A DNA stretch of 54,460 nt, from positions 1-54,460 of the forward strand of contig DASYZB010000084.1 in the NCBI GenBank assembly GCA_035946615.1. Direction: 5' to 3'. Positions 1 to 54,460 of this stretch are shown here, in pieces. Below the pieces are notes generated by a model, which saw nothing but the letters and a program-made list of their open reading frames with translations, ran no database searches and had not been told where the DNA came from. Position numbers and translations under genes: made by a program. The stretch's first letter is position 1, and each line of letters opens with the position of its first letter. The DNA comes from Verrucomicrobiia bacterium (GTDB lineage: Bacteria; Verrucomicrobiota; Verrucomicrobiia; Limisphaerales; UBA8199).

Positions 1-84
1 TGGACGGTCTTGGTGCATAACCTCTGGGTGCTGGCGCGGCTCCAGCCAGCGGAAATGGCACAGGCAGAGTCAGAGGCGGCCTGA
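1..84 (+). CDS. C-terminal end of a DDE-type transposase (partial at window edge)
   Basis: The window opens inside a reading frame that runs 27 codons to a TGA at 82-84. The peptide begins WTVLVHNLWVLARL, which resembles the last helix of several DDE transposases (a W-x-V-L-x-H-N-L-W-V-L-A-R-L pattern). Only the tail is visible, so the IS family cannot be assigned and activity cannot be judged. The broken glgB directly downstream fits an insertion-prone, decaying region. Confidence 0.5.
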   Translation, partial: WTVLVHNLWVLARLQPAEMAQAESEAA

Positions 85-116
85 ACCCCGCCGAAAGGAT
101 TTTTCCGGCGCAGTAA

Positions 117-1699
117 TCACCCGCGCGGTGTGTACTGGACAAGCGGATTTCGACATGCTAACGAGGTGAATTGGCACTGATGCCTAGTGTAGCTTATCAT
201 TACGAATACATTCATTAGTTGCATTTCCATCATCGCCAAAAACCCCGCTTTTGGGACAGGCTCTAGATAGAGATAGCTCAGCAGGAGCCGCACATTGGCA
301 AAGCGTTGCCACTCGTCTCCTGGCATTCTGGCCAGAATCGAATTGTGGCCTGGCAGGACGAGTTGGTGCGATAGCGGCAGCACAAAGCGCTCGCTAAAGA
401 CATCGCCGGCGCGCTGGGTCAATTTATTGTGGTGAAACTTGCGGTAACAAGGCTCGTGACTGAAGTAATCGAGTGTCTGGTCGATAAAATGCTGGTCCCA
501 TTTAGAACTAAACCCTGCGCCGCCGCTCTGAGCAGGATGAGTGAGCATGGGCCAGGCGGTGGTTTCCTGAGCTATGCGCAGGACATCCGGGAAGCGCTGG
601 CTGACCTCGGTGTTTAAGCGCTTGAGGAAATCCAGGCCCGCCAGGTTCTCGCGTCCACCATGGGGATTGGGGACCCATTGGCCGCTTTGCAGGGCGAAAT
701 CGAGAAAGAGCATGACCTCCAGCGAGTCGAGTCGCAACCCATCCGCATGGTACTTTTCCAGCCAGAACAGGGCGTTGCTCAAAATAAAACTGCGCACCTG
801 CCCGCGCTCGTAATCGAAGCTGCACGCGCCGGGGTCTTCTGCCAAAGCCAGCCGGCAAAAACCCCGTTCATATAACTGCGTCCCGTCAAAATAAGCCAGG
901 CCCGGCTCCTCGGCGGGGAAATGGGCAGGGACCCAATCCAGGATGACGCCGATAACGTGTTGGTGGAGATGATCGATCAGATACATCAAATCCTGCGGCG
1001 CCCCGTGGCGGCTGTCTGGGGCAAAATAGCCCGTGATCTGGTAGGGGTGTCCGGGTGGATGCTCCATGACGGGCATCAACTGGAGATGGGTAAAGCCCAT
1101 TCGCATGGCGTAGTCAGCTAGTTTGGGGGCTAATTCGCGGTAGGTCAGGGGACGATTGCCTTCCTCTGGCACGCGCATCCAGGAGGCGAGGTCCACTTGA
1201 TAAAATGCCAGAGGTGATTCGGTTTGATGGCGCTGAAGCCGGTGGGCCATCCAATCCTGGTCCTGCCACTGATAGTCCAGGTTGCAAACTAACGAGGCCT
1301 GCTGCGGCTGTTTTTTTGACGGAAACCGAGCGGGTCAAATCGGTCCAGCTCATAGCCGTGATGCCGCGAAATGAGATGGTAGCGGTAAGCCGCGCCGGGG
1401 CCGGCGTGCGGGATGAATCCTGACCAAATGCCGCTTTGGCCTAAGGGCCCGAGCGGGTGAGTGCGGTTGTTCCAGCCGTTGAAATCTCCCGCAACAAAGA
1501 CACGCTGCGCGTTAGGCGCCCACACGGCGAAGTGAGTGCCCTCCGTTCCATTCACCGCAACCGGCTGGGCGTCGAGTTTTTCGTGAAGTTGCACGTGAGT
1601 CCCTTCATTAAAGAGGTGCAGATCGAATTCGCTGAGGAGTCCGGCCCCCTCAGCATTCATCGATGTTTGCTGCACCTCCCTGTACACGCTGCTTCCCAT
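117..1699 (-). pseudogene. glgB: Broken 1,4-alpha-glucan branching enzyme (GH13/CBM48, GlgB-like)
   Basis: Reading leftward from 1699, the CBM48 N-terminus is clear (FAVWAPNAQRVFVAGDFNGW, then YRYHLISRHHGYELDRFDPLGF). The frame is lost twice: near an A7 tract on the coding strand (1311-1317) and again near 1280. The catalytic barrel resumes as NLDYQWQDQDWMAHR and runs to about 270 (GYFAPDSRHGAPQD, VILDWVPAHFP, DGLRLDSLEVMLFLD, GGRENL). The usual AEES acid/base motif reads AQET, so the catalytic Glu is probably lost. After RLLLSYLYLEP (about 272) similarity stops, and the rest of the barrel and the C-terminal domain are missing. Intact GlgB is roughly 630-730 residues. Two frameshifts, a lost catalytic residue and a missing 3' third make this a pseudogene. 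Confidence 0.88.
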
Positions 1700-1842
1700 T
1701 CAAGTTTTTCCAACACCCGAGGCGCCCCCGCCCGGTTAGTGGCGGGCGAGGGTCCTTTTCGGAGATAAATCTCGCCGCGCTTAAAAGCGATGTCAATTCA
1801 ACGTGCCTGGGATAAAACCCGATGCACTATTCGCCCGGTTGA

Positions 1843-2322
1843 CGTGGTCACTGGCATGGAATTCCAGTTTTCGATAACGGCGTGCTTTTCTTCCGTAGTC
1901 ACGGCAGGAATTATGCGCCCGATGGTTATTACTTCGGCCAGAAGTGGCAATGCGTGGAGTTCGTCAAACGCTTTTACTACATTGCCAAACACCACAAAAT
2001 GCCGGATGTGATGGGACACGCGAGGAGCTTTTTCGATGAGGCGGTGCCTGATGGTGGATTGAATGGGCGACGTGGTTTGGTTCAATACCGCAATGGCTCA
2101 ACTGACAGACCGCGGCCCGATGACCTCGTGGTGTTCACCGACACGAAATATGGGCACGTCGGCATCGTGACGGAGGCAGGGGAAAGCGCCGTGGAAATCA
2201 TCCAGCAAAACATTCTTGGGCACACCAGGCAGCGGCTCTCTCTGACAGTGACCAATGGGCATTATTTCATCGCTTCACCACGAACACCCGCAGGTTGGTT
2301 ACGGCTGCCCAATCGTCCATAG
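1843..2322 (+). pseudogene. CHAP-domain amidase, 5'-truncated
   Basis: The protein has the CHAP fold of NlpC/P60-type amidases, as in the amidase half of glutathionylspermidine synthetase. The catalytic Cys sits in KWQCVEFVKRFYY and the His in YGHVGIV. The RGLVQYRNGS and PDDLVVF segments are typical of this branch, and it ends with GWLRLPN. Homology begins right after an in-frame TGA at 1840-1842 (HWHGIPVFDNGVLFFRSHGR), with no ATG in frame. The first possible start is a GTG at 1882, which lies inside the fold. No signal peptide is left. I read it as a gene that lost its 5' end. A short functional product from 1882 cannot be excluded, because the catalytic Cys and His both remain. Confidence 0.65.
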
Positions 2323-2443
2323 TTCTCAATCTGGCCCTTGGTTTTTCGCCTTGTTCCCGTTGCATGCTTGGTTTCAACGCAATGTCATTCCGTTAGGGAA
2401 TATCGCCAACTGCGTAGAATTAATGTGAAACCCAGCTTCAGCC

Positions 2444-2520
2444 GTCCCTCCGGGACTAAGGGCTGCAGCATCACCCCCAACGCTGAAGCGTTGGGCTATT
2501 GTCGGATGTCCCTCCGGGAC
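2444..2520. repeat. REP-like composite palindrome
   Basis: Two identical 13-bp palindromic boxes, GTCCCTCCGGGAC, lie at 2444-2456 and 2508-2520. Between them is a hairpin at 2476-2495, CCCAACGCTGAAGCGTTGGG, with nine-base arms around GA. The unit lies in the gap between the CHAP remnant and the convergent cyclase gene. The architecture (outer boxes plus a central hairpin) is that of bacterial REP/BIME-type elements moved by RAYT transposases. No RAYT gene is seen in this window. Confidence 0.7.
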
Positions 2521-2552
2521 AGCCGGTCCCCTGGCTTGGGGACTCGCGGAAC

Positions 2553-3638
2553 TCACCCCTCCGATGCGCGTCCGACAAGGTTGCAGACCACCATGGGGCC
2601 GCAGCCTTTTACGTCCAAGGCGCGTTGGTTATCAAAGCGGAAGAGGCCCTTGAGGCGCTGGGAGGTGGCCTGGGAGACCTGGATGCTGCCGGGCTGGGCC
2701 ATGGATTCGAGGCGGCAGGCCACGTTGACGGTATCACCCCACAAATCATAGGCGAACTTTTTGCGCCCAATCACGCCCGCAATGACCGGGCCGGCATTGA
2801 ACCCGATTCGGATTTGGATGGAGGTATCGTATTGGGTATTGAATTCTTCGAGGGCCAGCCGCAATTCCAGGGCGAACTGCGCGACGGCCTCGGCATGGTC
2901 GGGGCGCGGCGAGGGCAAGCCCGCGGCAACCATGTAGGCGTCGCCCATGGTTTTGATTTTTTCGAGGCGATGTTTTTCGGCCAGCAGATCGAAGGTGGAA
3001 AAGATTTCGTTGAGGAGGGAAACGATTTCCTCGGGGGCAACGTGCGAGGTCAAGGCGGTGAAGCCGACGAGGTCGGCGAGCAGGACGGTGACGTCCGGGT
3101 GATGATCGGCGATGGAGGTCTGGCCCTTTTTCATGCGCTCGGCGATGGGGCGCGGGAGGATGTTGAGCAAGAGGCGCTCGGAATTTTCACGTTCGAACTG
3201 GAGCTTGTCGAAGAGATGTTTGGCATAGACGGCGTTGGCGACGCGCAGGATCAGGTCCTGCATATCGACCGGCTTGGCCAGGAAATCGTTAGCGCCCGCT
3301 TCGATGCCCATCAGGCGCTCTTTACGCGCGGAGAGGGCGGTAATCATGAGGATTGGGATGGGGGCGGTCTGGCGGTCGCGTTTGAGGCGGCGGCAGAGCT
3401 GGAAGCCATCCATGCCGGGCATCATGACATCCAGGAGGATGGCATCGGGGGGTGAGGTGGCGATGAGGCGCAGGGCCTGGAGACTGGAGTCGGCTTCGAG
3501 GACTTCGTAACCGCGAAGAGCGAGGGAATCGCGCAGGAGAATCCGGTTGGGCTCCTCGTCATCGACGAGAAGGACACGGCCTAACCCGCGCTGAGGCAGG
3601 GCGATACCAGGTTTTTCGTTGAGGGCAGTGGTTTCCAT
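2553..3638 (-). CDS. Response regulator with class III adenylate cyclase output domain
   Basis: A 361-residue cytoplasmic protein. Residues 20-135 are a receiver (acidic pair in VDDEE, phospho-acceptor Asp70 in LLDVMMPGMDG, conserved Lys122 in AKPVD). After a helical linker (LLLNILPRPIAERMKKG), residues 183-345 are a class III nucleotide cyclase. The metal-binding Asp189 (ADLVGFTAL) and Asp233 (TMGDAYM) are present, as are Asn305 and Arg309 of NVACRLE. Lys229 (KIKTMGD) and Asp298 (YDLWGD) are the purine-selecting residues expected for ATP, so cAMP is the likely product. It starts 5 nt after the upstream receiver gene, in one operon with the MASE1 kinase, which suggests phosphorylation-controlled cAMP synthesis. 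Confidence 0.93.
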   Translation of the reverse strand: METTALNEKPGIALPQRGLGRVLLVDDEEPNRILLRDSLALRGYEVLEADSSLQALRLIATSPPDAILLDVMMPGMDGFQLCRRLKRDRQTAPIPILMITALSARKERLMGIEAGANDFLAKPVDMQDLILRVANAVYAKHLFDKLQFERENSERLLLNILPRPIAERMKKGQTSIADHHPDVTVLLADLVGFTALTSHVAPEEIVSLLNEIFSTFDLLAEKHRLEKIKTMGDAYMVAAGLPSPRPDHAEAVAQFALELRLALEEFNTQYDTSIQIRIGFNAGPVIAGVIGRKKFAYDLWGDTVNVACRLESMAQPGSIQVSQATSQRLKGLFRFDNQRALDVKGCGPMVVCNLVGRASEG

Positions 3639-3643
3639 GGTGA

Positions 3644-4069
3644 TTAATGGGAGAGTTGGACATTGCTGACAGGCGATGTTCGCCGGGCTTGGGCAGCGGC
3701 GATGAACTCGCCGACGCGCCCGGCGAAGGTGCGTGTGTCGATAGGTTTGGTAAAGTAGCCATCGCAGCCGGCGGCGGCGGCGAGGTGGTCATCCCCGCGC
3801 ATGGCGTGAGCGGTGAGGGCGACGACAGAGATGTGAGCGGTGGCGGGGTCGGATTTGAGGTTTTGAGTGGCGGAGAGGCCATCGAGGCCGGGGAGGCCGA
3901 GGTCCATGAGGACGATGTCGGGCATGGCGGCGCGGGCCAACTGGAGGCCTTCCTCGGCCGAGTGGGCCTGAAAGACCGTGAACCCGTAGGCTTCGAGGAG
4001 ATCAGTGGCCAGCTCCAGATTCAACTGGTTGTCCTCGATCACCAATACTCGATGGTTGTGCGTTGGCAT
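3644..4069 (-). CDS. Single-domain response regulator (DivK-like receiver)
   Basis: A 141-residue stand-alone receiver with no output domain. The acidic pair lies in VIEDNQLN, the phospho-acceptor Asp56 in VLMDLGLPGLDG, the Thr/Ala switch in VVALTAHAM and Lys108 in YFTKPID. I start it at ATG 4069. A GTG at 4093 would add eight residues deeper into the kinase gene. The gene overlaps the 3' end of the kinase gene by 68 nt in another frame, so the two are translationally linked. It probably works as a phosphate shuttle or competing acceptor between the kinase and the receiver-cyclase. Confidence 0.92.
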   Translation of the reverse strand: MPTHNHRVLVIEDNQLNLELATDLLEAYGFTVFQAHSAEEGLQLARAAMPDIVLMDLGLPGLDGLSATQNLKSDPATAHISVVALTAHAMRGDDHLAAAAGCDGYFTKPIDTRTFAGRVGEFIAAAQARRTSPVSNVQLSH

Positions 4070-6275
4070 CTTTCTTAATAAAGCCGGTGTCACCCTGGCG
4101 GTGGAGATTGCTGGCCGGGTGGGATTCGACGGTTAAATCAGGGGGAGGTTCTTTGAAGGGGATGAAAAAGCTAAAGGAGCTGCCGCGCCCCTCGATGCCT
4201 TCGCTCTCGACCCAAACGCGACCGCCATGGAGTTCAATGAGCCTCTTGGTCAAAGCCAAACCCAGGCCGGTGCCCTGCTGCTGGCGGCCATAGGAGGAAT
4301 CGACCTGCTCGAATTCGACGAAGATGCGCTGCTGGTCCTTGGGATGGATGCCGATGCCGGTATCGGTGACGGAGACGATGAGGCAGTCGCCGGCATTAGC
4401 CATGTGCGATGACCCGTTAGCTGGCGCATCGGCAGTGTGGCGAGCGGCGGTAATGGTGACGCGGCCATGGTCGGGGGTGAATTTAATGGCGTTGCTGAGC
4501 AGGTTGTACATGATCTGCTTGAGCTTGGCTTCATCGGCAAAGAGGGGCGGCAGGTCGGGGGCGGTCTGGACATCGAGGATAATGGATTTTTTGTAAGCGA
4601 GAGTTTTGACGATGGCGTGGACGTTTTGCAGGGCTTGCGGGACGCTGAAGAGGGTTCGAGAAAGCTCGACACGGCCAGCCTCGACTTTGGAGAGGTCCAG
4701 GATGTCATTGATAAGCTGGAGCAGATGGCGCCCGCTGGTGAGGATGTGGTTGGAGTATTTGACCTGGCGGGGGTTGAGTTCGCCGAAGGTTTTATCGGCG
4801 AGGATTTCTGAGAAGCCGATGATAGCGTTGAGGGGGGTGCGCAGTTCGTGGCTCATATTGGCCAGGAACTGGCTCTTGGCGCGGTTGGCGGCTTCGGCGG
4901 CTTCTTTGGCGTGCTGAAGGGCATCTTCGGCCCGTTTGCGATGGGAGATGTCCTGGATGACGGCCTGAAATTCAAACGTATCGCCTTGTTCGGCGAAGAG
5001 GCGCCGAACGGTATATTGTTGCCAGGTGACCTGGCTGTCCGGGCCGGTGAGGCGGTGGTCGAAAGTGATAACGGGCTTTTCCTTGGGCAGGGAGTTGAAG
5101 TGGCTGAGGGGCACATCGGCGTCCTGGGAAGAGAGGGTGTGAAAGAAATTGGAGCCCAGGAGTTGTTCGCGGGTTTTGCCGCGAAACCGGCAGTAGGCGC
5201 CATTAACGAAGGTCAGGGCGCCGTCTGGGGTGAAACGGCAGATGAGGTCCGTTTGGTCCTCAACAACGGCGCGGAAGCGTTTTTCGCTGGCGGCGACGGC
5301 GCGTTCGGCGGTGCGGCGCTCGGCAGCGGCGGCAGCCAGGAGCATGTTAGTAACGGCTAGAATTCCGATATAACTGCCGATGAGCATCAAGCTGTCGGCC
5401 TCGGTATTGGCCAGGAAGGGGCCGCGCCGCTGCAAGAGGGAATAAATGGCCAGGCCAGTGACGAGCAAGGTGCCGGTGGTGGCGCCGCGCTGGCCGAAGC
5501 GCAAGGCCCCCCAGACCAGGAAGGGGAAGGGCAGATAGGCTAACGGGTAGTTCTGGATGCCATAAACGAACCACGAATCAAAGGAGATGAGGGTCCCGAG
5601 CACCAGGCCGGTTGCGCAAATAACGGCCTCAGCGATGAGTTTGGGATTCCAGCGGAAAGTGGCAGGGGTGGCCCAGACAACAATGAACGGGGCGACGACC
5701 AAGCCGGCGAGGGCGTTGGGGACCCACCATTCGAGGACTTTGGGGAAGAGTGCATCCCAGGAGATGGTGCCTGAATAGATAAGGCTGACGACGTTAAAGG
5801 TGGCGTTGACGGTGGTGCCGAGGAAGGCGGCCAAGCCGATGAAGGCTGTTACGTCGCGGGTGCGCTCCATGCGGTTATCAAAGGAAGCCAGGTTCTTAAG
5901 GAGGAAGGTGCAAACGATGGCGCCAATCGTATTGCCAATAGCCGTGCCGAAAGTGAAAAAGCCCAGGGGCACGCCGTCCATAAGGGCAAACATGACCGCG
6001 CCGAGGGCGACGCCGGGCCAAAACCGGTAGCCAAACAGGAGGATGGCGGCCAAAGCGATGCCGGAGGGCGGCCAGACCAGGGCGATGCTGCCCGAAAGGA
6101 AGGAGGATTCTTTGCCGAGGAGGCCGCCGAGGAAATAGACAGCGGTGAGGATGACCACTCGGGTGAAGGTCGTCAGGCGTCTTTGTGATGCTGGTGCCAC
6201 GCTATTAAAAATTCGATTGTTGCGACAGGCGTGGGAGCCGGTGTGGTCCTGGCCCGATACTGCGGCAACAACCAC
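4002..6275 (-). CDS. MASE1-PAS sensor histidine kinase
   Basis: A 757-residue membrane kinase. Residues about 35-315 form a multi-helix MASE1-type sensor (VVILTAVYFLGG, IALVWPPSGIALAAILL and further hydrophobic segments). Residues about 330-450 are a PAS domain (RAVVEDQTDLICRFTPDG) ending in the PAC-like ISHRKRAED. HisKA follows with His476 in NMSHELRTPLN. The ATPase domain shows the N box (NLLSNAIKFT), G1 (DTGIGI) and G2 (GTGLGLAL). A GTG at 6275 is used. The C-terminal 20 or so residues beyond the ATPase domain overlap the next gene. It is the first gene of a three-gene signalling operon; the sensed ligand is unknown. Confidence 0.93.
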   Translation of the reverse strand: MVVAAVSGQDHTGSHACRNNRIFNSVAPASQRRLTTFTRVVILTAVYFLGGLLGKESSFLSGSIALVWPPSGIALAAILLFGYRFWPGVALGAVMFALMDGVPLGFFTFGTAIGNTIGAIVCTFLLKNLASFDNRMERTRDVTAFIGLAAFLGTTVNATFNVVSLIYSGTISWDALFPKVLEWWVPNALAGLVVAPFIVVWATPATFRWNPKLIAEAVICATGLVLGTLISFDSWFVYGIQNYPLAYLPFPFLVWGALRFGQRGATTGTLLVTGLAIYSLLQRRGPFLANTEADSLMLIGSYIGILAVTNMLLAAAAAERRTAERAVAASEKRFRAVVEDQTDLICRFTPDGALTFVNGAYCRFRGKTREQLLGSNFFHTLSSQDADVPLSHFNSLPKEKPVITFDHRLTGPDSQVTWQQYTVRRLFAEQGDTFEFQAVIQDISHRKRAEDALQHAKEAAEAANRAKSQFLANMSHELRTPLNAIIGFSEILADKTFGELNPRQVKYSNHILTSGRHLLQLINDILDLSKVEAGRVELSRTLFSVPQALQNVHAIVKTLAYKKSIILDVQTAPDLPPLFADEAKLKQIMYNLLSNAIKFTPDHGRVTITAARHTADAPANGSSHMANAGDCLIVSVTDTGIGIHPKDQQRIFVEFEQVDSSYGRQQQGTGLGLALTKRLIELHGGRVWVESEGIEGRGSSFSFFIPFKEPPPDLTVESHPASNLHRQGDTGFIKKDANAQPSSIGDRGQPVESGAGH

Positions 6276-6677
6276 CCGAAAGGCTCCAAGCGCCGAAACT
6301 GCAAAAACTCAATACTGCAAGGCTTATGCCAGTTTGGTGGACAATGAATGGGAATGGCGTTTCTCGCGTTTAACGGGACCGGGAAAAAGAGGGTGAGGTT
6401 CGGAGGATGCGGCGGGTGTCCTGATCCGGGACAGGAGACTTTAGAATTTTGATTCTCGATTCCCGACAGGTTGAACAGGAGACAACAGAAAAAACGGAGG
6501 CCGTGAACAGGAAGCCAAAGCTGTGTCTTGCACCCTTGTGGCTGGTCACTGAATGGTGAGGCCCCGTTTGCGCCTCAGTTGCCCACAAAAGTGCCTCAAG
6601 AATCTCCAGAATCCAGAATCTCCGTTTCCTCTTGTTTCTTTCTGCATGTTTCCGCTACGCTCGGCCGCCAGACTCCT
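6276..6677. other. Intergenic region, no gene recognised
   Basis: About 400 bases upstream of the MASE1 kinase gene and downstream of the next minus-strand gene. Short frames here have no recognisable protein features. An A/G-rich stretch near 6472-6520 contains the word TGAACAGGA twice, and CAGAATC recurs at about 6607-6624, but neither forms a convincing element. The kinase promoter should lie here; I see no confident -35/-10 pair. Confidence 0.4.
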
Positions 6678-9485
6678 TCACTCTTGCAGGCGGAAGAAAG
6701 CCGAAACGTTGGTATCGGCAGGAATCTGTGTCTGCCATTGGTTATTGCTAAGGACTGGTTGAATGGGCGCGGGCATCCAATTGAGGGGCGGGGTGAGGTT
6801 GGTGGCAGTGTAAAGAGTGAAGCCCACAGCGCTGGCAGGCCATTGAAGGACGATGTTACCGCTACCGGCCACCAGGGACAACAAGGGGGCCAGTTGTTTG
6901 ATGGCGGAGTAGGTGGCCAAACCCGTATTGGCGGCGCCGGTCATCCAACTGGCCCATGCCCAATTGGAAGAGCACGCCCCCGCCTGGATTCGGGCCTCGT
7001 CCATGGCGCCTTGCCAGTATAGGGAGCTGTTGGTAAAGCGAGCCAGGTTGATGCCGGTCTGGTTGGGGAAATCGGTGCGGATGCTGCCGGATTGGGTCTC
7101 ATCGGCCCCATCGACGTAGAGATGGGCTGTGCCGGCGGCCTCATCAATGGCGGCGGCGACGTAGTGCCAGCCGTTAGTCGTAACGGCATAGCTGGTGGTA
7201 GAAGCGGCCAGCCCGAGGGTGCCGTTACCGGTCTCAAGAGTCAATTTTCCATCGGCAGTCTGGTAGCTATTGACGAACAGCGCGAAGCCGGGGGAGTTAT
7301 AGCCTCCGGGCTTATTAGCCCAGATGGTCTGGATGTTGGTGGCTGCGGGGTCGAGTTTTACCCAGGCCGAGAGTGTGAAAGCGCTGCCGAGGTTGACGGG
7401 GCCGGCGTCCAGATACTGGGAGACCCCATCGAACTGGACCCCGCGTCCGACCAAGCCGGGAGTGGAAAGGGGCTTAACGCCGGTTTGGGCCGGATGTTGC
7501 TGGGCGCTATCGGCATAAGGGAAGCCATTCTCCTTGAGATGCCACACCAGGTCATAACCTGGGGACCACACGGCGCCGTTGGTGGATGAAGCCTCGGGGC
7601 TGGCTGCCAGGGGATTGCCCCAATATGCCCAGATAAAGTCTGTTGGGCCTGAGAGTTGGGGTACCTGGACCCAAACATACGAGGCGCCGTTGGTGTTCCA
7701 TTCATCGATCTCATGGGGAATGACCATCAGACCGCCGGCATCGGTAAAGCGCAGGTCACCGCCTGTGGGTGAAGCGAAATGGCGATAGGAAAAGCCGGGG
7801 AGATTAGTGCTGAGAGTCACGAGCACAGGAAATTTCAGAAGCGCCTCGCCCCGAGCATATCCGGAGAAAGTAATCCGAAAGCGACTCCCATAATCTTGCG
7901 GGTTCAGGATGCTGGTGGTGAAAGAGGCGGAGGCGGGCGCCCAGGATTCCGCTGCGGAATTGGTGGCATAAAAGCGGAAGTAATAATTGGTTTGAGGAAC
8001 GAGGTTGGTCAGGACAGTGGAGAACGTCGCCGGGTTGAAGTGGGTGTTTACTCCCAAAAACCGGCCCTGCTCCCAGGCTGCTCGCGTGACGCCACCATCC
8101 TGGCGGCCCCAAAAAACCCAGACGTCGGCCTGATCATCGCCATAAATTCCCTGGGCCAACGTGCCGCTAACCGATGCGGAGGACGGGTCCAGGAGTCGAG
8201 CCGGCGCATTGGAGAGGCTGAGGCGGACGGGGGGCGGCAGGGGCTGGTTCAAAAGGGGGATGGTGAACGAGGCGAATTCCGAATCATTGGGCAATTGGCC
8301 ATGGGTTTCTTTAAACTGGGCAGTGAGCAGGCGGGCATCGTTGATGAACCGTTGGTGGAGGTAATAGGAAGCTACTTTGACATTGTTGGAATCGATGAGA
8401 CAGTAATTCTTGTTGGTTTCGTTATCATAAATTTCCCAAAACAGGATAAAACGCAGAGGCCCCCAGGCGAGCAAGCGCTGGATGTACGCGCGGGTAAGGG
8501 GCTCCTGGGCAGCGGTCGAATAGCTTCCCCCCCAGCCATATTCGCCTATCCAAATGCGCTGGCCAGGCACAACGCTGGCCTTGTTGGTTGGCAGATTGGA
8601 CTCGATGAAATTGAGGTCAGAATCCAATGTGGCAGCGCTGGCGTTCATCACGTCATAGGAGGAATAGGAGAGATAATCGAGATTCGTGACATAGGGAATG
8701 ACCTTGTTGATCATGCGCTGGTTGATATTTGTGTTGCCGCTCAGGGCGTCGAGCACGCGAACGACCTCGGCGTAGCCAAAGACGTTGACGTTGGTATATT
8801 GAACGGCCTTTTTGGCATCATCAATGGCCTTTTGCCGGTTATTGAGCCAGTTAATCATGCCCTCAATGGCGATGGGGCTCGGATTGGTCGAGGTATTGTA
8901 ATTGGGCAGCAGGTACCAATCCCCCTCCCAATGGCCGAGGTAAAAGGTTTTGCCGGAGTTGTTGTAGTTGGTCAGGAAGTAACAGGTCAGGTCGAACATT
9001 TCCTTGTAATCATCGGCGGCCTCGCTGGCGGAGTAACCGTCGAACGGCCAGGAATTGCCAAAGGGATAGGCCCAGAGGACAAAATGGCGGAAGGGCATAT
9101 CGAGCATCTGATGGCAGGAGGGTTCGTCGCGTGCCAGCGTCAAGAGATTCGTCACGTTGGATGGCAAGTTGATGTGGTACTGCTTTGAAAAATCGCTTCC
9201 GAGATAGCCCTTGATGATGTCGCTCCCCAAACCCTCAATGGCCTGGGCGGTTTCGACCAGGAGCGTGTTTGTGGTGAACTGGTACAGGCCGGCGAAGGTC
9301 TGCGTGCCGACATGGACGTTGTATGAGTCCACGGCGGGATCGGAGAGTGTTCCCGCGCGCGCCAAAGGGAGCGTTAGAAAAAGGAGAGCGAATACTTTGG
9401 TTGCCAAACGCCAACTTGTACTCGGGCCCGTCGGCGATTGGGGCAACTGGCCTGCCCTCCTTGAAATCAACAAACGATCAATCAT
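6678..9485 (-). CDS. Large secreted TIM-barrel glycosidase-like protein with DUF2341 and LamG modules
   Basis: A 935-residue protein with an export signal after a short basic/polar leader (residues about 27-44, VFALLFLTLPLARAG). Residues about 48-400 look like a clan-A-type TIM barrel: Glu187 in GHWEGDW and Glu315 in IWIGEYGW are placed like acid/base and nucleophile, and LRFILFWEIYDN resembles the last strand. A fibronectin-like stretch follows (about 420-525), then DUF2341 (RITFSGYARGEALLKFPVLV to WVQVPQL and YWGNPLA) and a LamG/concanavalin-like module (about 680-860). It ends in the lineage-typical module VLQWPASAVGFTLYTATNL to SAFFRLQE. The catalytic assignment is inferred. The neighbouring gene shares the DUF2341-LamG-C-terminal block, so the two are probably related by duplication. 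Confidence 0.8.
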   Translation of the reverse strand: MIDRLLISRRAGQLPQSPTGPSTSWRLATKVFALLFLTLPLARAGTLSDPAVDSYNVHVGTQTFAGLYQFTTNTLLVETAQAIEGLGSDIIKGYLGSDFSKQYHINLPSNVTNLLTLARDEPSCHQMLDMPFRHFVLWAYPFGNSWPFDGYSASEAADDYKEMFDLTCYFLTNYNNSGKTFYLGHWEGDWYLLPNYNTSTNPSPIAIEGMINWLNNRQKAIDDAKKAVQYTNVNVFGYAEVVRVLDALSGNTNINQRMINKVIPYVTNLDYLSYSSYDVMNASAATLDSDLNFIESNLPTNKASVVPGQRIWIGEYGWGGSYSTAAQEPLTRAYIQRLLAWGPLRFILFWEIYDNETNKNYCLIDSNNVKVASYYLHQRFINDARLLTAQFKETHGQLPNDSEFASFTIPLLNQPLPPPVRLSLSNAPARLLDPSSASVSGTLAQGIYGDDQADVWVFWGRQDGGVTRAAWEQGRFLGVNTHFNPATFSTVLTNLVPQTNYYFRFYATNSAAESWAPASASFTTSILNPQDYGSRFRITFSGYARGEALLKFPVLVTLSTNLPGFSYRHFASPTGGDLRFTDAGGLMVIPHEIDEWNTNGASYVWVQVPQLSGPTDFIWAYWGNPLAASPEASSTNGAVWSPGYDLVWHLKENGFPYADSAQQHPAQTGVKPLSTPGLVGRGVQFDGVSQYLDAGPVNLGSAFTLSAWVKLDPAATNIQTIWANKPGGYNSPGFALFVNSYQTADGKLTLETGNGTLGLAASTTSYAVTTNGWHYVAAAIDEAAGTAHLYVDGADETQSGSIRTDFPNQTGINLARFTNSSLYWQGAMDEARIQAGACSSNWAWASWMTGAANTGLATYSAIKQLAPLLSLVAGSGNIVLQWPASAVGFTLYTATNLTPPLNWMPAPIQPVLSNNQWQTQIPADTNVSAFFRLQE

Positions 9486-9606
9486 CGAAGTATCCTATAC
9501 GATTTATGTGAATAATGCACATGCGAGCGCCGATCGCGGGGGGGCGAGCTCCTGCGCTAATAGGGCAGGTCCCAGAGCCTGTTTTAAAAATAGAATTGCC
9601 GCCATT

Positions 9607-9657
9607 CGTCCTCGTCCTCGAAAAACTGGAAAATCGAGGACGAAGGACGAGGACGAG
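9607..9657. repeat. Imperfect inverted repeat of CCTCGT units
   Basis: The left arm, CGTCCTCGTCCTCGA (9607-9621), is mirrored by TCGAGGACGAAGGACGAGGA and following bases on the right, across an A-rich centre. It lies in the 309-base gap between two minus-strand LamG genes. The simple CCTCGT/ACGAGG repetition suggests a dispersed intergenic palindrome rather than a terminator, since the proper terminator is 75 bases further on. Confidence 0.55.
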
Positions 9658-9730
9658 GAGGAACGGGAGCCGTCCATTTTCAAAACGCGCTTTCAATATC
9701 GGCCCTGCGGGAGCTCGTCCCTCTCTGAGT

Positions 9731-9764
9731 AAAAAAGCGGCCGGGAATTGTTTCCCGGCCGCTT
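9731..9764 (-). terminator. Intrinsic terminator of the large LamG gene
   Basis: The arms AAGCGGCCGGGAA (9735-9747) and TTCCCGGCCGCTT (9752-9764) form a 13-bp perfect stem with a four-base loop. Read on the minus strand it is followed by a T run (the A6 tract at 9731-9736). It lies 31 bases beyond the stop of the minus-strand gene ending at 9795. No comparable structure is seen at the internal TGA at 11460. Confidence 0.9.
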
Positions 9765-9794
9765 GAGTTCAACTGGTCCAAAGGTTGGCGGGTT

Positions 9795-12700
9795 CTACTT
9801 GACTAGAACGCGGAAGAACTGTTGCGGGCCGGTCATCTGCACGGGCCATGGCGAGGTAGCATTGGGCACATTGTTATAAGGTCCTTGGGCCTGGCTGGCC
9901 GACTGGAGTGTGCCTTGAGGCCAGCTCAGAGTGAGGGCCTGGCCCGAGCCCTGGCCGCTGAGAACCACGGCCGAACTGCTGAGCCCGGTATAATTCTCGA
10001 ACGTGCTGTTCTGGGCGACGGTCATGTAACTGGCCCAGGCCCAGTTGACGGAGTTTGTGCCCTTCTGAACGCGGGCTTCATCGATAGCGCCGTGCATATA
10101 AAGGGCGTTGTTTGTGAACGCACCGAGGAAGAGATCGACGTCATTGGCAAGCGTTGGCACAGCGACCGTGTTGCCTGGCACATTGGCGCCGTCCATAAAA
10201 AACAGCACGCTTCCTGCGTTCAGGTCCACCGAGGCGCTGAGCAAATGCCATTGGCCGAAGCTGACGGTTCCAGCGGCGGTTGTCGCCTCGTTGCCTGCGG
10301 TGCCATCGCCGCTTGCGAAGTCGATCTTCTGGTCGGTGTTGCCGTAGGTATTGACGAACAAGGCGAAACCGGGCGCGCCATAACCCCCGTGTTGGTTGGC
10401 CCAAGTGGTTTGGATGCTGGCGGCGGTGGGGTCGATATTCACCCAAGCCGAGAGGGTAAAGGCCTGACCGAGGTTGACGACACCTGCATCGAGGTAGGAA
10501 GCGCCCGAGAACAGCCCAGCCGTCCCAATAATGCCAGGGGTAGCCGCCGGGGCAACGCCGGTCAGAGCCGGGAACTGAGCCGTGCTGTCGGCAAAAGGCA
10601 GTGCCCCTTCTTTCATGTGATAAACCACATCGAAAGGAGCGCTGCCGGAGACCGGGACCCAGACTTCGCCATTGGTGGTCCAGGCCAGCGGGGTAGTAGC
10701 CGCTGCGTTGCCCCAATACATGTTAATGCTGTCAGTGTTGGTTGCCAATGACGGCACTCGGACCCAGATGGACGAAACGCCGTCCGGATGCCACTCGTCG
10801 ATCTCGTGTGGAATCTCACGCGTGCCGCTCGAGTCGGTGAACCGGATGTCCCCGCCGTCCGGCGAGGCTAATTGCGAGTAGGAGAATCCGGGCAGATTGG
10901 TGCCAATCTCGACCAGGGAGGGGAAGTTGAACAAGGCTTCACCGCGGTCATAGCCGGCGAAGGTGATCTTGAGATGATACGTGTAATCGCCCGGGTTGAG
11001 AGTCGGGACCGGAAGCCCGACCAGTTCAGCAGTGCTTGAAGGGGCCGAGCCGTGGGCATTGCTAACGGTGACCATGAAATAGTTGGTGCCGACGGGAGTT
11101 CCGACCGTCAAGCTGGCGTTGGTGGCGCCCGGGATTGGCGAGCCGTTCTCAGTCCATACATAAGTGAACGGGGCGGAGCCGCCGGGCACGACAGTATAAG
11201 TCATAGGCGTGCCTTGGGTGTTTGTAGCCGTCAGGGGCGAGATGTCCGTCGCGATGAACGGCGGCCCTTGCACGACAAATATCTGGGCCTCAACGCTGGT
11301 AGCCTGGCCATAGAGATTCGTCACGACGGCTTCGTAATAATCGCCGGTGGCATTGACGCTGATATTGCTGATCGTCAGCGTGGCATTGGTCTGCCCTGCG
11401 AGCGCCACAGGCGAACCGCTGGTCATATCATACCATTGGTAAGCCAAAGGCGGGGTCCCTCAGACACCGAGGAAAAGCTGGGCAGTGGTGTCTTCGTTTA
11501 CGACGGAATTGGTGGGTTGCACAGTGATGAGCGGAGCGACGCCCGAGCCGTAGTAATGGGCCTGGACCTGGCTGGAACTCAGGGCGTAACTATACACTGC
11601 CACATCGTCGATGCTGCCAGTGAACTGGCTGTCGTGAGGCGTGCCTGCCCCGGATTGGCGCGACCCGATGCTCAGCGGGGTGCTGGAGGCGAGCAAGCCG
11701 ACGTTGGTCTTGATGCTGGTGCTGGCGCTCAGCACCCCGTCCACGTAGAGTCGCACCGAGCCATTAGGCTCGTCGCAAACGCCAACGACATGGTGCCATT
11801 GATTGTCATTGGGCGCGCTATTTGCCGTCGCCGCATAGACGTTGCCGCCGGCGTCCCGGACGAAGAAGCGATAGTCGTGCGCCGGGTCTTTGCCGCCGGT
11901 ATCAAGATTGAACTGCTCGCCGCCGTTGCCGTAGCCCAGGGTGATGATGCCCGCATCCAGGCTTTGGCCATAGCCTCCATTAACCCAGCCTTCAATCGAG
12001 AATTCGGCGCTTTGGTTGGTTGGGGTGGAAAAGTTCAGATACGAGGGGACTTGGCCGACGAAACTATCCACGGGGTTCAAGCTGCCGAAGGTAGCGGCCA
12101 ATTGGCTGGGTTCATTGGTGCTATAACCGGCCTGGCCGAGGAGCACATTGGTGTAGGCGCCGTTGAGGCCGCCGGCATAGTCGTAAGCGGTCGTGCCGCT
12201 CGTTTCGTCGAGGCGGAAATAATCCATCGGATGATCGTTTAGAACCGTTCTTGGGTACCGGGCCAGGGGGTCTGCAAGTACCGTCATCGAGATACCAGCG
12301 ATGGGAGTTGATCCATACGAATTCTGCACGGTGCATCCATAGGTGCCGCTGGTTTGGGCATTGGCAACGGTGTAGGTCGAAGCGGTCGCCCCACTAATGG
12401 GGGAACTGTTGAAGGTCCAAGCATACGAGAGAGAAGGACCCGCGGCATTGACATGGAGCGTGGGGCTGGCGCCGGCAAAAATCTGCATTGTTGTGGGGCT
12501 TTGTTCGAGAACGATCGGCGTGCTGAAGACCGACACCTGGGCGACCGTGCTCGTCACGGAGCCGTAGGTGCTGTTGGCAATAACGTAGTAGCTGCCGGCA
12601 TTGGCCGGGACGAGCGGTGAAAAGGCCAAACCCGAGCTTGTGGCGCCGGAAATGGCGGAGCCGTTTTGGTACCATTGGTAAGTGGCGCTCGTGCCGCGGG

Positions 12701-14504
12701 TGGTGACGCTCAGGCTGCCCGGCGAGCCGGCATTGTTGGTAAATGACACCGGTTGCTGGGTGATGTAAGGAGGAACGCCCGCAGCGGAATAAATCTGGCC
12801 AATCTGCGCTGCGCTCAGGGCATTGGTAAAGAAGGCGACCTGGGCGACCTGTCCGTCAAAATTCCGGATGGTATTTGCTGAGGAAGCGCTGGCGACCGTG
12901 TATTGGGGATCGCCGCCCAAGAGCAGGTCGTTTGTGGAACCGACAATATCGATGCCATTTGCCGTTGCCGCGGTCTTGGCGAGCAGGCCGTCGAGGTAAA
13001 GGTATTCATTTGTCCCATCCGAGACGCCGGCGGCCATATGCCATTTGCCGTCATTGAAGGCAAAACCGTTTGTGGCAACGTCCGGAAGGTTGGCGAACTG
13101 CAACTCGGGTCCTGGACCTGGGTTGAAATGGATGTCAGAAGCCCCCTGGCCCAAACCAAAACGGAAAGAACTGTCGCTGTGGCCGAGGATTTCCTGGAAA
13201 CGAGCGGGAGAATCGGCTGGGTTAGCGCGGAACCAACTTACGACTGTCAGGGGTGCTGTGCTGGTGGGGTTTAATTCAGCCGGGAGATTCCCCCCGCCAA
13301 TATCGACTGCGCCGTAAAAACCGTTCAAGGCGACGGCCTTCGTCGAGGTCCCGAACCCGGCGTAAGGCGGGCCGTCCACGCCCGGCGTAGTGCCCGGCTG
13401 ATAAACCCCGCCGGCGCTGGCCCCCAGGGTGCCGAGATTACTGGCGGCCGGGAAGGTCGTGCTGGGGTAGCCCGAGTTGGCCGGACTGATCTTATCATTC
13501 AGTCGATAATAGAGAATCGGGGAATCAGCCAGCACGGCGTTGGTATAAACGTTGCCGTAGGTAGCGTTTGTTCCATAGGCGGTTTCGATGTGGGCCTGAA
13601 TGCTCGACTGTGGCAGAACTTCAGGATAGATAGCAACTTCGTCCAGCACGCCGGAGAAGGGACTCATGCCGGAGGAAACCGAGACATCATTGCCGTTGCC
13701 GATCATCAACGGGGTCGTCGGGTCAGGGACATACTTCAAACCCGCTCCGTTGGCAGAAAGGTTCTTCGTGCCGGCCAGGACACCGTTGGTCCAGACTTGC
13801 TCGGTGCTGCCGTCAAAGGTGGCAACGACATGAACCCATTCGCCAAGTGCAAAGCCCGCATGCGCATTATAGCCGCTGGTGTCCAACTCGGAGGACTTAT
13901 TTCCAGTTGCGTTGGTCGCGAAGCAACTAAAATACACATAATCCTGATACTGACCCAGGGCGAAGCCTGCCCAGCCCGTGGTCTTGCCGCCGTAGTAGGG
14001 ATTGCTGGGGTCCGAACCGCCCACAATAACGGGTACCTGGCCCTGGCTAACCAGGGTGCGATTGGCGCCGTTATTGGCTTGAAACTGGGCCCACACCTCA
14101 ATCGTAAAGGGGGGGACAAGGGTCACGGCCGGATTCGGGACGCCGTTTGTGTTGCGGGGCACGATGACGTACTGGCCGGGCTGCTGGAGGCAGTTTAATC
14201 CCACGTCGCCGTCATTGGCGAAGGTGATGCCGTTTGCTTGAGAAATGTTGTTGGTGATGTAAAAGGAGCTGCCCGAGGGCTGATACCAAGCGCCGTAGTA
14301 ACCATTACCGGCGGGGCCCAGCGAGCCCATGTTGGTCGCTATAATGTTGAGGGGGGCTGGGGGCTGGACGGTTTCGTTGAGGGGCCAATAGCCCGCAGGA
14401 TTGAGCGCCTGAACGGCGTTCTGATAAGGTTGAGCCTGGCCGCTCTGGGCGGCCAGCAGCGCGAGGCATGCAAACGCTGCACCGAAGATGGGACTTTTAC
14501 GCAT
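9795..14504 (-). pseudogene. Giant secreted LamG/Ig/DUF2341 protein interrupted by one in-frame TGA
   Basis: A frame of 1569 sense-length codons starts at ATG 14504 with a signal peptide (FGAAFACLALLAAQSGQAQ). Modules in order: LamG (about 30-310), LamG (325-575), two Ig-like domains (580-740), LamG (750-995), Ig-like, Ig-like, DUF2341 (about 1185-1275), LamG (about 1290-1500), and the FFRVLVK C-terminal module. Codon 1015 (minus-strand bases 11462-11460) is TGA. The frame continues without a shift (LFLGV, stop, GTPPLAYQWYD) in the middle of an Ig domain, where Ser is common in such loops. One C-to-G change from TCA would create it. As written it gives a 1014-residue N-terminal product (11460-14504); the remainder (9795-11459) has no plausible independent start or signal peptide. 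The only terminator lies past the second part. A sequencing error is possible. Confidence 0.85.
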
Positions 14505-14624
14505 GAGCTTTAATTAAAGTTGAGGCACTTTTCGCGCACAGGATGGCAGAAGCTGTCGAAGGGCATAATCATATGTTTATATGGGTAAACACTTGGCATG
14601 AGCCGGCCTCCTCTGTAGCCTGTG

Positions 14625-17600
14625 ATGCTGATGAGTCGGCAGGTTTTCCTCCTTTTGTTGCTGCTGGGCCTCGCCAGCCGCGCTGCCGCGGACCCTCGCA
14701 CCGCCCAGCCGGTCGTCGGGAGAAATGCAGACGGGTATCTCGAGGTCTTTAGTGTCGGGCCGGATGGTCAATTGCGCCATCGCTGGCAACGGGCTTCCAA
14801 CGGCGACTGGTCTTTCTGGTTGAGTCTGGGCGGGCCGTTTTTGCCGGGCCTCGCCGTCGCCACCAACCGCAATGGCCAATTAGAGGTTTTTGCCGTTGAG
14901 CGAATTCGTCACACCCTTAGGCAAATCACCCAAACCATGCCTAACAGCCGCGACTGGACCACCTGGAAGGATCTTGGCGGGCCTGTCGGCGCGCCGATTG
15001 CCGCCACCCATGACCTGGACGGGAGGTTGGAGGTTTTCGCGCCGGATGTTCAAGGGAGCGGCGTCAAACATTTGTGGCAAACCCAGGAGGGAAGTTGGTC
15101 CGCCTGGGCCAACCTCGGAGGACACATCGAGCCGGGCCTGGTAGCAACCCCAAACCTCGATGGCCGCCTTGAACTGTTCGGAGTTGAACGCGGCACCCAT
15201 GAATTGGTTCATTGCTGGCAGCGCCAGACCAACAGCGACAGCGATTGGGCGCCATGGGCGAGCCTGGGCGGCTCCGTCTTACCGGGCATCGCCGCAGGCC
15301 GGAATGCGCGTGGGATTTTGGAAATCTTCGCCGTAAACCGCAACAGCCGGGCCGTGCAACGAATCACCCAGAGGGCGCCGAACGCCAGCGCGCGCTGGTC
15401 GGATTGGGTGGACTTTGGCGGCAACTTTAAAGATGGCCTGGCCGTGGGGCAAAGCGCCGACTTGCGCCTGGATGTCATGGGGGTCGATACCGGAGATAAT
15501 ATGCTCATGCATCGTTGGGAGACGCTTGTCGATGGCTCGGACCAATGGTCCGCCTGGTCCGGGTTGGGTCAGCGGGCCCAGCCCTATTGTGGGGTGGGCC
15601 AGAATGAAGATGGGAATCTCGAGGTGTTCGCGGTGGATGTGAATGACCCAACGGTGCTCAATCACCGCCGCCAAATCAGCAAAGCCAGCGAATGGCTGGA
15701 TTGGTCAAGCTTGGACCACCAGACTTTCCAGTACGGCTCACGCCTCTGGCAAACTGACGAGGGCCTCCCCCATAATAACGTTCAGGCCATCGCCCAGACC
15801 CGCGATGGCTATCTTTGGATTGGCACCCAGGCGGGCTTGGCGCGCTTTGATGGTGTGGAGTTTACGCCGCTGAACCTTGGCCCGTTGGGACCAAAGAGCC
15901 CGTCAATTACCGCGTTGTGCGCCGATTCCCAAAACGCGCTTTGGATCGGGGCCGAGGGCTTTGGCTTGCTCAGGTATGATGCGGGCGTTTTCTCAAGGTT
16001 TACCACCACCAACGGACTGGCCGGAGACGATTTGCGCGTCATTTACCGAGCACGCGATGGGGCGCTCTGGATTGGCACAACCACAGGAATGAGTTGTTAC
16101 AGGGATGGCCGATTTATCAACTATACCACCAGGCAGGGCCTCTTATCCAACATTGTCCGCGCTATCAACGAGGACCGCGACGGCAACCTGTGGATTGCCA
16201 CCGGCGCAGGCCTCAATCGCTTGCGAGGCGGGCGAATGGACTCGTTCCCCATGCCCAACGGCCTGCCCAACGATTCGGCCCGCGCCATTTGCCAGGACCG
16301 CGGCGGGCGGATTTGGATCGGCTCCAACAACGGCATGCTCTGGTACAACGGATATTGGAAATCATTTTACGCTTACAATACGCGTTATGGACTGTCCGAT
16401 ACGTTCGTCAGTGCCATTTGCGAGGATCATGAGGGCAACCTCTGGGTCGGCACTTATAGCGGTTTGAACCGTTTCCATGAAGGCCGCTTTTTCCCACAGC
16501 TTAACAACGAAGGAGCGCCCTTTGATAAGGTCAATGCGTTGTTCGAGGACAGCCAGGGGAATCTCTGGGTCGGTTCGCACGAGGGATTGGTGCGCCTGAC
16601 GCCCCAGCGATTTGTCACCTACACCCAGCGCCAGGGGTTGACGCATAACAATGTCATGTCGGTGCTCGAAGACCGCGCCGGGGCGGTGTGGCTGGGGACT
16701 TGGGGTGGTGGCCTGGACCGTTTAAAAGATGAAAAGGTCACATCTTATACCGCAACAAACGTCTTTTCGCAGGAATTGATTTTGTCTTTATGCGAAAGCC
16801 GGGACGGTAGTTTGTGGGTTGGAGAGGATTTTGACGGTGGCCTAGCGCGGCTTCAGAACGGGGTCTTCAGACATTATGACATGAAAGAAGGGTTGCTCCC
16901 AGCTTCTGTGCGGGTGATCTATGAGGACCGTTCGGGCAGACTTTGGGTCGGGACCAGCCAGGGGCTGTGCTGGTTGAAGGACGGCGGGTTCATCACTGAG
17001 ACGAACCTGGCAGGCAAGGTTGTGCGGGCGATTTGCCAGGATACCAACGGCGCCCTCTGGGTCGGCACCGAGAGCGGCTTGTTTGAGCGCCAGCAGGACC
17101 ACTGGATTGGGTTCACCAAACGCGACGGGCTCAGCAATAACGAAGTGACCGCGCTGCTCGATGATAGTGGCGGCTCCCTTTGGATTGGGACTGCCGACGG
17201 CGGACTGAACCGCTACAAATCTGGCGCGTTCAAGGCCTATACCACTAGCCAGGGACTCTTTAGTGACGAGATTTTTGAAATCCTGGACGATGGCCACGGC
17301 TGGCTTTGGATGAGCTGCTCAAAAGGTATTTTCCGGGTGCGCAAGGCGGATTTAAGCGCTCTGGATTCCGGCGCCTTGGAGACTATTTCCAGCGTTGCCT
17401 ACGGCAAAGCCGACGGGTTGGAAAGCACCCAATGCAGCGGCATAGCCAAACCGGGCGCTTGGGCTGCTCACGATGGCCGGCTCTGGTTCGCTACCAGCAA
17501 AGGAGTTGCTTCAGTTGATCCAGCCAGCATCAAAATCAACCTCGTTCCGCCACCTGTCTTTATCGAGCAAGTTCTGGCGGATAGAAAGGTGGTCCAACAA

Positions 17601-18701
17601 AAGGCAAAAGCACCACGACGGCTATCTTACCCTCCAAACCCCACGAAAACCTTGTCAAGTCCGGCGGTCCAGCCTGACCCGGTAGTGGTTCCCCCGGGCC
17701 GCGGGGAGCTGGAATTTCGTTACACGGCTCTGGATTTCCAATCCCCTGAGAGCACACGGTTCAAGTACAAGCTCGATGGGGTTGATACGGACTGGATTGA
17801 AGCGGGCGCGCGGCGAATGGCCCATTACAACAATGTCTATCCGGGTGATTACATTTTCCGCGTGATTGCCTGCAACAAGGACGGGATTTGGAATGATGCC
17901 GGGGCGGCACTGGCCGTGGTGGTACGCCCGCATGTATGGCAGACCCTCTGGTGGCGTGGCATGGTGGTCATGGTGGTTATTGGCGGGGCCGGTGCCGCCG
18001 TCCGCTACATCACCCGAAGAAAGATGCAGCGGCGTATGGCGCTGCTGGAACAACGCAACGCAATTGAACGCGAGCGCGGGCGCATCGCCAAGGACATCCA
18101 TGATGACCTGGGTTCGAGCCTCACCCGGATCATGATGCTAGGCGAACGCGCCGAGGAAGGACTGGCGAGCCAGGAGGATGTCGGGGTACATGTAGCCAAA
18201 ATTGTTACCTCAGCGCGCGACACCGTTCAGGCGCTCGACGAGATCGTATGGGCCGTGAACCCCGAGAATGACACCCTCGAAGGGCTTATCGAGTATATCA
18301 GCCATTATGCCGATGAGTTTTTCGAAGAAGCCCCGATAAGTTGCCGACTCGAGATGCCCGGGGCCTTGCCTGAGTGTGTGTTGCCGGCTGAAGTCCGGCA
18401 CGATTTGTTTCTCATTGTGAAGGAGGCCTTCCATAATGTGTTGAAACATGCAGCGGCTTCGCAGGTTTGGGTGCAGGTCTCGGTGAACGGCTCGACCCTC
18501 GCAGTTGCGATAAAGGACAATGGACAAGGGTTCTCCCCCGGGCCCTCAAACAATGGCCGGAGGGGCAATGGCCTGCATAATATGCGCCGGAGGATGGGGG
18601 GTCTGGGCGGCACCATCGAAGTTAGGAGCGCGCCTGGAAATGGCACGGAAGTCAGAATCGCGCTCCAACTGCCGAAGAGGGAAGGGTGTGAAAGGTCTTA
18701 A
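14625..18701 (+). CDS. Triple-propeller sensor histidine kinase (PLL-lectin-like + Reg_prop x14 + Y_Y_Y + HisKA_3)
   Basis: About 1358 residues. A signal peptide (VFLLLLLLGLASRAAA) is followed by seven repeats of about 48 residues (about 25-365) with the pattern N-x-D-G-x-L-E-V-F ... W-x-x-W-x-x-L-G-G, like the PLL/tectonin-type lectin propeller. Then come 14 Reg_prop repeats (LWIGT or LWVGT cores, about 370-985), predicting two more seven-bladed propellers, and a Y_Y_Y domain (ELEFRYTALDFQSPESTRFKYKLDG). One membrane helix (about 1112-1130) leads to HisKA_3 with His1160 in DIHDDLGSSLTRI and an ATPase domain (KDNGQGF; GNGLHNMRRRM). It lacks the AraC output of Bacteroidetes hybrid sensors and is paired with the NarL-type regulator downstream. 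Starts at 14622 (GTG), 14625 and 14631 are all possible; no clear ribosome-binding site separates them. Confidence 0.92.
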   Translation: MLMSRQVFLLLLLLGLASRAAADPRTAQPVVGRNADGYLEVFSVGPDGQLRHRWQRASNGDWSFWLSLGGPFLPGLAVATNRNGQLEVFAVERIRHTLRQITQTMPNSRDWTTWKDLGGPVGAPIAATHDLDGRLEVFAPDVQGSGVKHLWQTQEGSWSAWANLGGHIEPGLVATPNLDGRLELFGVERGTHELVHCWQRQTNSDSDWAPWASLGGSVLPGIAAGRNARGILEIFAVNRNSRAVQRITQRAPNASARWSDWVDFGGNFKDGLAVGQSADLRLDVMGVDTGDNMLMHRWETLVDGSDQWSAWSGLGQRAQPYCGVGQNEDGNLEVFAVDVNDPTVLNHRRQISKASEWLDWSSLDHQTFQYGSRLWQTDEGLPHNNVQAIAQTRDGYLWIGTQAGLARFDGVEFTPLNLGPLGPKSPSITALCADSQNALWIGAEGFGLLRYDAGVFSRFTTTNGLAGDDLRVIYRARDGALWIGTTTGMSCYRDGRFINYTTRQGLLSNIVRAINEDRDGNLWIATGAGLNRLRGGRMDSFPMPNGLPNDSARAICQDRGGRIWIGSNNGMLWYNGYWKSFYAYNTRYGLSDTFVSAICEDHEGNLWVGTYSGLNRFHEGRFFPQLNNEGAPFDKVNALFEDSQGNLWVGSHEGLVRLTPQRFVTYTQRQGLTHNNVMSVLEDRAGAVWLGTWGGGLDRLKDEKVTSYTATNVFSQELILSLCESRDGSLWVGEDFDGGLARLQNGVFRHYDMKEGLLPASVRVIYEDRSGRLWVGTSQGLCWLKDGGFITETNLAGKVVRAICQDTNGALWVGTESGLFERQQDHWIGFTKRDGLSNNEVTALLDDSGGSLWIGTADGGLNRYKSGAFKAYTTSQGLFSDEIFEILDDGHGWLWMSCSKGIFRVRKADLSALDSGALETISSVAYGKADGLESTQCSGIAKPGAWAAHDGRLWFATSKGVASVDPASIKINLVPPPVFIEQVLADRKVVQQKAKAPRRLSYPPNPTKTLSSPAVQPDPVVVPPGRGELEFRYTALDFQSPESTRFKYKLDGVDTDWIEAGARRMAHYNNVYPGDYIFRVIACNKDGIWNDAGAALAVVVRPHVWQTLWWRGMVVMVVIGGAGAAVRYITRRKMQRRMALLEQRNAIERERGRIAKDIHDDLGSSLTRIMMLGERAEEGLASQEDVGVHVAKIVTSARDTVQALDEIVWAVNPENDTLEGLIEYISHYADEFFEEAPISCRLEMPGALPECVLPAEVRHDLFLIVKEAFHNVLKHAAASQVWVQVSVNGSTLAVAIKDNGQGFSPGPSNNGRRGNGLHNMRRRMGGLGGTIEVRSAPGNGTEVRIALQLPKREGCERS

Positions 18702-18817
18702 GGCTCGTATTCAACGCGCGCTGTGGCGGACCTTGTCTGCTCCCTCGTATGTTCCTACGGTTGGCCCAGATAGCCAAAGCCTCCTAAGATGCCCGCGTGA
18801 TCGCCCAGACTGACTCC

Positions 18818-19444
18818 ATGCCGATTCAAGTTGCCATTGTCGAAGATGATGAGGAAATTCGAGCCAACCTCACTCACCGGATTGGAGGGAGTGCTTCCTT
18901 TCGCCTGCTGGCGTCTTATGGGGATGCCGAGTCTGCTTTGGCCAATCTGCCTCAATTCCAGCCGGATGTTGTTCTGATGGATATCAATCTGCCTGGCATG
19001 GACGGAGTGGAATGCGTGCGCCATTTGAAGGCCAAATTGCCGAAATCGCAGTTTGTGATGCTGACAGTGTATGAGGACAGCAACCGGCTCTTTAAATCGC
19101 TCATGGCCGGAGCCAGCGGCTATCTGCTCAAGCGCACCCCTCCGGCGAAACTCCTGGCCGCCATCAAGGAGGCCCATGAAGGCGGTTCGCCTATGACGCC
19201 GCAGATCGCCCGGCGTGTGGTCCAGCATTTCCGACAATCGCCCGAGCGTGCTTCCGAGTTGCAACGGCTGACGCCCCGCGAGGCCGAGGTGCTGAACCAG
19301 CTCTCGAAGGGGTTCCGTTACAAAGAAATCGTTGATAACCTGGGCATCAGCTCCGGCACGCTCCACAGCTATATCCGCAGCATTTACGATAAACTCCACG
19401 TCCATTCCCGCACCGAGGCAGTGGTGAAGTATTTGAACCGTTGA
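18818..19444 (+). CDS. NarL/FixJ-family response regulator
   Basis: A 208-residue regulator from ATG 18818; an in-frame GTG at 18797 would add seven residues. The receiver has the acidic residues in VEDDEE, the phospho-acceptor Asp in VLMDINLPGMDG, and the Lys in YLLKRTPP. The LuxR-type helix-turn-helix is LTPREAEVLNQLSKGFRYKEI to SGTLHSYIRSIYDKLHVHSRTEAV. It follows the propeller kinase by 116 bases and is its obvious cognate. HisKA_3 kinases normally pair with this regulator class. Targets are unknown; adjacent surface-protein genes are natural candidates. Confidence 0.93.
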   Translation: MPIQVAIVEDDEEIRANLTHRIGGSASFRLLASYGDAESALANLPQFQPDVVLMDINLPGMDGVECVRHLKAKLPKSQFVMLTVYEDSNRLFKSLMAGASGYLLKRTPPAKLLAAIKEAHEGGSPMTPQIARRVVQHFRQSPERASELQRLTPREAEVLNQLSKGFRYKEIVDNLGISSGTLHSYIRSIYDKLHVHSRTEAVVKYLNR

Positions 19445-19521
19445 TGTCGTTGAGCCCAGGTTAATTATTTGATTGATAATGCCGGTCCTTGCGGTTTAAC
19501 CTTTGGGCACTCAGCCCTCAA

Positions 19522-21546
19522 ATGCGCAAGCACAACCGGAAGACCCACTCCGGCCAGGCAGGGTCGGCTGCTCCGCGCAGCAGGCCTGTTGCCGGAGGGG
19601 CGCTGACCCTTGAGGCCCGCTCTGCGTACGCCCGGCTCAAAGGATGGCGGCTGTGGCTGGGCCGGCTGGCCCTGGCTATTTTATTACCTGTCTTGCTGCT
19701 GGGCGCCACCGAGGGCCTTTTGCGCCTGGCAGGTTACGGCTACCCCACGGGCTTTTGCCTCCTGCAAAAGAAGGATGGCGTCTTCATCCAGAACGACAAA
19801 TTTCTCTGGCAATTCTATTCACGCAAAACCAATTTGCGGCCCAACCCCTTTTCAGTTTCCATCAACAAACCGCCTGGAACAGCGCGGATTGTAATCCTGG
19901 GGGAGTCGGCGGCGGCGGGCACACCGGACCCGGCTTACAATTTCGGGCGCATATTGGAGCGCATGTTGCGCCGGCAATTTCCCCAACACCGCATCGAAGT
20001 CATTAACGCGGCCATGCCGGGGGTCAACTCGCACATTCTTTTGCCAGTAGCGCGGGATTGCCTGCGGTTCAAGCCGGATTGCCTGGTGATTTACATGGGG
20101 AACAACGAAGCGGTGGGGCTCTACGCGCCCGGCCCGCACAGCGGGCGCTTAACGGGTTGCCTGCATCTGTTGCGCCTGATGCAGCGGGTACGAGCCAGCC
20201 GGCTGGGACAGCTCCTCGAGCCGCTGTGGCTTCGTTTGCAACCCGAAGGGGCGGGGTCGGATGAGCAGGATGAGAGTTTTTTCCTGGCTCACCGGGTTGC
20301 GGCTAATGACCCGCGGCGCGAGGCTGTTTATGAGAATTTTCGGGCCAACTTGCGGGACATTTGCGCAGCCGCCAAACAGGGCGGGGCCAGAGTGGCACTG
20401 ATGACTGTGCCGGTGAATCTGAAGGATTGCCCGCCGTTTGGGTCGCTGAATCGGCGCGGCCTAGTGGGACACACAAAGGGGCACCTCTCCCCAGCGCTCT
20501 CCCCTTCGGAAGGGGAGAGGGAGACTTCCGGGCAGGCTAGGGTTGGAGCGCATGTTACAGAGTCCTCAGCAGGTGAAACCGCGCTGTCCAAATGGCAAAG
20601 CGATTATGAGGCGGGGCAGGAGGCCCAGGGCCAGGGGGAATATTCGGAGGCGCTCGTGCATCTTTCTGCGGCAGCAGCGATTGACGATGACTTCGCCGAC
20701 CTGCATTTCCGGCTCGCTGAAACCTGCCTGGCACTTGGCCAGTTTGATAAAGCCCGCCAGGAGTTTATCCAGGCGCGGGATTGGGACGCATTGCAATTCC
20801 GGACCGATTCGCGCCTGAACAACATCATCCGGCAAACGGCTGAGCATTTCGGCGCGGAGGCCGTGCGGCTGGTGGATGCTGAGGCAGCTCTGGCTGAGGC
20901 GGAAAAGGTCGAACCGCGCGTGCCGGGTGGGGCGTTCTTTAACGACCATGTGCATCCGAGCTTTGAAGGGGATTATCTCCTGGCCAAGACGCTGGCGCCT
21001 GCGGTTTCCAGCGCGCTGGGCGCGCGCGTTGGAAGGCCAGTGGAGGGCCTCCTTTCCCGGGATGAATGCGCGGCGCAGCTTGCCTTCACCCGAGTCAATG
21101 AGGGGCAGATAGCCGTGCAGATGCTTAGAACCACAGCCCTGGCGCCCTTTACGGCGCAGTTGGGACATGACCGGCGGCAAAAAGCGGCGGAAGAGCAACT
21201 GGCCTTGCGTTTTGGCAATGTTACATGGGACGATGTCGAGGCGGCCTCGGATGTTTATCGCGCGGCTATCGAGCAATTCCCGGATGACTGGTACTTGCCA
21301 TTCAATTATGCACGGCTGCGCCTGCTGCGGGGCGATTACAAGACGGCCATCGAGCAGTTCGAAGCTGCGCGCCGGCTTTTGCCGCAGTGGGTGCCCCTGC
21401 GTGTCGGCCTGGCTACGGCCTTGAGCGGCGCGGGGCGAGAGCGCGAGGCGTTGAAGGAATTGGCCGCCGCGCAGGCGCGCGAGCCGGAGTCGGAGGCGAT
21501 CAAGTCGGCGATTCAACGGCTTTCTGGTGGTATTGGACCCCGTTGA
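19522..21546 (+). CDS. Membrane-anchored SGNH-hydrolase/TPR protein
   Basis: About 674 residues from ATG 19522; a TTG at 19489 would add eleven. One N-terminal membrane helix (RLALAILLPVLLLGATEGLL) anchors a periplasmic SGNH-like domain. Block I reads ILGESAAAG (GES in place of GDS), block III is MGNNEAVG and block V is NDHVHPSF. Two TPR-rich parts follow: one inserted between blocks III and V (YEAGQEAQGQGEYSEALVHL), one at the C-terminus (YRAAIEQFPDDWYLPFNYARL). Proteins of this type act on acyl or acetyl esters of surface glycans, but no substrate is visible here. A palindromic repeat at 20497-20519 is translated in frame as part of LSPALSPSEGERE. Confidence 0.8.
   Translation: MRKHNRKTHSGQAGSAAPRSRPVAGGALTLEARSAYARLKGWRLWLGRLALAILLPVLLLGATEGLLRLAGYGYPTGFCLLQKKDGVFIQNDKFLWQFYSRKTNLRPNPFSVSINKPPGTARIVILGESAAAGTPDPAYNFGRILERMLRRQFPQHRIEVINAAMPGVNSHILLPVARDCLRFKPDCLVIYMGNNEAVGLYAPGPHSGRLTGCLHLLRLMQRVRASRLGQLLEPLWLRLQPEGAGSDEQDESFFLAHRVAANDPRREAVYENFRANLRDICAAAKQGGARVALMTVPVNLKDCPPFGSLNRRGLVGHTKGHLSPALSPSEGERETSGQARVGAHVTESSAGETALSKWQSDYEAGQEAQGQGEYSEALVHLSAAAAIDDDFADLHFRLAETCLALGQFDKARQEFIQARDWDALQFRTDSRLNNIIRQTAEHFGAEAVRLVDAEAALAEAEKVEPRVPGGAFFNDHVHPSFEGDYLLAKTLAPAVSSALGARVGRPVEGLLSRDECAAQLAFTRVNEGQIAVQMLRTTALAPFTAQLGHDRRQKAAEEQLALRFGNVTWDDVEAASDVYRAAIEQFPDDWYLPFNYARLRLLRGDYKTAIEQFEAARRLLPQWVPLRVGLATALSGAGREREALKELAAAQAREPESEAIKSAIQRLSGGIGPR
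20470..20525. repeat. REP-like palindrome inserted in-frame within a coding sequence
   Basis: The core at 20497-20519 has 11-bp arms, CTCTCCCCTTC and GAAGGGGAGAG, around a single G. A further CCTCTCCCC copy lies just upstream. The encoded peptide LSPALSPSEGERE is low-complexity and sits in a linker between the SGNH core and the TPR segment. This palindrome type is normally intergenic. Borders are approximate. Confidence 0.65.
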
Positions 21547-21622
21547 CGGGTGACTGGGGGCCAATAGGTTAAGCCGAGCGGGTCTGTGGGGAGGAAACGT
21601 TTTTCCGAGCCGACCCGAAGGG

Positions 21623-22831
21623 ATGAAGGAAAGGGAAGAACCAACGAAAGCGCCCGGGAAGGGCAAAGGGCCGGGCGGGGAGCATGGGGTCAGGGAGGCG
21701 GCGGGGCGCAAGAAGCGCAGACGCTGGATGGCTCTGCTGTTGGTGGCGGGCGGGCTTGCCGTCATCTTGGGCGTAGGCCGGGCCATCCTGCCCTGGGCGG
21801 TGCGGGATTACGTGAACCGGACGCTGGACCGGAACCCGCTTTACTCGGGGACGATTGGGCCGGTGCGGATTCATCTGATTCGGGGTGCTTACTCGATTGA
21901 GGAAGTGAGGTTAAGCAAGACGACCGGGGACGTGCCGGTGCCGTTTGTATCGGCCAAGAGCGTTGAGTTTGCGATTCAATGGAAGGGGTTGGTGCATGGG
22001 AGGATTGTGGGGGAATTCGTGATGAACGAGCCGGAGTTGAACTTTGTGGATTCCCCGAGCGAGGGGGCGTCGCAGAGCGGGACCGGGGGGCCATGGCTGG
22101 AGATGATACGGGATTTGTTCCCGTTCCAGATTAACAGGGCGGTGGTGCGGGAAGGGTCGGTGCATTTCCGTTCCTATCTGGGGGCCAAGCCAGTGGATGT
22201 GTATCTGTCGCATGTGGAGGCCTCGATAGATAACCTGTCGAATATCCGAGGGGAGACGACGCCGCTGCCGGCGACGGTGCAGGCGAGCGCGCTGGCGATG
22301 GACCAGGCCAAGCTGCAGTACCGGATGACCTTGGATCCCTTTTCGTATCACCCGACCTTTCACATGGCGCTGCAGCTTTTAGGGCTGGATGTGACGCGGC
22401 TGAACGAACTGGCATTGACTTACGGGAAGTTCGATTTCAAACGCGGCTGGCTGGACCTGGTGGTGCAGACCGATTCGAACGAGGGCCAAATCAGCGGGTA
22501 TATCAAGCCGCTGTTCCGGGACCTGAAGTTTTTCAGCCTGAGCCAAGACATCAAGGAAGATAGCGCGCTGCAATTTTTTTGGCAGGCGCTCATTGGGGCG
22601 ACGACGACGGTATTCAAGAACCAGCAGCGGAACCAGTTTGCGACGCTAATTCCATTTACAGGGGAGGCTTCGGGGACAACGAGCGCGGACATTTTGGCGA
22701 CGATAGGCAATGTGTTGCGCAATGCATTCGTGCGGGCATACCTGCCGCGGCTGGAAAACGGGGAGCAGGTGCTGGGAGGGATGCAGTTCGAGCCGCCGGA
22801 CATAACGGCTTCGCCGATTGAGACGCAATGA
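21623..22831 (+). CDS. AsmA/DUF748-like membrane protein
   Basis: 402 residues: a charged cytoplasmic N-terminus rich in K/R/G/E (1-35), one membrane helix (MALLLVAGGLAVILGVGRAI), then a long beta-rich periplasmic region without catalytic motifs. The segments VRDYVNRTLDRNPLYSGTIG and IRGAYSIEEVRLSKTTGDVPVPFVSA resemble the N-terminal chorein-like part of DUF748/AsmA-type proteins, which are tied to envelope lipid transport or outer-membrane maintenance. It follows the SGNH/TPR gene by 76 bases. Its TGA overlaps an ATG at 22828, but the next gene more likely starts at 22843. Confidence 0.7.
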   Translation: MKEREEPTKAPGKGKGPGGEHGVREAAGRKKRRRWMALLLVAGGLAVILGVGRAILPWAVRDYVNRTLDRNPLYSGTIGPVRIHLIRGAYSIEEVRLSKTTGDVPVPFVSAKSVEFAIQWKGLVHGRIVGEFVMNEPELNFVDSPSEGASQSGTGGPWLEMIRDLFPFQINRAVVREGSVHFRSYLGAKPVDVYLSHVEASIDNLSNIRGETTPLPATVQASALAMDQAKLQYRMTLDPFSYHPTFHMALQLLGLDVTRLNELALTYGKFDFKRGWLDLVVQTDSNEGQISGYIKPLFRDLKFFSLSQDIKEDSALQFFWQALIGATTTVFKNQQRNQFATLIPFTGEASGTTSADILATIGNVLRNAFVRAYLPRLENGEQVLGGMQFEPPDITASPIETQ

Positions 22832-22842
22832 GGGAGGAGTTT

Positions 22843-23559
22843 ATGAAAAGATGGATAGCCAAGAACGCGAGCTGCCGGTCAGCAACGCTGTTGCTGTGCG
22901 CGGCGATAGCCGGGATTATCGGCTGCAGCACGCGAAAGGCGGAAACGCAGCAGGCAGGCTACTTTACATCCGGCAGCAAGGAAGCCGATCAACGCGCGGC
23001 GCAGGAGATGGCCAAGGCGCAGCAGCTATCCGGGTCCGGAGAAGGGGCCGGGGAGGCTGGGGTCAAGAAGGCCAAACCGGCGGCGCCCAACGCCCAGGGG
23101 ACGGACGGTCAGACCAACGTGGCGGCGCAGGCAACCGGGAAGCTGACGCTTTTTGCGAGGCTGGGCGGCGAGGCGGGCATATCAAACGTGGTTGCGGATT
23201 TTCTGCCGCGCGTCATCCAGGATCCCCGTGTGAACTGGGACCGCAATGGCGTGGTGCGGGGGGGATTGTCGTTTCACAGGAATCGGTCCGAGACGTGGAA
23301 TCCCACACCGCAGCATGAGGCAATACTGAAGAAACACATGGTGCAGTTCCTGGTGCTGGCGACCGGGGGGCCGGCGCATTACACCGGCATGGAGATGGGC
23401 GCGGCTCATGCCAACCTCCACATCAGCAACCCGGAGTTCGACGCGGCAATGGGGGATTTGAAGGAGACGCTGGACAAGTTCAAGATTCCGAACATGGAGC
23501 AAAAGGAACTGCTGGCAGTCATCGAGACGACGCGTCCGGAAATTGTCACCGAACGTTGA
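22843..23559 (+). CDS. Lipoprotein carrying a group 1 truncated globin domain
   Basis: 238 residues from ATG 22843, chosen because AGGGAGGAG lies 5-6 bases upstream; ATG 22828 would precede the signal by five residues. The lipobox is IIGC with Cys28. A low-complexity Ala/Gly/Gln/Lys linker (about 30-100) leads to a truncated globin (LFARLGGEAGISNVVADFL to KKHMVQFLVLATGGPAHYTG, then AAHANLHISNPEFDAAM). The His of AAHANL is the expected proximal heme ligand. By eye the helix-B10 position, usually Tyr in trHbN, is Leu (VADFLPRV). The stretch between helices B and E is longer than in trHbN and contains ETWNPTPQHEA. Heme binding outside the cytoplasm is inferred. It is in one operon with the AsmA-like gene and a second lipoprotein. 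Confidence 0.85.
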   Translation: MKRWIAKNASCRSATLLLCAAIAGIIGCSTRKAETQQAGYFTSGSKEADQRAAQEMAKAQQLSGSGEGAGEAGVKKAKPAAPNAQGTDGQTNVAAQATGKLTLFARLGGEAGISNVVADFLPRVIQDPRVNWDRNGVVRGGLSFHRNRSETWNPTPQHEAILKKHMVQFLVLATGGPAHYTGMEMGAAHANLHISNPEFDAAMGDLKETLDKFKIPNMEQKELLAVIETTRPEIVTER

Positions 23560-23574
23560 AAAAAAGGAACCGCC

Positions 23575-24171
23575 ATGATTTCAAGAAGCTGGTTAGGGAA
23601 TGGGGCGGAGGCCAAGCGCTTAATCTTACCGCAAGAGAACGCAAAGCACGCAAAGAAAACGAGGGGTTCTGCCATTCTTTGCGGTCCCGGTGGACTTTGG
23701 CGGGCGCTTAGCAATCGCCTCAAGGCTCTGAGGTTTCTGATGCTCGCTGCGTGTTTGCTGTTGACCGGGTGCGCTGCTCTGGCGCCTTTGAGTTCTTTGA
23801 TGGGCGGGTCCGGGGGCGGAGCGCCGCCCTTGCAGGTGCATGAGCAGACGGCGGTCGAGTTGGAGGAGGGCAATTTTGCGCTGATTAAGACGAACGTGAT
23901 GGGGCACAGCAAAGGGTTCAGCCTCCTGGGGTTTATCACGATTTATCCGGCGACATTAACCAAAGCGATGAGCCGGCTTTACGGGGCGGCCCAGATGAGC
24001 GAAGGGGACCCTCAAACGGTGGCCCACCTCATCATCGAGCAGACCAGCAGTTATTATATACTGTTTGGAATCCCCAGGATCGATGTGCGGGCCGACATCG
24101 TCGAATTCAAGCCGGAAGTGGATCGCCCAAGGCCTCCGCCGCGCCGCCCTCCGCCAGATTCGGAGCGGTAG
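23575..24171 (+). CDS. Putative small lipoprotein, function unknown
   Basis: The frame is 198 residues from ATG 23575, which has an AAAGGAA ribosome-binding site. The lipoprotein signal does not begin until residue 56 (MLAACLLLTGC, ATG at 23740), so the mature protein may start there. The roughly 50 codons between include AACGCAAAGCACGCAAAG (about 23639-23656), which looks like inserted repeat DNA. The mature part has LLGFITIYPATLTKAMSRLY and IIEQTSSYYILFGIPRIDVRADIVEF, reminiscent of small Bacteroidetes/Verrucomicrobia lipoproteins of unknown function, and ends in a Pro/Arg-rich tail. It is the last gene of the SGNH-AsmA-globin group. Confidence 0.6.
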   Translation: MISRSWLGNGAEAKRLILPQENAKHAKKTRGSAILCGPGGLWRALSNRLKALRFLMLAACLLLTGCAALAPLSSLMGGSGGGAPPLQVHEQTAVELEEGNFALIKTNVMGHSKGFSLLGFITIYPATLTKAMSRLYGAAQMSEGDPQTVAHLIIEQTSSYYILFGIPRIDVRADIVEFKPEVDRPRPPPRRPPPDSER

Positions 24172-24581
24172 AACCGCCTTCTCGTAAACTTTGAGCTTGT
24201 GGTGAGCGAGCATTCGGTCCTGGGCTTGACCAAACCAACCGACGAAGTTTCCGACAAAGGAAGGCAAATGGCGCCTGCTAAATGTCCAAACTCCTGAGCG
24301 CCAGAGGACTTTAGAGGACTGGCGCAGTCCAAAGCCGGCGCGCGCACCAACACCGGCTTGAAAAGCCTGAAACAAAAGGCCCTTTTGCCGGGTAATGAAA
24401 TCGGAACGGCAGCAATATGAAAACGATTTCAATGGTGCAGCACGGGGCCATGTTCAACATGGGATTGGCGCATCACATCCCATAAACCCATGCGCCGCAA
24501 GCTTCCAAATCTGTATGCAAGAGTTTTGCTTTCAACAGTGCCTCGAGGGTAGGATAGCCCTCGAACCGGTGCGGCGAACCC
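24172..24581. other. Intergenic region upstream of the ECF sigma gene, with hairpins
   Basis: No gene is recognised in these 410 bases. There is a hairpin at 24298-24325 (GCGCCAG/CTGGCGC arms with AGAGGACT repeated in the loop), followed by GCAGTCCAAAGCCGGCGCGC, which matches a dispersed repeat core also seen near 33510 and 42490. Closer to the gene, GGCGCAT and ATGCGCC (24467-24496) form a second inverted repeat that could be an operator. Confidence 0.45.
24467..24496. promoter_or_regulatory. Inverted repeat, possible operator of the ECF operon
   Basis: GGCGCAT (24467-24473) and ATGCGCC (24490-24496) are separated by 16 bases, about 85 bases upstream of the sigma-factor start. The position suits regulation of the operon, but no ECF-type promoter could be assigned and the repeat may be structural only. 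Confidence 0.25.
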
Positions 24582-25148
24582 ATGCCAGACGCACAATCAT
24601 TCGAGGCGTTCATGCTCAAGCACCAGGATATGGTCTTTAGTACCGCTATGCGTTTGCTCGCCAATAGCACCGACGCCCAGGATATCTCCCAGGAGGCTTT
24701 TCTGCGCGCTTACGAGCATTTTGATGAGTTGCACACCAGCCCAACGGCGGCGGGCTGGCTCAAGACCGTGGCCCGCAACTTGAGCCTCAATCATCTCTCG
24801 CGCTACCGCGCCCGGTGGCGCTTTTTCTCCGAACTCTTTGCAACCCCCAATGAGGAGGCTGAACCCATCGAGATGGAGTTTGCGGCGCCGGGAAGCCTCC
24901 AAGAGGAATTGGCAGACGCGGATCGGCATCGACTGGTCGAACAAGCCCTGCAGAAGCTGCCCGTTGCGCAGCGCGTCCCGCTGGTGCTTTATCATCTCGA
25001 AGGCATGAAATACGAAGAAATCGCCACCAAACTAAAGGTCTCTCTTGGCAAGGTGAAAACAGACATTTTCCGCGGGCGCGAAGCGCTGCGGAATGCCTTG
25101 AGTCCGCAAATGGCTGAGATTTGCCAGGACATGGGATTGACCGGATGA
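24582..25148 (+). CDS. ECF RNA polymerase sigma factor
   Basis: 188 residues with sigma region 2 (QDMVFSTAMRLLANSTDAQDISQEAFLRAYEHFDEL, then WLKTVARNLSLNHL) and region 4 (VEQALQKLPVAQRVPLVLYHLEGMKYEEIATKLKVS to VKTDIFRGREALR). Regions 1 and 3 are absent, as expected of the family. It directs core polymerase to envelope- or stress-type promoters. The gene for a membrane protein in the anti-sigma position starts 23 bases downstream, followed by a large envelope protein, so the three are probably co-transcribed and autoregulated. Confidence 0.93.
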   Translation: MPDAQSFEAFMLKHQDMVFSTAMRLLANSTDAQDISQEAFLRAYEHFDELHTSPTAAGWLKTVARNLSLNHLSRYRARWRFFSELFATPNEEAEPIEMEFAAPGSLQEELADADRHRLVEQALQKLPVAQRVPLVLYHLEGMKYEEIATKLKVSLGKVKTDIFRGREALRNALSPQMAEICQDMGLTG

Positions 25149-25171
25149 GACTCGAAAACCTGGAGTAAGAC

Positions 25172-25633
25172 GTGTTGGATTATCAAAACAAATTGGAAGC
25201 CGCGACCGACCGGCAATTAAAGGCCTTGCCGGCGCTGCTGGCGCCCCGTTCTTTGCGCGCGCAAGTGATGGCTGCCATTGAACGGCGAGCACAGGCGCCA
25301 TGGTATCGGCGGTCCTGGTCGATGTGGCCTCTGATACCGCGCATCGCCGCGTTGAGCGCCATGCTCCTGTTGTTCGGGGGGCTTTGTTTTGAGTTGTGGC
25401 GGCTGGATCAATATCAGGCGATCGCCACGGGCACGCACCAGGTCTCGCTGTGGCTCTCGAGCGCCGCGGCCATCTTGAATGTCATCGGGTCGCTTCTCAG
25501 TGCGGTTGTTGTCTTGCTGAAACATCTTGGCAACGGCGTGCTCCTTGGCTGTTTTGCCGCTTTGGCTCTGGCTTGGGCCATGTGCATGGGTTTGGGGTCG
25601 CTCTGCGTAAGGTTAGCGTTTGCGCGGCGTTAG
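25172..25633 (+). CDS. Small membrane protein, probable anti-sigma partner
   Basis: 153 residues. The soluble N-terminus (LEAATDRQLKALPALLAPRSLRAQVMAAIERRA) resembles the short cytoplasmic region of minimal anti-sigma factors but lacks a zinc-binding HxxxCxxC. About three membrane helices follow (IPRIAALSAMLLLFGGLCF; ILNVIGSLLSAVVVLL; GCFAALALAWAMCMGLGSLCV). The anti-sigma role is inferred from its place directly after the ECF sigma gene and from this topology. I know of no named family for it. Confidence 0.6.
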   Translation: MLDYQNKLEAATDRQLKALPALLAPRSLRAQVMAAIERRAQAPWYRRSWSMWPLIPRIAALSAMLLLFGGLCFELWRLDQYQAIATGTHQVSLWLSSAAAILNVIGSLLSAVVVLLKHLGNGVLLGCFAALALAWAMCMGLGSLCVRLAFARR

Positions 25634-25647
25634 GAAGATACAGTTTT

Positions 25648-27258
25648 ATGATTACAAAAAGCTCTTTTTTAAACTCGCGCCTAGCCGGGCTGCTCGCAGC
25701 CTTGATAGCTTTTGGCTTTATTCAGGCGCCTCTGATGGCGCAGTCCAACGATGACTTCCAAACCGGCGGCACCAACAACACCGGCGCGCAAGCCGAGCCG
25801 GCAGAGGCTGGGTCAAACAGTACAGCGCAGGCCAGTGAGAGTTCCGCGAGCGGGTTGGAAGCTCGTGGTGTCAATCGTGACGCATTGGTGTCGATCGGGC
25901 ACGATGTGGAACTGAAGGCGGGCGAGTCCGCTGAGGTGGTCGTTGTGGTTGGCGGCTCAGCCACCATTCACGGCAAAGTGCGTAGCGCGGTGACGGTGAT
26001 TGGCGGCAACGCGTATGTGGATGGGGAGGTAGGCGAGCAAGTCGTGGCCGTCATGGGCAACATCAAAATGGGAAAAGGCGGGTTGATTAAAGGCGATGCC
26101 GTGGCGGTGGGGGGCAAAATTGATGTCACCGAGGGTGGCTCGATCAAAGGGCAGGCCCAGGAAGTGGAGCTGGCCGGTGTGAAATTGCCCAAAATCCAAT
26201 GGCTGAAGAATTGGGTCATTCATTGCGCGCTCATGTTAAGGCCCCTTGCGCCCCAAGTCGGTTGGGTTTGGGTTGTGGCGGCGATTTTCCTGCTGTTCTA
26301 TCTCTTTCTCGCGGCGGTGTTTCCGGGGGCTGTGCAGTCCTGTGTGAACGAACTGAACCGGCGGCCAGCGACCACCTTCCTGATGGGTTTGCTGACCAAA
26401 CTCCTGCTGCCCTTGGTCCTGTTGATATTAATAGTCACCGTCATTGGAACGATAGTGGTCCCGTTCGTTTTGGTGGCCTTATTTCTGGGCGCAATTGTCG
26501 GCAAAGTGGGGTTGCTCGAATGGCTTGGCTTTAGAATTGGGCGGCTGTTTGGAGGCGGGGGTCTGCAGAAGCCGCTGGCGGCGTTGCTGGTGGGCTGGGT
26601 TGTTGTCACCTTGCTTTACATGGTGCCTGTGCTGGGGTTGCTGGTTCTGGGAGTTACCAGCATCTGGGGGTTAGGGGCCGCGGTGACCGCTGCCTTTGGC
26701 GGCATGCGCCGGGAGATGCCGGAAAGACCCGCGCCTCCGCAAATGCCCGTTGAAGAGTTTGTTCCAGCAGCGGCCACATTTGCCTCACCAACGGGCGCGT
26801 CCGCCGCCGCTATGGCGGCCCCCGAGGGGCAGAGCTCTTCGGCTACTATCCCGGCCCAACCACCCGTGATGCCGGAGGTCCTTGCCTATCCGCGCGCCGG
26901 TTTTTGGGAGCGCATGGGCGCCGGGTTCCTGGACGTGGTTCTCGTCTGCATTCTGGGGGCCGTGGTCCAACCGTTCGCGCCGCTGGTTGCTTTGGCCTAT
27001 TTCTCTGGGATGTGGGCCTGGAAGGGAACTACCATCGGGGGAATTGTTCTGGGACTCAAGGTGGTGCGAACCGACGGCCAACCGGTGACTTTCCTTGTCG
27101 CGCTTGTGCGTGGTCTGGCGGCGGCATTCTCGATTTTTGTGCTGTTCCTGGGGTTCTTATGGATTGCGTGGGACCACGAAAAGCAGGGCTGGCACGATAA
27201 GATTGCCGGCACAGTCGTCCTGCGCACGCCCCGAGGCACACCACTGGTTTGCCTTTAA
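25648..27258 (+). CDS. Membrane protein with bactofilin-like beta-repeat and RDD domain
   Basis: 536 residues from ATG 25648, 14 bases after the preceding stop. Reading further upstream would cross the membrane-protein gene in another frame. A signal peptide (LLAALIAFGFIQAPLMAQS) and a polar linker lead to a beta-helical repeat (about 85-165): VVVVGGSATIHGKV, VTVIGGNAYVDGEV, VVAVMGNIKMGKG, DAVAVGGKIDVTEGG. A multi-helix membrane section follows (about 190-350), then a Pro/Ala linker and a C-terminal RDD domain (GFWERMGAGFLDVVLV to HEKQGWHDKIAGTVV). The signal peptide would put the polymer-like repeat outside the cytoplasmic membrane. As last gene of the ECF operon it is the likely effector of an envelope response. 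Confidence 0.82.
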   Translation: MITKSSFLNSRLAGLLAALIAFGFIQAPLMAQSNDDFQTGGTNNTGAQAEPAEAGSNSTAQASESSASGLEARGVNRDALVSIGHDVELKAGESAEVVVVVGGSATIHGKVRSAVTVIGGNAYVDGEVGEQVVAVMGNIKMGKGGLIKGDAVAVGGKIDVTEGGSIKGQAQEVELAGVKLPKIQWLKNWVIHCALMLRPLAPQVGWVWVVAAIFLLFYLFLAAVFPGAVQSCVNELNRRPATTFLMGLLTKLLLPLVLLILIVTVIGTIVVPFVLVALFLGAIVGKVGLLEWLGFRIGRLFGGGGLQKPLAALLVGWVVVTLLYMVPVLGLLVLGVTSIWGLGAAVTAAFGGMRREMPERPAPPQMPVEEFVPAAATFASPTGASAAAMAAPEGQSSSATIPAQPPVMPEVLAYPRAGFWERMGAGFLDVVLVCILGAVVQPFAPLVALAYFSGMWAWKGTTIGGIVLGLKVVRTDGQPVTFLVALVRGLAAAFSIFVLFLGFLWIAWDHEKQGWHDKIAGTVVLRTPRGTPLVCL

Positions 27259-27351
27259 GCAGAAGCGCTTCGGATTCGTTCCGGCGTTGCAAAACACCAG
27301 CGCCGTCCCTAACATCCCGCTTGACCCGGGCCAGACAAGCCACGGGTTGCG

Positions 27352-28134
27352 ATGGCAGATTACAAAGTAAAATTCGACGTTTTTGAAGGGCCGCTCGACT
27401 TGCTCCTGTACTTGATCAAAAAGGAGGAAGTGGACATTTACGAGGTCAACCTGACCAGTCTGGCCACGCAATTTATCCAGTACATCGAGACCATGCGCCT
27501 GCTGGACCTGGAAATCGCAGGCGAGTTCCTCGTTATGGCGGCCACGCTCATGTATATCAAAAGCCGCGAACTCCTGCCTGTCGATCAACAGGTGCAGACC
27601 GAAGGCGAGGATGAAGGCCAGGACCCGCGCTGGGAACTCATCCGCCAACTCGTGGAATACAAAAAGTTCAAGGACGCTGCCGCCCAGCTTGCTGTGCTGG
27701 AAGACCGGCAGGAGCAGGTATTCCCGCGCGCCCCGGTCAAATTGGAATTTGACTCCCACGAGCCTCGCCGGGCAGATGCCTCCATTTTTGACCTGCTCAA
27801 TGCCGTCAACGCGGTCCTGCAACGCCTGGCCCAGCGCCCTGAGCAGCGCGATATTTTCGAAGATAAATGGTCGGTCAGCGAAAAGATCGAATCCCTCCTT
27901 CGCGCCATAGCCGAACGTGGGCGCCTGAGGTTCTCGGAATTGTTTGCCAACGTCGCAAGCCGGGCCGAAGTGGTGGTGATATTCCTGGCCCTGCTCGAAT
28001 TGATCAGGCTCAAACAACTGGCCGCCACTCAACTGGAACCCTTCGGCGAGATTGAAATCTGCCGGGTCGAAGCGCCTCCGCTAGACCCAACCACCACCCC
28101 TGGGACCTTGGTCCCCGCCCACCATCCCGCTTAG
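27352..28134 (+). CDS. scpA: Segregation and condensation protein A
   Basis: 260 residues of ScpA, the kleisin that bridges Smc heads and works with ScpB in chromosome condensation and segregation. The N-terminus is diagnostic (YKVKFDVFEGPLDLLLYLIKKEEVDIYEV), followed by FLVMAATLMYIKSRELLP. The C-terminal winged helix includes FSELFANVASRAEVVVIFLALLELIRLKQL. The length is normal. scpB begins 2 nt after its stop. Confidence 0.96.
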   Translation: MADYKVKFDVFEGPLDLLLYLIKKEEVDIYEVNLTSLATQFIQYIETMRLLDLEIAGEFLVMAATLMYIKSRELLPVDQQVQTEGEDEGQDPRWELIRQLVEYKKFKDAAAQLAVLEDRQEQVFPRAPVKLEFDSHEPRRADASIFDLLNAVNAVLQRLAQRPEQRDIFEDKWSVSEKIESLLRAIAERGRLRFSELFANVASRAEVVVIFLALLELIRLKQLAATQLEPFGEIEICRVEAPPLDPTTTPGTLVPAHHPA

Positions 28135-28135
28135 C

Positions 28136-28867
28136 ATGGAACTCAAATTCATTTTGGAAGCCATCCTTTTTTCGGCCCAAAAACCGCTCAGCATTAAGGA
28201 GCTGCGGGATATCTTTGCCGCAGCGGTGGAACACGCCGAAGGAAACGACACCGTGCGCGGGTTAAAAAAGGTCAAGGAAGAGCAACTGACTGGCGCCCTT
28301 GAAGAACTGGCGCGGGAACACGAGGGGGCGAATCGTTCTTACCGCCTTGTCTGCGTGGCCGGCTCGTGGCAATTCGTTACTCAACCGGATTACGCGCCGT
28401 GGCTCAAGGCGCTCGTGGGACACCGGGCCCGTCCGCCGCGTCTTTCTCAGCCGGCGCTGGAAACCCTGGCCATTATTGCCTATCGCCAACCCTTGACCCG
28501 CGCCGAAATCGAACAAGTCCGCGGAGTGGCAGTGGATGGTGTCATGCAAACCCTTCTGGAACGCGGGCTCATCGAGCAACTGGGGCGCGCCGAGGTGGTC
28601 GGCCGGCCCATGACTTACGGCACGACTTCTCAATTCCTGGAGTACTTCGGGATGCGGAACCTGGAAGACCTGCCGGCCGCCGACGAGTTGCGCCGCATCC
28701 CCATTACCAAGCCCGAGAGCCTGGCCACGGTGGACCCCGGTCTGGCGACCGCGCCGCCCGAGCAGCTCTCCTTGCCCGCCACGCAACCGGAGGCCGAACA
28801 TCTCCAAGGGCCGAACGCTGCCACCCCCCCACCTGCTGGCGCCTCGCCGGAACAATCGCCCTCGTGA
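28136..28867 (+). CDS. scpB: Segregation and condensation protein B
   Basis: 243 residues with the two winged-helix domains of ScpB: N-terminal ELKFILEAILFSAQKPLSIKEL, then the signature LETLAIIAYRQPLTRAEIEQVRGV and VGRPMTYGTTSQFLEYFGM. A Pro/Gln/Ala-rich tail of about 45 residues (PPEQLSLPATQPEAEH onward) extends past the conserved core. Its stop overlaps the GTG start of pheA (GTGA), so translation of the two is coupled. Confidence 0.95.
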   Translation: MELKFILEAILFSAQKPLSIKELRDIFAAAVEHAEGNDTVRGLKKVKEEQLTGALEELAREHEGANRSYRLVCVAGSWQFVTQPDYAPWLKALVGHRARPPRLSQPALETLAIIAYRQPLTRAEIEQVRGVAVDGVMQTLLERGLIEQLGRAEVVGRPMTYGTTSQFLEYFGMRNLEDLPAADELRRIPITKPESLATVDPGLATAPPEQLSLPATQPEAEHLQGPNAATPPPAGASPEQSPS

Positions 28868-29925
28868 ATATCCCCGAACATCGCAAGGCCATCGATAAAC
28901 TCGACGCCCATATCATCAAGCTCCTGAACGAGCGCACCCGGCACGTCCTGAGCATAGGGGAAATCAAACTCAAGGCGGGCGAGGAAATCTATGTGCCACA
29001 CCGGGAGCAGGCGGTGCTCAAGCGCATTTGCCGGCTGAACGGCGGTCCGATGACCAACGAGTCGCTCGGGGCGGTTTATCGCGAGATCATGTCCAGCGCA
29101 CTCTCTCTTGAAAAGTCCATGAAGGTGGCTTACCTGGGGCCCGAGGCCACTTTCACCCACCAGGCAGCCATCCGGCGATTTGGGTCGAGCTTGCGCTACT
29201 CGTCGCAAAAGACCATCGCCGATGTGTTCACCGAGGTGAGCAAGAAACGCGCGGAATACGGTGTTGTGCCAGTCGAGAACTCGACGGAAGGCGTGGTGAC
29301 CCACACACTGGATATGTTTGTGGACAGCGATTTGAAAATTGTCGCTCAGATTATCCTGCCGGTGCAGCATTGTCTCCTGAGCAACTGGCCCAGGTCCCAG
29401 CTTCGCAAGCTCTTTGGCCATCCGCAGTCGCTGGGTCAATGCCGCGTCTGGCTTCAGAACAACCTCCCGCGAGTCGAGATTATCGAGACCTCCTCGAACG
29501 CGCGTTCGGCTGAATTGGCCGTCCATGAGAAAGGCACTGCCGCCATCGCCGGCCTCCTCGCAGCGGAGAAGTATCATTTGGGCGTATTGGAATATGACAT
29601 ACAGGACAACGCGGCCAATGCCACGCGGTTCCTGGTCCTTGGGCGCCTATGCGGTCCCCCGACTGGCCGGGACCGCACGAGCATCATGATCAGCATCACC
29701 GATAAGGTGGGCGCCCTGCACAGCGCCCTGGCGGCCTTCCGCCGCTACCGGATTAACATGACAAAAATTGAGTCGCGGCCCAGCAAACGCAAGGCCTGGG
29801 AATACTTCTTCTTTATTGATTGCGACGGCCACATCCAGCAGAACAAAGTGCAAAATGCCCTGCAGCACCTGGGTGAGCACTGCAATTTTGTAAAAGTCCT
29901 CGGCTCCTATCCCAACAGCGACTAG
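28864..29925 (+). CDS. pheA: Chorismate mutase/prephenate dehydratase (P-protein)
   Basis: 353 residues starting at GTG 28864, overlapping the scpB stop. Three domains appear in order. An AroQ chorismate mutase spans about 1-85 (RKAIDKLDAHIIKLLNERT, with IYVPHREQAVL). Prephenate dehydratase spans about 90-265 (VAYLGPEATFTHQAA, VPVENSTEGVV, and the TRF motif in NATRFLVLG). An ACT domain at about 275-350 carries the Phe-binding ESRP motif (MTKIESRPSKRKAWEYFFF). It makes phenylpyruvate from chorismate and should be feedback-inhibited by phenylalanine. All key motifs are intact. Confidence 0.96.
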   Translation: MNIPEHRKAIDKLDAHIIKLLNERTRHVLSIGEIKLKAGEEIYVPHREQAVLKRICRLNGGPMTNESLGAVYREIMSSALSLEKSMKVAYLGPEATFTHQAAIRRFGSSLRYSSQKTIADVFTEVSKKRAEYGVVPVENSTEGVVTHTLDMFVDSDLKIVAQIILPVQHCLLSNWPRSQLRKLFGHPQSLGQCRVWLQNNLPRVEIIETSSNARSAELAVHEKGTAAIAGLLAAEKYHLGVLEYDIQDNAANATRFLVLGRLCGPPTGRDRTSIMISITDKVGALHSALAAFRRYRINMTKIESRPSKRKAWEYFFFIDCDGHIQQNKVQNALQHLGEHCNFVKVLGSYPNSD

Positions 29926-29927
29926 CA

Positions 29928-30899
29928 ATGCGCCATCTCATTAGGGCCCGGAAAGTTTTTGACATCGAGTTGGCGGCGCTCAAGGCAGTGCGCGCCCAAC
30001 TGGACGGCGAGTTTAGCGAGGCTGTGGACCTGATTGTCGAAACGCTCCGCGCTCGCGGCAAGGTGGTTGTCGCCGGCATCGGCAAATCGGGCAATATCGG
30101 TCAGAAGATAGCCGCTACTCTCACCAGCACCGGTTCGACCAGCGTGGTGTTAAATAGCGTGGATGCGCTGCATGGGGATTTAGGGATTCTCAACGATGGG
30201 GATGTGGCTCTGGTGTTGAGCTACTCGGGGGAAACGGAGGAATTGCTCAACCTCTTGCCGGCATTGAAGCGCTTTCCGCTTAAAATAATCGCCATGACCG
30301 GCGCGCCCAAATCGTCCCTGGCTCGGCACAGCAACCTGGTCCTCAACGTGCGCGTGCCCAAAGAGGCCTGCCCTTTCAACCTTGCCCCAACCGCCAGCAC
30401 AACCGCTATGCTCGTGATGGGCGATGCCCTCGCCATGGCTGTCCTCCAGGCCCGCGGTTTCAAGCAACAGGACTTTGCCCGCTTCCATCCTTCGGGCGCC
30501 ATTGGCCGGGCAATGCTCGTGAAGGTGGAGGAGATCATGCGGACCGGGCCGCGCAATGCTGTGGCGGACCAGCACGCGACCGTGCATGAAGGCTTGCTGT
30601 TGATGACCCAGGCCAAGTCCGGCAGCCTGAGTGTGGTCGGCGCCCGCGGCAAACTGGTGGGCGTCTTCACCGACGGGGATTTCCGCCGCCGCATGACCGA
30701 GGATGGACACCTGTTGACCCAGCCTTTGAAACAGGTCATGACCCCCAACCCGGTCTGCATTCGACAGGAGGCGCTGGCGGTGGAGGCTTTGAAGATTTTT
30801 AACGAACGCAATATTGACGACTTGATCGTCGTTAACGCCCGGTGCGAACCTGTGGGGCTGGTGGATTCGCAAGACCTGCCCAAATTGAAGCTGATGTGA
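29928..30899 (+). CDS. kdsD: Arabinose-5-phosphate isomerase (KdsD/KpsF)
   Basis: 323 residues: an N-terminal SIS sugar-isomerase domain (GKVVVAGIGKSGNIGQKIAATLTSTG; VLSYSGETEELLNLLP; FNLAPTASTTAML) and a tandem CBS pair from about residue 205 (EIMRTGPRNAVADQ; VMTPNPVCIRQEAL). It converts ribulose-5-phosphate to arabinose-5-phosphate, the first step of Kdo synthesis, implying a Gram-negative LPS-type envelope. It starts 2 nt after pheA and appears to be the last gene of the scpA-scpB-pheA-kdsD operon. Confidence 0.95.
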   Translation: MRHLIRARKVFDIELAALKAVRAQLDGEFSEAVDLIVETLRARGKVVVAGIGKSGNIGQKIAATLTSTGSTSVVLNSVDALHGDLGILNDGDVALVLSYSGETEELLNLLPALKRFPLKIIAMTGAPKSSLARHSNLVLNVRVPKEACPFNLAPTASTTAMLVMGDALAMAVLQARGFKQQDFARFHPSGAIGRAMLVKVEEIMRTGPRNAVADQHATVHEGLLLMTQAKSGSLSVVGARGKLVGVFTDGDFRRRMTEDGHLLTQPLKQVMTPNPVCIRQEALAVEALKIFNERNIDDLIVVNARCEPVGLVDSQDLPKLKLM

Positions 30900-30909
30900 T
30901 ACTGAATGT

Positions 30910-31677
30910 ATGAAAAACCCCAAGCTCCTGCTTACCATAGCAGGTCTGCTCACCTTCACCGCGTGCTCTCTCGGCCAACCCACTAATCCCAACTCGCCCC
31001 CAATGCAAACCGCCAAACTTTTCACCTTCCGGCAAACCCAACGCCTTAAAATCAATTACCTGCTGTTTTTGCCCAAGAGCTATAAAGATGCCGCACGGAA
31101 ACGATGGCCTTTGATCTTTTTCCTTCACGGCGCCGGCGAACGCGGGTCCGATGTGTGGAAGGTCGCAGCTCATGGCCCTCCAAAGCGTGTCACTCAAGAC
31201 CCGGATTTCCCGTTCATCGTCCTCTCTCCTCAGTGCCCCGAGAACCAGGTTTGGTCCAGAGAACCTTTGCTCGGACTCCTGGACGCGATCACGCATCAAT
31301 ACGCTGTAGATACGAGCCGCATCTATTTAACTGGCCTCAGCATGGGCGGTTACTGCACGTGGGACCTAGGTTTGGCTTACCCGGAGAAGTTCGCCGCCAT
31401 CGTCCCAATCTGCGGCGGAGGCGAATTGATCAACGTCCTGCTCGCCAACGGCGAAGAAGCCAAAGCCCTTAAGACCCTGGGTATTTGGGCATTTCATGGA
31501 GGCAAAGACCCGACTGTGCCGCTCGAAGAATCTGAGCGGATGGTCACCCTGCTCAAACGGTTCGGAATCCCGGATGTGAAGTTAACGGTGTACCCCGAGG
31601 CCGGTCATGATGCTTGGACCGAAACTTACAATAACCCCGCTCTTTACGAATGGCTGCTCGAACACCGCAGACCATAA
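30910..31677 (+). CDS. Secreted alpha/beta-hydrolase (PHB-depolymerase/phospholipase-like esterase)
   Basis: 255 residues with an export signal (LLLTIAGLLTFTACSLGQ; the Cys in FTACS might also be lipidated). The oxyanion region is FFLHGAGERG, the nucleophile Ser lies in GLSMGG, the acidic residue in HGGKDPTVP and the His in EAGHDAW. This matches the LpqC/phospholipase-carboxylesterase-like secreted esterases common near polysaccharide-use genes. The substrate is unknown. It starts 10 bases after kdsD but is functionally unrelated to it. Confidence 0.87.
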   Translation: MKNPKLLLTIAGLLTFTACSLGQPTNPNSPPMQTAKLFTFRQTQRLKINYLLFLPKSYKDAARKRWPLIFFLHGAGERGSDVWKVAAHGPPKRVTQDPDFPFIVLSPQCPENQVWSREPLLGLLDAITHQYAVDTSRIYLTGLSMGGYCTWDLGLAYPEKFAAIVPICGGGELINVLLANGEEAKALKTLGIWAFHGGKDPTVPLEESERMVTLLKRFGIPDVKLTVYPEAGHDAWTETYNNPALYEWLLEHRRP

Positions 31678-32020
31678 CGGGAACCCTTTTTTTAGCGTTC
31701 GATTAGCGAATTTCAAGGAGAGGGCTGGCGGCCCCAGTTCCCGGTTGTACGAGCCTGGTTTACGCCGCCAGCCCCAAACTTCACAACCAAACACGACCAA
31801 ATTGTGACAGTCGCTGGACTCCCTTTTTAATCCTTTTACGGCTGTTTGTGAAGTGTGCGTTTCAACGCACACCCCCTCGATCTCACATTCAGGGGAAGCT
31901 CAGGTTCCGGGACCATTGATAAGGGGCCAGAGGTCAGGTGTCCTGAATCATACCGCGGTCCATCCAAGTGTTGCACATGCTGACGATAGAACGTCAAAAT
32001 GATCCGGACAAAAATTCAGA
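31678..32020. other. Intergenic region with one hairpin
   Basis: No gene is recognised. A 11-bp inverted repeat, GGGCTGGCGGC (31722-31732) and GCCGCCAGCCC (31764-31774), follows the esterase stop by about 45 bases. It lacks a T run directly after the right arm, so I do not call it a terminator. The segment ends at the promoter-like sequence at 32021. Confidence 0.5.
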
Positions 32021-32048
32021 TTGAGAAATTCCTTTAACTCTCTATAAG
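32021..32048 (+). promoter_or_regulatory. Candidate sigma-70 promoter
   Basis: TTGAGA (32021-32026) and TATAAG (32043-32048) are separated by 16 bases, about 52 bases upstream of the Tat-exported oxidoreductase gene. This is one of the better consensus matches in the window. No operator is visible. Confidence 0.45.
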
Positions 32049-32099
32049 GGATGAACAAAGCATCACCAGAATGCGTCAGACGACCATATCAATCCAATT

Positions 32100-33482
32100 A
32101 TGAAGACACTGACTCGGCGTGAGTTTATCAAGCGCACTTCGGCGACCGCCGGCGCGGCGGCCATTACCTTTCCCTTCGTGGGAAACGTCCTGGGGGCCAA
32201 TGACCGCATCCAGATCGCCTGTATTGGCGTAGGGGGAAAAGGTGACAGCGACAGCAGCGATGCCTCCCGCTGCGGGGGGGCCATTGTGGCCATGTGCGAT
32301 GTGGACCGCAACAACCTGGACGCGAAGGCCAAGCAGTTTCCGCAAGCCAAGCAATTTCAAGATTATCGAAAGCTTTTCGATGAAATGGCCAACAGCTTCG
32401 ATGCCGTAACCGTCTCCATCCCCGACCACAACCACGGCATGGCCGCCTCGCTGGCCATGAAGCTGGGCAAACATTGCTTCTGCCAAAAACCATTGACCCA
32501 GACGGTTTTTGAGGCCCGCACCCTGCGCAAGCTGGCTAATGAAAAGAAACTGGCCACCCAAATGGGCAACCAGGGCAGCGCTTCGAGCGGCTTGCGCCGC
32601 GCCGTCGAGGTTGTCCAAGCCGGCGTTATCGGCACCCCCCACGAGTTGCATGTCTGGACCAACCGCCCCATTTGGCCCCAGGGCATCAACCGGCCTCCGG
32701 GCCAAGATCCTGTTCCGCCCAATTTGGATTGGAACGTTTGGCTCGGCCCCGCTCGCGAGCGGCCCTACAAGCAGGATGTTTATAACCCGTTCAAGTGGCG
32801 CGGCTGGTTCGATTTTGGGACTGGCGCCTTGGGCGACATGGCCTGCCATACGGTCAACATGCCCTTCCGCGCCCTCAAGCTTGGCTACCCCAACGTCGTT
32901 GAATGCGAGGTTGCTTCCCGAATGTACCCCGAAACATTCCCAAAGACTGCTCGCATCCGGTTCGAGTTCCCAGAACGCGAGGGGTTGCCTCCGCTCAAAT
33001 TCTGGTGGTATGACGGCAATCCAGGCGACCCATTGCACCCCTTGCGCCCACCGGCAGATGCCACCAAAGAAATCGTCGCCACCATGGGCAGCCCGCCCGA
33101 AAGCGGCGCCCTTATTATCGGTGACAAAGGCAAGTTGTTCTCACCCGATGATTACGGCGAAAGATTCTTAATCGCCCTCAAGGGCCAGGATGAGCTGCGC
33201 CAAGGCGAGCAGGTCGAGGCCTGCAAAGCTGTCCCGCAGACCATCCCTCGCTCACCTGGTCACATGGAGGAATGGTTCCGCATGATGAAAGAGGGCACAC
33301 CCTCCTATTCCAATTTCGATATCGCGGCTTATTTGACGGAGATCATCCTGCTGGGCTGCATCGCGGTGCGCGTCGGCGAAGGCATGCGCATGGATTGGGA
33401 CGGCCCGAATATGCGTTCCACCAACCTGCCTGAAGCCGAGCGTTTCGTTCGCCGTCAGAACCGAGCCGGTTGGGAGGCCTGA
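32100..33482 (+). CDS. Tat-exported Gfo/Idh/MocA-family oxidoreductase
   Basis: 460 residues. The N-terminus is a twin-arginine signal (TRREFIKRTSATAGAAAITFPFVG). The Rossmann fold follows (IQIACIGVGGKGDSD, AMCDVD), with the dinucleotide motif CQKPLTQT in place of the commoner EKP and the substrate-side HNHGMAA. The C-terminal domain contains WRGWFDFGTGALGDMACHTVNMPFRALKL, typical of the large Verrucomicrobia/Planctomycetes family of exported sugar dehydrogenases. These are thought to oxidise or epimerise glycosides, sometimes through 3-keto intermediates. The DUF1080 hydrolase at 49364 would be a plausible partner. Confidence 0.92.
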   Translation: MKTLTRREFIKRTSATAGAAAITFPFVGNVLGANDRIQIACIGVGGKGDSDSSDASRCGGAIVAMCDVDRNNLDAKAKQFPQAKQFQDYRKLFDEMANSFDAVTVSIPDHNHGMAASLAMKLGKHCFCQKPLTQTVFEARTLRKLANEKKLATQMGNQGSASSGLRRAVEVVQAGVIGTPHELHVWTNRPIWPQGINRPPGQDPVPPNLDWNVWLGPARERPYKQDVYNPFKWRGWFDFGTGALGDMACHTVNMPFRALKLGYPNVVECEVASRMYPETFPKTARIRFEFPEREGLPPLKFWWYDGNPGDPLHPLRPPADATKEIVATMGSPPESGALIIGDKGKLFSPDDYGERFLIALKGQDELRQGEQVEACKAVPQTIPRSPGHMEEWFRMMKEGTPSYSNFDIAAYLTEIILLGCIAVRVGEGMRMDWDGPNMRSTNLPEAERFVRRQNRAGWEA

Positions 33483-33499
33483 GGCGCAGCAACCGAAGA

Positions 33500-33546
33500 G
33501 CGCGTCGTTTTGGACTGCGGCAGCCCTCTGCCGCTTTAGGGCGCCA
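33500..33546. repeat. Dispersed intergenic repeat with TTGGACTGC core
   Basis: Just after the oxidoreductase stop lies GCGCGTCGTTTTGGACTGCG, then a 7-bp hairpin GCGGCAG/CTGCCGC (33517-33534). The same core, GCGCG...TTGGACTGC, recurs at about 42484-42506 and, inverted, at about 24320-24345. This points to a small repeat family in gaps between genes. Borders are approximate. Confidence 0.5.
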
Positions 33547-33597
33547 CTGTGCGTGGCTTGATAGCAAAGTGACTTGCGGGCAGTGCACGCGGAATCA

Positions 33598-34332
33598 ATG
33601 TGCAAAATCCGACCACACCTTACACTATGTTTGCTCATGGGCACGAGCCAGTTTTCCTCGAACATGGCTGCTGAATCAACAGTCCCCAAACCCGTCCTGC
33701 AAGCCGGGCGGATCAGCCGGGATTTTGTCCTCACTGGCCACGCCGACGATGGGCCGTGGCAGATGGCTCGGCCCGCGCTCATCGAGCAGTCCTCCGCCGA
33801 TGCCGCCGCGCGACCCGAGTTGTCCACGGCTGTGCGCGCCCTGTGGTCTGAATCTTCCCTTTACCTCGCCTACGACTGCCCCTACACGAGGCTGACTTTT
33901 TTCGACCCGCCCCAGTTTGAGCACAAGCGTTTTGACCTCGACCAAGCAGGCGAGAGTCTGTGGGACCGTGATGTGGTCGAGGCCTTTATCGGCTCAGACC
34001 CGCATCAAATCCGCCACTACACCGAATTCGAAGTCGCTCCGACCAATGAACGCCTGGACCTGATGATCGTGAACTTGCCCCAAAAGGATTTCAACTGGAA
34101 CTCAGGTTTCGAATCCAAAGTGACGGTGGACAAAGAACGAAAGCTCTGGCGCTGCGAGGTGCGCATTCCCTTAACAGCGCTGAGCAAAGTCAAACCCACT
34201 CCTGGCACACGCTGGGCCTTGAACCTTTACCGGATGGACAAGGCCAACAATGCCGCTTTGGCATGGAATCCTACGCTCGCCCCCTCGTTTCACACTCCAG
34301 AGAGGTTTGGAATTCTGCAGTTTGGGGAGTGA
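33598..34332 (+). CDS. Secreted CBM9-like carbohydrate-binding protein
   Basis: 244 residues from ATG 33598; a TTG at 33574 is a poorer choice. A signal peptide (HLTLCLLMGTSQFSSNMAA) is followed by one beta-sandwich of the CBM9/DOMON-like type: STAVRALWSESSLYLAYDCP, DRDVVEAFIGSDP, YTEFEVAPTNERLDLMI, WRCEVRIPLTAL and WALNLYRMD. There are no catalytic motifs. It probably binds glycans outside the cell. Its stop lies next to that of the convergent phosphodiesterase gene. Confidence 0.82.
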   Translation: MCKIRPHLTLCLLMGTSQFSSNMAAESTVPKPVLQAGRISRDFVLTGHADDGPWQMARPALIEQSSADAAARPELSTAVRALWSESSLYLAYDCPYTRLTFFDPPQFEHKRFDLDQAGESLWDRDVVEAFIGSDPHQIRHYTEFEVAPTNERLDLMIVNLPQKDFNWNSGFESKVTVDKERKLWRCEVRIPLTALSKVKPTPGTRWALNLYRMDKANNAALAWNPTLAPSFHTPERFGILQFGE

Positions 34333-34333
34333 T

Positions 34334-35152
34334 TCATTTTTGCGCCTGATTGCGCGCCTCTTCGAGCAGGAACTTCTGGGCTCCGTCGAGGTCATCGGTA
34401 TTAATCAGGTCCACGCCGCTGTCGAGCAGTTGACGCCAGAAAAACGGCGTGTCTGGCGCACCCCAGAACCGCACCTTGCGCCCCTGCTGATGCGCCCGGG
34501 TGACGATCTGCTCCAGCTTGAGCTTCTCGTCTGGAGGTATCGGCCCAACCCCGCGCCACTTGAAGGTCTTATACCAGTTGCTGCTAATCCAGGGGATTAG
34601 GTTCACCGGCGCGCCGGAGTCCAGGTCCGCCAGATCACCGTCCAGCGCGGCGTAACGGATGGGATCGCGATTGAACATGTCCTTCGAGCGATTCCCAGTA
34701 AGGATGACAGTAATGGCATTGGGACTTTTGGCGCCCAAACGGAACCGGCTCAGCATTTGGGTATAGCCCATCAACACGTGCCTCAAGACGGGATAAATTA
34801 CCTTCCAATCGCCCTTGATATCGATCAGTAGCGTGAACTCGGGGCCATTCGGATAAACGTGGCCGCCGTTCTTCTTCACCCGCTCGCGCAGCGGGTCCAG
34901 GTAGAGCGCCTCAAGCGTTCGCTGCGGCTTAACTTGATTGCGTTGATGGGCCACCAGGAGCCGGCCATCCACAAGGTAAATGTCCGCCTCGACGCTGCAA
35001 AAGCCGTGATCGAGGGCATCAAACAGCGGGCGCTTGTGCTCATAGTCGTTGTGGGCATGGACGCGGGTAAGGGGTATGGGTTCGGCTGCGGTTGCCATGG
35101 CAGCGCAGCCCGCAACGACGGCAACCATCCAGAGAAAGTTTCGTTTCATCAT
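34334..35152 (-). CDS. Exported GDPD/PI-PLC-like phosphodiesterase
   Basis: 272 residues with a signal peptide (FLWMVAVVAGCAAMATAAE). The mature part starts with the metal/catalytic motif RVHAHNDYEHKRPLFDAL, followed by CSVEADIYLVDGRLLVAHQ (the E-x-D and second His typical of the fold) and FTLLIDIKGD. The C-terminal VRFWGAPDTPFFWRQLLDSGVDLINTDDLDG closes the barrel. It likely cleaves phosphodiesters such as glycerophosphodiesters; the exact substrate is unknown. It is divergent from the LmbE gene across about 100 bases. Confidence 0.87.
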   Translation of the reverse strand: MMKRNFLWMVAVVAGCAAMATAAEPIPLTRVHAHNDYEHKRPLFDALDHGFCSVEADIYLVDGRLLVAHQRNQVKPQRTLEALYLDPLRERVKKNGGHVYPNGPEFTLLIDIKGDWKVIYPVLRHVLMGYTQMLSRFRLGAKSPNAITVILTGNRSKDMFNRDPIRYAALDGDLADLDSGAPVNLIPWISSNWYKTFKWRGVGPIPPDEKLKLEQIVTRAHQQGRKVRFWGAPDTPFFWRQLLDSGVDLINTDDLDGAQKFLLEEARNQAQK

Positions 35153-35270
35153 GTTACACCGAAATATGATGCGAAAGGCGACGCGTGTATCAACTTCAAA
35201 CCTTCTTTTTGCTTTACAAGTTCAGGCATTCTTTTGTAGGCTCCTGGCAAACTCGATGCTCAGCTTGCTT

Positions 35271-36170
35271 ATGAAGCCTCTGACCTTCGCCTGCCTTTTC
35301 ATGCTCAGTTTGTTCACCGTCTCCGCCGCTCCGGCGCCGCCAGATGATGGGAAGTTGCGCGTCATCTGTTTCGGGGCGCACCCGGACGATTGCGAGCTCG
35401 GGGCGGGTGGGGTGGCGGCGATGTGGGCCGCTCGCGGCCATCATGTCAAATTGGTCTCAGTCACGAACGGCGACATCGGCCATTGGCGCGAGGGGGGGGG
35501 CCCTCTGGCCCGGCGGCGCAAGGCTGAAGCCGAACGGGCCGATGAAATTCTGGGAGTGACTTCCCAGGTGCTGGACATTCATGACGGGGAATTGCTGCCG
35601 ACCCTTGAGAACCGGCGCACCATTACACGACTTATTCGCGAGTGGAAGGCCGATATCGTCATTGGCCCGCGCCCAAACGATTATCATCCCGACCATCGCT
35701 ACACAGCAGTCCTGGTCCAGGATTCCGCTTACATGGTCACCGTTCCGTTTTTCTGCCCGGATGTCCCTTACCTCAAGCGCAACCCGGTTTTCCTTTATGT
35801 TCCGGACTCGTTCCAGAAACCCAACCCGTTCCAGCCGGACGTGGCAGTGGGGATTGACGAGGCGATCGACAAGCGGTTGGACGCTTTGGATGCGCTGGAA
35901 TCGCAGTTTTATGAAGGCGGCGCCAACGGCTCGGCGCAACTGATTCCCAGCGACCCGGCCAAGCAACAAGAGCGGCACCGGCAGGTCCGCGCCGGGTTCC
36001 AAAAGCGTTATGAGAACCTCGCCCAGCGTTATCGCTCGACTCTGGCTGAGTTCTACGGACCAGCGAAGGCCGGGACGATCAAGTACGCGGAAGCATTCGA
36101 GATTTGCGAGTATGGCCGCCGGCCCGACCAAACCGAGTTGAAAAGGCTCTTCCCCTTTTTTGGAGAGTAG
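35271..36170 (+). CDS. Secreted LmbE/PIG-L-family deacetylase
   Basis: 299 residues from ATG 35271, chosen because it places a standard signal peptide at the start (LTFACLFMLSLFTVSAA); ATG 35256 is also possible. The zinc site is the family motif GAHPDDCELGAGG, with the downstream His in DYHPDHRYTAVL. The family removes N-acetyl groups from GlcNAc-type substrates. Export suggests an extracellular amino sugar or glycoconjugate substrate. It is downstream of, and divergent from, the phosphodiesterase gene. Confidence 0.9.
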   Translation: MKPLTFACLFMLSLFTVSAAPAPPDDGKLRVICFGAHPDDCELGAGGVAAMWAARGHHVKLVSVTNGDIGHWREGGGPLARRRKAEAERADEILGVTSQVLDIHDGELLPTLENRRTITRLIREWKADIVIGPRPNDYHPDHRYTAVLVQDSAYMVTVPFFCPDVPYLKRNPVFLYVPDSFQKPNPFQPDVAVGIDEAIDKRLDALDALESQFYEGGANGSAQLIPSDPAKQQERHRQVRAGFQKRYENLAQRYRSTLAEFYGPAKAGTIKYAEAFEICEYGRRPDQTELKRLFPFFGE

Positions 36171-36188
36171 CCTTGCAGAGAGGCGCTC

Positions 36189-36458
36189 TTAACTCTTGGC
36201 CGCCGCTTGTTCCTTCTTCCAGGTGCGCCGGGGGGCTTTGGTGATGAGCCCCTTCTTGAGCGCTGAAGTCGAAACCCGAACGTAACGCACTTCCCCGTTG
36301 ATGATGGCCTTAACGCGCTGGAGGTTGGGCATAAATCGGCGCTTGGTAATCGCTGTAATATGCGTTCCAATGCCGCCGCTCTTCTTCGACTTGCCACTGC
36401 GCCAGATGATGCTGCCCTTCATCGGGCGTTTGCCGGTTAACTCGCAAATTCGTGCCAT
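36189..36458 (-). CDS. rpmB: 50S ribosomal protein L28
   Basis: 89 residues of normal length. Characteristic segments are ARICELTGKRPMKGS, the basic KRRFMPNLQRVK, and RVSTSALKKGLI. It is a structural component of the large ribosomal subunit. It stands alone here, without the usual partner rpmG, and is convergent with the LmbE gene. Confidence 0.96.
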   Translation of the reverse strand: MARICELTGKRPMKGSIIWRSGKSKKSGGIGTHITAITKRRFMPNLQRVKAIINGEVRYVRVSTSALKKGLITKAPRRTWKKEQAAAKS

Positions 36459-36547
36459 ACGCGTCCTGTTTAGCTATAAAAGAGCCAAAAACATACCGGC
36501 TTTGACCTCGGTTGCAAGCCATATTTCATTCCCTCTCTTTTGCCACT

Positions 36548-36702
36548 CGGGGCTAATGACAGAGTCGAAGCAACGATCCGCCATTCCTGAGTGCAGGAGA
36601 CGACGTAAGGAGTCTCTGATCGGTAACTTCCGGGTCAACCAAAGGTGGCCATCCGACAATCTTGATCAGAGACTCCTTACGTCGTCTCCTACAAACGTTT
36701 GG
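36548..36702. repeat. MITE-like element, copy 1 (27-bp perfect inverted repeat)
   Basis: Arms at 36595-36621 and 36664-36690 are exact reverse complements over 27 bases, around a 42-base centre containing AACTTCCGGGT and GACAATCTT. About 47 bases on the left (CGGGGCTAATGAC to CCTGAGTG) and 12 on the right (ACAAACGTTTGG) are shared with the copy at 38882-39039 in the same orientation. It carries no coding capacity and lies between rpmB and the sigma-54 activator, so it resembles a non-autonomous mobile element. Confidence 0.88.
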
Positions 36703-36780
36703 GGTGGTAGTCACTTTAAAACGTTGCGACGGCAACGATGCATCGTTGCGCCAAAACCTCTCTTGGGCCATGTTGCTGCC

Positions 36781-38208
36781 ATGAATTCAGTTGCCGAAGC
36801 ACAATCGACCAGTGGCGCAGCGCCGGAAATCGCCTCCGGCACGGAGGCCTTCTACCGCACAGCGCTCGAGAGCCTGTCTGAAGGGGTAATGATCCTCGAC
36901 GCGGATTGCCGGATTATTTACGCCAACCGCTTGGTCAGCGACATTACGGGTTATTCGCCTGAGGAATTGCTGGGCCAAACGCCGTGCCTGTTGCGGGCCG
37001 ACCCCGAGCCGGGCGATTGCGAGGCCAGCAAAACCCTGACGGACGAGCCCCGGTGTTTCGAGCTGGAGATGAAGCACAAGGATGGGCGGCTGCATTGGAT
37101 CAATGTGAAATCCACCCCCTACCGCAACGATAGCGGGGAAGCGGTTGGCCGGGTAGTGGCCATAAGCTGCATCGCCAAACAGAAGAACCTCGAATTCGAG
37201 AATGAATTTCTCCAGGACGAGTTCCGCGCCACGTTCGGCAACATCATCGGGCACAGCCCCGCCCTGCAGAAAGTCCTGGCCCAGATAGCCACGGTGGCGC
37301 CGACTGAAGCCAACGTCCTGATCCTGGGGGAATCGGGCACCGGCAAGGAGCTGGTGGCGCGGGCCATTCACGACTTGAGCCCGCGCAAGGACCATGCGCT
37401 GGTGCGGGTCAATTGCGCCTCGATTCCCAAGGAATTATTCGAGAGCGAGTTCTTCGGCCATGTGCGCGGTTCGTTTACCGGCGCGATCAAAGACCGGGTA
37501 GGGCGATTTGAATTGGCCGATCAGGGGACACTGTTCCTGGATGAGGTGGGTGAAATCCCGCTGGATTTGCAGAGCAAACTCTTGCGCGTCCTGCAGGAAG
37601 GCCAGTTCGAAAGGGTGGGAGACGAGCGGACGCGGACGGTCCAGGTGCGCTTGATAGCCGCCACCAACCGGGACCTGCTGGCCGAAGCCAAGGCGGGCCG
37701 GTTCCGCCTCGACCTGTATTATCGGCTGAGTGTCTTTCCCATAGAAGCCCCGCCCTTGCGCGAGCGCCTCGAGGACATCGCCGAGCTGGCCGAGCATTTC
37801 ATCAGGCAAGCCGCCCGCCGCCTGGGCGTTCCCCGCCCGCGCTTGACCAAGCTTCAGGCGCAGGAGTTGCAAAGTTACGATTGGCCCGGCAACGTGCGCG
37901 AACTGCAAAACGTTATCGAACGCGCTGTTATCCTGGCAAAAGGCGGCAAGGTCCACTTCGACTTGCCTCATCGCATCACGCGGGATGGTCCTGCAAACAG
38001 CCTTGCCCACTCCCCCGCCAATGATGGCGAGGAGGATCTGTCACTGGACGAATTGGAAGTGCGCGAGCGCGAGATCGTCCTGGCTGCTTTGGGCCGCACC
38101 AATTGGAAAATCTATGGCGAAGACGGCGCGGCGGCGCTGTTGCGAATCAAACCCACGACGCTGGTTTCCAAGATGAAGCGGCTGAATGTGCAGAAGGACG
38201 GCGGGTGA
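36781..38208 (+). CDS. PAS-domain sigma-54-dependent transcriptional activator
   Basis: 475 residues from ATG 36781; earlier in-frame starts would run through the repeat element. The N-terminus is a PAS domain ([26 protein letters not shown]) with a PAC-like end. The AAA+ core has Walker A (GESGTGKE), the sigma-54 contact loop reading GSFTGA in place of GAFTGA, Walker B ([12 protein letters not shown]), and the [10 protein letters not shown] and [13 protein letters not shown] segments. A Fis/FhlA-like helix-turn-helix closes it ([19 protein letters not shown]). It should activate RpoN promoters in response to a PAS-sensed cue. There is no receiver domain. Confidence 0.93.
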
Positions 38209-38326
38209 GCAGAGATACTTGTCCCCGCTCGACGTGACTACCGCGAATGGCCGGAACGACCCACGAAACCGAGCCCGAATATGTTCCACGCTCACTCCAG
38301 TCAGTTTCGGTCCGCTCTTTTCCTCG

Positions 38327-38815
38327 TCAAGGAAATGTCCTGCTCCCAGGCGAGTTAGCAGGTCCTGGTAACCCCCGCGGATTTGGCGCTCTGGGCGGAG
38401 CCGGCAGGCGCGGCGGGGCCGGCAGGCTCGGGGGCGCAGGGAGATTTGGCGGGGCCGGCAAGCGCGGCGGTCGGAGCGGACTGGGTTGTAGCGGCATGAC
38501 CGGAGGCAGGTTTATCGGGGGCGCAGAAGGGGGCGCCGGGGGACGTCCAATGGGCGGCAGCACGGGGGTTTGCGACGGCGCCGGTGGCTGCGATGGCGGC
38601 GGCAGGGCGGGTTGCGGCGGCATCGGAGTCGGCCCCGCCGGATTCATCGGCATCGGCGGGGGTGTGTGGGATCCGGGAAGCGACGGCCCGGTCGGCAGTG
38701 GTTGCGCCGATGGCGCTGCGGATGCCTGCTCGCTGATGCCTTGCAGCCCCAGCATCAGGGCTATGCCGGTGGCAATGAGGCCGGCCTGAACTGCATTCTT
38801 TCGTAAAACCTCCAT
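38327..38815 (-). CDS. Secreted proline-rich repeat protein
   Basis: 162 residues. An N-terminal signal (AGLIATGIALMLGLQGISEQASA) is followed by about 125 residues dominated by Pro and Ala. Near the C-terminus are five tandem units of the type LPAPP-(R/N/S), for example RLPAPPNLPAPPSLPAPP. There is no folded domain, Cys or anchor. It may be an envelope spacer or an exported disordered protein. Homology cannot be judged because of its composition. The signal peptide on this strand, followed directly by an extended repeat region, favours this frame over the Gly-rich frame on the other strand. Confidence 0.55.
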   Translation of the reverse strand: MEVLRKNAVQAGLIATGIALMLGLQGISEQASAAPSAQPLPTGPSLPGSHTPPPMPMNPAGPTPMPPQPALPPPSQPPAPSQTPVLPPIGRPPAPPSAPPINLPPVMPLQPSPLRPPRLPAPPNLPAPPSLPAPPRLPAPPRAPNPRGLPGPANSPGSRTFP

Positions 38816-38881
38816 GATTCAATCTAAGCCCGTTCCGCTGTTTGTCGCCCGTGGGCGCACGGAGGCCTTTACCCCATATAG

Positions 38882-39039
38882 CGGGGCTAATGACGGAGTC
38901 GAAGCAACGAGCCTCCATTCCTGAGTGTAGGAGACGACGTAACGAGGTCTCCGATCAGCAACTTCCGGGTGAACCAAAGGGCGGCCAGATGACAATCTTG
39001 AATCAGAGACTCCTTAGGTCGTCTCTTACAAAGGTTTGG
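38882..39039. repeat. MITE-like element, copy 2
   Basis: This is a second, diverged copy of the element at 36548-36702, in the same orientation: CGGGGCTAATGACGGAGTCG at the left, AACTTCCGGGTGAACCAAAG in the centre and ACAAAGGTTTGG at the right. Its arms are no longer perfect complements (GGAGACGACGTAACGAGGTC against GACTCCTTAGGTCGTCTC). It lies between the proline-rich protein gene and thrC. Confidence 0.87.
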
Positions 39040-39127
39040 AACTGACCTCGTCATGGGCCCTGCCCCACATAGACGACCCGCGCTCGAAAGCTTGACGATG
39101 TCCGTCGTGGCCGCTTGACTCCTTCGC

Positions 39128-40348
39128 ATGAATTACGTCACCCATCTCGAATGCGCCCATTGCGGGCAGCGGTATGATGCCGCCCAGGTCCACAACCTTT
39201 GCGCCGCTTGTCAGCGGCCACTCTGGGTCAAATACGATCTGCCGGCGCTTAAAAAATCATTCCCCAAAGAGAAGCTGGCGGGCCGGCCCTGGACGCTGTG
39301 GCGTTACCTCGAGATGTTGCCCATTGCTGATCCCGCAAAAATCATTTCGCTGGAAGAAACCGTCTCGCCGGTGCTGGAAACCAAACGCCTGGCGGCTGAG
39401 TTTGGGGTCCAAAACCTTTTCGTCAAAGACGAAAGCCGTCTGCCGACGGGCAGTTTCAAAGCGCGCGGCATGGCCCTGGCGATTTCCAAGGCGAACGAAT
39501 TTGGCATTAAGCAAGTGGCCGTGCCCACAGCGGGAAATGCGGGCGGCGCGCTGGCCGCTTATAGCGCGCGGGCGGGAATGCAAGCCTCGGTGTTCATGCC
39601 CGAGGACACACCGGCCATCAACAAGAAGGAGTGCTACCTCACCGGCGCAAGGACCTACCTGGTCAATGGCCTGATCACCGATTGCGGACGCATCGTCGGT
39701 GAAGGCAAAAAGGTCAAAGGATGGTTTGACGTTTCCACCCTTAAAGAGCCCTATCGGATTGAAGGCAAAAAGACCATGGGCCTCGAACTGGCCGAGCAAT
39801 TTGACTGGGAATTGCCCGATGTCATCCTCTATCCAACCGGGGGCGGCACCGGCCTCATTGGGATGTGGAAGGCATTCAATGAACTTGAGGCCATCGGCTG
39901 GCTCAAAACCTCCCGCAAACCTAAGATGATCTCCTGTCAGAGCGATGGATGCGCCCCCATCGCCAACGCCTTTGCCAAAGGCGAACGATTCGCCGCCAAA
40001 TTCGAAAATGCCGCCACCATTGCCAGCGGCATCCGCGTGCCGGCTGCCGTCGGCGATTTCATGATCTTGGACGCCGTGCGCCAAAGCGGGGGCCTCGCCC
40101 TGGCTACCCCGGAAGCGGACATTCCCAAGTGGATGCGATTGGCTGCGTCGAAGGAGGGCCTGGCTGTTTGCCCGGAAACGGCTGTTTGCCTTGGCGCCCT
40201 CGAAGTCCTGCTCAAGCGCGGCTCCATCCAGCGCGCGGATCGCATCGTCATTTTTAATACGGGCGCCGCGCAAAAATATCCGGAGGCTGTGAACGAGCAA
40301 CTCGAGCGAATTGATATTGGCAAACCGCTGGACTGGTCGCGCCTTTGA
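39128..40348 (+). CDS. thrC: Threonine synthase
   Basis: 406 residues. A short zinc ribbon (Cys9, Cys12, Cys25, Cys28) precedes the PLP fold. The cofactor Lys111 is in TGSFKARGM, the Ser/Thr/Asn phosphate-binding loop in VPTAGNAGGALA, and the Gly-rich PLP-phosphate loop in YPTGGGTGLIG. It converts O-phosphohomoserine to threonine. The zinc ribbon places it with the class of short threonine synthases found in many bacteria and archaea. The serA-like gene follows 12 bases downstream. Confidence 0.93.
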   Translation: MNYVTHLECAHCGQRYDAAQVHNLCAACQRPLWVKYDLPALKKSFPKEKLAGRPWTLWRYLEMLPIADPAKIISLEETVSPVLETKRLAAEFGVQNLFVKDESRLPTGSFKARGMALAISKANEFGIKQVAVPTAGNAGGALAAYSARAGMQASVFMPEDTPAINKKECYLTGARTYLVNGLITDCGRIVGEGKKVKGWFDVSTLKEPYRIEGKKTMGLELAEQFDWELPDVILYPTGGGTGLIGMWKAFNELEAIGWLKTSRKPKMISCQSDGCAPIANAFAKGERFAAKFENAATIASGIRVPAAVGDFMILDAVRQSGGLALATPEADIPKWMRLAASKEGLAVCPETAVCLGALEVLLKRGSIQRADRIVIFNTGAAQKYPEAVNEQLERIDIGKPLDWSRL

Positions 40349-40360
40349 CAGCTCGGGTTT

Positions 40361-41329
40361 ATGGACATCTTGATTTCTGAGGAGCTGCGCGCCCCGGCGA
40401 TCGAGCGCCTGGCCAAAACTTACCAGGTCGTTGCCGAACCCAAGCTGTGGCAGCAACCAGACAAGTTGCGGGCGCTCATTGCAGAAGCAAGGGTGCTTAT
40501 GGTGCGAAATCAGACCCAGGTAACAGCCGAGTTGCTGCACGGCGCTCCCAAGCTGCTGGGCATTGGGCGGGTTGGGGTTGGCCTGGACAACATCGACCTG
40601 GGGAGAGCCTCAAGCCTCGGTATTGTGGTGGCCGCCCCGCTGAATGCCAATGCCACCAGCGTGGCCGAGCTGGCCCTGGGATTCATGCTGGCGCTGGCGC
40701 GAAAGATTCCAGAGGCGGACCGCTCGACCAAGGCGGGCAACTGGGACAGGAAAGGTTGCACGGGCATTGAACTGGCAGGCAAAACATTGGCCGTTTGCGG
40801 CCTGGGCCGCATCGGCGGCACGGTTGCCCGGTTGGGACGCGCCTTTGGAATGCGCGTGGTGGCCTTCGATCCCTTTGTGAAAGCCGATTCAGCCGTGGTC
40901 CGCGAGAGCGGAGTGCTGCTGTGCGGGCGCATCGAGGAGGCGCTGGCGATGGCCGATTTTGTGAGCGTTCATTTGCCTTCAACCCCCGAGACCCGCCGCC
41001 TGTTTGGGGCCTCGACGTTTTCCGCCACCAAGCCGGGCGCCTATTTTATCAACACTTCCCGTGGAGCGGTGGTGGATGAAGCGGCCCTGCTCGATGCCTT
41101 GCAAAGCGGGCGCCTGGCAGGGGCGGCCCTCGATGTGCGGGAATTCGAGCCGCCCGCTGCGCGAGGGGCTTTGGAATCGCTCTCTAATGTCGTTCTCACA
41201 CCGCACATCGCCGCCTTTACCGTTGAGGCTCAGGAAAGGACCTTCGAAGCTGTCGCGGCAGATGTCGAGCGGCTGCTCTCGGGCCAGCCAGTTCTGAATT
41301 TTGTGAATTTCGATCGCCCGAAACGCTGA
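40361..41329 (+). CDS. D-3-phosphoglycerate dehydrogenase-like 2-hydroxyacid dehydrogenase
   Basis: 322 residues. The NAD site is VCGLGRIGGTVARLGRAFGM and the signature is ATKPGAYFINTSRGAVVDEAALLDAL. The catalytic Arg is in INTSRG, the Glu in VREFEPP and the His in LTPHIAAFT. VGVGLDNIDL is typical of SerA. It lacks the C-terminal ACT/ASB regulatory domains of full-length SerA, so it may be a short SerA or a related hydroxyacid dehydrogenase. The gap of 12 bases after thrC supports an amino-acid operon, which favours SerA. Confidence 0.85.
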   Translation: MDILISEELRAPAIERLAKTYQVVAEPKLWQQPDKLRALIAEARVLMVRNQTQVTAELLHGAPKLLGIGRVGVGLDNIDLGRASSLGIVVAAPLNANATSVAELALGFMLALARKIPEADRSTKAGNWDRKGCTGIELAGKTLAVCGLGRIGGTVARLGRAFGMRVVAFDPFVKADSAVVRESGVLLCGRIEEALAMADFVSVHLPSTPETRRLFGASTFSATKPGAYFINTSRGAVVDEAALLDALQSGRLAGAALDVREFEPPAARGALESLSNVVLTPHIAAFTVEAQERTFEAVAADVERLLSGQPVLNFVNFDRPKR

Positions 41330-41359
41330 AGGCATCCATTGCTCAAACACTCGCCCCAG

Positions 41360-42385
41360 TCAAAGCGAGACCGCACAACCCCGGTCCACGGATTCCTGGG
41401 CTTTGAGGCACATTTTGACCGACCACAGGCCATCCTCGCCGGTTGCACTCAGAGCGCCGGTCCCGCGAACTGCTCGCGCCATTTGGGCAATCTCGTCCGT
41501 TAATTCATAAACCTCGCCGGTGATTTTAGTAATCGGAACATCAGAAACTTTATCGCCGTTGAAGTATTTGAGTGAAAAGGTCGGTTGAAAGGTGCGGTCC
41601 ATCGCCCCGCTCCAACTGGCCCAAAGGGCGCCGCGGGTTCCGGTAACCTTGGCGACCTGGTGATGCTCGAAGCCGCTTAAGGTCTGCGAAATAACCGCAT
41701 AAGCGCCGCGCGGGAAATTGACAATGGCGCTGAAGTTGTCCTGAAGTTCCGGGTGGTCTGGGCGGCGGGCACTGGCGCGGGCAAAAATACTTTGTGGCGC
41801 GCCCAGGTTTGAAAAATACCAACGAGCCAGGTCGAAGAAATGGATGGGTTCTTCGAGAATCCAGTTACCGACCCGATCAATTTGATAGCGCCACCCATCC
41901 GCGCCGGTACGATAGGGATTGCGCCACAACTCGATGAGCGCATAAAGCGGGTCTCCGATGGCCCCTGCATCAATCATCTCCTTGACCTTGCCCCAAAGCG
42001 AGGAGAGGCGGAATTCATGGCCAATGGCCAGCAATCGCTGCTGTTCGCGAGCGAGCCGGAGCAACTCTTCACAATGCGCCAGCGTCAGCGCCATGGGTTT
42101 TTCCAGCAGCAAATGTTTGCCCGCCCGCAGCACATCAGCGGCAACGGGGAAATGCAGGTCGGTCGGCAGGACCACATCCACGACGTCAAGGTCAGGCCGA
42201 GTGAGCAATTGATGGTAATCAGCCACTATCTGCGCCTCAGGATGGCGCTCGCGCGCCTCCGCCTGGCGCGCCGTCGAGCGCACCGCGATGGCGGCCAAGT
42301 CTGCCTCAGGCGATTCGGCAATGGCGCGGGCGTGATGACTGCCCCAGGCGCCAAAACCGATTAAGCCAAAACGCACTTTTTTCAT
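41360..42385 (-). CDS. Cytoplasmic Gfo/Idh/MocA-family oxidoreductase
   Basis: 341 residues without a signal peptide. The Rossmann motif is GLIGFGAWGSHHARAI, the dinucleotide motif is LLEKPMALT, and the substrate-side motif is EEPIHFFDLARWY. It is an NAD(P)-dependent sugar or cyclitol dehydrogenase of unknown substrate. It is convergent with the serA-like gene and divergent from the aldehyde dehydrogenase gene, so it probably belongs with the sugar-use genes to its right. Confidence 0.9.
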   Translation of the reverse strand: MKKVRFGLIGFGAWGSHHARAIAESPEADLAAIAVRSTARQAEARERHPEAQIVADYHQLLTRPDLDVVDVVLPTDLHFPVAADVLRAGKHLLLEKPMALTLAHCEELLRLAREQQRLLAIGHEFRLSSLWGKVKEMIDAGAIGDPLYALIELWRNPYRTGADGWRYQIDRVGNWILEEPIHFFDLARWYFSNLGAPQSIFARASARRPDHPELQDNFSAIVNFPRGAYAVISQTLSGFEHHQVAKVTGTRGALWASWSGAMDRTFQPTFSLKYFNGDKVSDVPITKITGEVYELTDEIAQMARAVRGTGALSATGEDGLWSVKMCLKAQESVDRGCAVSL

Positions 42386-42483
42386 GAACCCGAGAGAGGC
42401 TCTTGCAAAACCGGCTGTTCGAGCAACGATGTATGCGCCATGACCTAAACCTGACAGAAAGAGCCCACCCCCGCAAGAGGCGC

Positions 42484-42549
42484 GGCGCGCCAGCGTCTTG
42501 GACTGCCTTGGACCTGCACCGGCGTTCCCACGCCTCAGTGACTGAGGCG
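42484..42549. repeat. Dispersed repeat core and 19-bp palindrome
   Basis: GCGCGCCAGCGTCTTGGACT (starting near 42486) carries the same TTGGACTGC core seen near 33510 and 24330. A palindrome at 42531-42549, CGCCTCAGTGACTGAGGCG, has 9-bp arms around one G. Both lie in the 280-base gap between the divergent Gfo/Idh and aldehyde dehydrogenase genes. Confidence 0.5.
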
Positions 42550-42665
42550 TTAATCCTGCGCATTGACATCTTGCAAAAAGGGAACTTACGTTGGGTTGAA
42601 ATGAAATCGTCTGTTAAAAAACCGGGGTTGAAAACAGCCTGGACCCCTGAAAGGGACCGAAGCAA

Positions 42666-44087
42666 GTGAAGACCTACCCGCTGTATTTGAATGGCGCCTG
42701 GGTGAACAACGAACCGGCTTTGGCCGTGCGCAACCCAGCTACAGGTGAGCCGTTCGCGTCCATCAGCACTGTCACACGGGCGCATGTTGCGCAGGCCCTG
42801 ACCGATGCCCATGCCGCCTTCCAGGGCTGGCGCCGGCAAACCGGAAAAGCGCGCGGCGAGTTCCTTGAAAAAATTGCCGCTGAACTCGAACGGCGTCGCG
42901 ATGAAATCGCCCGGCTTATTACCCTTGAAAATGGCAAACCGCTTGCCCAAAGCCTGGGCGAACTCGCCATGACAGTGGACCACTTACGCTGGTTTGCCGG
43001 CGAGGCGAGGCGCGCCTACGGGCGCGTTGTGCCGCACCAGGTCGAAGGCAAACGGCACCTGGTGATTAAATCCCCGATGGGCGTTGTGGGGGCGATCAGT
43101 CCTTGGAATTTTCCGCTCGTGCTGGCGGTGCGGAAAGTGGCGCCCGCCCTGGCCGCCGGCTGCACGGTTGTGTTGAAACCGGCGCGCCAGACGCCCATCT
43201 GTTGCGTCGCATTCGCCGAGTGTGTCGCTGCGGCGGGACTGCCCAAAGGGGTATTCCAATTGGTGTTAGGTTCCGCTTCGGAAATTGGCGAAGAATTTCT
43301 CAAAAACCCGCTTTGCCGCAAGATTACTTTCACTGGTTCAACGGAGGTGGGCAGACATTTGATTCGTGGCGCCGCCGAGCAGGTCAAACCGCTATCTCTG
43401 GAATTGGGCGGGCTGGGGCCGGTTCTCATTTTCGCTGATGCCGATTTGGACCGGGCCGTCGAAGGGGCCATGCTGGCGAAGTTCCGCAATACCGGCCAAT
43501 CCTGCATCGCGGCCAACCGGATTTATGTCGAGCGCGCCATCTACGAGAAGTTCCTCGAAATGTTCGTTGCGAGGACTCGGGCGCTCAAGGTTGGGGATGG
43601 CCTGGAAGCCGGTGTGGAAATTGGACCGCTGATCGATGAGGAAGCGATGAACAAAGCGCTTGCCCACGTCGAAGATGCGGTCCGCTGCGGCGCCCGCTTG
43701 CTCTGCGGCGGCAACCGCCTCGAGAGAAAAGGGTTTTTCTTTGAACCGGCGGTTTTGGCCGATGTGCCTCCTGCTGCTCTTTGCATGGGCGAAGAAACCT
43801 TCGCCCCGGTTGCGGCGATTGCTCCTTTCGACAAGGAGTCTGAGGCGCTCGAATTAGCCAATGGCTCGCCGTTCGGCCTGAGCGCCTATGCCTTTACCCG
43901 GGATTTGGGCCGGACTTTTCGGTTAATGGAAGGACTGGAAGCTGGGATCATCGGGATTAATGATGGAGTGCCCACGGCCACCCAAGCCCCCTTCGGCGGC
44001 GTCAAACAAAGCGGCTGGGGCCGTGAACTCGGCAGTGAGGGGCTGGATGCCTTTTTAGAGACTAAACACATTTCCCTGGGAATATGA
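42666..44087 (+). CDS. NAD(P)-dependent aldehyde dehydrogenase (succinate-semialdehyde-type)
   Basis: 473 residues from GTG 42666. The cofactor-binding NFP motif lies in ISPWNFPL. The general-base Glu is in LSLELGGLGP, the nucleophile Cys in NTGQSCIAANR and the late motif in EETFAPVA. The C-terminus PFGGVKQSGWGRELGSEGLDAFLE is typical of GabD-like enzymes. It oxidises an aldehyde, possibly succinate semialdehyde or a sugar-derived aldehyde. The stop overlaps the start of the glycosidase gene (ATGA), so the two are translationally coupled, which suggests a sugar-derived substrate. Confidence 0.9.
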   Translation: MKTYPLYLNGAWVNNEPALAVRNPATGEPFASISTVTRAHVAQALTDAHAAFQGWRRQTGKARGEFLEKIAAELERRRDEIARLITLENGKPLAQSLGELAMTVDHLRWFAGEARRAYGRVVPHQVEGKRHLVIKSPMGVVGAISPWNFPLVLAVRKVAPALAAGCTVVLKPARQTPICCVAFAECVAAAGLPKGVFQLVLGSASEIGEEFLKNPLCRKITFTGSTEVGRHLIRGAAEQVKPLSLELGGLGPVLIFADADLDRAVEGAMLAKFRNTGQSCIAANRIYVERAIYEKFLEMFVARTRALKVGDGLEAGVEIGPLIDEEAMNKALAHVEDAVRCGARLLCGGNRLERKGFFFEPAVLADVPPAALCMGEETFAPVAAIAPFDKESEALELANGSPFGLSAYAFTRDLGRTFRLMEGLEAGIIGINDGVPTATQAPFGGVKQSGWGRELGSEGLDAFLETKHISLGI

Positions 44088-45052
44088 GTTCCTCGATCTC
44101 GTCCCTTCTGGCTCAAGGCAAAATCATTCGGCACCCGGTCGGCAATGAACCTGGCTATTGGGCCGGCGCGCCGGGCATTTTTCACGCTGTCGCTGAAGGC
44201 GCCTGGTATCTGACATACCGGATTCGCCGCCCGCGAGGGGTGGCACCCGACCGCGGCGGTGAGGCGAGGATCGCCCGCTCAAGCGATTTGGAAACGTGGG
44301 AAGACATTTGGTCTGTGACTAAAGATCGATTCGGTAGCGCTTCGATTGAACGTTGCGCGCTGCATCGCGGAGCGGACCACCTATGGCGCTATTTTATCAG
44401 CTATGTCGATCCGGCAGACGGGCGGTGGTGCGTCTCTGTGCTCAAGAGCCGTGAAGTGCCACAACTTTCGCCTGAGAACACCGAACCGCTCTTCAAGGCT
44501 CGACAACTGGGACTGGAAGGCCTCAAGGACCCCTGGATTTTTGAATGGCAAGGTCTCTTCTTCATGGTTCTCAGCGTGGCGCTGCCCACGTCCGCCACCA
44601 ACGCGCGTTCCCACGAGACGCTGGATATTTTCAACACCGGCCAATGCGTCTCGGCGACGGGTTTGGCGCAGTCGCGCGATCTGGACTGCTGGGAATGGCT
44701 CGGTGTCGTGTTCGCTCCCGAGCCTTCGGGATGGGACCGCTATTGCCGCCGAATCAACAGTATTATCCCGCGCAACGGGAAGTTTTATGCGTTTTACGAT
44801 GGGAGCTCCGGCTACGAAGAGAATTACGAGGAGAAATCGGGTTGGGCAGTCTCGACAGATTTAAAAAGCTGGCAGTCTTTAATCCCCTCTGCGCCGCTGC
44901 TCATCAGCCCTCATGGCTCCGCGTCGCTGCGTTATGTGGATGCCCGGGTTCGCGGGGGGGATGCCGCACTGTTTTATGAATTCGCCCGGCCAGATGGCGC
45001 GCACGACTTGCGGCTGGCAACCGTGCCTTTGGAGGGCCTCCCTTTCGTTTAG
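44084..45052 (+). CDS. Five-bladed beta-propeller glycosidase-like protein (GH43/GH130-type)
   Basis: 322 residues without a signal peptide. Propeller-type motifs occur in order: GAPGIFHAVAEGAWYLTYRI, ARIARSSDLETWEDIW, LEGLKDPWIFEWQGLFFMV and INSIIPRNGKFYAFYDGSSG. The spaced acidic residues (Asp in KDPWIF, Glu in SIERCAL) are where furanosidase/phosphorylase-type propellers place catalytic groups, but I cannot assign them firmly. It is cytoplasmic and coupled to the aldehyde dehydrogenase. Its stop nearly abuts that of the convergent MFS gene, so it likely processes an imported oligosaccharide. Confidence 0.72.
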   Translation: MSSSISSLLAQGKIIRHPVGNEPGYWAGAPGIFHAVAEGAWYLTYRIRRPRGVAPDRGGEARIARSSDLETWEDIWSVTKDRFGSASIERCALHRGADHLWRYFISYVDPADGRWCVSVLKSREVPQLSPENTEPLFKARQLGLEGLKDPWIFEWQGLFFMVLSVALPTSATNARSHETLDIFNTGQCVSATGLAQSRDLDCWEWLGVVFAPEPSGWDRYCRRINSIIPRNGKFYAFYDGSSGYEENYEEKSGWAVSTDLKSWQSLIPSAPLLISPHGSASLRYVDARVRGGDAALFYEFARPDGAHDLRLATVPLEGLPFV

Positions 45053-45054
45053 GA

Positions 45055-46392
45055 CTACTCCGGCAGCGGTTTGCCTTTGGTTTCGGGCAGGAACCAAATA
45101 ACGATGAGCCCCAACGGGAACAACAGCCCCAGCAAAGTAATGGCAAGGCGCAGGTCCATTCCTGGCAGGGCCTTGAGCCAGCCCGAAACCAGCAGCGCCG
45201 AGGCGGCTACAATCCGTCCGCCATTGAAGCAAAAGCCGGTTCCTGTAGCACGCAAGTGGGTCGGGAACAGCTCCGGAAAATAAATGGCGTACCCGGCATG
45301 AATCGCCAGGGTCAAAAAGCCGAATAGAGGCAGGAGGGCTAAGAGTTGACCATAGGTTGCAGGCAAATAACAGGTGATGGGAACAATGATAAATGCGCCG
45401 ATATGAAACAGGGCGAAAGTGCGCCGTCTCCCCAGGCGGACACAGATGGGTCCGAAGGACAGCAGGCCCAAACCGCCGCCAATCGTTTCCACAATCCCAT
45501 AGGCAAACTTGGCTCGCTCCGCAGCCGCCGCTGGGGCACTCCCGGTCCGAACCAGCAACTCCCGCGCAAGGTCCTGTCCGGCGACGGTGACTCCCCAAAA
45601 GCTCCCAAGCCCGATGGCGGCCAGCAGCATCCCTAACAACGCGCGCCGGCGCCACAACGGGTCGCCGAGCAGGTCGAAAAAACTCCCCATTTTCGGCCCC
45701 GAAGAGGCGGCGGCCCGGACGCCCGCCAATCGCCAACTCTCGGGCTCTTTGACCTGGGTCATAACCCAAAGCACCAGCAAAGCCGGCAGCAGCCCTACCA
45801 GATAGGCGTAACGCCAATGCACGCCCACGGCCAGACCGGCTAGAGCAGCGGTCCAGGTCCCTAAAACGCTTGTCGCGTGAAAAATTCCCGAGGCGTGGGC
45901 CCGGGCGTGCTGGGGAAATACTTCGGCAACGAGGCTGGCGGCCACCGCCCATTCGCCACCGACGCCCATGGCCACCAGGAACCGCGCCGCGCCGACTTGC
46001 CAGAGGGATTGTGTGAAATAGGTCAGGCCCGAGAAGATCGAGTACATCAGGATGGTGACGGCCATGCTGGGCCGCCGCCCCCAACGATCGGCCAGCGCAC
46101 CGAACAATAGGCCTCCCACAGTGCCGCCGAGCAGGAAAACAGCTAGAAACAGGTCGCCATAATGCTTGATTGCCGAGGGGGTCGCCCCCTGATGGAGGAT
46201 GTCGCCGAGAAGTTGTTGGCGGGTGATGTTAAAGATTTGTCCTTCGAATGCATCGAAAATCCATCCCGCCGAGGCAATGGCCAGGATGAGCCATTCGTAA
46301 CGGGTGACCCCGTGATACCAAGCTACATCCTGTTCCGGCTCCACAGCAGCGGCTGGCGTTGGCTGCGAGCGGGACGGCGTTTTTGGCATCAT
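45055..46392 (-). CDS. Major facilitator superfamily transporter
   Basis: About 445 residues from ATG 46392; a start at 46443 would add a 17-residue leader lacking a ribosome-binding site. It has twelve predicted membrane helices, with the MFS loop 2-3 motif GALADRWGRRPSMAV and the second-half counterpart CVRLGRRRTFALF. The first helix contains GWIFDAFEGQIF, common in sugar- or organic-acid-transporting MFS proteins of the metabolite:H+ symporter/sialic acid type. The neighbouring propeller glycosidase and dehydrogenases suggest a sugar or sugar-acid substrate. Confidence 0.88.
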   Translation of the reverse strand: MMPKTPSRSQPTPAAAVEPEQDVAWYHGVTRYEWLILAIASAGWIFDAFEGQIFNITRQQLLGDILHQGATPSAIKHYGDLFLAVFLLGGTVGGLLFGALADRWGRRPSMAVTILMYSIFSGLTYFTQSLWQVGAARFLVAMGVGGEWAVAASLVAEVFPQHARAHASGIFHATSVLGTWTAALAGLAVGVHWRYAYLVGLLPALLVLWVMTQVKEPESWRLAGVRAAASSGPKMGSFFDLLGDPLWRRRALLGMLLAAIGLGSFWGVTVAGQDLARELLVRTGSAPAAAAERAKFAYGIVETIGGGLGLLSFGPICVRLGRRRTFALFHIGAFIIVPITCYLPATYGQLLALLPLFGFLTLAIHAGYAIYFPELFPTHLRATGTGFCFNGGRIVAASALLVSGWLKALPGMDLRLAITLLGLLFPLGLIVIWFLPETKGKPLPE

Positions 46393-46460
46393 GTTCGCTT
46401 TAGCAAAACGGCAAACAAAACTCCAATTCAATTTACCAGCCAAGCCAACTTGCCGCTTGA

Positions 46461-47024
46461 AGCCGATGCAAACGCATTCAGGACGGCGCGCTGGGTGAGT
46501 TGACCCTGCTGCGTTGCTATTGGGACGGCGGGTCGCGGGATGGCGTCGAGCGGCAGCCTGGGGAAACCGAGATGCATTACCAAATCCGGAACTGGTATTA
46601 TTTTACCTGGCTCTCCGGGGACCACATTGTCGAGCAGGACGTCCACAATATCGATGTGGCGAACAGGATAAAGGACGGGCATCCGGTGCGCGCCCAGGGC
46701 ATGGACGGACGGCAGTTGCGCAAGGCCAAGCGCCACGGCCAGATTTTCGATCATCATTTTGTCGAGTTCGAATACGCCGACGGCACGCGTATGATGAGCC
46801 AATGCCGCCAAATCCGCGGCTGCTGGCCAAAAATTTCCGAACATGCGCGTGGGACCAAAGGTGAAGCCGACCTGAACAACGACCGCAATGGCTTTGTCAT
46901 CAAAGGGGCCAATGCGTGGCGTTATCCCCGGCAAGCGCGGCGGATCGATCCCTACCAGCAGGAACACGACGACTTATTTGATGCTATCCGCAGTGACAAA
47001 CCCTATAATGAAGCCGAATTTTAG
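46461..47024 (+). pseudogene. C-terminal fragment of a Gfo/Idh/MocA oxidoreductase
   Basis: Homology to the C-terminal half of the exported Gfo/Idh family begins just after an in-frame TGA at 46458-46460 (KRIQDGALGELTLLRCYWDGG). It runs through RNWYYFTWLSGDHIVEQDVHN, GMDGRQLRKAKRHGQIFDHH and EYADGTRMMSQCRQIRGCW to DLFDAIRSDKPYNEAEF, then a TAG where homologues continue for about 30-40 residues. The Rossmann half is absent, and the first in-frame start is internal. Loss of both ends indicates a remnant, probably from an earlier duplication or rearrangement. Confidence 0.78.
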
Positions 47025-47175
47025 ATTCGATTGTAGGAAGACCATCCGTGGTCAATATGGCCCGGTTCCGCCCGGCGCCACCGCACCGGGACAGCCATGA
47101 TAGCCAACGGCGGTTCGCAAGCTCGGGTTGACAAGGAAAGCGCGCCGAAAGACCATTAATCAGGTGCGTTTCAAT

Positions 47176-49299
47176 ATGACAGGTTCAACCACCGCCTGGC
47201 TGGCCCGGCGGCTGGCGCGCCTCCCGCTATTGCTCTCGAAGCATCTTTGGGTTTGGCCGATGCTGGGGGCGGTCTTGTTGAGCCTGACCGGTTATTGGGT
47301 GCGCACGCGAGTCGAGGAGGTCACACGGGCCGAGTTGGCGTCGCGATTAAGCGCCTTGTTAAGCGCTGACGTGGCGGCGTTGCGCCTATGGTTTTCGGAG
47401 CAGGAATCCGATGCAAAATCCTTCGCGTCAGACGTGCGCATCGATGGGGCAATTGTCCAATTAGCCGCGATGGCCAAAGACTCGAATACGCCGCCAGAGG
47501 TATTGGCCCAGTCGGAGGCCGCCCACACGCTGCACCTTTACCTAATACCTTTGCTGCAGTCCCAGCATTACCTGGATTACGTGGTTCTAGGCACTGATGG
47601 AAGGATTCTGGCCTCCCCCCATGCGCGCCAAGTTGGTCGTGTGGTCCCGCGCGGTTACCAGTTTCTGCTGCAGCGGGGGCGTGGAGGCCGAACGGCGGTC
47701 TCCCGGCCCTTTGCCCGGGAAGGCAACCTGAGCCAGCGCGCCGAAGGCCCGACGATGTTCGTCTCTTCGCCTGTGCGCGCAACCAATAACGCGGTCGTGG
47801 CGGTGCTCTGTTTGCGCATGAAACCGGAGGGGGAATTCAGCCAGATTTTCTCCGTCGCGCGCATGGGAGAAACGGGCGAGGCCTATGCCTTTGACCATCG
47901 GGGAGTGATGCTGACGGCGTCCCGTTTTGACCGCGAATTAAAAATACTTGGCTTGATACCCAAATCGCCCGAGGCGACCTCGATACTCAATCTGCAACTG
48001 CTCGACCCGGAAGTGGACCTCGAGACGGGCGACCGGCCAGACCGGCCAAGGCGGTTTCTCAGCCTCACGCGAATGGCGGCTGCGGCCATTCGCGGCGACG
48101 ACGGCGTGGATGTGCAGGGCTACCGCAATTACCGCGGGGTGCGTGTGGTTGGGGCCTGGGCATGGTTGCCCGAATTCGGCATAGGGGTTGCCACCGAGGT
48201 ATCGGCCGAGGAGGGCTTTCAAACGCTCTACATGCTGAGGCGCGCGTTCACGGTATTGTTTGGGCTGGTGGTATTGAGCGGGGTGGCGATTTTTGCGTTT
48301 GGCCTGCTGGTTGAGCGGCTGCAGGCCTCATTGCGCAAGAGCGCCCTCGATGCGCGGCGGGTTGGCCAATACGTTCTCCTGCAGGAAATCGGCCGAGGGG
48401 CGAATGGAATGGTTTATCGCGCGCGGCATGCCTTGCTGCGCCGGCCTGTGGCCATCAAGCTGCTCAGCCCGGAGTTGACCAACGAGGCCAGCGCCGCTCG
48501 CTTTGAGCGCGAGGTGCAAATGACAAGCCAGCTTACTCATCCCAATACAGTAGCCATTTACGATTACGGGCGAACGCCCGAGGGTCTGTTTTATTATGCA
48601 ATGGAGTACCTGCACGGCATCGATTTGGACCAACTGGTCCGCAAGTTCGGTCCCCAACCCGAGGGCCGCGTCATCCATATCTTGCGCCAGCTTTGCGGCT
48701 CTCTTGCCGAGGCGCACCGGATTGGACTCATCCACCGCGATATCAAGCCGGCAAATATTCTCCTAACCCGGCGCGATGATGCCTGTGATGTCGTCAAGGT
48801 GCTCGATTTCGGCCTGGTCACCACACTCCAGCGCGACTCGCCGGACCGGGCGCCTTCCCATGCGGTGGTGGGCACGCCGCATTTCATGTCGCCCGAGGCC
48901 ATCGCGGAGCCCGCGCGCGTCGATGGCCGCAGCGATGTCTATTCCGTTGGGGCTGTCGGCTATTGGCTTCTGACTGGAAAAACCCTGTTCGATTCCGAGA
49001 GCGTGGCAGAACTGCTGGAGAAACAGATCAAGGTCGTGCCACAGCGCGCTTCCGACCGGCTCGGCGACCCCGTCTCGGCCGACCTGGAGCGGTTGGTTAT
49101 GCGTTGCCTGGCCAAAGAGCCGGAGGGCCGGCCCGCCGGGGCGCGTGAGTTGGATGAGGCCCTGGCACGCTGCTCCGCTGCCCAGACCTGGACGATGGTG
49201 CAGAGCGAACGCTGGTGGACCGAGCATGCCAACCATTTGGAGACCGTCTCGGCGCCCAAGATGGCCGAAAAGACCCTCGTCATAGCAGACCGCCTGTGA
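47176..49299 (+). CDS. Transmembrane Ser/Thr protein kinase with Cache-like sensor
   Basis: 707 residues from ATG 47176; a TTG at 47128 adds 16. A first membrane helix (WVWPMLGAVLLSLTGYWV) and a second (FTVLFGLVVLSGVAIFAFGLLV, about 360-382) bracket a roughly 300-residue periplasmic region resembling dCache (YLDYVVLGTDGRILASP; GETGEAYAFDHRGVML). The Hanks-type kinase follows, inside the cell: P-loop EIGRGANGMVYRAR, VAIKLL, catalytic HRDIKPANILL, DFG in VLDFGLV and GTPHFMSPEAI. The sensor sits N-terminal to the kinase, reversed from the PknB-PASTA layout and like a chemoreceptor input. Substrates are unknown. Confidence 0.92.
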   Translation: MTGSTTAWLARRLARLPLLLSKHLWVWPMLGAVLLSLTGYWVRTRVEEVTRAELASRLSALLSADVAALRLWFSEQESDAKSFASDVRIDGAIVQLAAMAKDSNTPPEVLAQSEAAHTLHLYLIPLLQSQHYLDYVVLGTDGRILASPHARQVGRVVPRGYQFLLQRGRGGRTAVSRPFAREGNLSQRAEGPTMFVSSPVRATNNAVVAVLCLRMKPEGEFSQIFSVARMGETGEAYAFDHRGVMLTASRFDRELKILGLIPKSPEATSILNLQLLDPEVDLETGDRPDRPRRFLSLTRMAAAAIRGDDGVDVQGYRNYRGVRVVGAWAWLPEFGIGVATEVSAEEGFQTLYMLRRAFTVLFGLVVLSGVAIFAFGLLVERLQASLRKSALDARRVGQYVLLQEIGRGANGMVYRARHALLRRPVAIKLLSPELTNEASAARFEREVQMTSQLTHPNTVAIYDYGRTPEGLFYYAMEYLHGIDLDQLVRKFGPQPEGRVIHILRQLCGSLAEAHRIGLIHRDIKPANILLTRRDDACDVVKVLDFGLVTTLQRDSPDRAPSHAVVGTPHFMSPEAIAEPARVDGRSDVYSVGAVGYWLLTGKTLFDSESVAELLEKQIKVVPQRASDRLGDPVSADLERLVMRCLAKEPEGRPAGARELDEALARCSAAQTWTMVQSERWWTEHANHLETVSAPKMAEKTLVIADRL

Positions 49300-49363
49300 T
49301 CGTCCCTACCCAAGCCGCCGCTTTGCTCTTGCAATGCTCCTTTGGCCAGAGCATAAAAAACCC

Positions 49364-50371
49364 ATGTTTCGACCAGCAAAATCATTCCTGTGTTCTCTTC
49401 CAATTGTTCTCATCACCCTGGCTGCTTCAGCCGCAGACAACCCGTTCCTGGGCCAGTGGGAGCTGACAATACCTGGCGGTGCGGCCGGCTGGCTCGGCGT
49501 TCAGGAGACTGATGGCCGGTTGGGCGCCAGTATGCTCTGGGGCTGGGGTAGTGTCGAGCCGGTCGCCGCCGCGAAAATCGAGGACGGCAAGCTGGTCCTG
49601 ACCCGCAACTACACGGTTCAGCGCAAGAATGCTGAAGGCAAAAGGGAGAAGGTGAATCTCTCTGAAACAATCACGGGCAGCGTGGATGAAGATAAGGTCA
49701 ATCTCACCAGTGTGAAGCCTCGCGAGAATGGGCAGGGGGAGGATGTCGCGGAATTTAGCGGCCGCCGGCAACCCCCGATGCCACCCGCACCCGACCTGAC
49801 GAAAGTCAAATTCGGCCGTCCAATGCGGCTTTTTGATGGGAAAGACCTCAAAGGCTGGCGGCTGACGGACCCTAACGCGCTGAATGGGTGGAGTGTCCAG
49901 GACGGGCTGCTCGTCAATAATGCTGTCCAGGAGAAAGGGCAGCCGCATAAGAATTATGGCAACCTGCGGACCGACCGGGAGTTTAATGATTTCAACCTTA
50001 AGGTCGAGGTGCGAGTGGATAAAGGCGAGAATAGTGGCGTTTATTTACGGGGGATTTATGAATGCCAGGTCGAAGACAGCTATGGGGAGGCACCCGACTC
50101 GCACCACATGGGCGCTATTTATAGCCGCATCACACCGACTGTGGCGGCCGAGAAACCACCGGGGCAATGGCAGACGATGGACATCACCTTTGTCGATCGG
50201 CACGCTACAGTGATTTTAAATGGAACCAAAATCATCGATAACCAGCCGGTTATGGGCTGCACCGGCGGGGCTTTGTGGTCGGATGTCTCGCGGCCCGGCC
50301 CCATCTACCTCCAGGGCGATCACACCGGCATTACGTATCGCAGCCTCGTCCTGCGCCAAGCCCTCGAATGA
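49364..50371 (+). CDS. Secreted DUF1080 (3-keto-disaccharide hydrolase) protein
   Basis: 335 residues from ATG 49364 (SFLCSLPIVLITLAASAAD signal peptide); ATG 49334 would add ten. Residues about 30-130 form a beta-rich N-terminal region. DUF1080, a concanavalin-like fold, follows: MRLFDGKDLKGWR, GWSVQDGLLVNN, YGNLRTDREFNDFNLKVEVR, ENSGVYLRGIYECQVEDSYG and the closing GPIYLQGDHTGITYRSLVLR. Members of this family hydrolyse 3-keto-glycosides made by Gfo/Idh-type or other dehydrogenases. The several Gfo/Idh genes in this window are consistent with that route. Confidence 0.88.
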   Translation: MFRPAKSFLCSLPIVLITLAASAADNPFLGQWELTIPGGAAGWLGVQETDGRLGASMLWGWGSVEPVAAAKIEDGKLVLTRNYTVQRKNAEGKREKVNLSETITGSVDEDKVNLTSVKPRENGQGEDVAEFSGRRQPPMPPAPDLTKVKFGRPMRLFDGKDLKGWRLTDPNALNGWSVQDGLLVNNAVQEKGQPHKNYGNLRTDREFNDFNLKVEVRVDKGENSGVYLRGIYECQVEDSYGEAPDSHHMGAIYSRITPTVAAEKPPGQWQTMDITFVDRHATVILNGTKIIDNQPVMGCTGGALWSDVSRPGPIYLQGDHTGITYRSLVLRQALE

Positions 50372-50474
50372 GGCGCGCCGGTCGTCCCGTAATTCAAAGC
50401 GCCAATCATCATTCCCTTGACTGGTGGGCAGCAGGCTTTATGCTGCTGCGGCAAGCGCAAGCTTCAAAGGCTTT

Positions 50475-50567
<93 letters not shown>

Positions 50568-50695
50568 GTTTCATTTCGTTTCACCATTTCGCACGTCTTC
50601 CTTCTTGCTGTTGCTATCAGGCGGCAGTAGTTTGATAAAAGCCATGATCGCAGTTGCAGACGATATAATATTTTTGCAGACACGGCGTTGCTTGC

Positions 50696-50726
50696 TTGAC
50701 TCATCGAGAGCCTCTTCTCATATTAT
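50696..50726 (+). promoter_or_regulatory. Candidate promoter of rpoD
   Basis: TTGACT (50696-50701) and TATTAT (50721-50726) are spaced by 19 bases; shifting the -10 box to CATATT would give 17. They lie about 45 bases upstream of the rpoD start. A second AT-rich box, TATAAT at 50664-50669, has no good -35 partner. Confidence 0.4.
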
Positions 50727-50769
50727 GCTCTCAATTTTGATTGGTGTTTTGATTTGAATTTGAAGTCGT

Positions 50770-52632
50770 ATGGCCAGAACCAAGGTTAGCAAGCCGGCAG
50801 CAAAACCAACCCTTCAAAAAACCTCGGCAGCGGCTTCCAACTCTGCGGACCATTCACCCCAACCGCCGGCCAATGGCGCAAGCACCCAGCCCTGCGCCTC
50901 AGCGCATCAACCAGGCACAGCCGCCGGAGTTGAAAACAACGGCAGGGCCGGCATTGGGCTTTCGATGGCGAAAGGCGAACTGCTCGGGGCGCATTCGAAA
51001 AATCATGCGACTGAACTGGCGGAAAAGATCAAAGAGCTTGTTCGTCTGGCCCAGGAACAGGGCTACCTGACCTACGGTGATATCAATGATGCTCTGCCCG
51101 ATACGCTCATCACCCCGGAAGACCTGGATGAGATTTATATCAAACTGCGCAATCTGGAAGTCGAGATCGTCGATCAGGCGGAAGTGGACCGAATCAAACA
51201 ACCCGAGCCTGAGGAGGAAGATGAGCGTTCGAGACTGGACATCCTGGATGATCCGGTCCGCATGTACCTCAAACAGATGGGCCAGGTCCCGCTCCTGACC
51301 CGCGAGCAGGAAGTCGAGATTTCCAAGCGCATCGAAAGCGCCGAAAATGACCTCAAGCGCGCCATCTACCGCCTCGGTTTCACCGCCAAAGAGCACATCG
51401 CCCTAGCCGAGAAGCTGATTTGTGAGCCTCCCAAAGAGCGCTTTGATCGAGTCATCCTCGACAAAAAAATTGAAGGCCGTGAGAAGCACATTCGGGTCTT
51501 GCGCAAGATGGTCAAGCGCGTGCGCGCCCTGGACCAGGAGATCGATGAGCACTACACCTGCTGGCAAAAGGAAACCTCTCCTTCCGCCCGTGACCGGGTT
51601 TGGTCCCGGTTCAAAAAACTGGATCGCAAGCTGCAGAATGTTTTCGGCAAGTTCTATTACAAGCAAAAAGTAATCGAGGAGATGGCCCTGGTAGCCGAGA
51701 ATATTCAGGAAAAAATCCAGCTTAGCGCCCGAACCCTTAAGGAACTCCAGGCCCAACATCCAAACCACCCCTACCAGGCCATTCTCGAAGCGGAGGAGCA
51801 AAAAATGCTGGCCCTCGAGGAATTCGTCCGGATGCCGCATTTGGACTACCTGGAGGCTTACAAAGAATTGAAAGAGGCCGCCGGCAGGGCCCTTGAAGCC
51901 AAAACCGAAATGGTGGAGGCCAACCTGCGCCTGGTCATTTCCATCGCAAAAAAATACACCAACCGCGGCCTCTCGTTCCTGGACTTGATACAGGAAGGCA
52001 ACATGGGCCTCATGAAGGCAGTGGAAAAGTTCGAATACCGCCGTGGATATAAGTTCTCGACCTATGCCACCTGGTGGATTCGCCAGGCCATTACCCGGTC
52101 CATCGCCGACCAGGCCCGAACGATCCGAATCCCGGTGCACATGATTGAAACCATCAACAAGCTCATGCGCACTCAAAAACGCCTGCTCCAGGATTTCGGA
52201 CGCGAGCCGAGCCCGGAGGAAATCGCTGACGAAATGCAGTTTCCCGTCGATCGAGTTCGTGCCGTTCTGAAGATGGCCCAGCAACCGATCTCCCTGCAAT
52301 CACCCGTGGGCGATAACGAGGACGCCAATTTCGGCGATTTTATCGAAGATAAGAATACTGAGAGCCCGTCTGAGGTGACGAGTTTTAGCTTGCTACGAGA
52401 CAAATTGAGCGACGTGCTTTCCAGCCTCTCGGAACGGGAGCGCAAGGTGCTCGAATTGCGCTTCGGCCTGGGAGACGGCTACTCCCGGACACTCGAAGAG
52501 GTCGGGAAACAGTTTCGGGTGACGCGTGAGCGCATCCGACAGATCGAGGCCAAAGCCCTCCGCAAGATGCGCCATCCGACGCGCATTCGCCAACTCCACG
52601 GCTTCCTCGAAGTTCAACCCGTCGAACAGTAA
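50770..52632 (+). CDS. rpoD: Primary RNA polymerase sigma factor (sigma-70)
   Basis: 620 residues. A low-complexity Ala/Pro/Ser/Lys leader of about 70 residues precedes region 1.1 ([29 protein letters not shown]). Region 1.2 includes [24 protein letters not shown]. Region 2 is fully conserved ([20 protein letters not shown] to [20 protein letters not shown]). Region 3 follows ([13 protein letters not shown]), then region 4 ([40 protein letters not shown]). The non-conserved region is moderately long. As the housekeeping sigma factor, it supports this window being core chromosome. Confidence 0.97.
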
Positions 52633-52647
52633 CGCCGGGCCTGGCAG

Positions 52648-52669
52648 TTTATGTGGAGTTCCGCATAAA
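52648..52669. terminator. Bidirectional terminator-like hairpin between convergent genes
   Basis: TTTATGTGGA (52648-52657) and TCCGCATAAA (52660-52669) form a 10-base stem with one G-T pair and AT-rich outer ends on both sides. It occupies the 41-base gap between the rpoD stop and the stop of the convergent receiver gene, which is where a shared terminator is expected. The loop is tight and no long T run follows. Confidence 0.55.
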
Positions 52670-52673
52670 CAGC

Positions 52674-53039
52674 TTAGTTCTTGGGCAAATGCCGGTTCAC
52701 CTCGGCAAAAAGTGTTTCGAGCGATTCTGTTTTTCGCATGAATCCATCAGCGCCGGCCGCGCGAGCTTTATCAATAAGGTCCTCCCCTGTCAGACCCGTG
52801 AAAATAATGACTGGGATGTTGGGGTGGCTTGTTTTGAAATGACCCAATAGATGCAGCCCGTTTTCCCCGGCGAGGTTTACATCGAGAATGGCAAGACTCA
52901 CCGGGAATTGGCGCGCCTTGGCTTTGGCTTCGTCCCCGTTTGTGGCGGTCGTAACCTCCAAGCCTTTCTTGCGAAAATAGAGCGAGAGCAACTCACGAAT
53001 CGGAGCTTCGTCATCAACAAACAGGATGTGCGGCTTCAC
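52674..53039 (-). CDS. Single-domain response regulator
   Basis: 121 residues, receiver only. The acidic pair lies in LFVDDEAP, the phospho-acceptor Asp in AILDVNLAGENG, the switch Thr in VIIFTGLTGED and the Lys in FMRKTESL. No cognate kinase gene is adjacent, so it is an orphan receiver. It is convergent with rpoD. Confidence 0.9.
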   Translation of the reverse strand: MKPHILFVDDEAPIRELLSLYFRKKGLEVTTATNGDEAKAKARQFPVSLAILDVNLAGENGLHLLGHFKTSHPNIPVIIFTGLTGEDLIDKARAAGADGFMRKTESLETLFAEVNRHLPKN

Positions 53040-53317
53040 GCCCGCTTCTTAACAGGCTGCAGTCCCAAATGCAAGCCACACCGCACCAAAACGAACTACC
53101 GTCGCGAAAAATCGAGGTGCCGGTCAACTCCGCCCCCCGTCCTGAGCGTCGCTTTTCCTTGCCTTCGGAAAGTATAAAGACAAATTAGAGGCTGAATGCA
53201 GCTTGCGATTTGGAAAGAAAGCCCCTTGAAAGTTCTTTTGATAGCTGGCGCTTGTGTCGAATCTTCTGCAATTGGGGCGAATGCGTTCAGCTTGCTGGGG
53301 CCTTTTGAGCCGCTCAG
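53040..53317. other. Intergenic region, nothing recognised
   Basis: These 278 bases separate the divergently oriented receiver and secreted hydrolase genes. I see no repeat, RNA gene or convincing promoter here, though both genes' promoters are expected to lie within it. Confidence 0.4.
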
Positions 53318-54217
53318 ATGAAGAATCCGCTATTCATAATCGCCGGCGCTCTCATCGCTTTGACCTTGGCGACGGGCGCAGCCACGCTTTCCGAGATATA
53401 CTCCAGCCAAGGCCACCTCATCATGGCCCAACTCGCCTCAGCTCCATTCCCCCATCCTCAACGCGGCCAAGGCCGGGAGTATAAAGGCCAGGTTTACTCC
53501 GCAGAAAAGCATTATGCCGACAGCACGGTGGCCATTTTCATTCCCCAGGGCTTTCGTGAAACGGGCCGAATCGATTTTGTGGTCCACTTTCATGGTTGGC
53601 GAAACCACGTGGCGCAAGTTTTGCCGCATTACCAATTGATCGAGCAGTTTACCGCGAGCCGCCGAAATGCCGTGCTGGTGGTGCCGCAAGGCCCATACGA
53701 TGCCCCCGATTCCTTCGGGGGCAAGTTGGAAGACCAGGAGGGCTTTGGCAGGTTCATGCAGGAAGTGATGGCGACCTTGCGCGACAAATCACCTTTGACC
53801 AACCGGCATGCTGTCCTAGGCAACATTATTCTTTCGGGGCACAGCGGAGGTTACCAAGTCATCTCCTCGATTCTTGACCACGGCGGATTGAGCGACCACG
53901 TCAAGGAGGTATGGCTCTTTGACGCGCTCTATGCATACCTTGACAGATTCCTGGCTTGGTTCGAAAAGGAACATGGCCGGTTGTTGGACCTTTACACCGA
54001 CCATGGTGGGACCAAAGAAGAAACCGAGCGGCTCATGGGGATTCTCAAGGGCCGTGGAGTGCCCTTCTTTGCTGGGAAAGAATCCGAAGTAACGGCCAGC
54101 CAACTGCATCAATCCCAGCCCATATTCCTCTACACGGGCTTGGAGCACGATGCGGTCATCCAGGGGACCCGGGCATTTCAACGCTTCCTGGAGTCGAGCG
54201 GCCTGGAAAAGTTTTGA
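53318..54217 (+). CDS. Secreted alpha/beta-hydrolase-like protein
   Basis: 299 residues with a signal peptide (FIIAGALIALTLATGAAT). A fold of alpha/beta-hydrolase type is suggested by VVHFHGWRNHVAQVLPHYQ, VLVVPQGPYDAPDSFGG, the nucleophile elbow ILSGHSGGYQVISSI, and a late His in TGLEHDAVIQGTRAFQRFL. A catalytic acid may be the Asp in VWLFDALYAY. It is probably an exported esterase or peptidase-like enzyme. It is not one of the well-known named families to my eye. Confidence 0.72.
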   Translation: MKNPLFIIAGALIALTLATGAATLSEIYSSQGHLIMAQLASAPFPHPQRGQGREYKGQVYSAEKHYADSTVAIFIPQGFRETGRIDFVVHFHGWRNHVAQVLPHYQLIEQFTASRRNAVLVVPQGPYDAPDSFGGKLEDQEGFGRFMQEVMATLRDKSPLTNRHAVLGNIILSGHSGGYQVISSILDHGGLSDHVKEVWLFDALYAYLDRFLAWFEKEHGRLLDLYTDHGGTKEETERLMGILKGRGVPFFAGKESEVTASQLHQSQPIFLYTGLEHDAVIQGTRAFQRFLESSGLEKF

Positions 54218-54352
54218 GCCTCTGCTCCATCTACGCTGCCCTTCGTATAGGCAGGCTGGCAGCAAAATAGCGGGCAATGGCCTTGATAGCCCGTATTTAT
54301 GCGGACATCTGCGCAACCAGGGTTAGGGCACGTCAATAAATAACATTTACAA

Positions 54353-54460
54353 CTAGTGAGGGCGAATAACATAGTTCCATTCGCCGTGGAAGCGTGAGGG
54401 TGTAATGTTAATCCTAGCCATCTCCTCATCGGTAACCTTCCGCCCGGGACTGTAGGTGCG
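54353..54460 (-). CDS. C-terminal end of an ISAzo13-family transposase (partial at window edge)
   Basis: On the minus strand the last 35 codons of a frame enter from beyond the window and end at TAG (54353-54355). The peptide contains YSPGRKVTDEEMARINITPS and FHGEWNYVIRPH, the recognisable tail of ISAzo13/Rhodopirellula-type DDE transposases. The IS end should lie within the AT-rich stretch just past the stop (about 54330-54352, TAAATGTTATTTATTGACG on the minus strand). No target duplication can be checked because the other end is outside the window. Confidence 0.8.
   Translation of the reverse strand, partial: RTYSPGRKVTDEEMARINITPSRFHGEWNYVIRPH

Follow-up and report, generated by a model that had tools for sequence, protein, structure and literature searches.

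The question raised by this locus is whether a lectin-type propeller has been joined to the front of a glycan-sensing histidine kinase and, if so, what such a module may contribute to the sensor. The DNA analysed (the window) is a stretch of 54,460 nucleotides, contig DASYZB010000084.1 of assembly GCA_035946615.1, from a Verrucomicrobiia bacterium of the order Limisphaerales. The fusion is real and conserved within the order, and no description of it was found, its two components being known as PLL lectins and Reg_prop sensors. The open-access literature, as far as titles and abstract openings tell, yielded no PLL-Reg_prop kinase architecture, in line with the initial annotation, which knew of no described kinase with this domain order; nor did it yield a paper on Reg_prop histidine kinases of Verrucomicrobia. 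Moreover, a term search of the main text of a 2025 paper on five PLLs of P. laumondii returned neither "histidine kinase" nor "Verrucomicrobi".

Organisation of the sensor kinase

The kinase and the adjacent response regulator comprise the following features:

14622-18701, forward strand: sensor kinase of 1359 amino acids, with the order PLL propeller, 14 Reg_prop blades, Y_Y_Y, membrane helix, HisKA_3, HATPase_c (open reading frame, Pfam, repeat reading, hydropathy)
14622-14690, forward strand: signal-peptide-like N-terminus, residues 1-23 (hydropathy, sequence)
14691-15725, forward strand: seven-bladed PLL-type propeller, residues 24-368 (phmmer, model against PLL4, 8q82)
15735-17576, forward strand: 14 Reg_prop blades as two predicted seven-bladed propellers, residues 372-985 (Pfam 225.7 bits, blade reading, model against BT3049 and BT4663)
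17733-17924, forward strand: Y_Y_Y domain, residues 1038-1101 (Pfam 56 bits)
17946-18014, forward strand: single membrane helix, residues about 1109-1131 (hydropathy)
18072-18674, forward strand: HisKA_3 and HATPase_c kinase, with the H-box RGRIAKDIHDDLG at residue 1152 (Pfam, motif check)
18797-19444, forward strand: NarL/LuxR-type response regulator of 215 amino acids (Response_reg 82.1 bits, GerE 55.8 bits)

The reading frame opens with GTG at 14622, followed by ATG as codon 2 at 14625. Seven PLL repeats are found at residues of about 38, 85, 134, 181, 231, 281 and 331, six of them by pattern and the one at 281 by eye, and a blade profile recovers all seven; among the Reg_prop blades, a pattern search located 13 (398 to 954), the remaining one, at about 440 (ALWIGAEG), being read by eye. 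Reg_prop, Y_Y_Y, HisKA_3 and HATPase_c each score above the Pfam cut-off, the H, N, G1 and G2 boxes are all intact, and the chain stops after HATPase_c, Response_reg-GerE being a separate protein. Fourteen blades, a Y_Y_Y domain, a membrane helix and a histidine kinase are all present, as in a Reg_prop/Y_Y_Y sensor kinase; Pfam and hydropathy have thus borne out the Y_Y_Y domain, one membrane helix, HisKA_3 kinase and NarL-type regulator that had been read from the sequence initially. That reading also counted 21 extracellular blades. The number stands, with 7 PLL and 14 Reg_prop blades, but not the location: in Gram-negative kinases of the Reg_prop type the sensor part sits in the periplasm rather than outside the cell, and that of the window kinase should therefore be periplasmic. 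In the source genome, the first propeller is present in one copy, and Reg_prop matches are spread over four contigs.

Identity of the first propeller

A phmmer search of PDB sequences with E up to 1 returned eight distinct matches to the first propeller, all of them Photorhabdus lectins of the PLL family (PLL/PHL), with E between 4.8e-47 and 1.4e-52. These values, together with the conservation of the region in nine relatives, show that the seven repeats are not due to chance. FG-GAP_3 (above the Pfam cut-off) and DUF346 (below it) were discarded as identities, both being weak generic matches compared with the E of 1.4e-52 for a PLL lectin.

A structure model of residues 24-1104, built from five sequences (mean pLDDT 78.2, pTM 0.57), leads to the same assignment. 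Its residues 3-342 superimpose on PLL4 (8q82) with Z 44.3 and rmsd 1.6 over 325 aligned residues; PLL/PHL structures as a group give Z 41.4-44.3 and rmsd 1.6-1.9, and the lectins BP39L and CV39L Z 38.6 and 34.5, respectively. Further along the chain, residues 347-1080 of the model match BT3049 (Z 32.6, rmsd 8.2) and 347-1081 match BT4663 (Z 32.0, rmsd 7.6), rmsd values which mean that these sensors are matched domain by domain and not as a single body. Foldseek agrees with a PLL-type fold followed by one of the BT3049/BT4663 type. The order of the propellers along the chain is therefore supported by the model, in which their spatial placement is unreliable at pTM 0.57.

Its seven repeats and its homology to PLL lectins of solved structure make the region, judged by sequence and model together, a PLL homologue. 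Homology and fold rule out that residues 24-368 are chance repeats or further Reg_prop blades, and the objection that the first seven repeats might fold as such blades or as a non-lectin domain has failed. What structure prediction and domain search find is a PLL propeller placed before a BT4663-like double propeller.

Distribution and phylogeny of the fusion

PLL matches with E of 1e-10 or better are found in 19 of 320 genomes of the order, and the PLL-kinase fusion in ten. Eight fusions are complete (the window, G083, G152, G241, G232, G252, G147 and G239) and two are cut by contig ends, G066 within the kinase and G238 within the Reg_prop part. The PLL pieces of G010, G226 and G155 are partial or broken, and in G009, G074, G148, G154, G052 and G309 the frames place the PLL on other proteins. 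Identity to the window protein is 51-62% among the nine relatives, and the blade profile recognises seven PLL blades in each of the ten fusions. A one-off fusion is thus refuted, and the search for other proteins with the same domain order has been answered with ten genomes.

Beyond the order, no fusion was found in the samples searched. A class-level sample of 384 genomes contained 4 PLL matches, all within the same order, and, apart from the window, a phylum-level sample of 387 genomes gave a single PLL match, in G769 outside the order, where the protein concerned is no kinase. A scan of named genomes returned five loci, each from a record titled Verrucomicrobia(ota) or Pedosphaera sp.; its silence on other groups is weak evidence, since it used two narrow patterns and did not return five known fusions. 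The relatives of the fusion are Verrucomicrobiota, not Bacteroidetes.

When the Reg_prop-kinase part was compared with 28 genomes, identity to the window protein was 54-66% for the fused proteins and 49% for the best unfused one. A tree was built from 9 fused and 19 unfused kinases, G238 being excluded because its frame ends at a contig end; in it, all fused kinases group in a single clade (support 1.0) spanning several families. This clade departs from family lines, as G152 and G083, members of one family, fall apart in it; such a pattern makes a single fusion event likely, the cause of the later departure from family lines being presumably transfer or paralogy. Within the clade, G083, G241 and G252 form one subclade (0.978).

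Sugar-binding sites

The lectin PHL is described as having two types of site, a polar one, to which one blade contributes R91, E93 and W107 and the following blade Q155 and W163, and a hydrophobic one formed by V172, T194, W199 and W214 (PMC5584973); the same two types, polar and hydrophobic, are given for PLL3 (PMC6943638).

Residue mapping places R, R, K, V, Q, M and N at the W199 position in blades 1-7 of the window propeller, W214 having its equivalent retained in the fused propeller, and the hydrophobic pocket with two tryptophans (W199 and W214 of PHL, of the fucose/O-methyl type) is thus lacking there. Over the 70 blades of the ten fusions the W199 position is aromatic in 4 (Trp in 3, Tyr in 1), against Trp or Tyr in 56 of the 79 blades of 11 free PLL proteins of the order, a comparison made with a blade profile built from the fused blades. 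The loss of this pocket means that a PLL-like specificity for fucose should not be assumed for the fused propeller, which is unlikely to be a fucose lectin.

The polar site presents a different picture. All five of its residue classes occur at blade pairs 3-4, 4-5 and 6-7 of the window, with Asp replacing Glu at 6-7. Its stacking Trp recurs at blades 1, 3, 4 and 6 in 10, 8, 9 and 10 of the ten fusions, respectively, and at blades 2, 5 and 7 in 1, 0 and 0. The Gln and the first Trp of the site are near-invariant across blades and so do not discriminate, the argument being carried by the stacking Trp and the Arg, of which the Arg varies. On these residues, the fused propeller appears to have dispensed with the fucose pocket while retaining polar pockets at a fixed set of blades. 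PHL is reported to have been purified on mannose-agarose (PMC5584973), so that mannose as well as galactose may be bound; a galactose- or mannose-type sugar is accordingly a possible ligand of the polar pockets. A putative role of the first propeller as a separate sugar-capture module of the sensor, as initially proposed, is plausible.

Genomic neighbourhood

A homologue of the regulator, 54-70% identical, follows the kinase in six of the seven relatives whose contig continues, the exception being G241, where no regulator adjoins it. Upstream, two genes divergent from the kinase are candidate targets:

9795-14504, reverse strand: LamG1, secreted LamG/Ig/DUF2341 protein (Pfam, frame reading)
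6678-9485, reverse strand: LamG2, with an N-terminal domain of about 400 residues followed by DUF2341 and LamG (Pfam, orthologues)

LamG1 is a single frame carrying an in-frame stop at 11460-11462, and its reading as two genes (9795-11447 and 11460-14504) was rejected; the homologues in G152, G239, G238, G223 and G009 have 1568-1636 residues and no such stop. The N-terminal domain of LamG2 keeps two invariant Glu across six orthologues, and has neither a Pfam match above cut-off nor a convincing sequence relative in the PDB; its single-sequence model reaches a pLDDT of only 33.9. The earlier proposal of LamG and TIM-barrel genes as targets gains from the linkage of LamG genes to the kinase in other genomes, the TIM barrel of the 6678-9485 product staying putative.

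Full-length LamG1 orthologues (at least 51% identity) are present in 7 of the 320 genomes, five of them fusion genomes (the window, G152, G232, G239 and G238), in each of which it neighbours the kinase and regulator; the hypergeometric value of this co-occurrence, 1.9e-7, ignores relatedness and rests on a cut-off set post hoc. LamG2 (at least 53%) is found in 17 of the 320, and 7 of these belong to the 10 fusion genomes, with P 3.4e-8 under the same two conditions. Both cut-offs were chosen after the tables had been seen, and with E-value limits alone the LamG1 search passes 51 of the 320 genomes and the LamG2 search 24. LamG2 neighbours the kinase in four fusion genomes (the window, G152, G239 and G238) and lies on a different contig in three (G066, G232 and G147); the three fusion genomes lacking it are those of the subclade of G083, G241 and G252. 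G223 and G009 keep LamG1/LamG2 with no kinase within the 18-19 kb inspected. The LamG1 of G238 adjoins a second kinase copy, which matches the intact one at 86% identity over 436 residues; this copy carries a frame change, and of its PLL part just the end is visible, at the contig start. The two G238 contigs overlap by 1.5 kb at 84.7% DNA identity and represent two copies or strains, not halves of one gene.

As for a possible glycan-utilisation locus, glycoside hydrolase genes lie near several of the fusions, the window itself offering only the orphan domain of LamG2. GH92 genes occur near the kinase in G083, G241 and G252, accompanied by GH2 in G083 and by GH3 and a sulfatase in G241. In G239 an alpha-galactosidase gene (Melibiase_2 with NPCBM, which we take to be GH27) sits between the regulator and LamG1, with GH2 downstream; GH3 and GH16 lie upstream in G232, GH99-like and alpha-1,3-glucanase-like genes some 11-15 kb away in G152, and GH31 and GH92 on the contig of the second copy in G238. 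Proximity to GH92 is weak evidence, since five of the ten fusion genomes hold 7 to 15 copies; G066 and G152 have none.

As for regulatory sites, the top common 8-mers upstream of LamG1 (7 loci) or of the kinase (7 loci) were no better than those of shuffled sequences, and a consensus scan of 14300-14800 detected a single terminator-like site, within the beginning of the gene, and no promoter.

Proposed mechanism and alternatives

The reading that we consider rather probable is that of a periplasmic two-component kinase of the BT4663 kind, which senses glycans with the help of an N-terminal PLL lectin as co-receptor and switches on neighbouring secreted genes. From domain content, homology, fold, family and linkage we infer sugar binding, signalling and target genes as follows. 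The two Reg_prop propellers and the Y_Y_Y domain, assigned by homology and model, would act as the signal-transducing sensor; the PLL propeller, to judge by its residues, would hold or select the glycan through polar pockets of the galactose/mannose type at three or four blade interfaces. With ligand bound, the HisKA_3 kinase would phosphorylate the adjacent NarL-type regulator, and this may switch on the neighbouring secreted genes, which from linkage would be LamG1 and LamG2 in the window and glycoside hydrolase or sulfatase genes in relatives. Reg_prop sensors have been described in Bacteroides as binding oligosaccharides of the polysaccharide whose locus holds them (PMC3243724), in agreement with the initial annotation; its placing of the site between the two propellers differs slightly from what is known of BT4663, reported to bind disaccharides at the entry surfaces of both propellers (PMC5121618). 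If true, the lectin co-receptor would show Reg_prop sensors gaining or refining specificity through added lectin modules, and the contrast between kept polar and lost fucose pockets offers a direct handle for a mutational test.

A more specific variant, tentative and in our opinion rather unlikely, is a receptor with two keys: the PLL propeller would tether the parent polymer by its polar pockets, signalling would depend on this tether together with a released oligosaccharide sitting in the double Reg_prop propeller, and the fucose pocket would have been discarded after joining the kinase. It touches on the front ends of other kinases of the order. Among 16 long Reg_prop kinase frames inspected, 12 start, by eye, with one common domain of about 230 residues. 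Pfam was run on six of the 16, four of these being among the 12, and the common domain gave no match in those four. The other long frames comprise one with F5/8 type C (0.5 bit under the cut-off), one with Laminin_G_3 and then a sub-threshold Ig, and two which are upstream read-through. Given this variety, the PLL fusion counts as one front module among several on a common chassis. If the two-key receptor were true, the Verrucomicrobiota of the order would swap front modules (PLL, LamG-containing, F5/8-like and the domain of about 230 residues) to retarget one chassis, and the differing modules would provide a natural series of altered glycan sensors.

The propeller could also bind the cell's own wall or periplasmic glycan, of the peptidoglycan type, serving to anchor the protein or to sense wall turnover rather than food glycans. 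Four of the ten free PLL proteins scanned carry wall-active domains above cut-off (Amidase_2 twice, Peptidase_S13 and GH25), a fifth has a sub-threshold M23, and in G147 a free PLL-S13 gene is found directly upstream of the fusion kinase; however, fused propellers are unlike free ones precisely at the W199 position, and the identified neighbours of the kinase are LamG proteins and glycoside hydrolases, GH92, GH2 and GH27 among them, which leaves this reading unlikely. Slightly less credible still is a protein-protein platform which, having lost sugar binding, recognises a secreted partner such as LamG1/LamG2 or forms the kinase dimer. Propellers frequently bind proteins, and such a role would suit the linkage to both genes and the absence of the fucose-pocket Trp from 67 of the 70 fused blades. 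Nevertheless, the stacking Trp fixed at blades 1, 3, 4 and 6 across proteins about 50% identical is what a retained pocket would show, and LamG2 is missing from three of the ten fusion genomes. Finally, a passive spacer or relic, for which the common unfused Reg_prop kinases of the order and the damaged PLL pieces of G226 and G155 might speak, is highly improbable given seven recognisable blades in every fusion and one clade of fused kinases across several families.

Comparison with known systems

Like the Photorhabdus lectins PLL, PLL2-PLL5 and PHL, the window propeller has seven W-x-x-W repeats, the same fold and, at three blade pairs, the polar-site residues; unlike these free lectins, it is a domain of a membrane kinase and has lost the fucose-pocket Trp in all seven blades. 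With the other N-terminally extended Reg_prop kinases of the order it shares an added domain before the Reg_prop part, but the PLL fusions form a separate clade, in a tree without most of these extended kinases. With BT4663, BT3049 and BT4673 of Bacteroides it has in common a sensor of two seven-bladed Reg_prop propellers and Y_Y_Y with the kinase inside, to which an N-terminal PLL propeller has been added. Moreover, the Bacteroides sensors are described as one-chain hybrids with an AraC-type domain (PMC3243724), whereas the window combines a HisKA_3 kinase with a separate NarL-type regulator.

LamG2 and further genes in the window

Besides the fusion kinase, two further signalling genes and the N-terminal region of the secreted LamG protein LamG2 were located in the window:

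2553-3638, minus strand: fusion of a response regulator with an adenylate/guanylate cyclase domain
4002-6275, minus strand: MASE1-PAS-HisKA kinase
8100-9356, minus strand: N-terminal region of LamG2, about 400 residues

The N-terminal region of LamG2 gave no Pfam match over the cut-off, nor any convincing relative among PDB sequences. Two glutamates (in YLGHWEGD and WIGEYG) are invariant among six orthologues, which suggests, at the level of sequence, an undescribed glycoside-hydrolase-like domain. The neighbouring gene, LamG1, is interrupted by a single in-frame stop (11460-11462, minus strand), whereas the frame is uninterrupted in five relatives; the stop may be either a real nonsense change or an assembly error.

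Kinase copies and front modules in the order

The assembly of another fusion-bearing genome (G238) contains two overlapping copies of the fusion-kinase gene (L073 and L144; 84.7% DNA identity over 1.5 kb), which may be paralogues or derive from mixed strains, and the copy adjoining LamG1 shows a frame change near base 193. The maximum number of Reg_prop kinase matches among the 28 genomes searched (27, at E 1e-80 or better) was found in G074, where PLL is carried by another protein in the frames inspected.

Other modules also precede Reg_prop kinases. An N-terminal domain of about 230 residues (YFKFHVDPLSD ... GGGGGGWTFSDMAIATSFSDF, plus variants), with no Pfam match in the four proteins scanned, recurs in L151-L156, L158, L159, L160, L163, L164 and L166. 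Furthermore, L165 carries an N-terminal Laminin_G_3 together with a weak Ig match, and L162 an N-terminal F5/8 type C match slightly below the cut-off.

PLL propellers outside the kinases

Seven loci of the order (L031, L032, L033, L071, L076, L080 and L082) encode PLL propellers on proteins other than Reg_prop kinases; the fusion partner is an amidase, a D-Ala-D-Ala carboxypeptidase, a GH25 or an unrecognised domain. In this order, PLL may serve generally as a module that binds the wall or glycans. At one of them (L033, 2757-8900), the PLL-amidase gene lies near an unfused Reg_prop kinase and a regulator, an arrangement which is the split counterpart of the PLL-kinase fusion.
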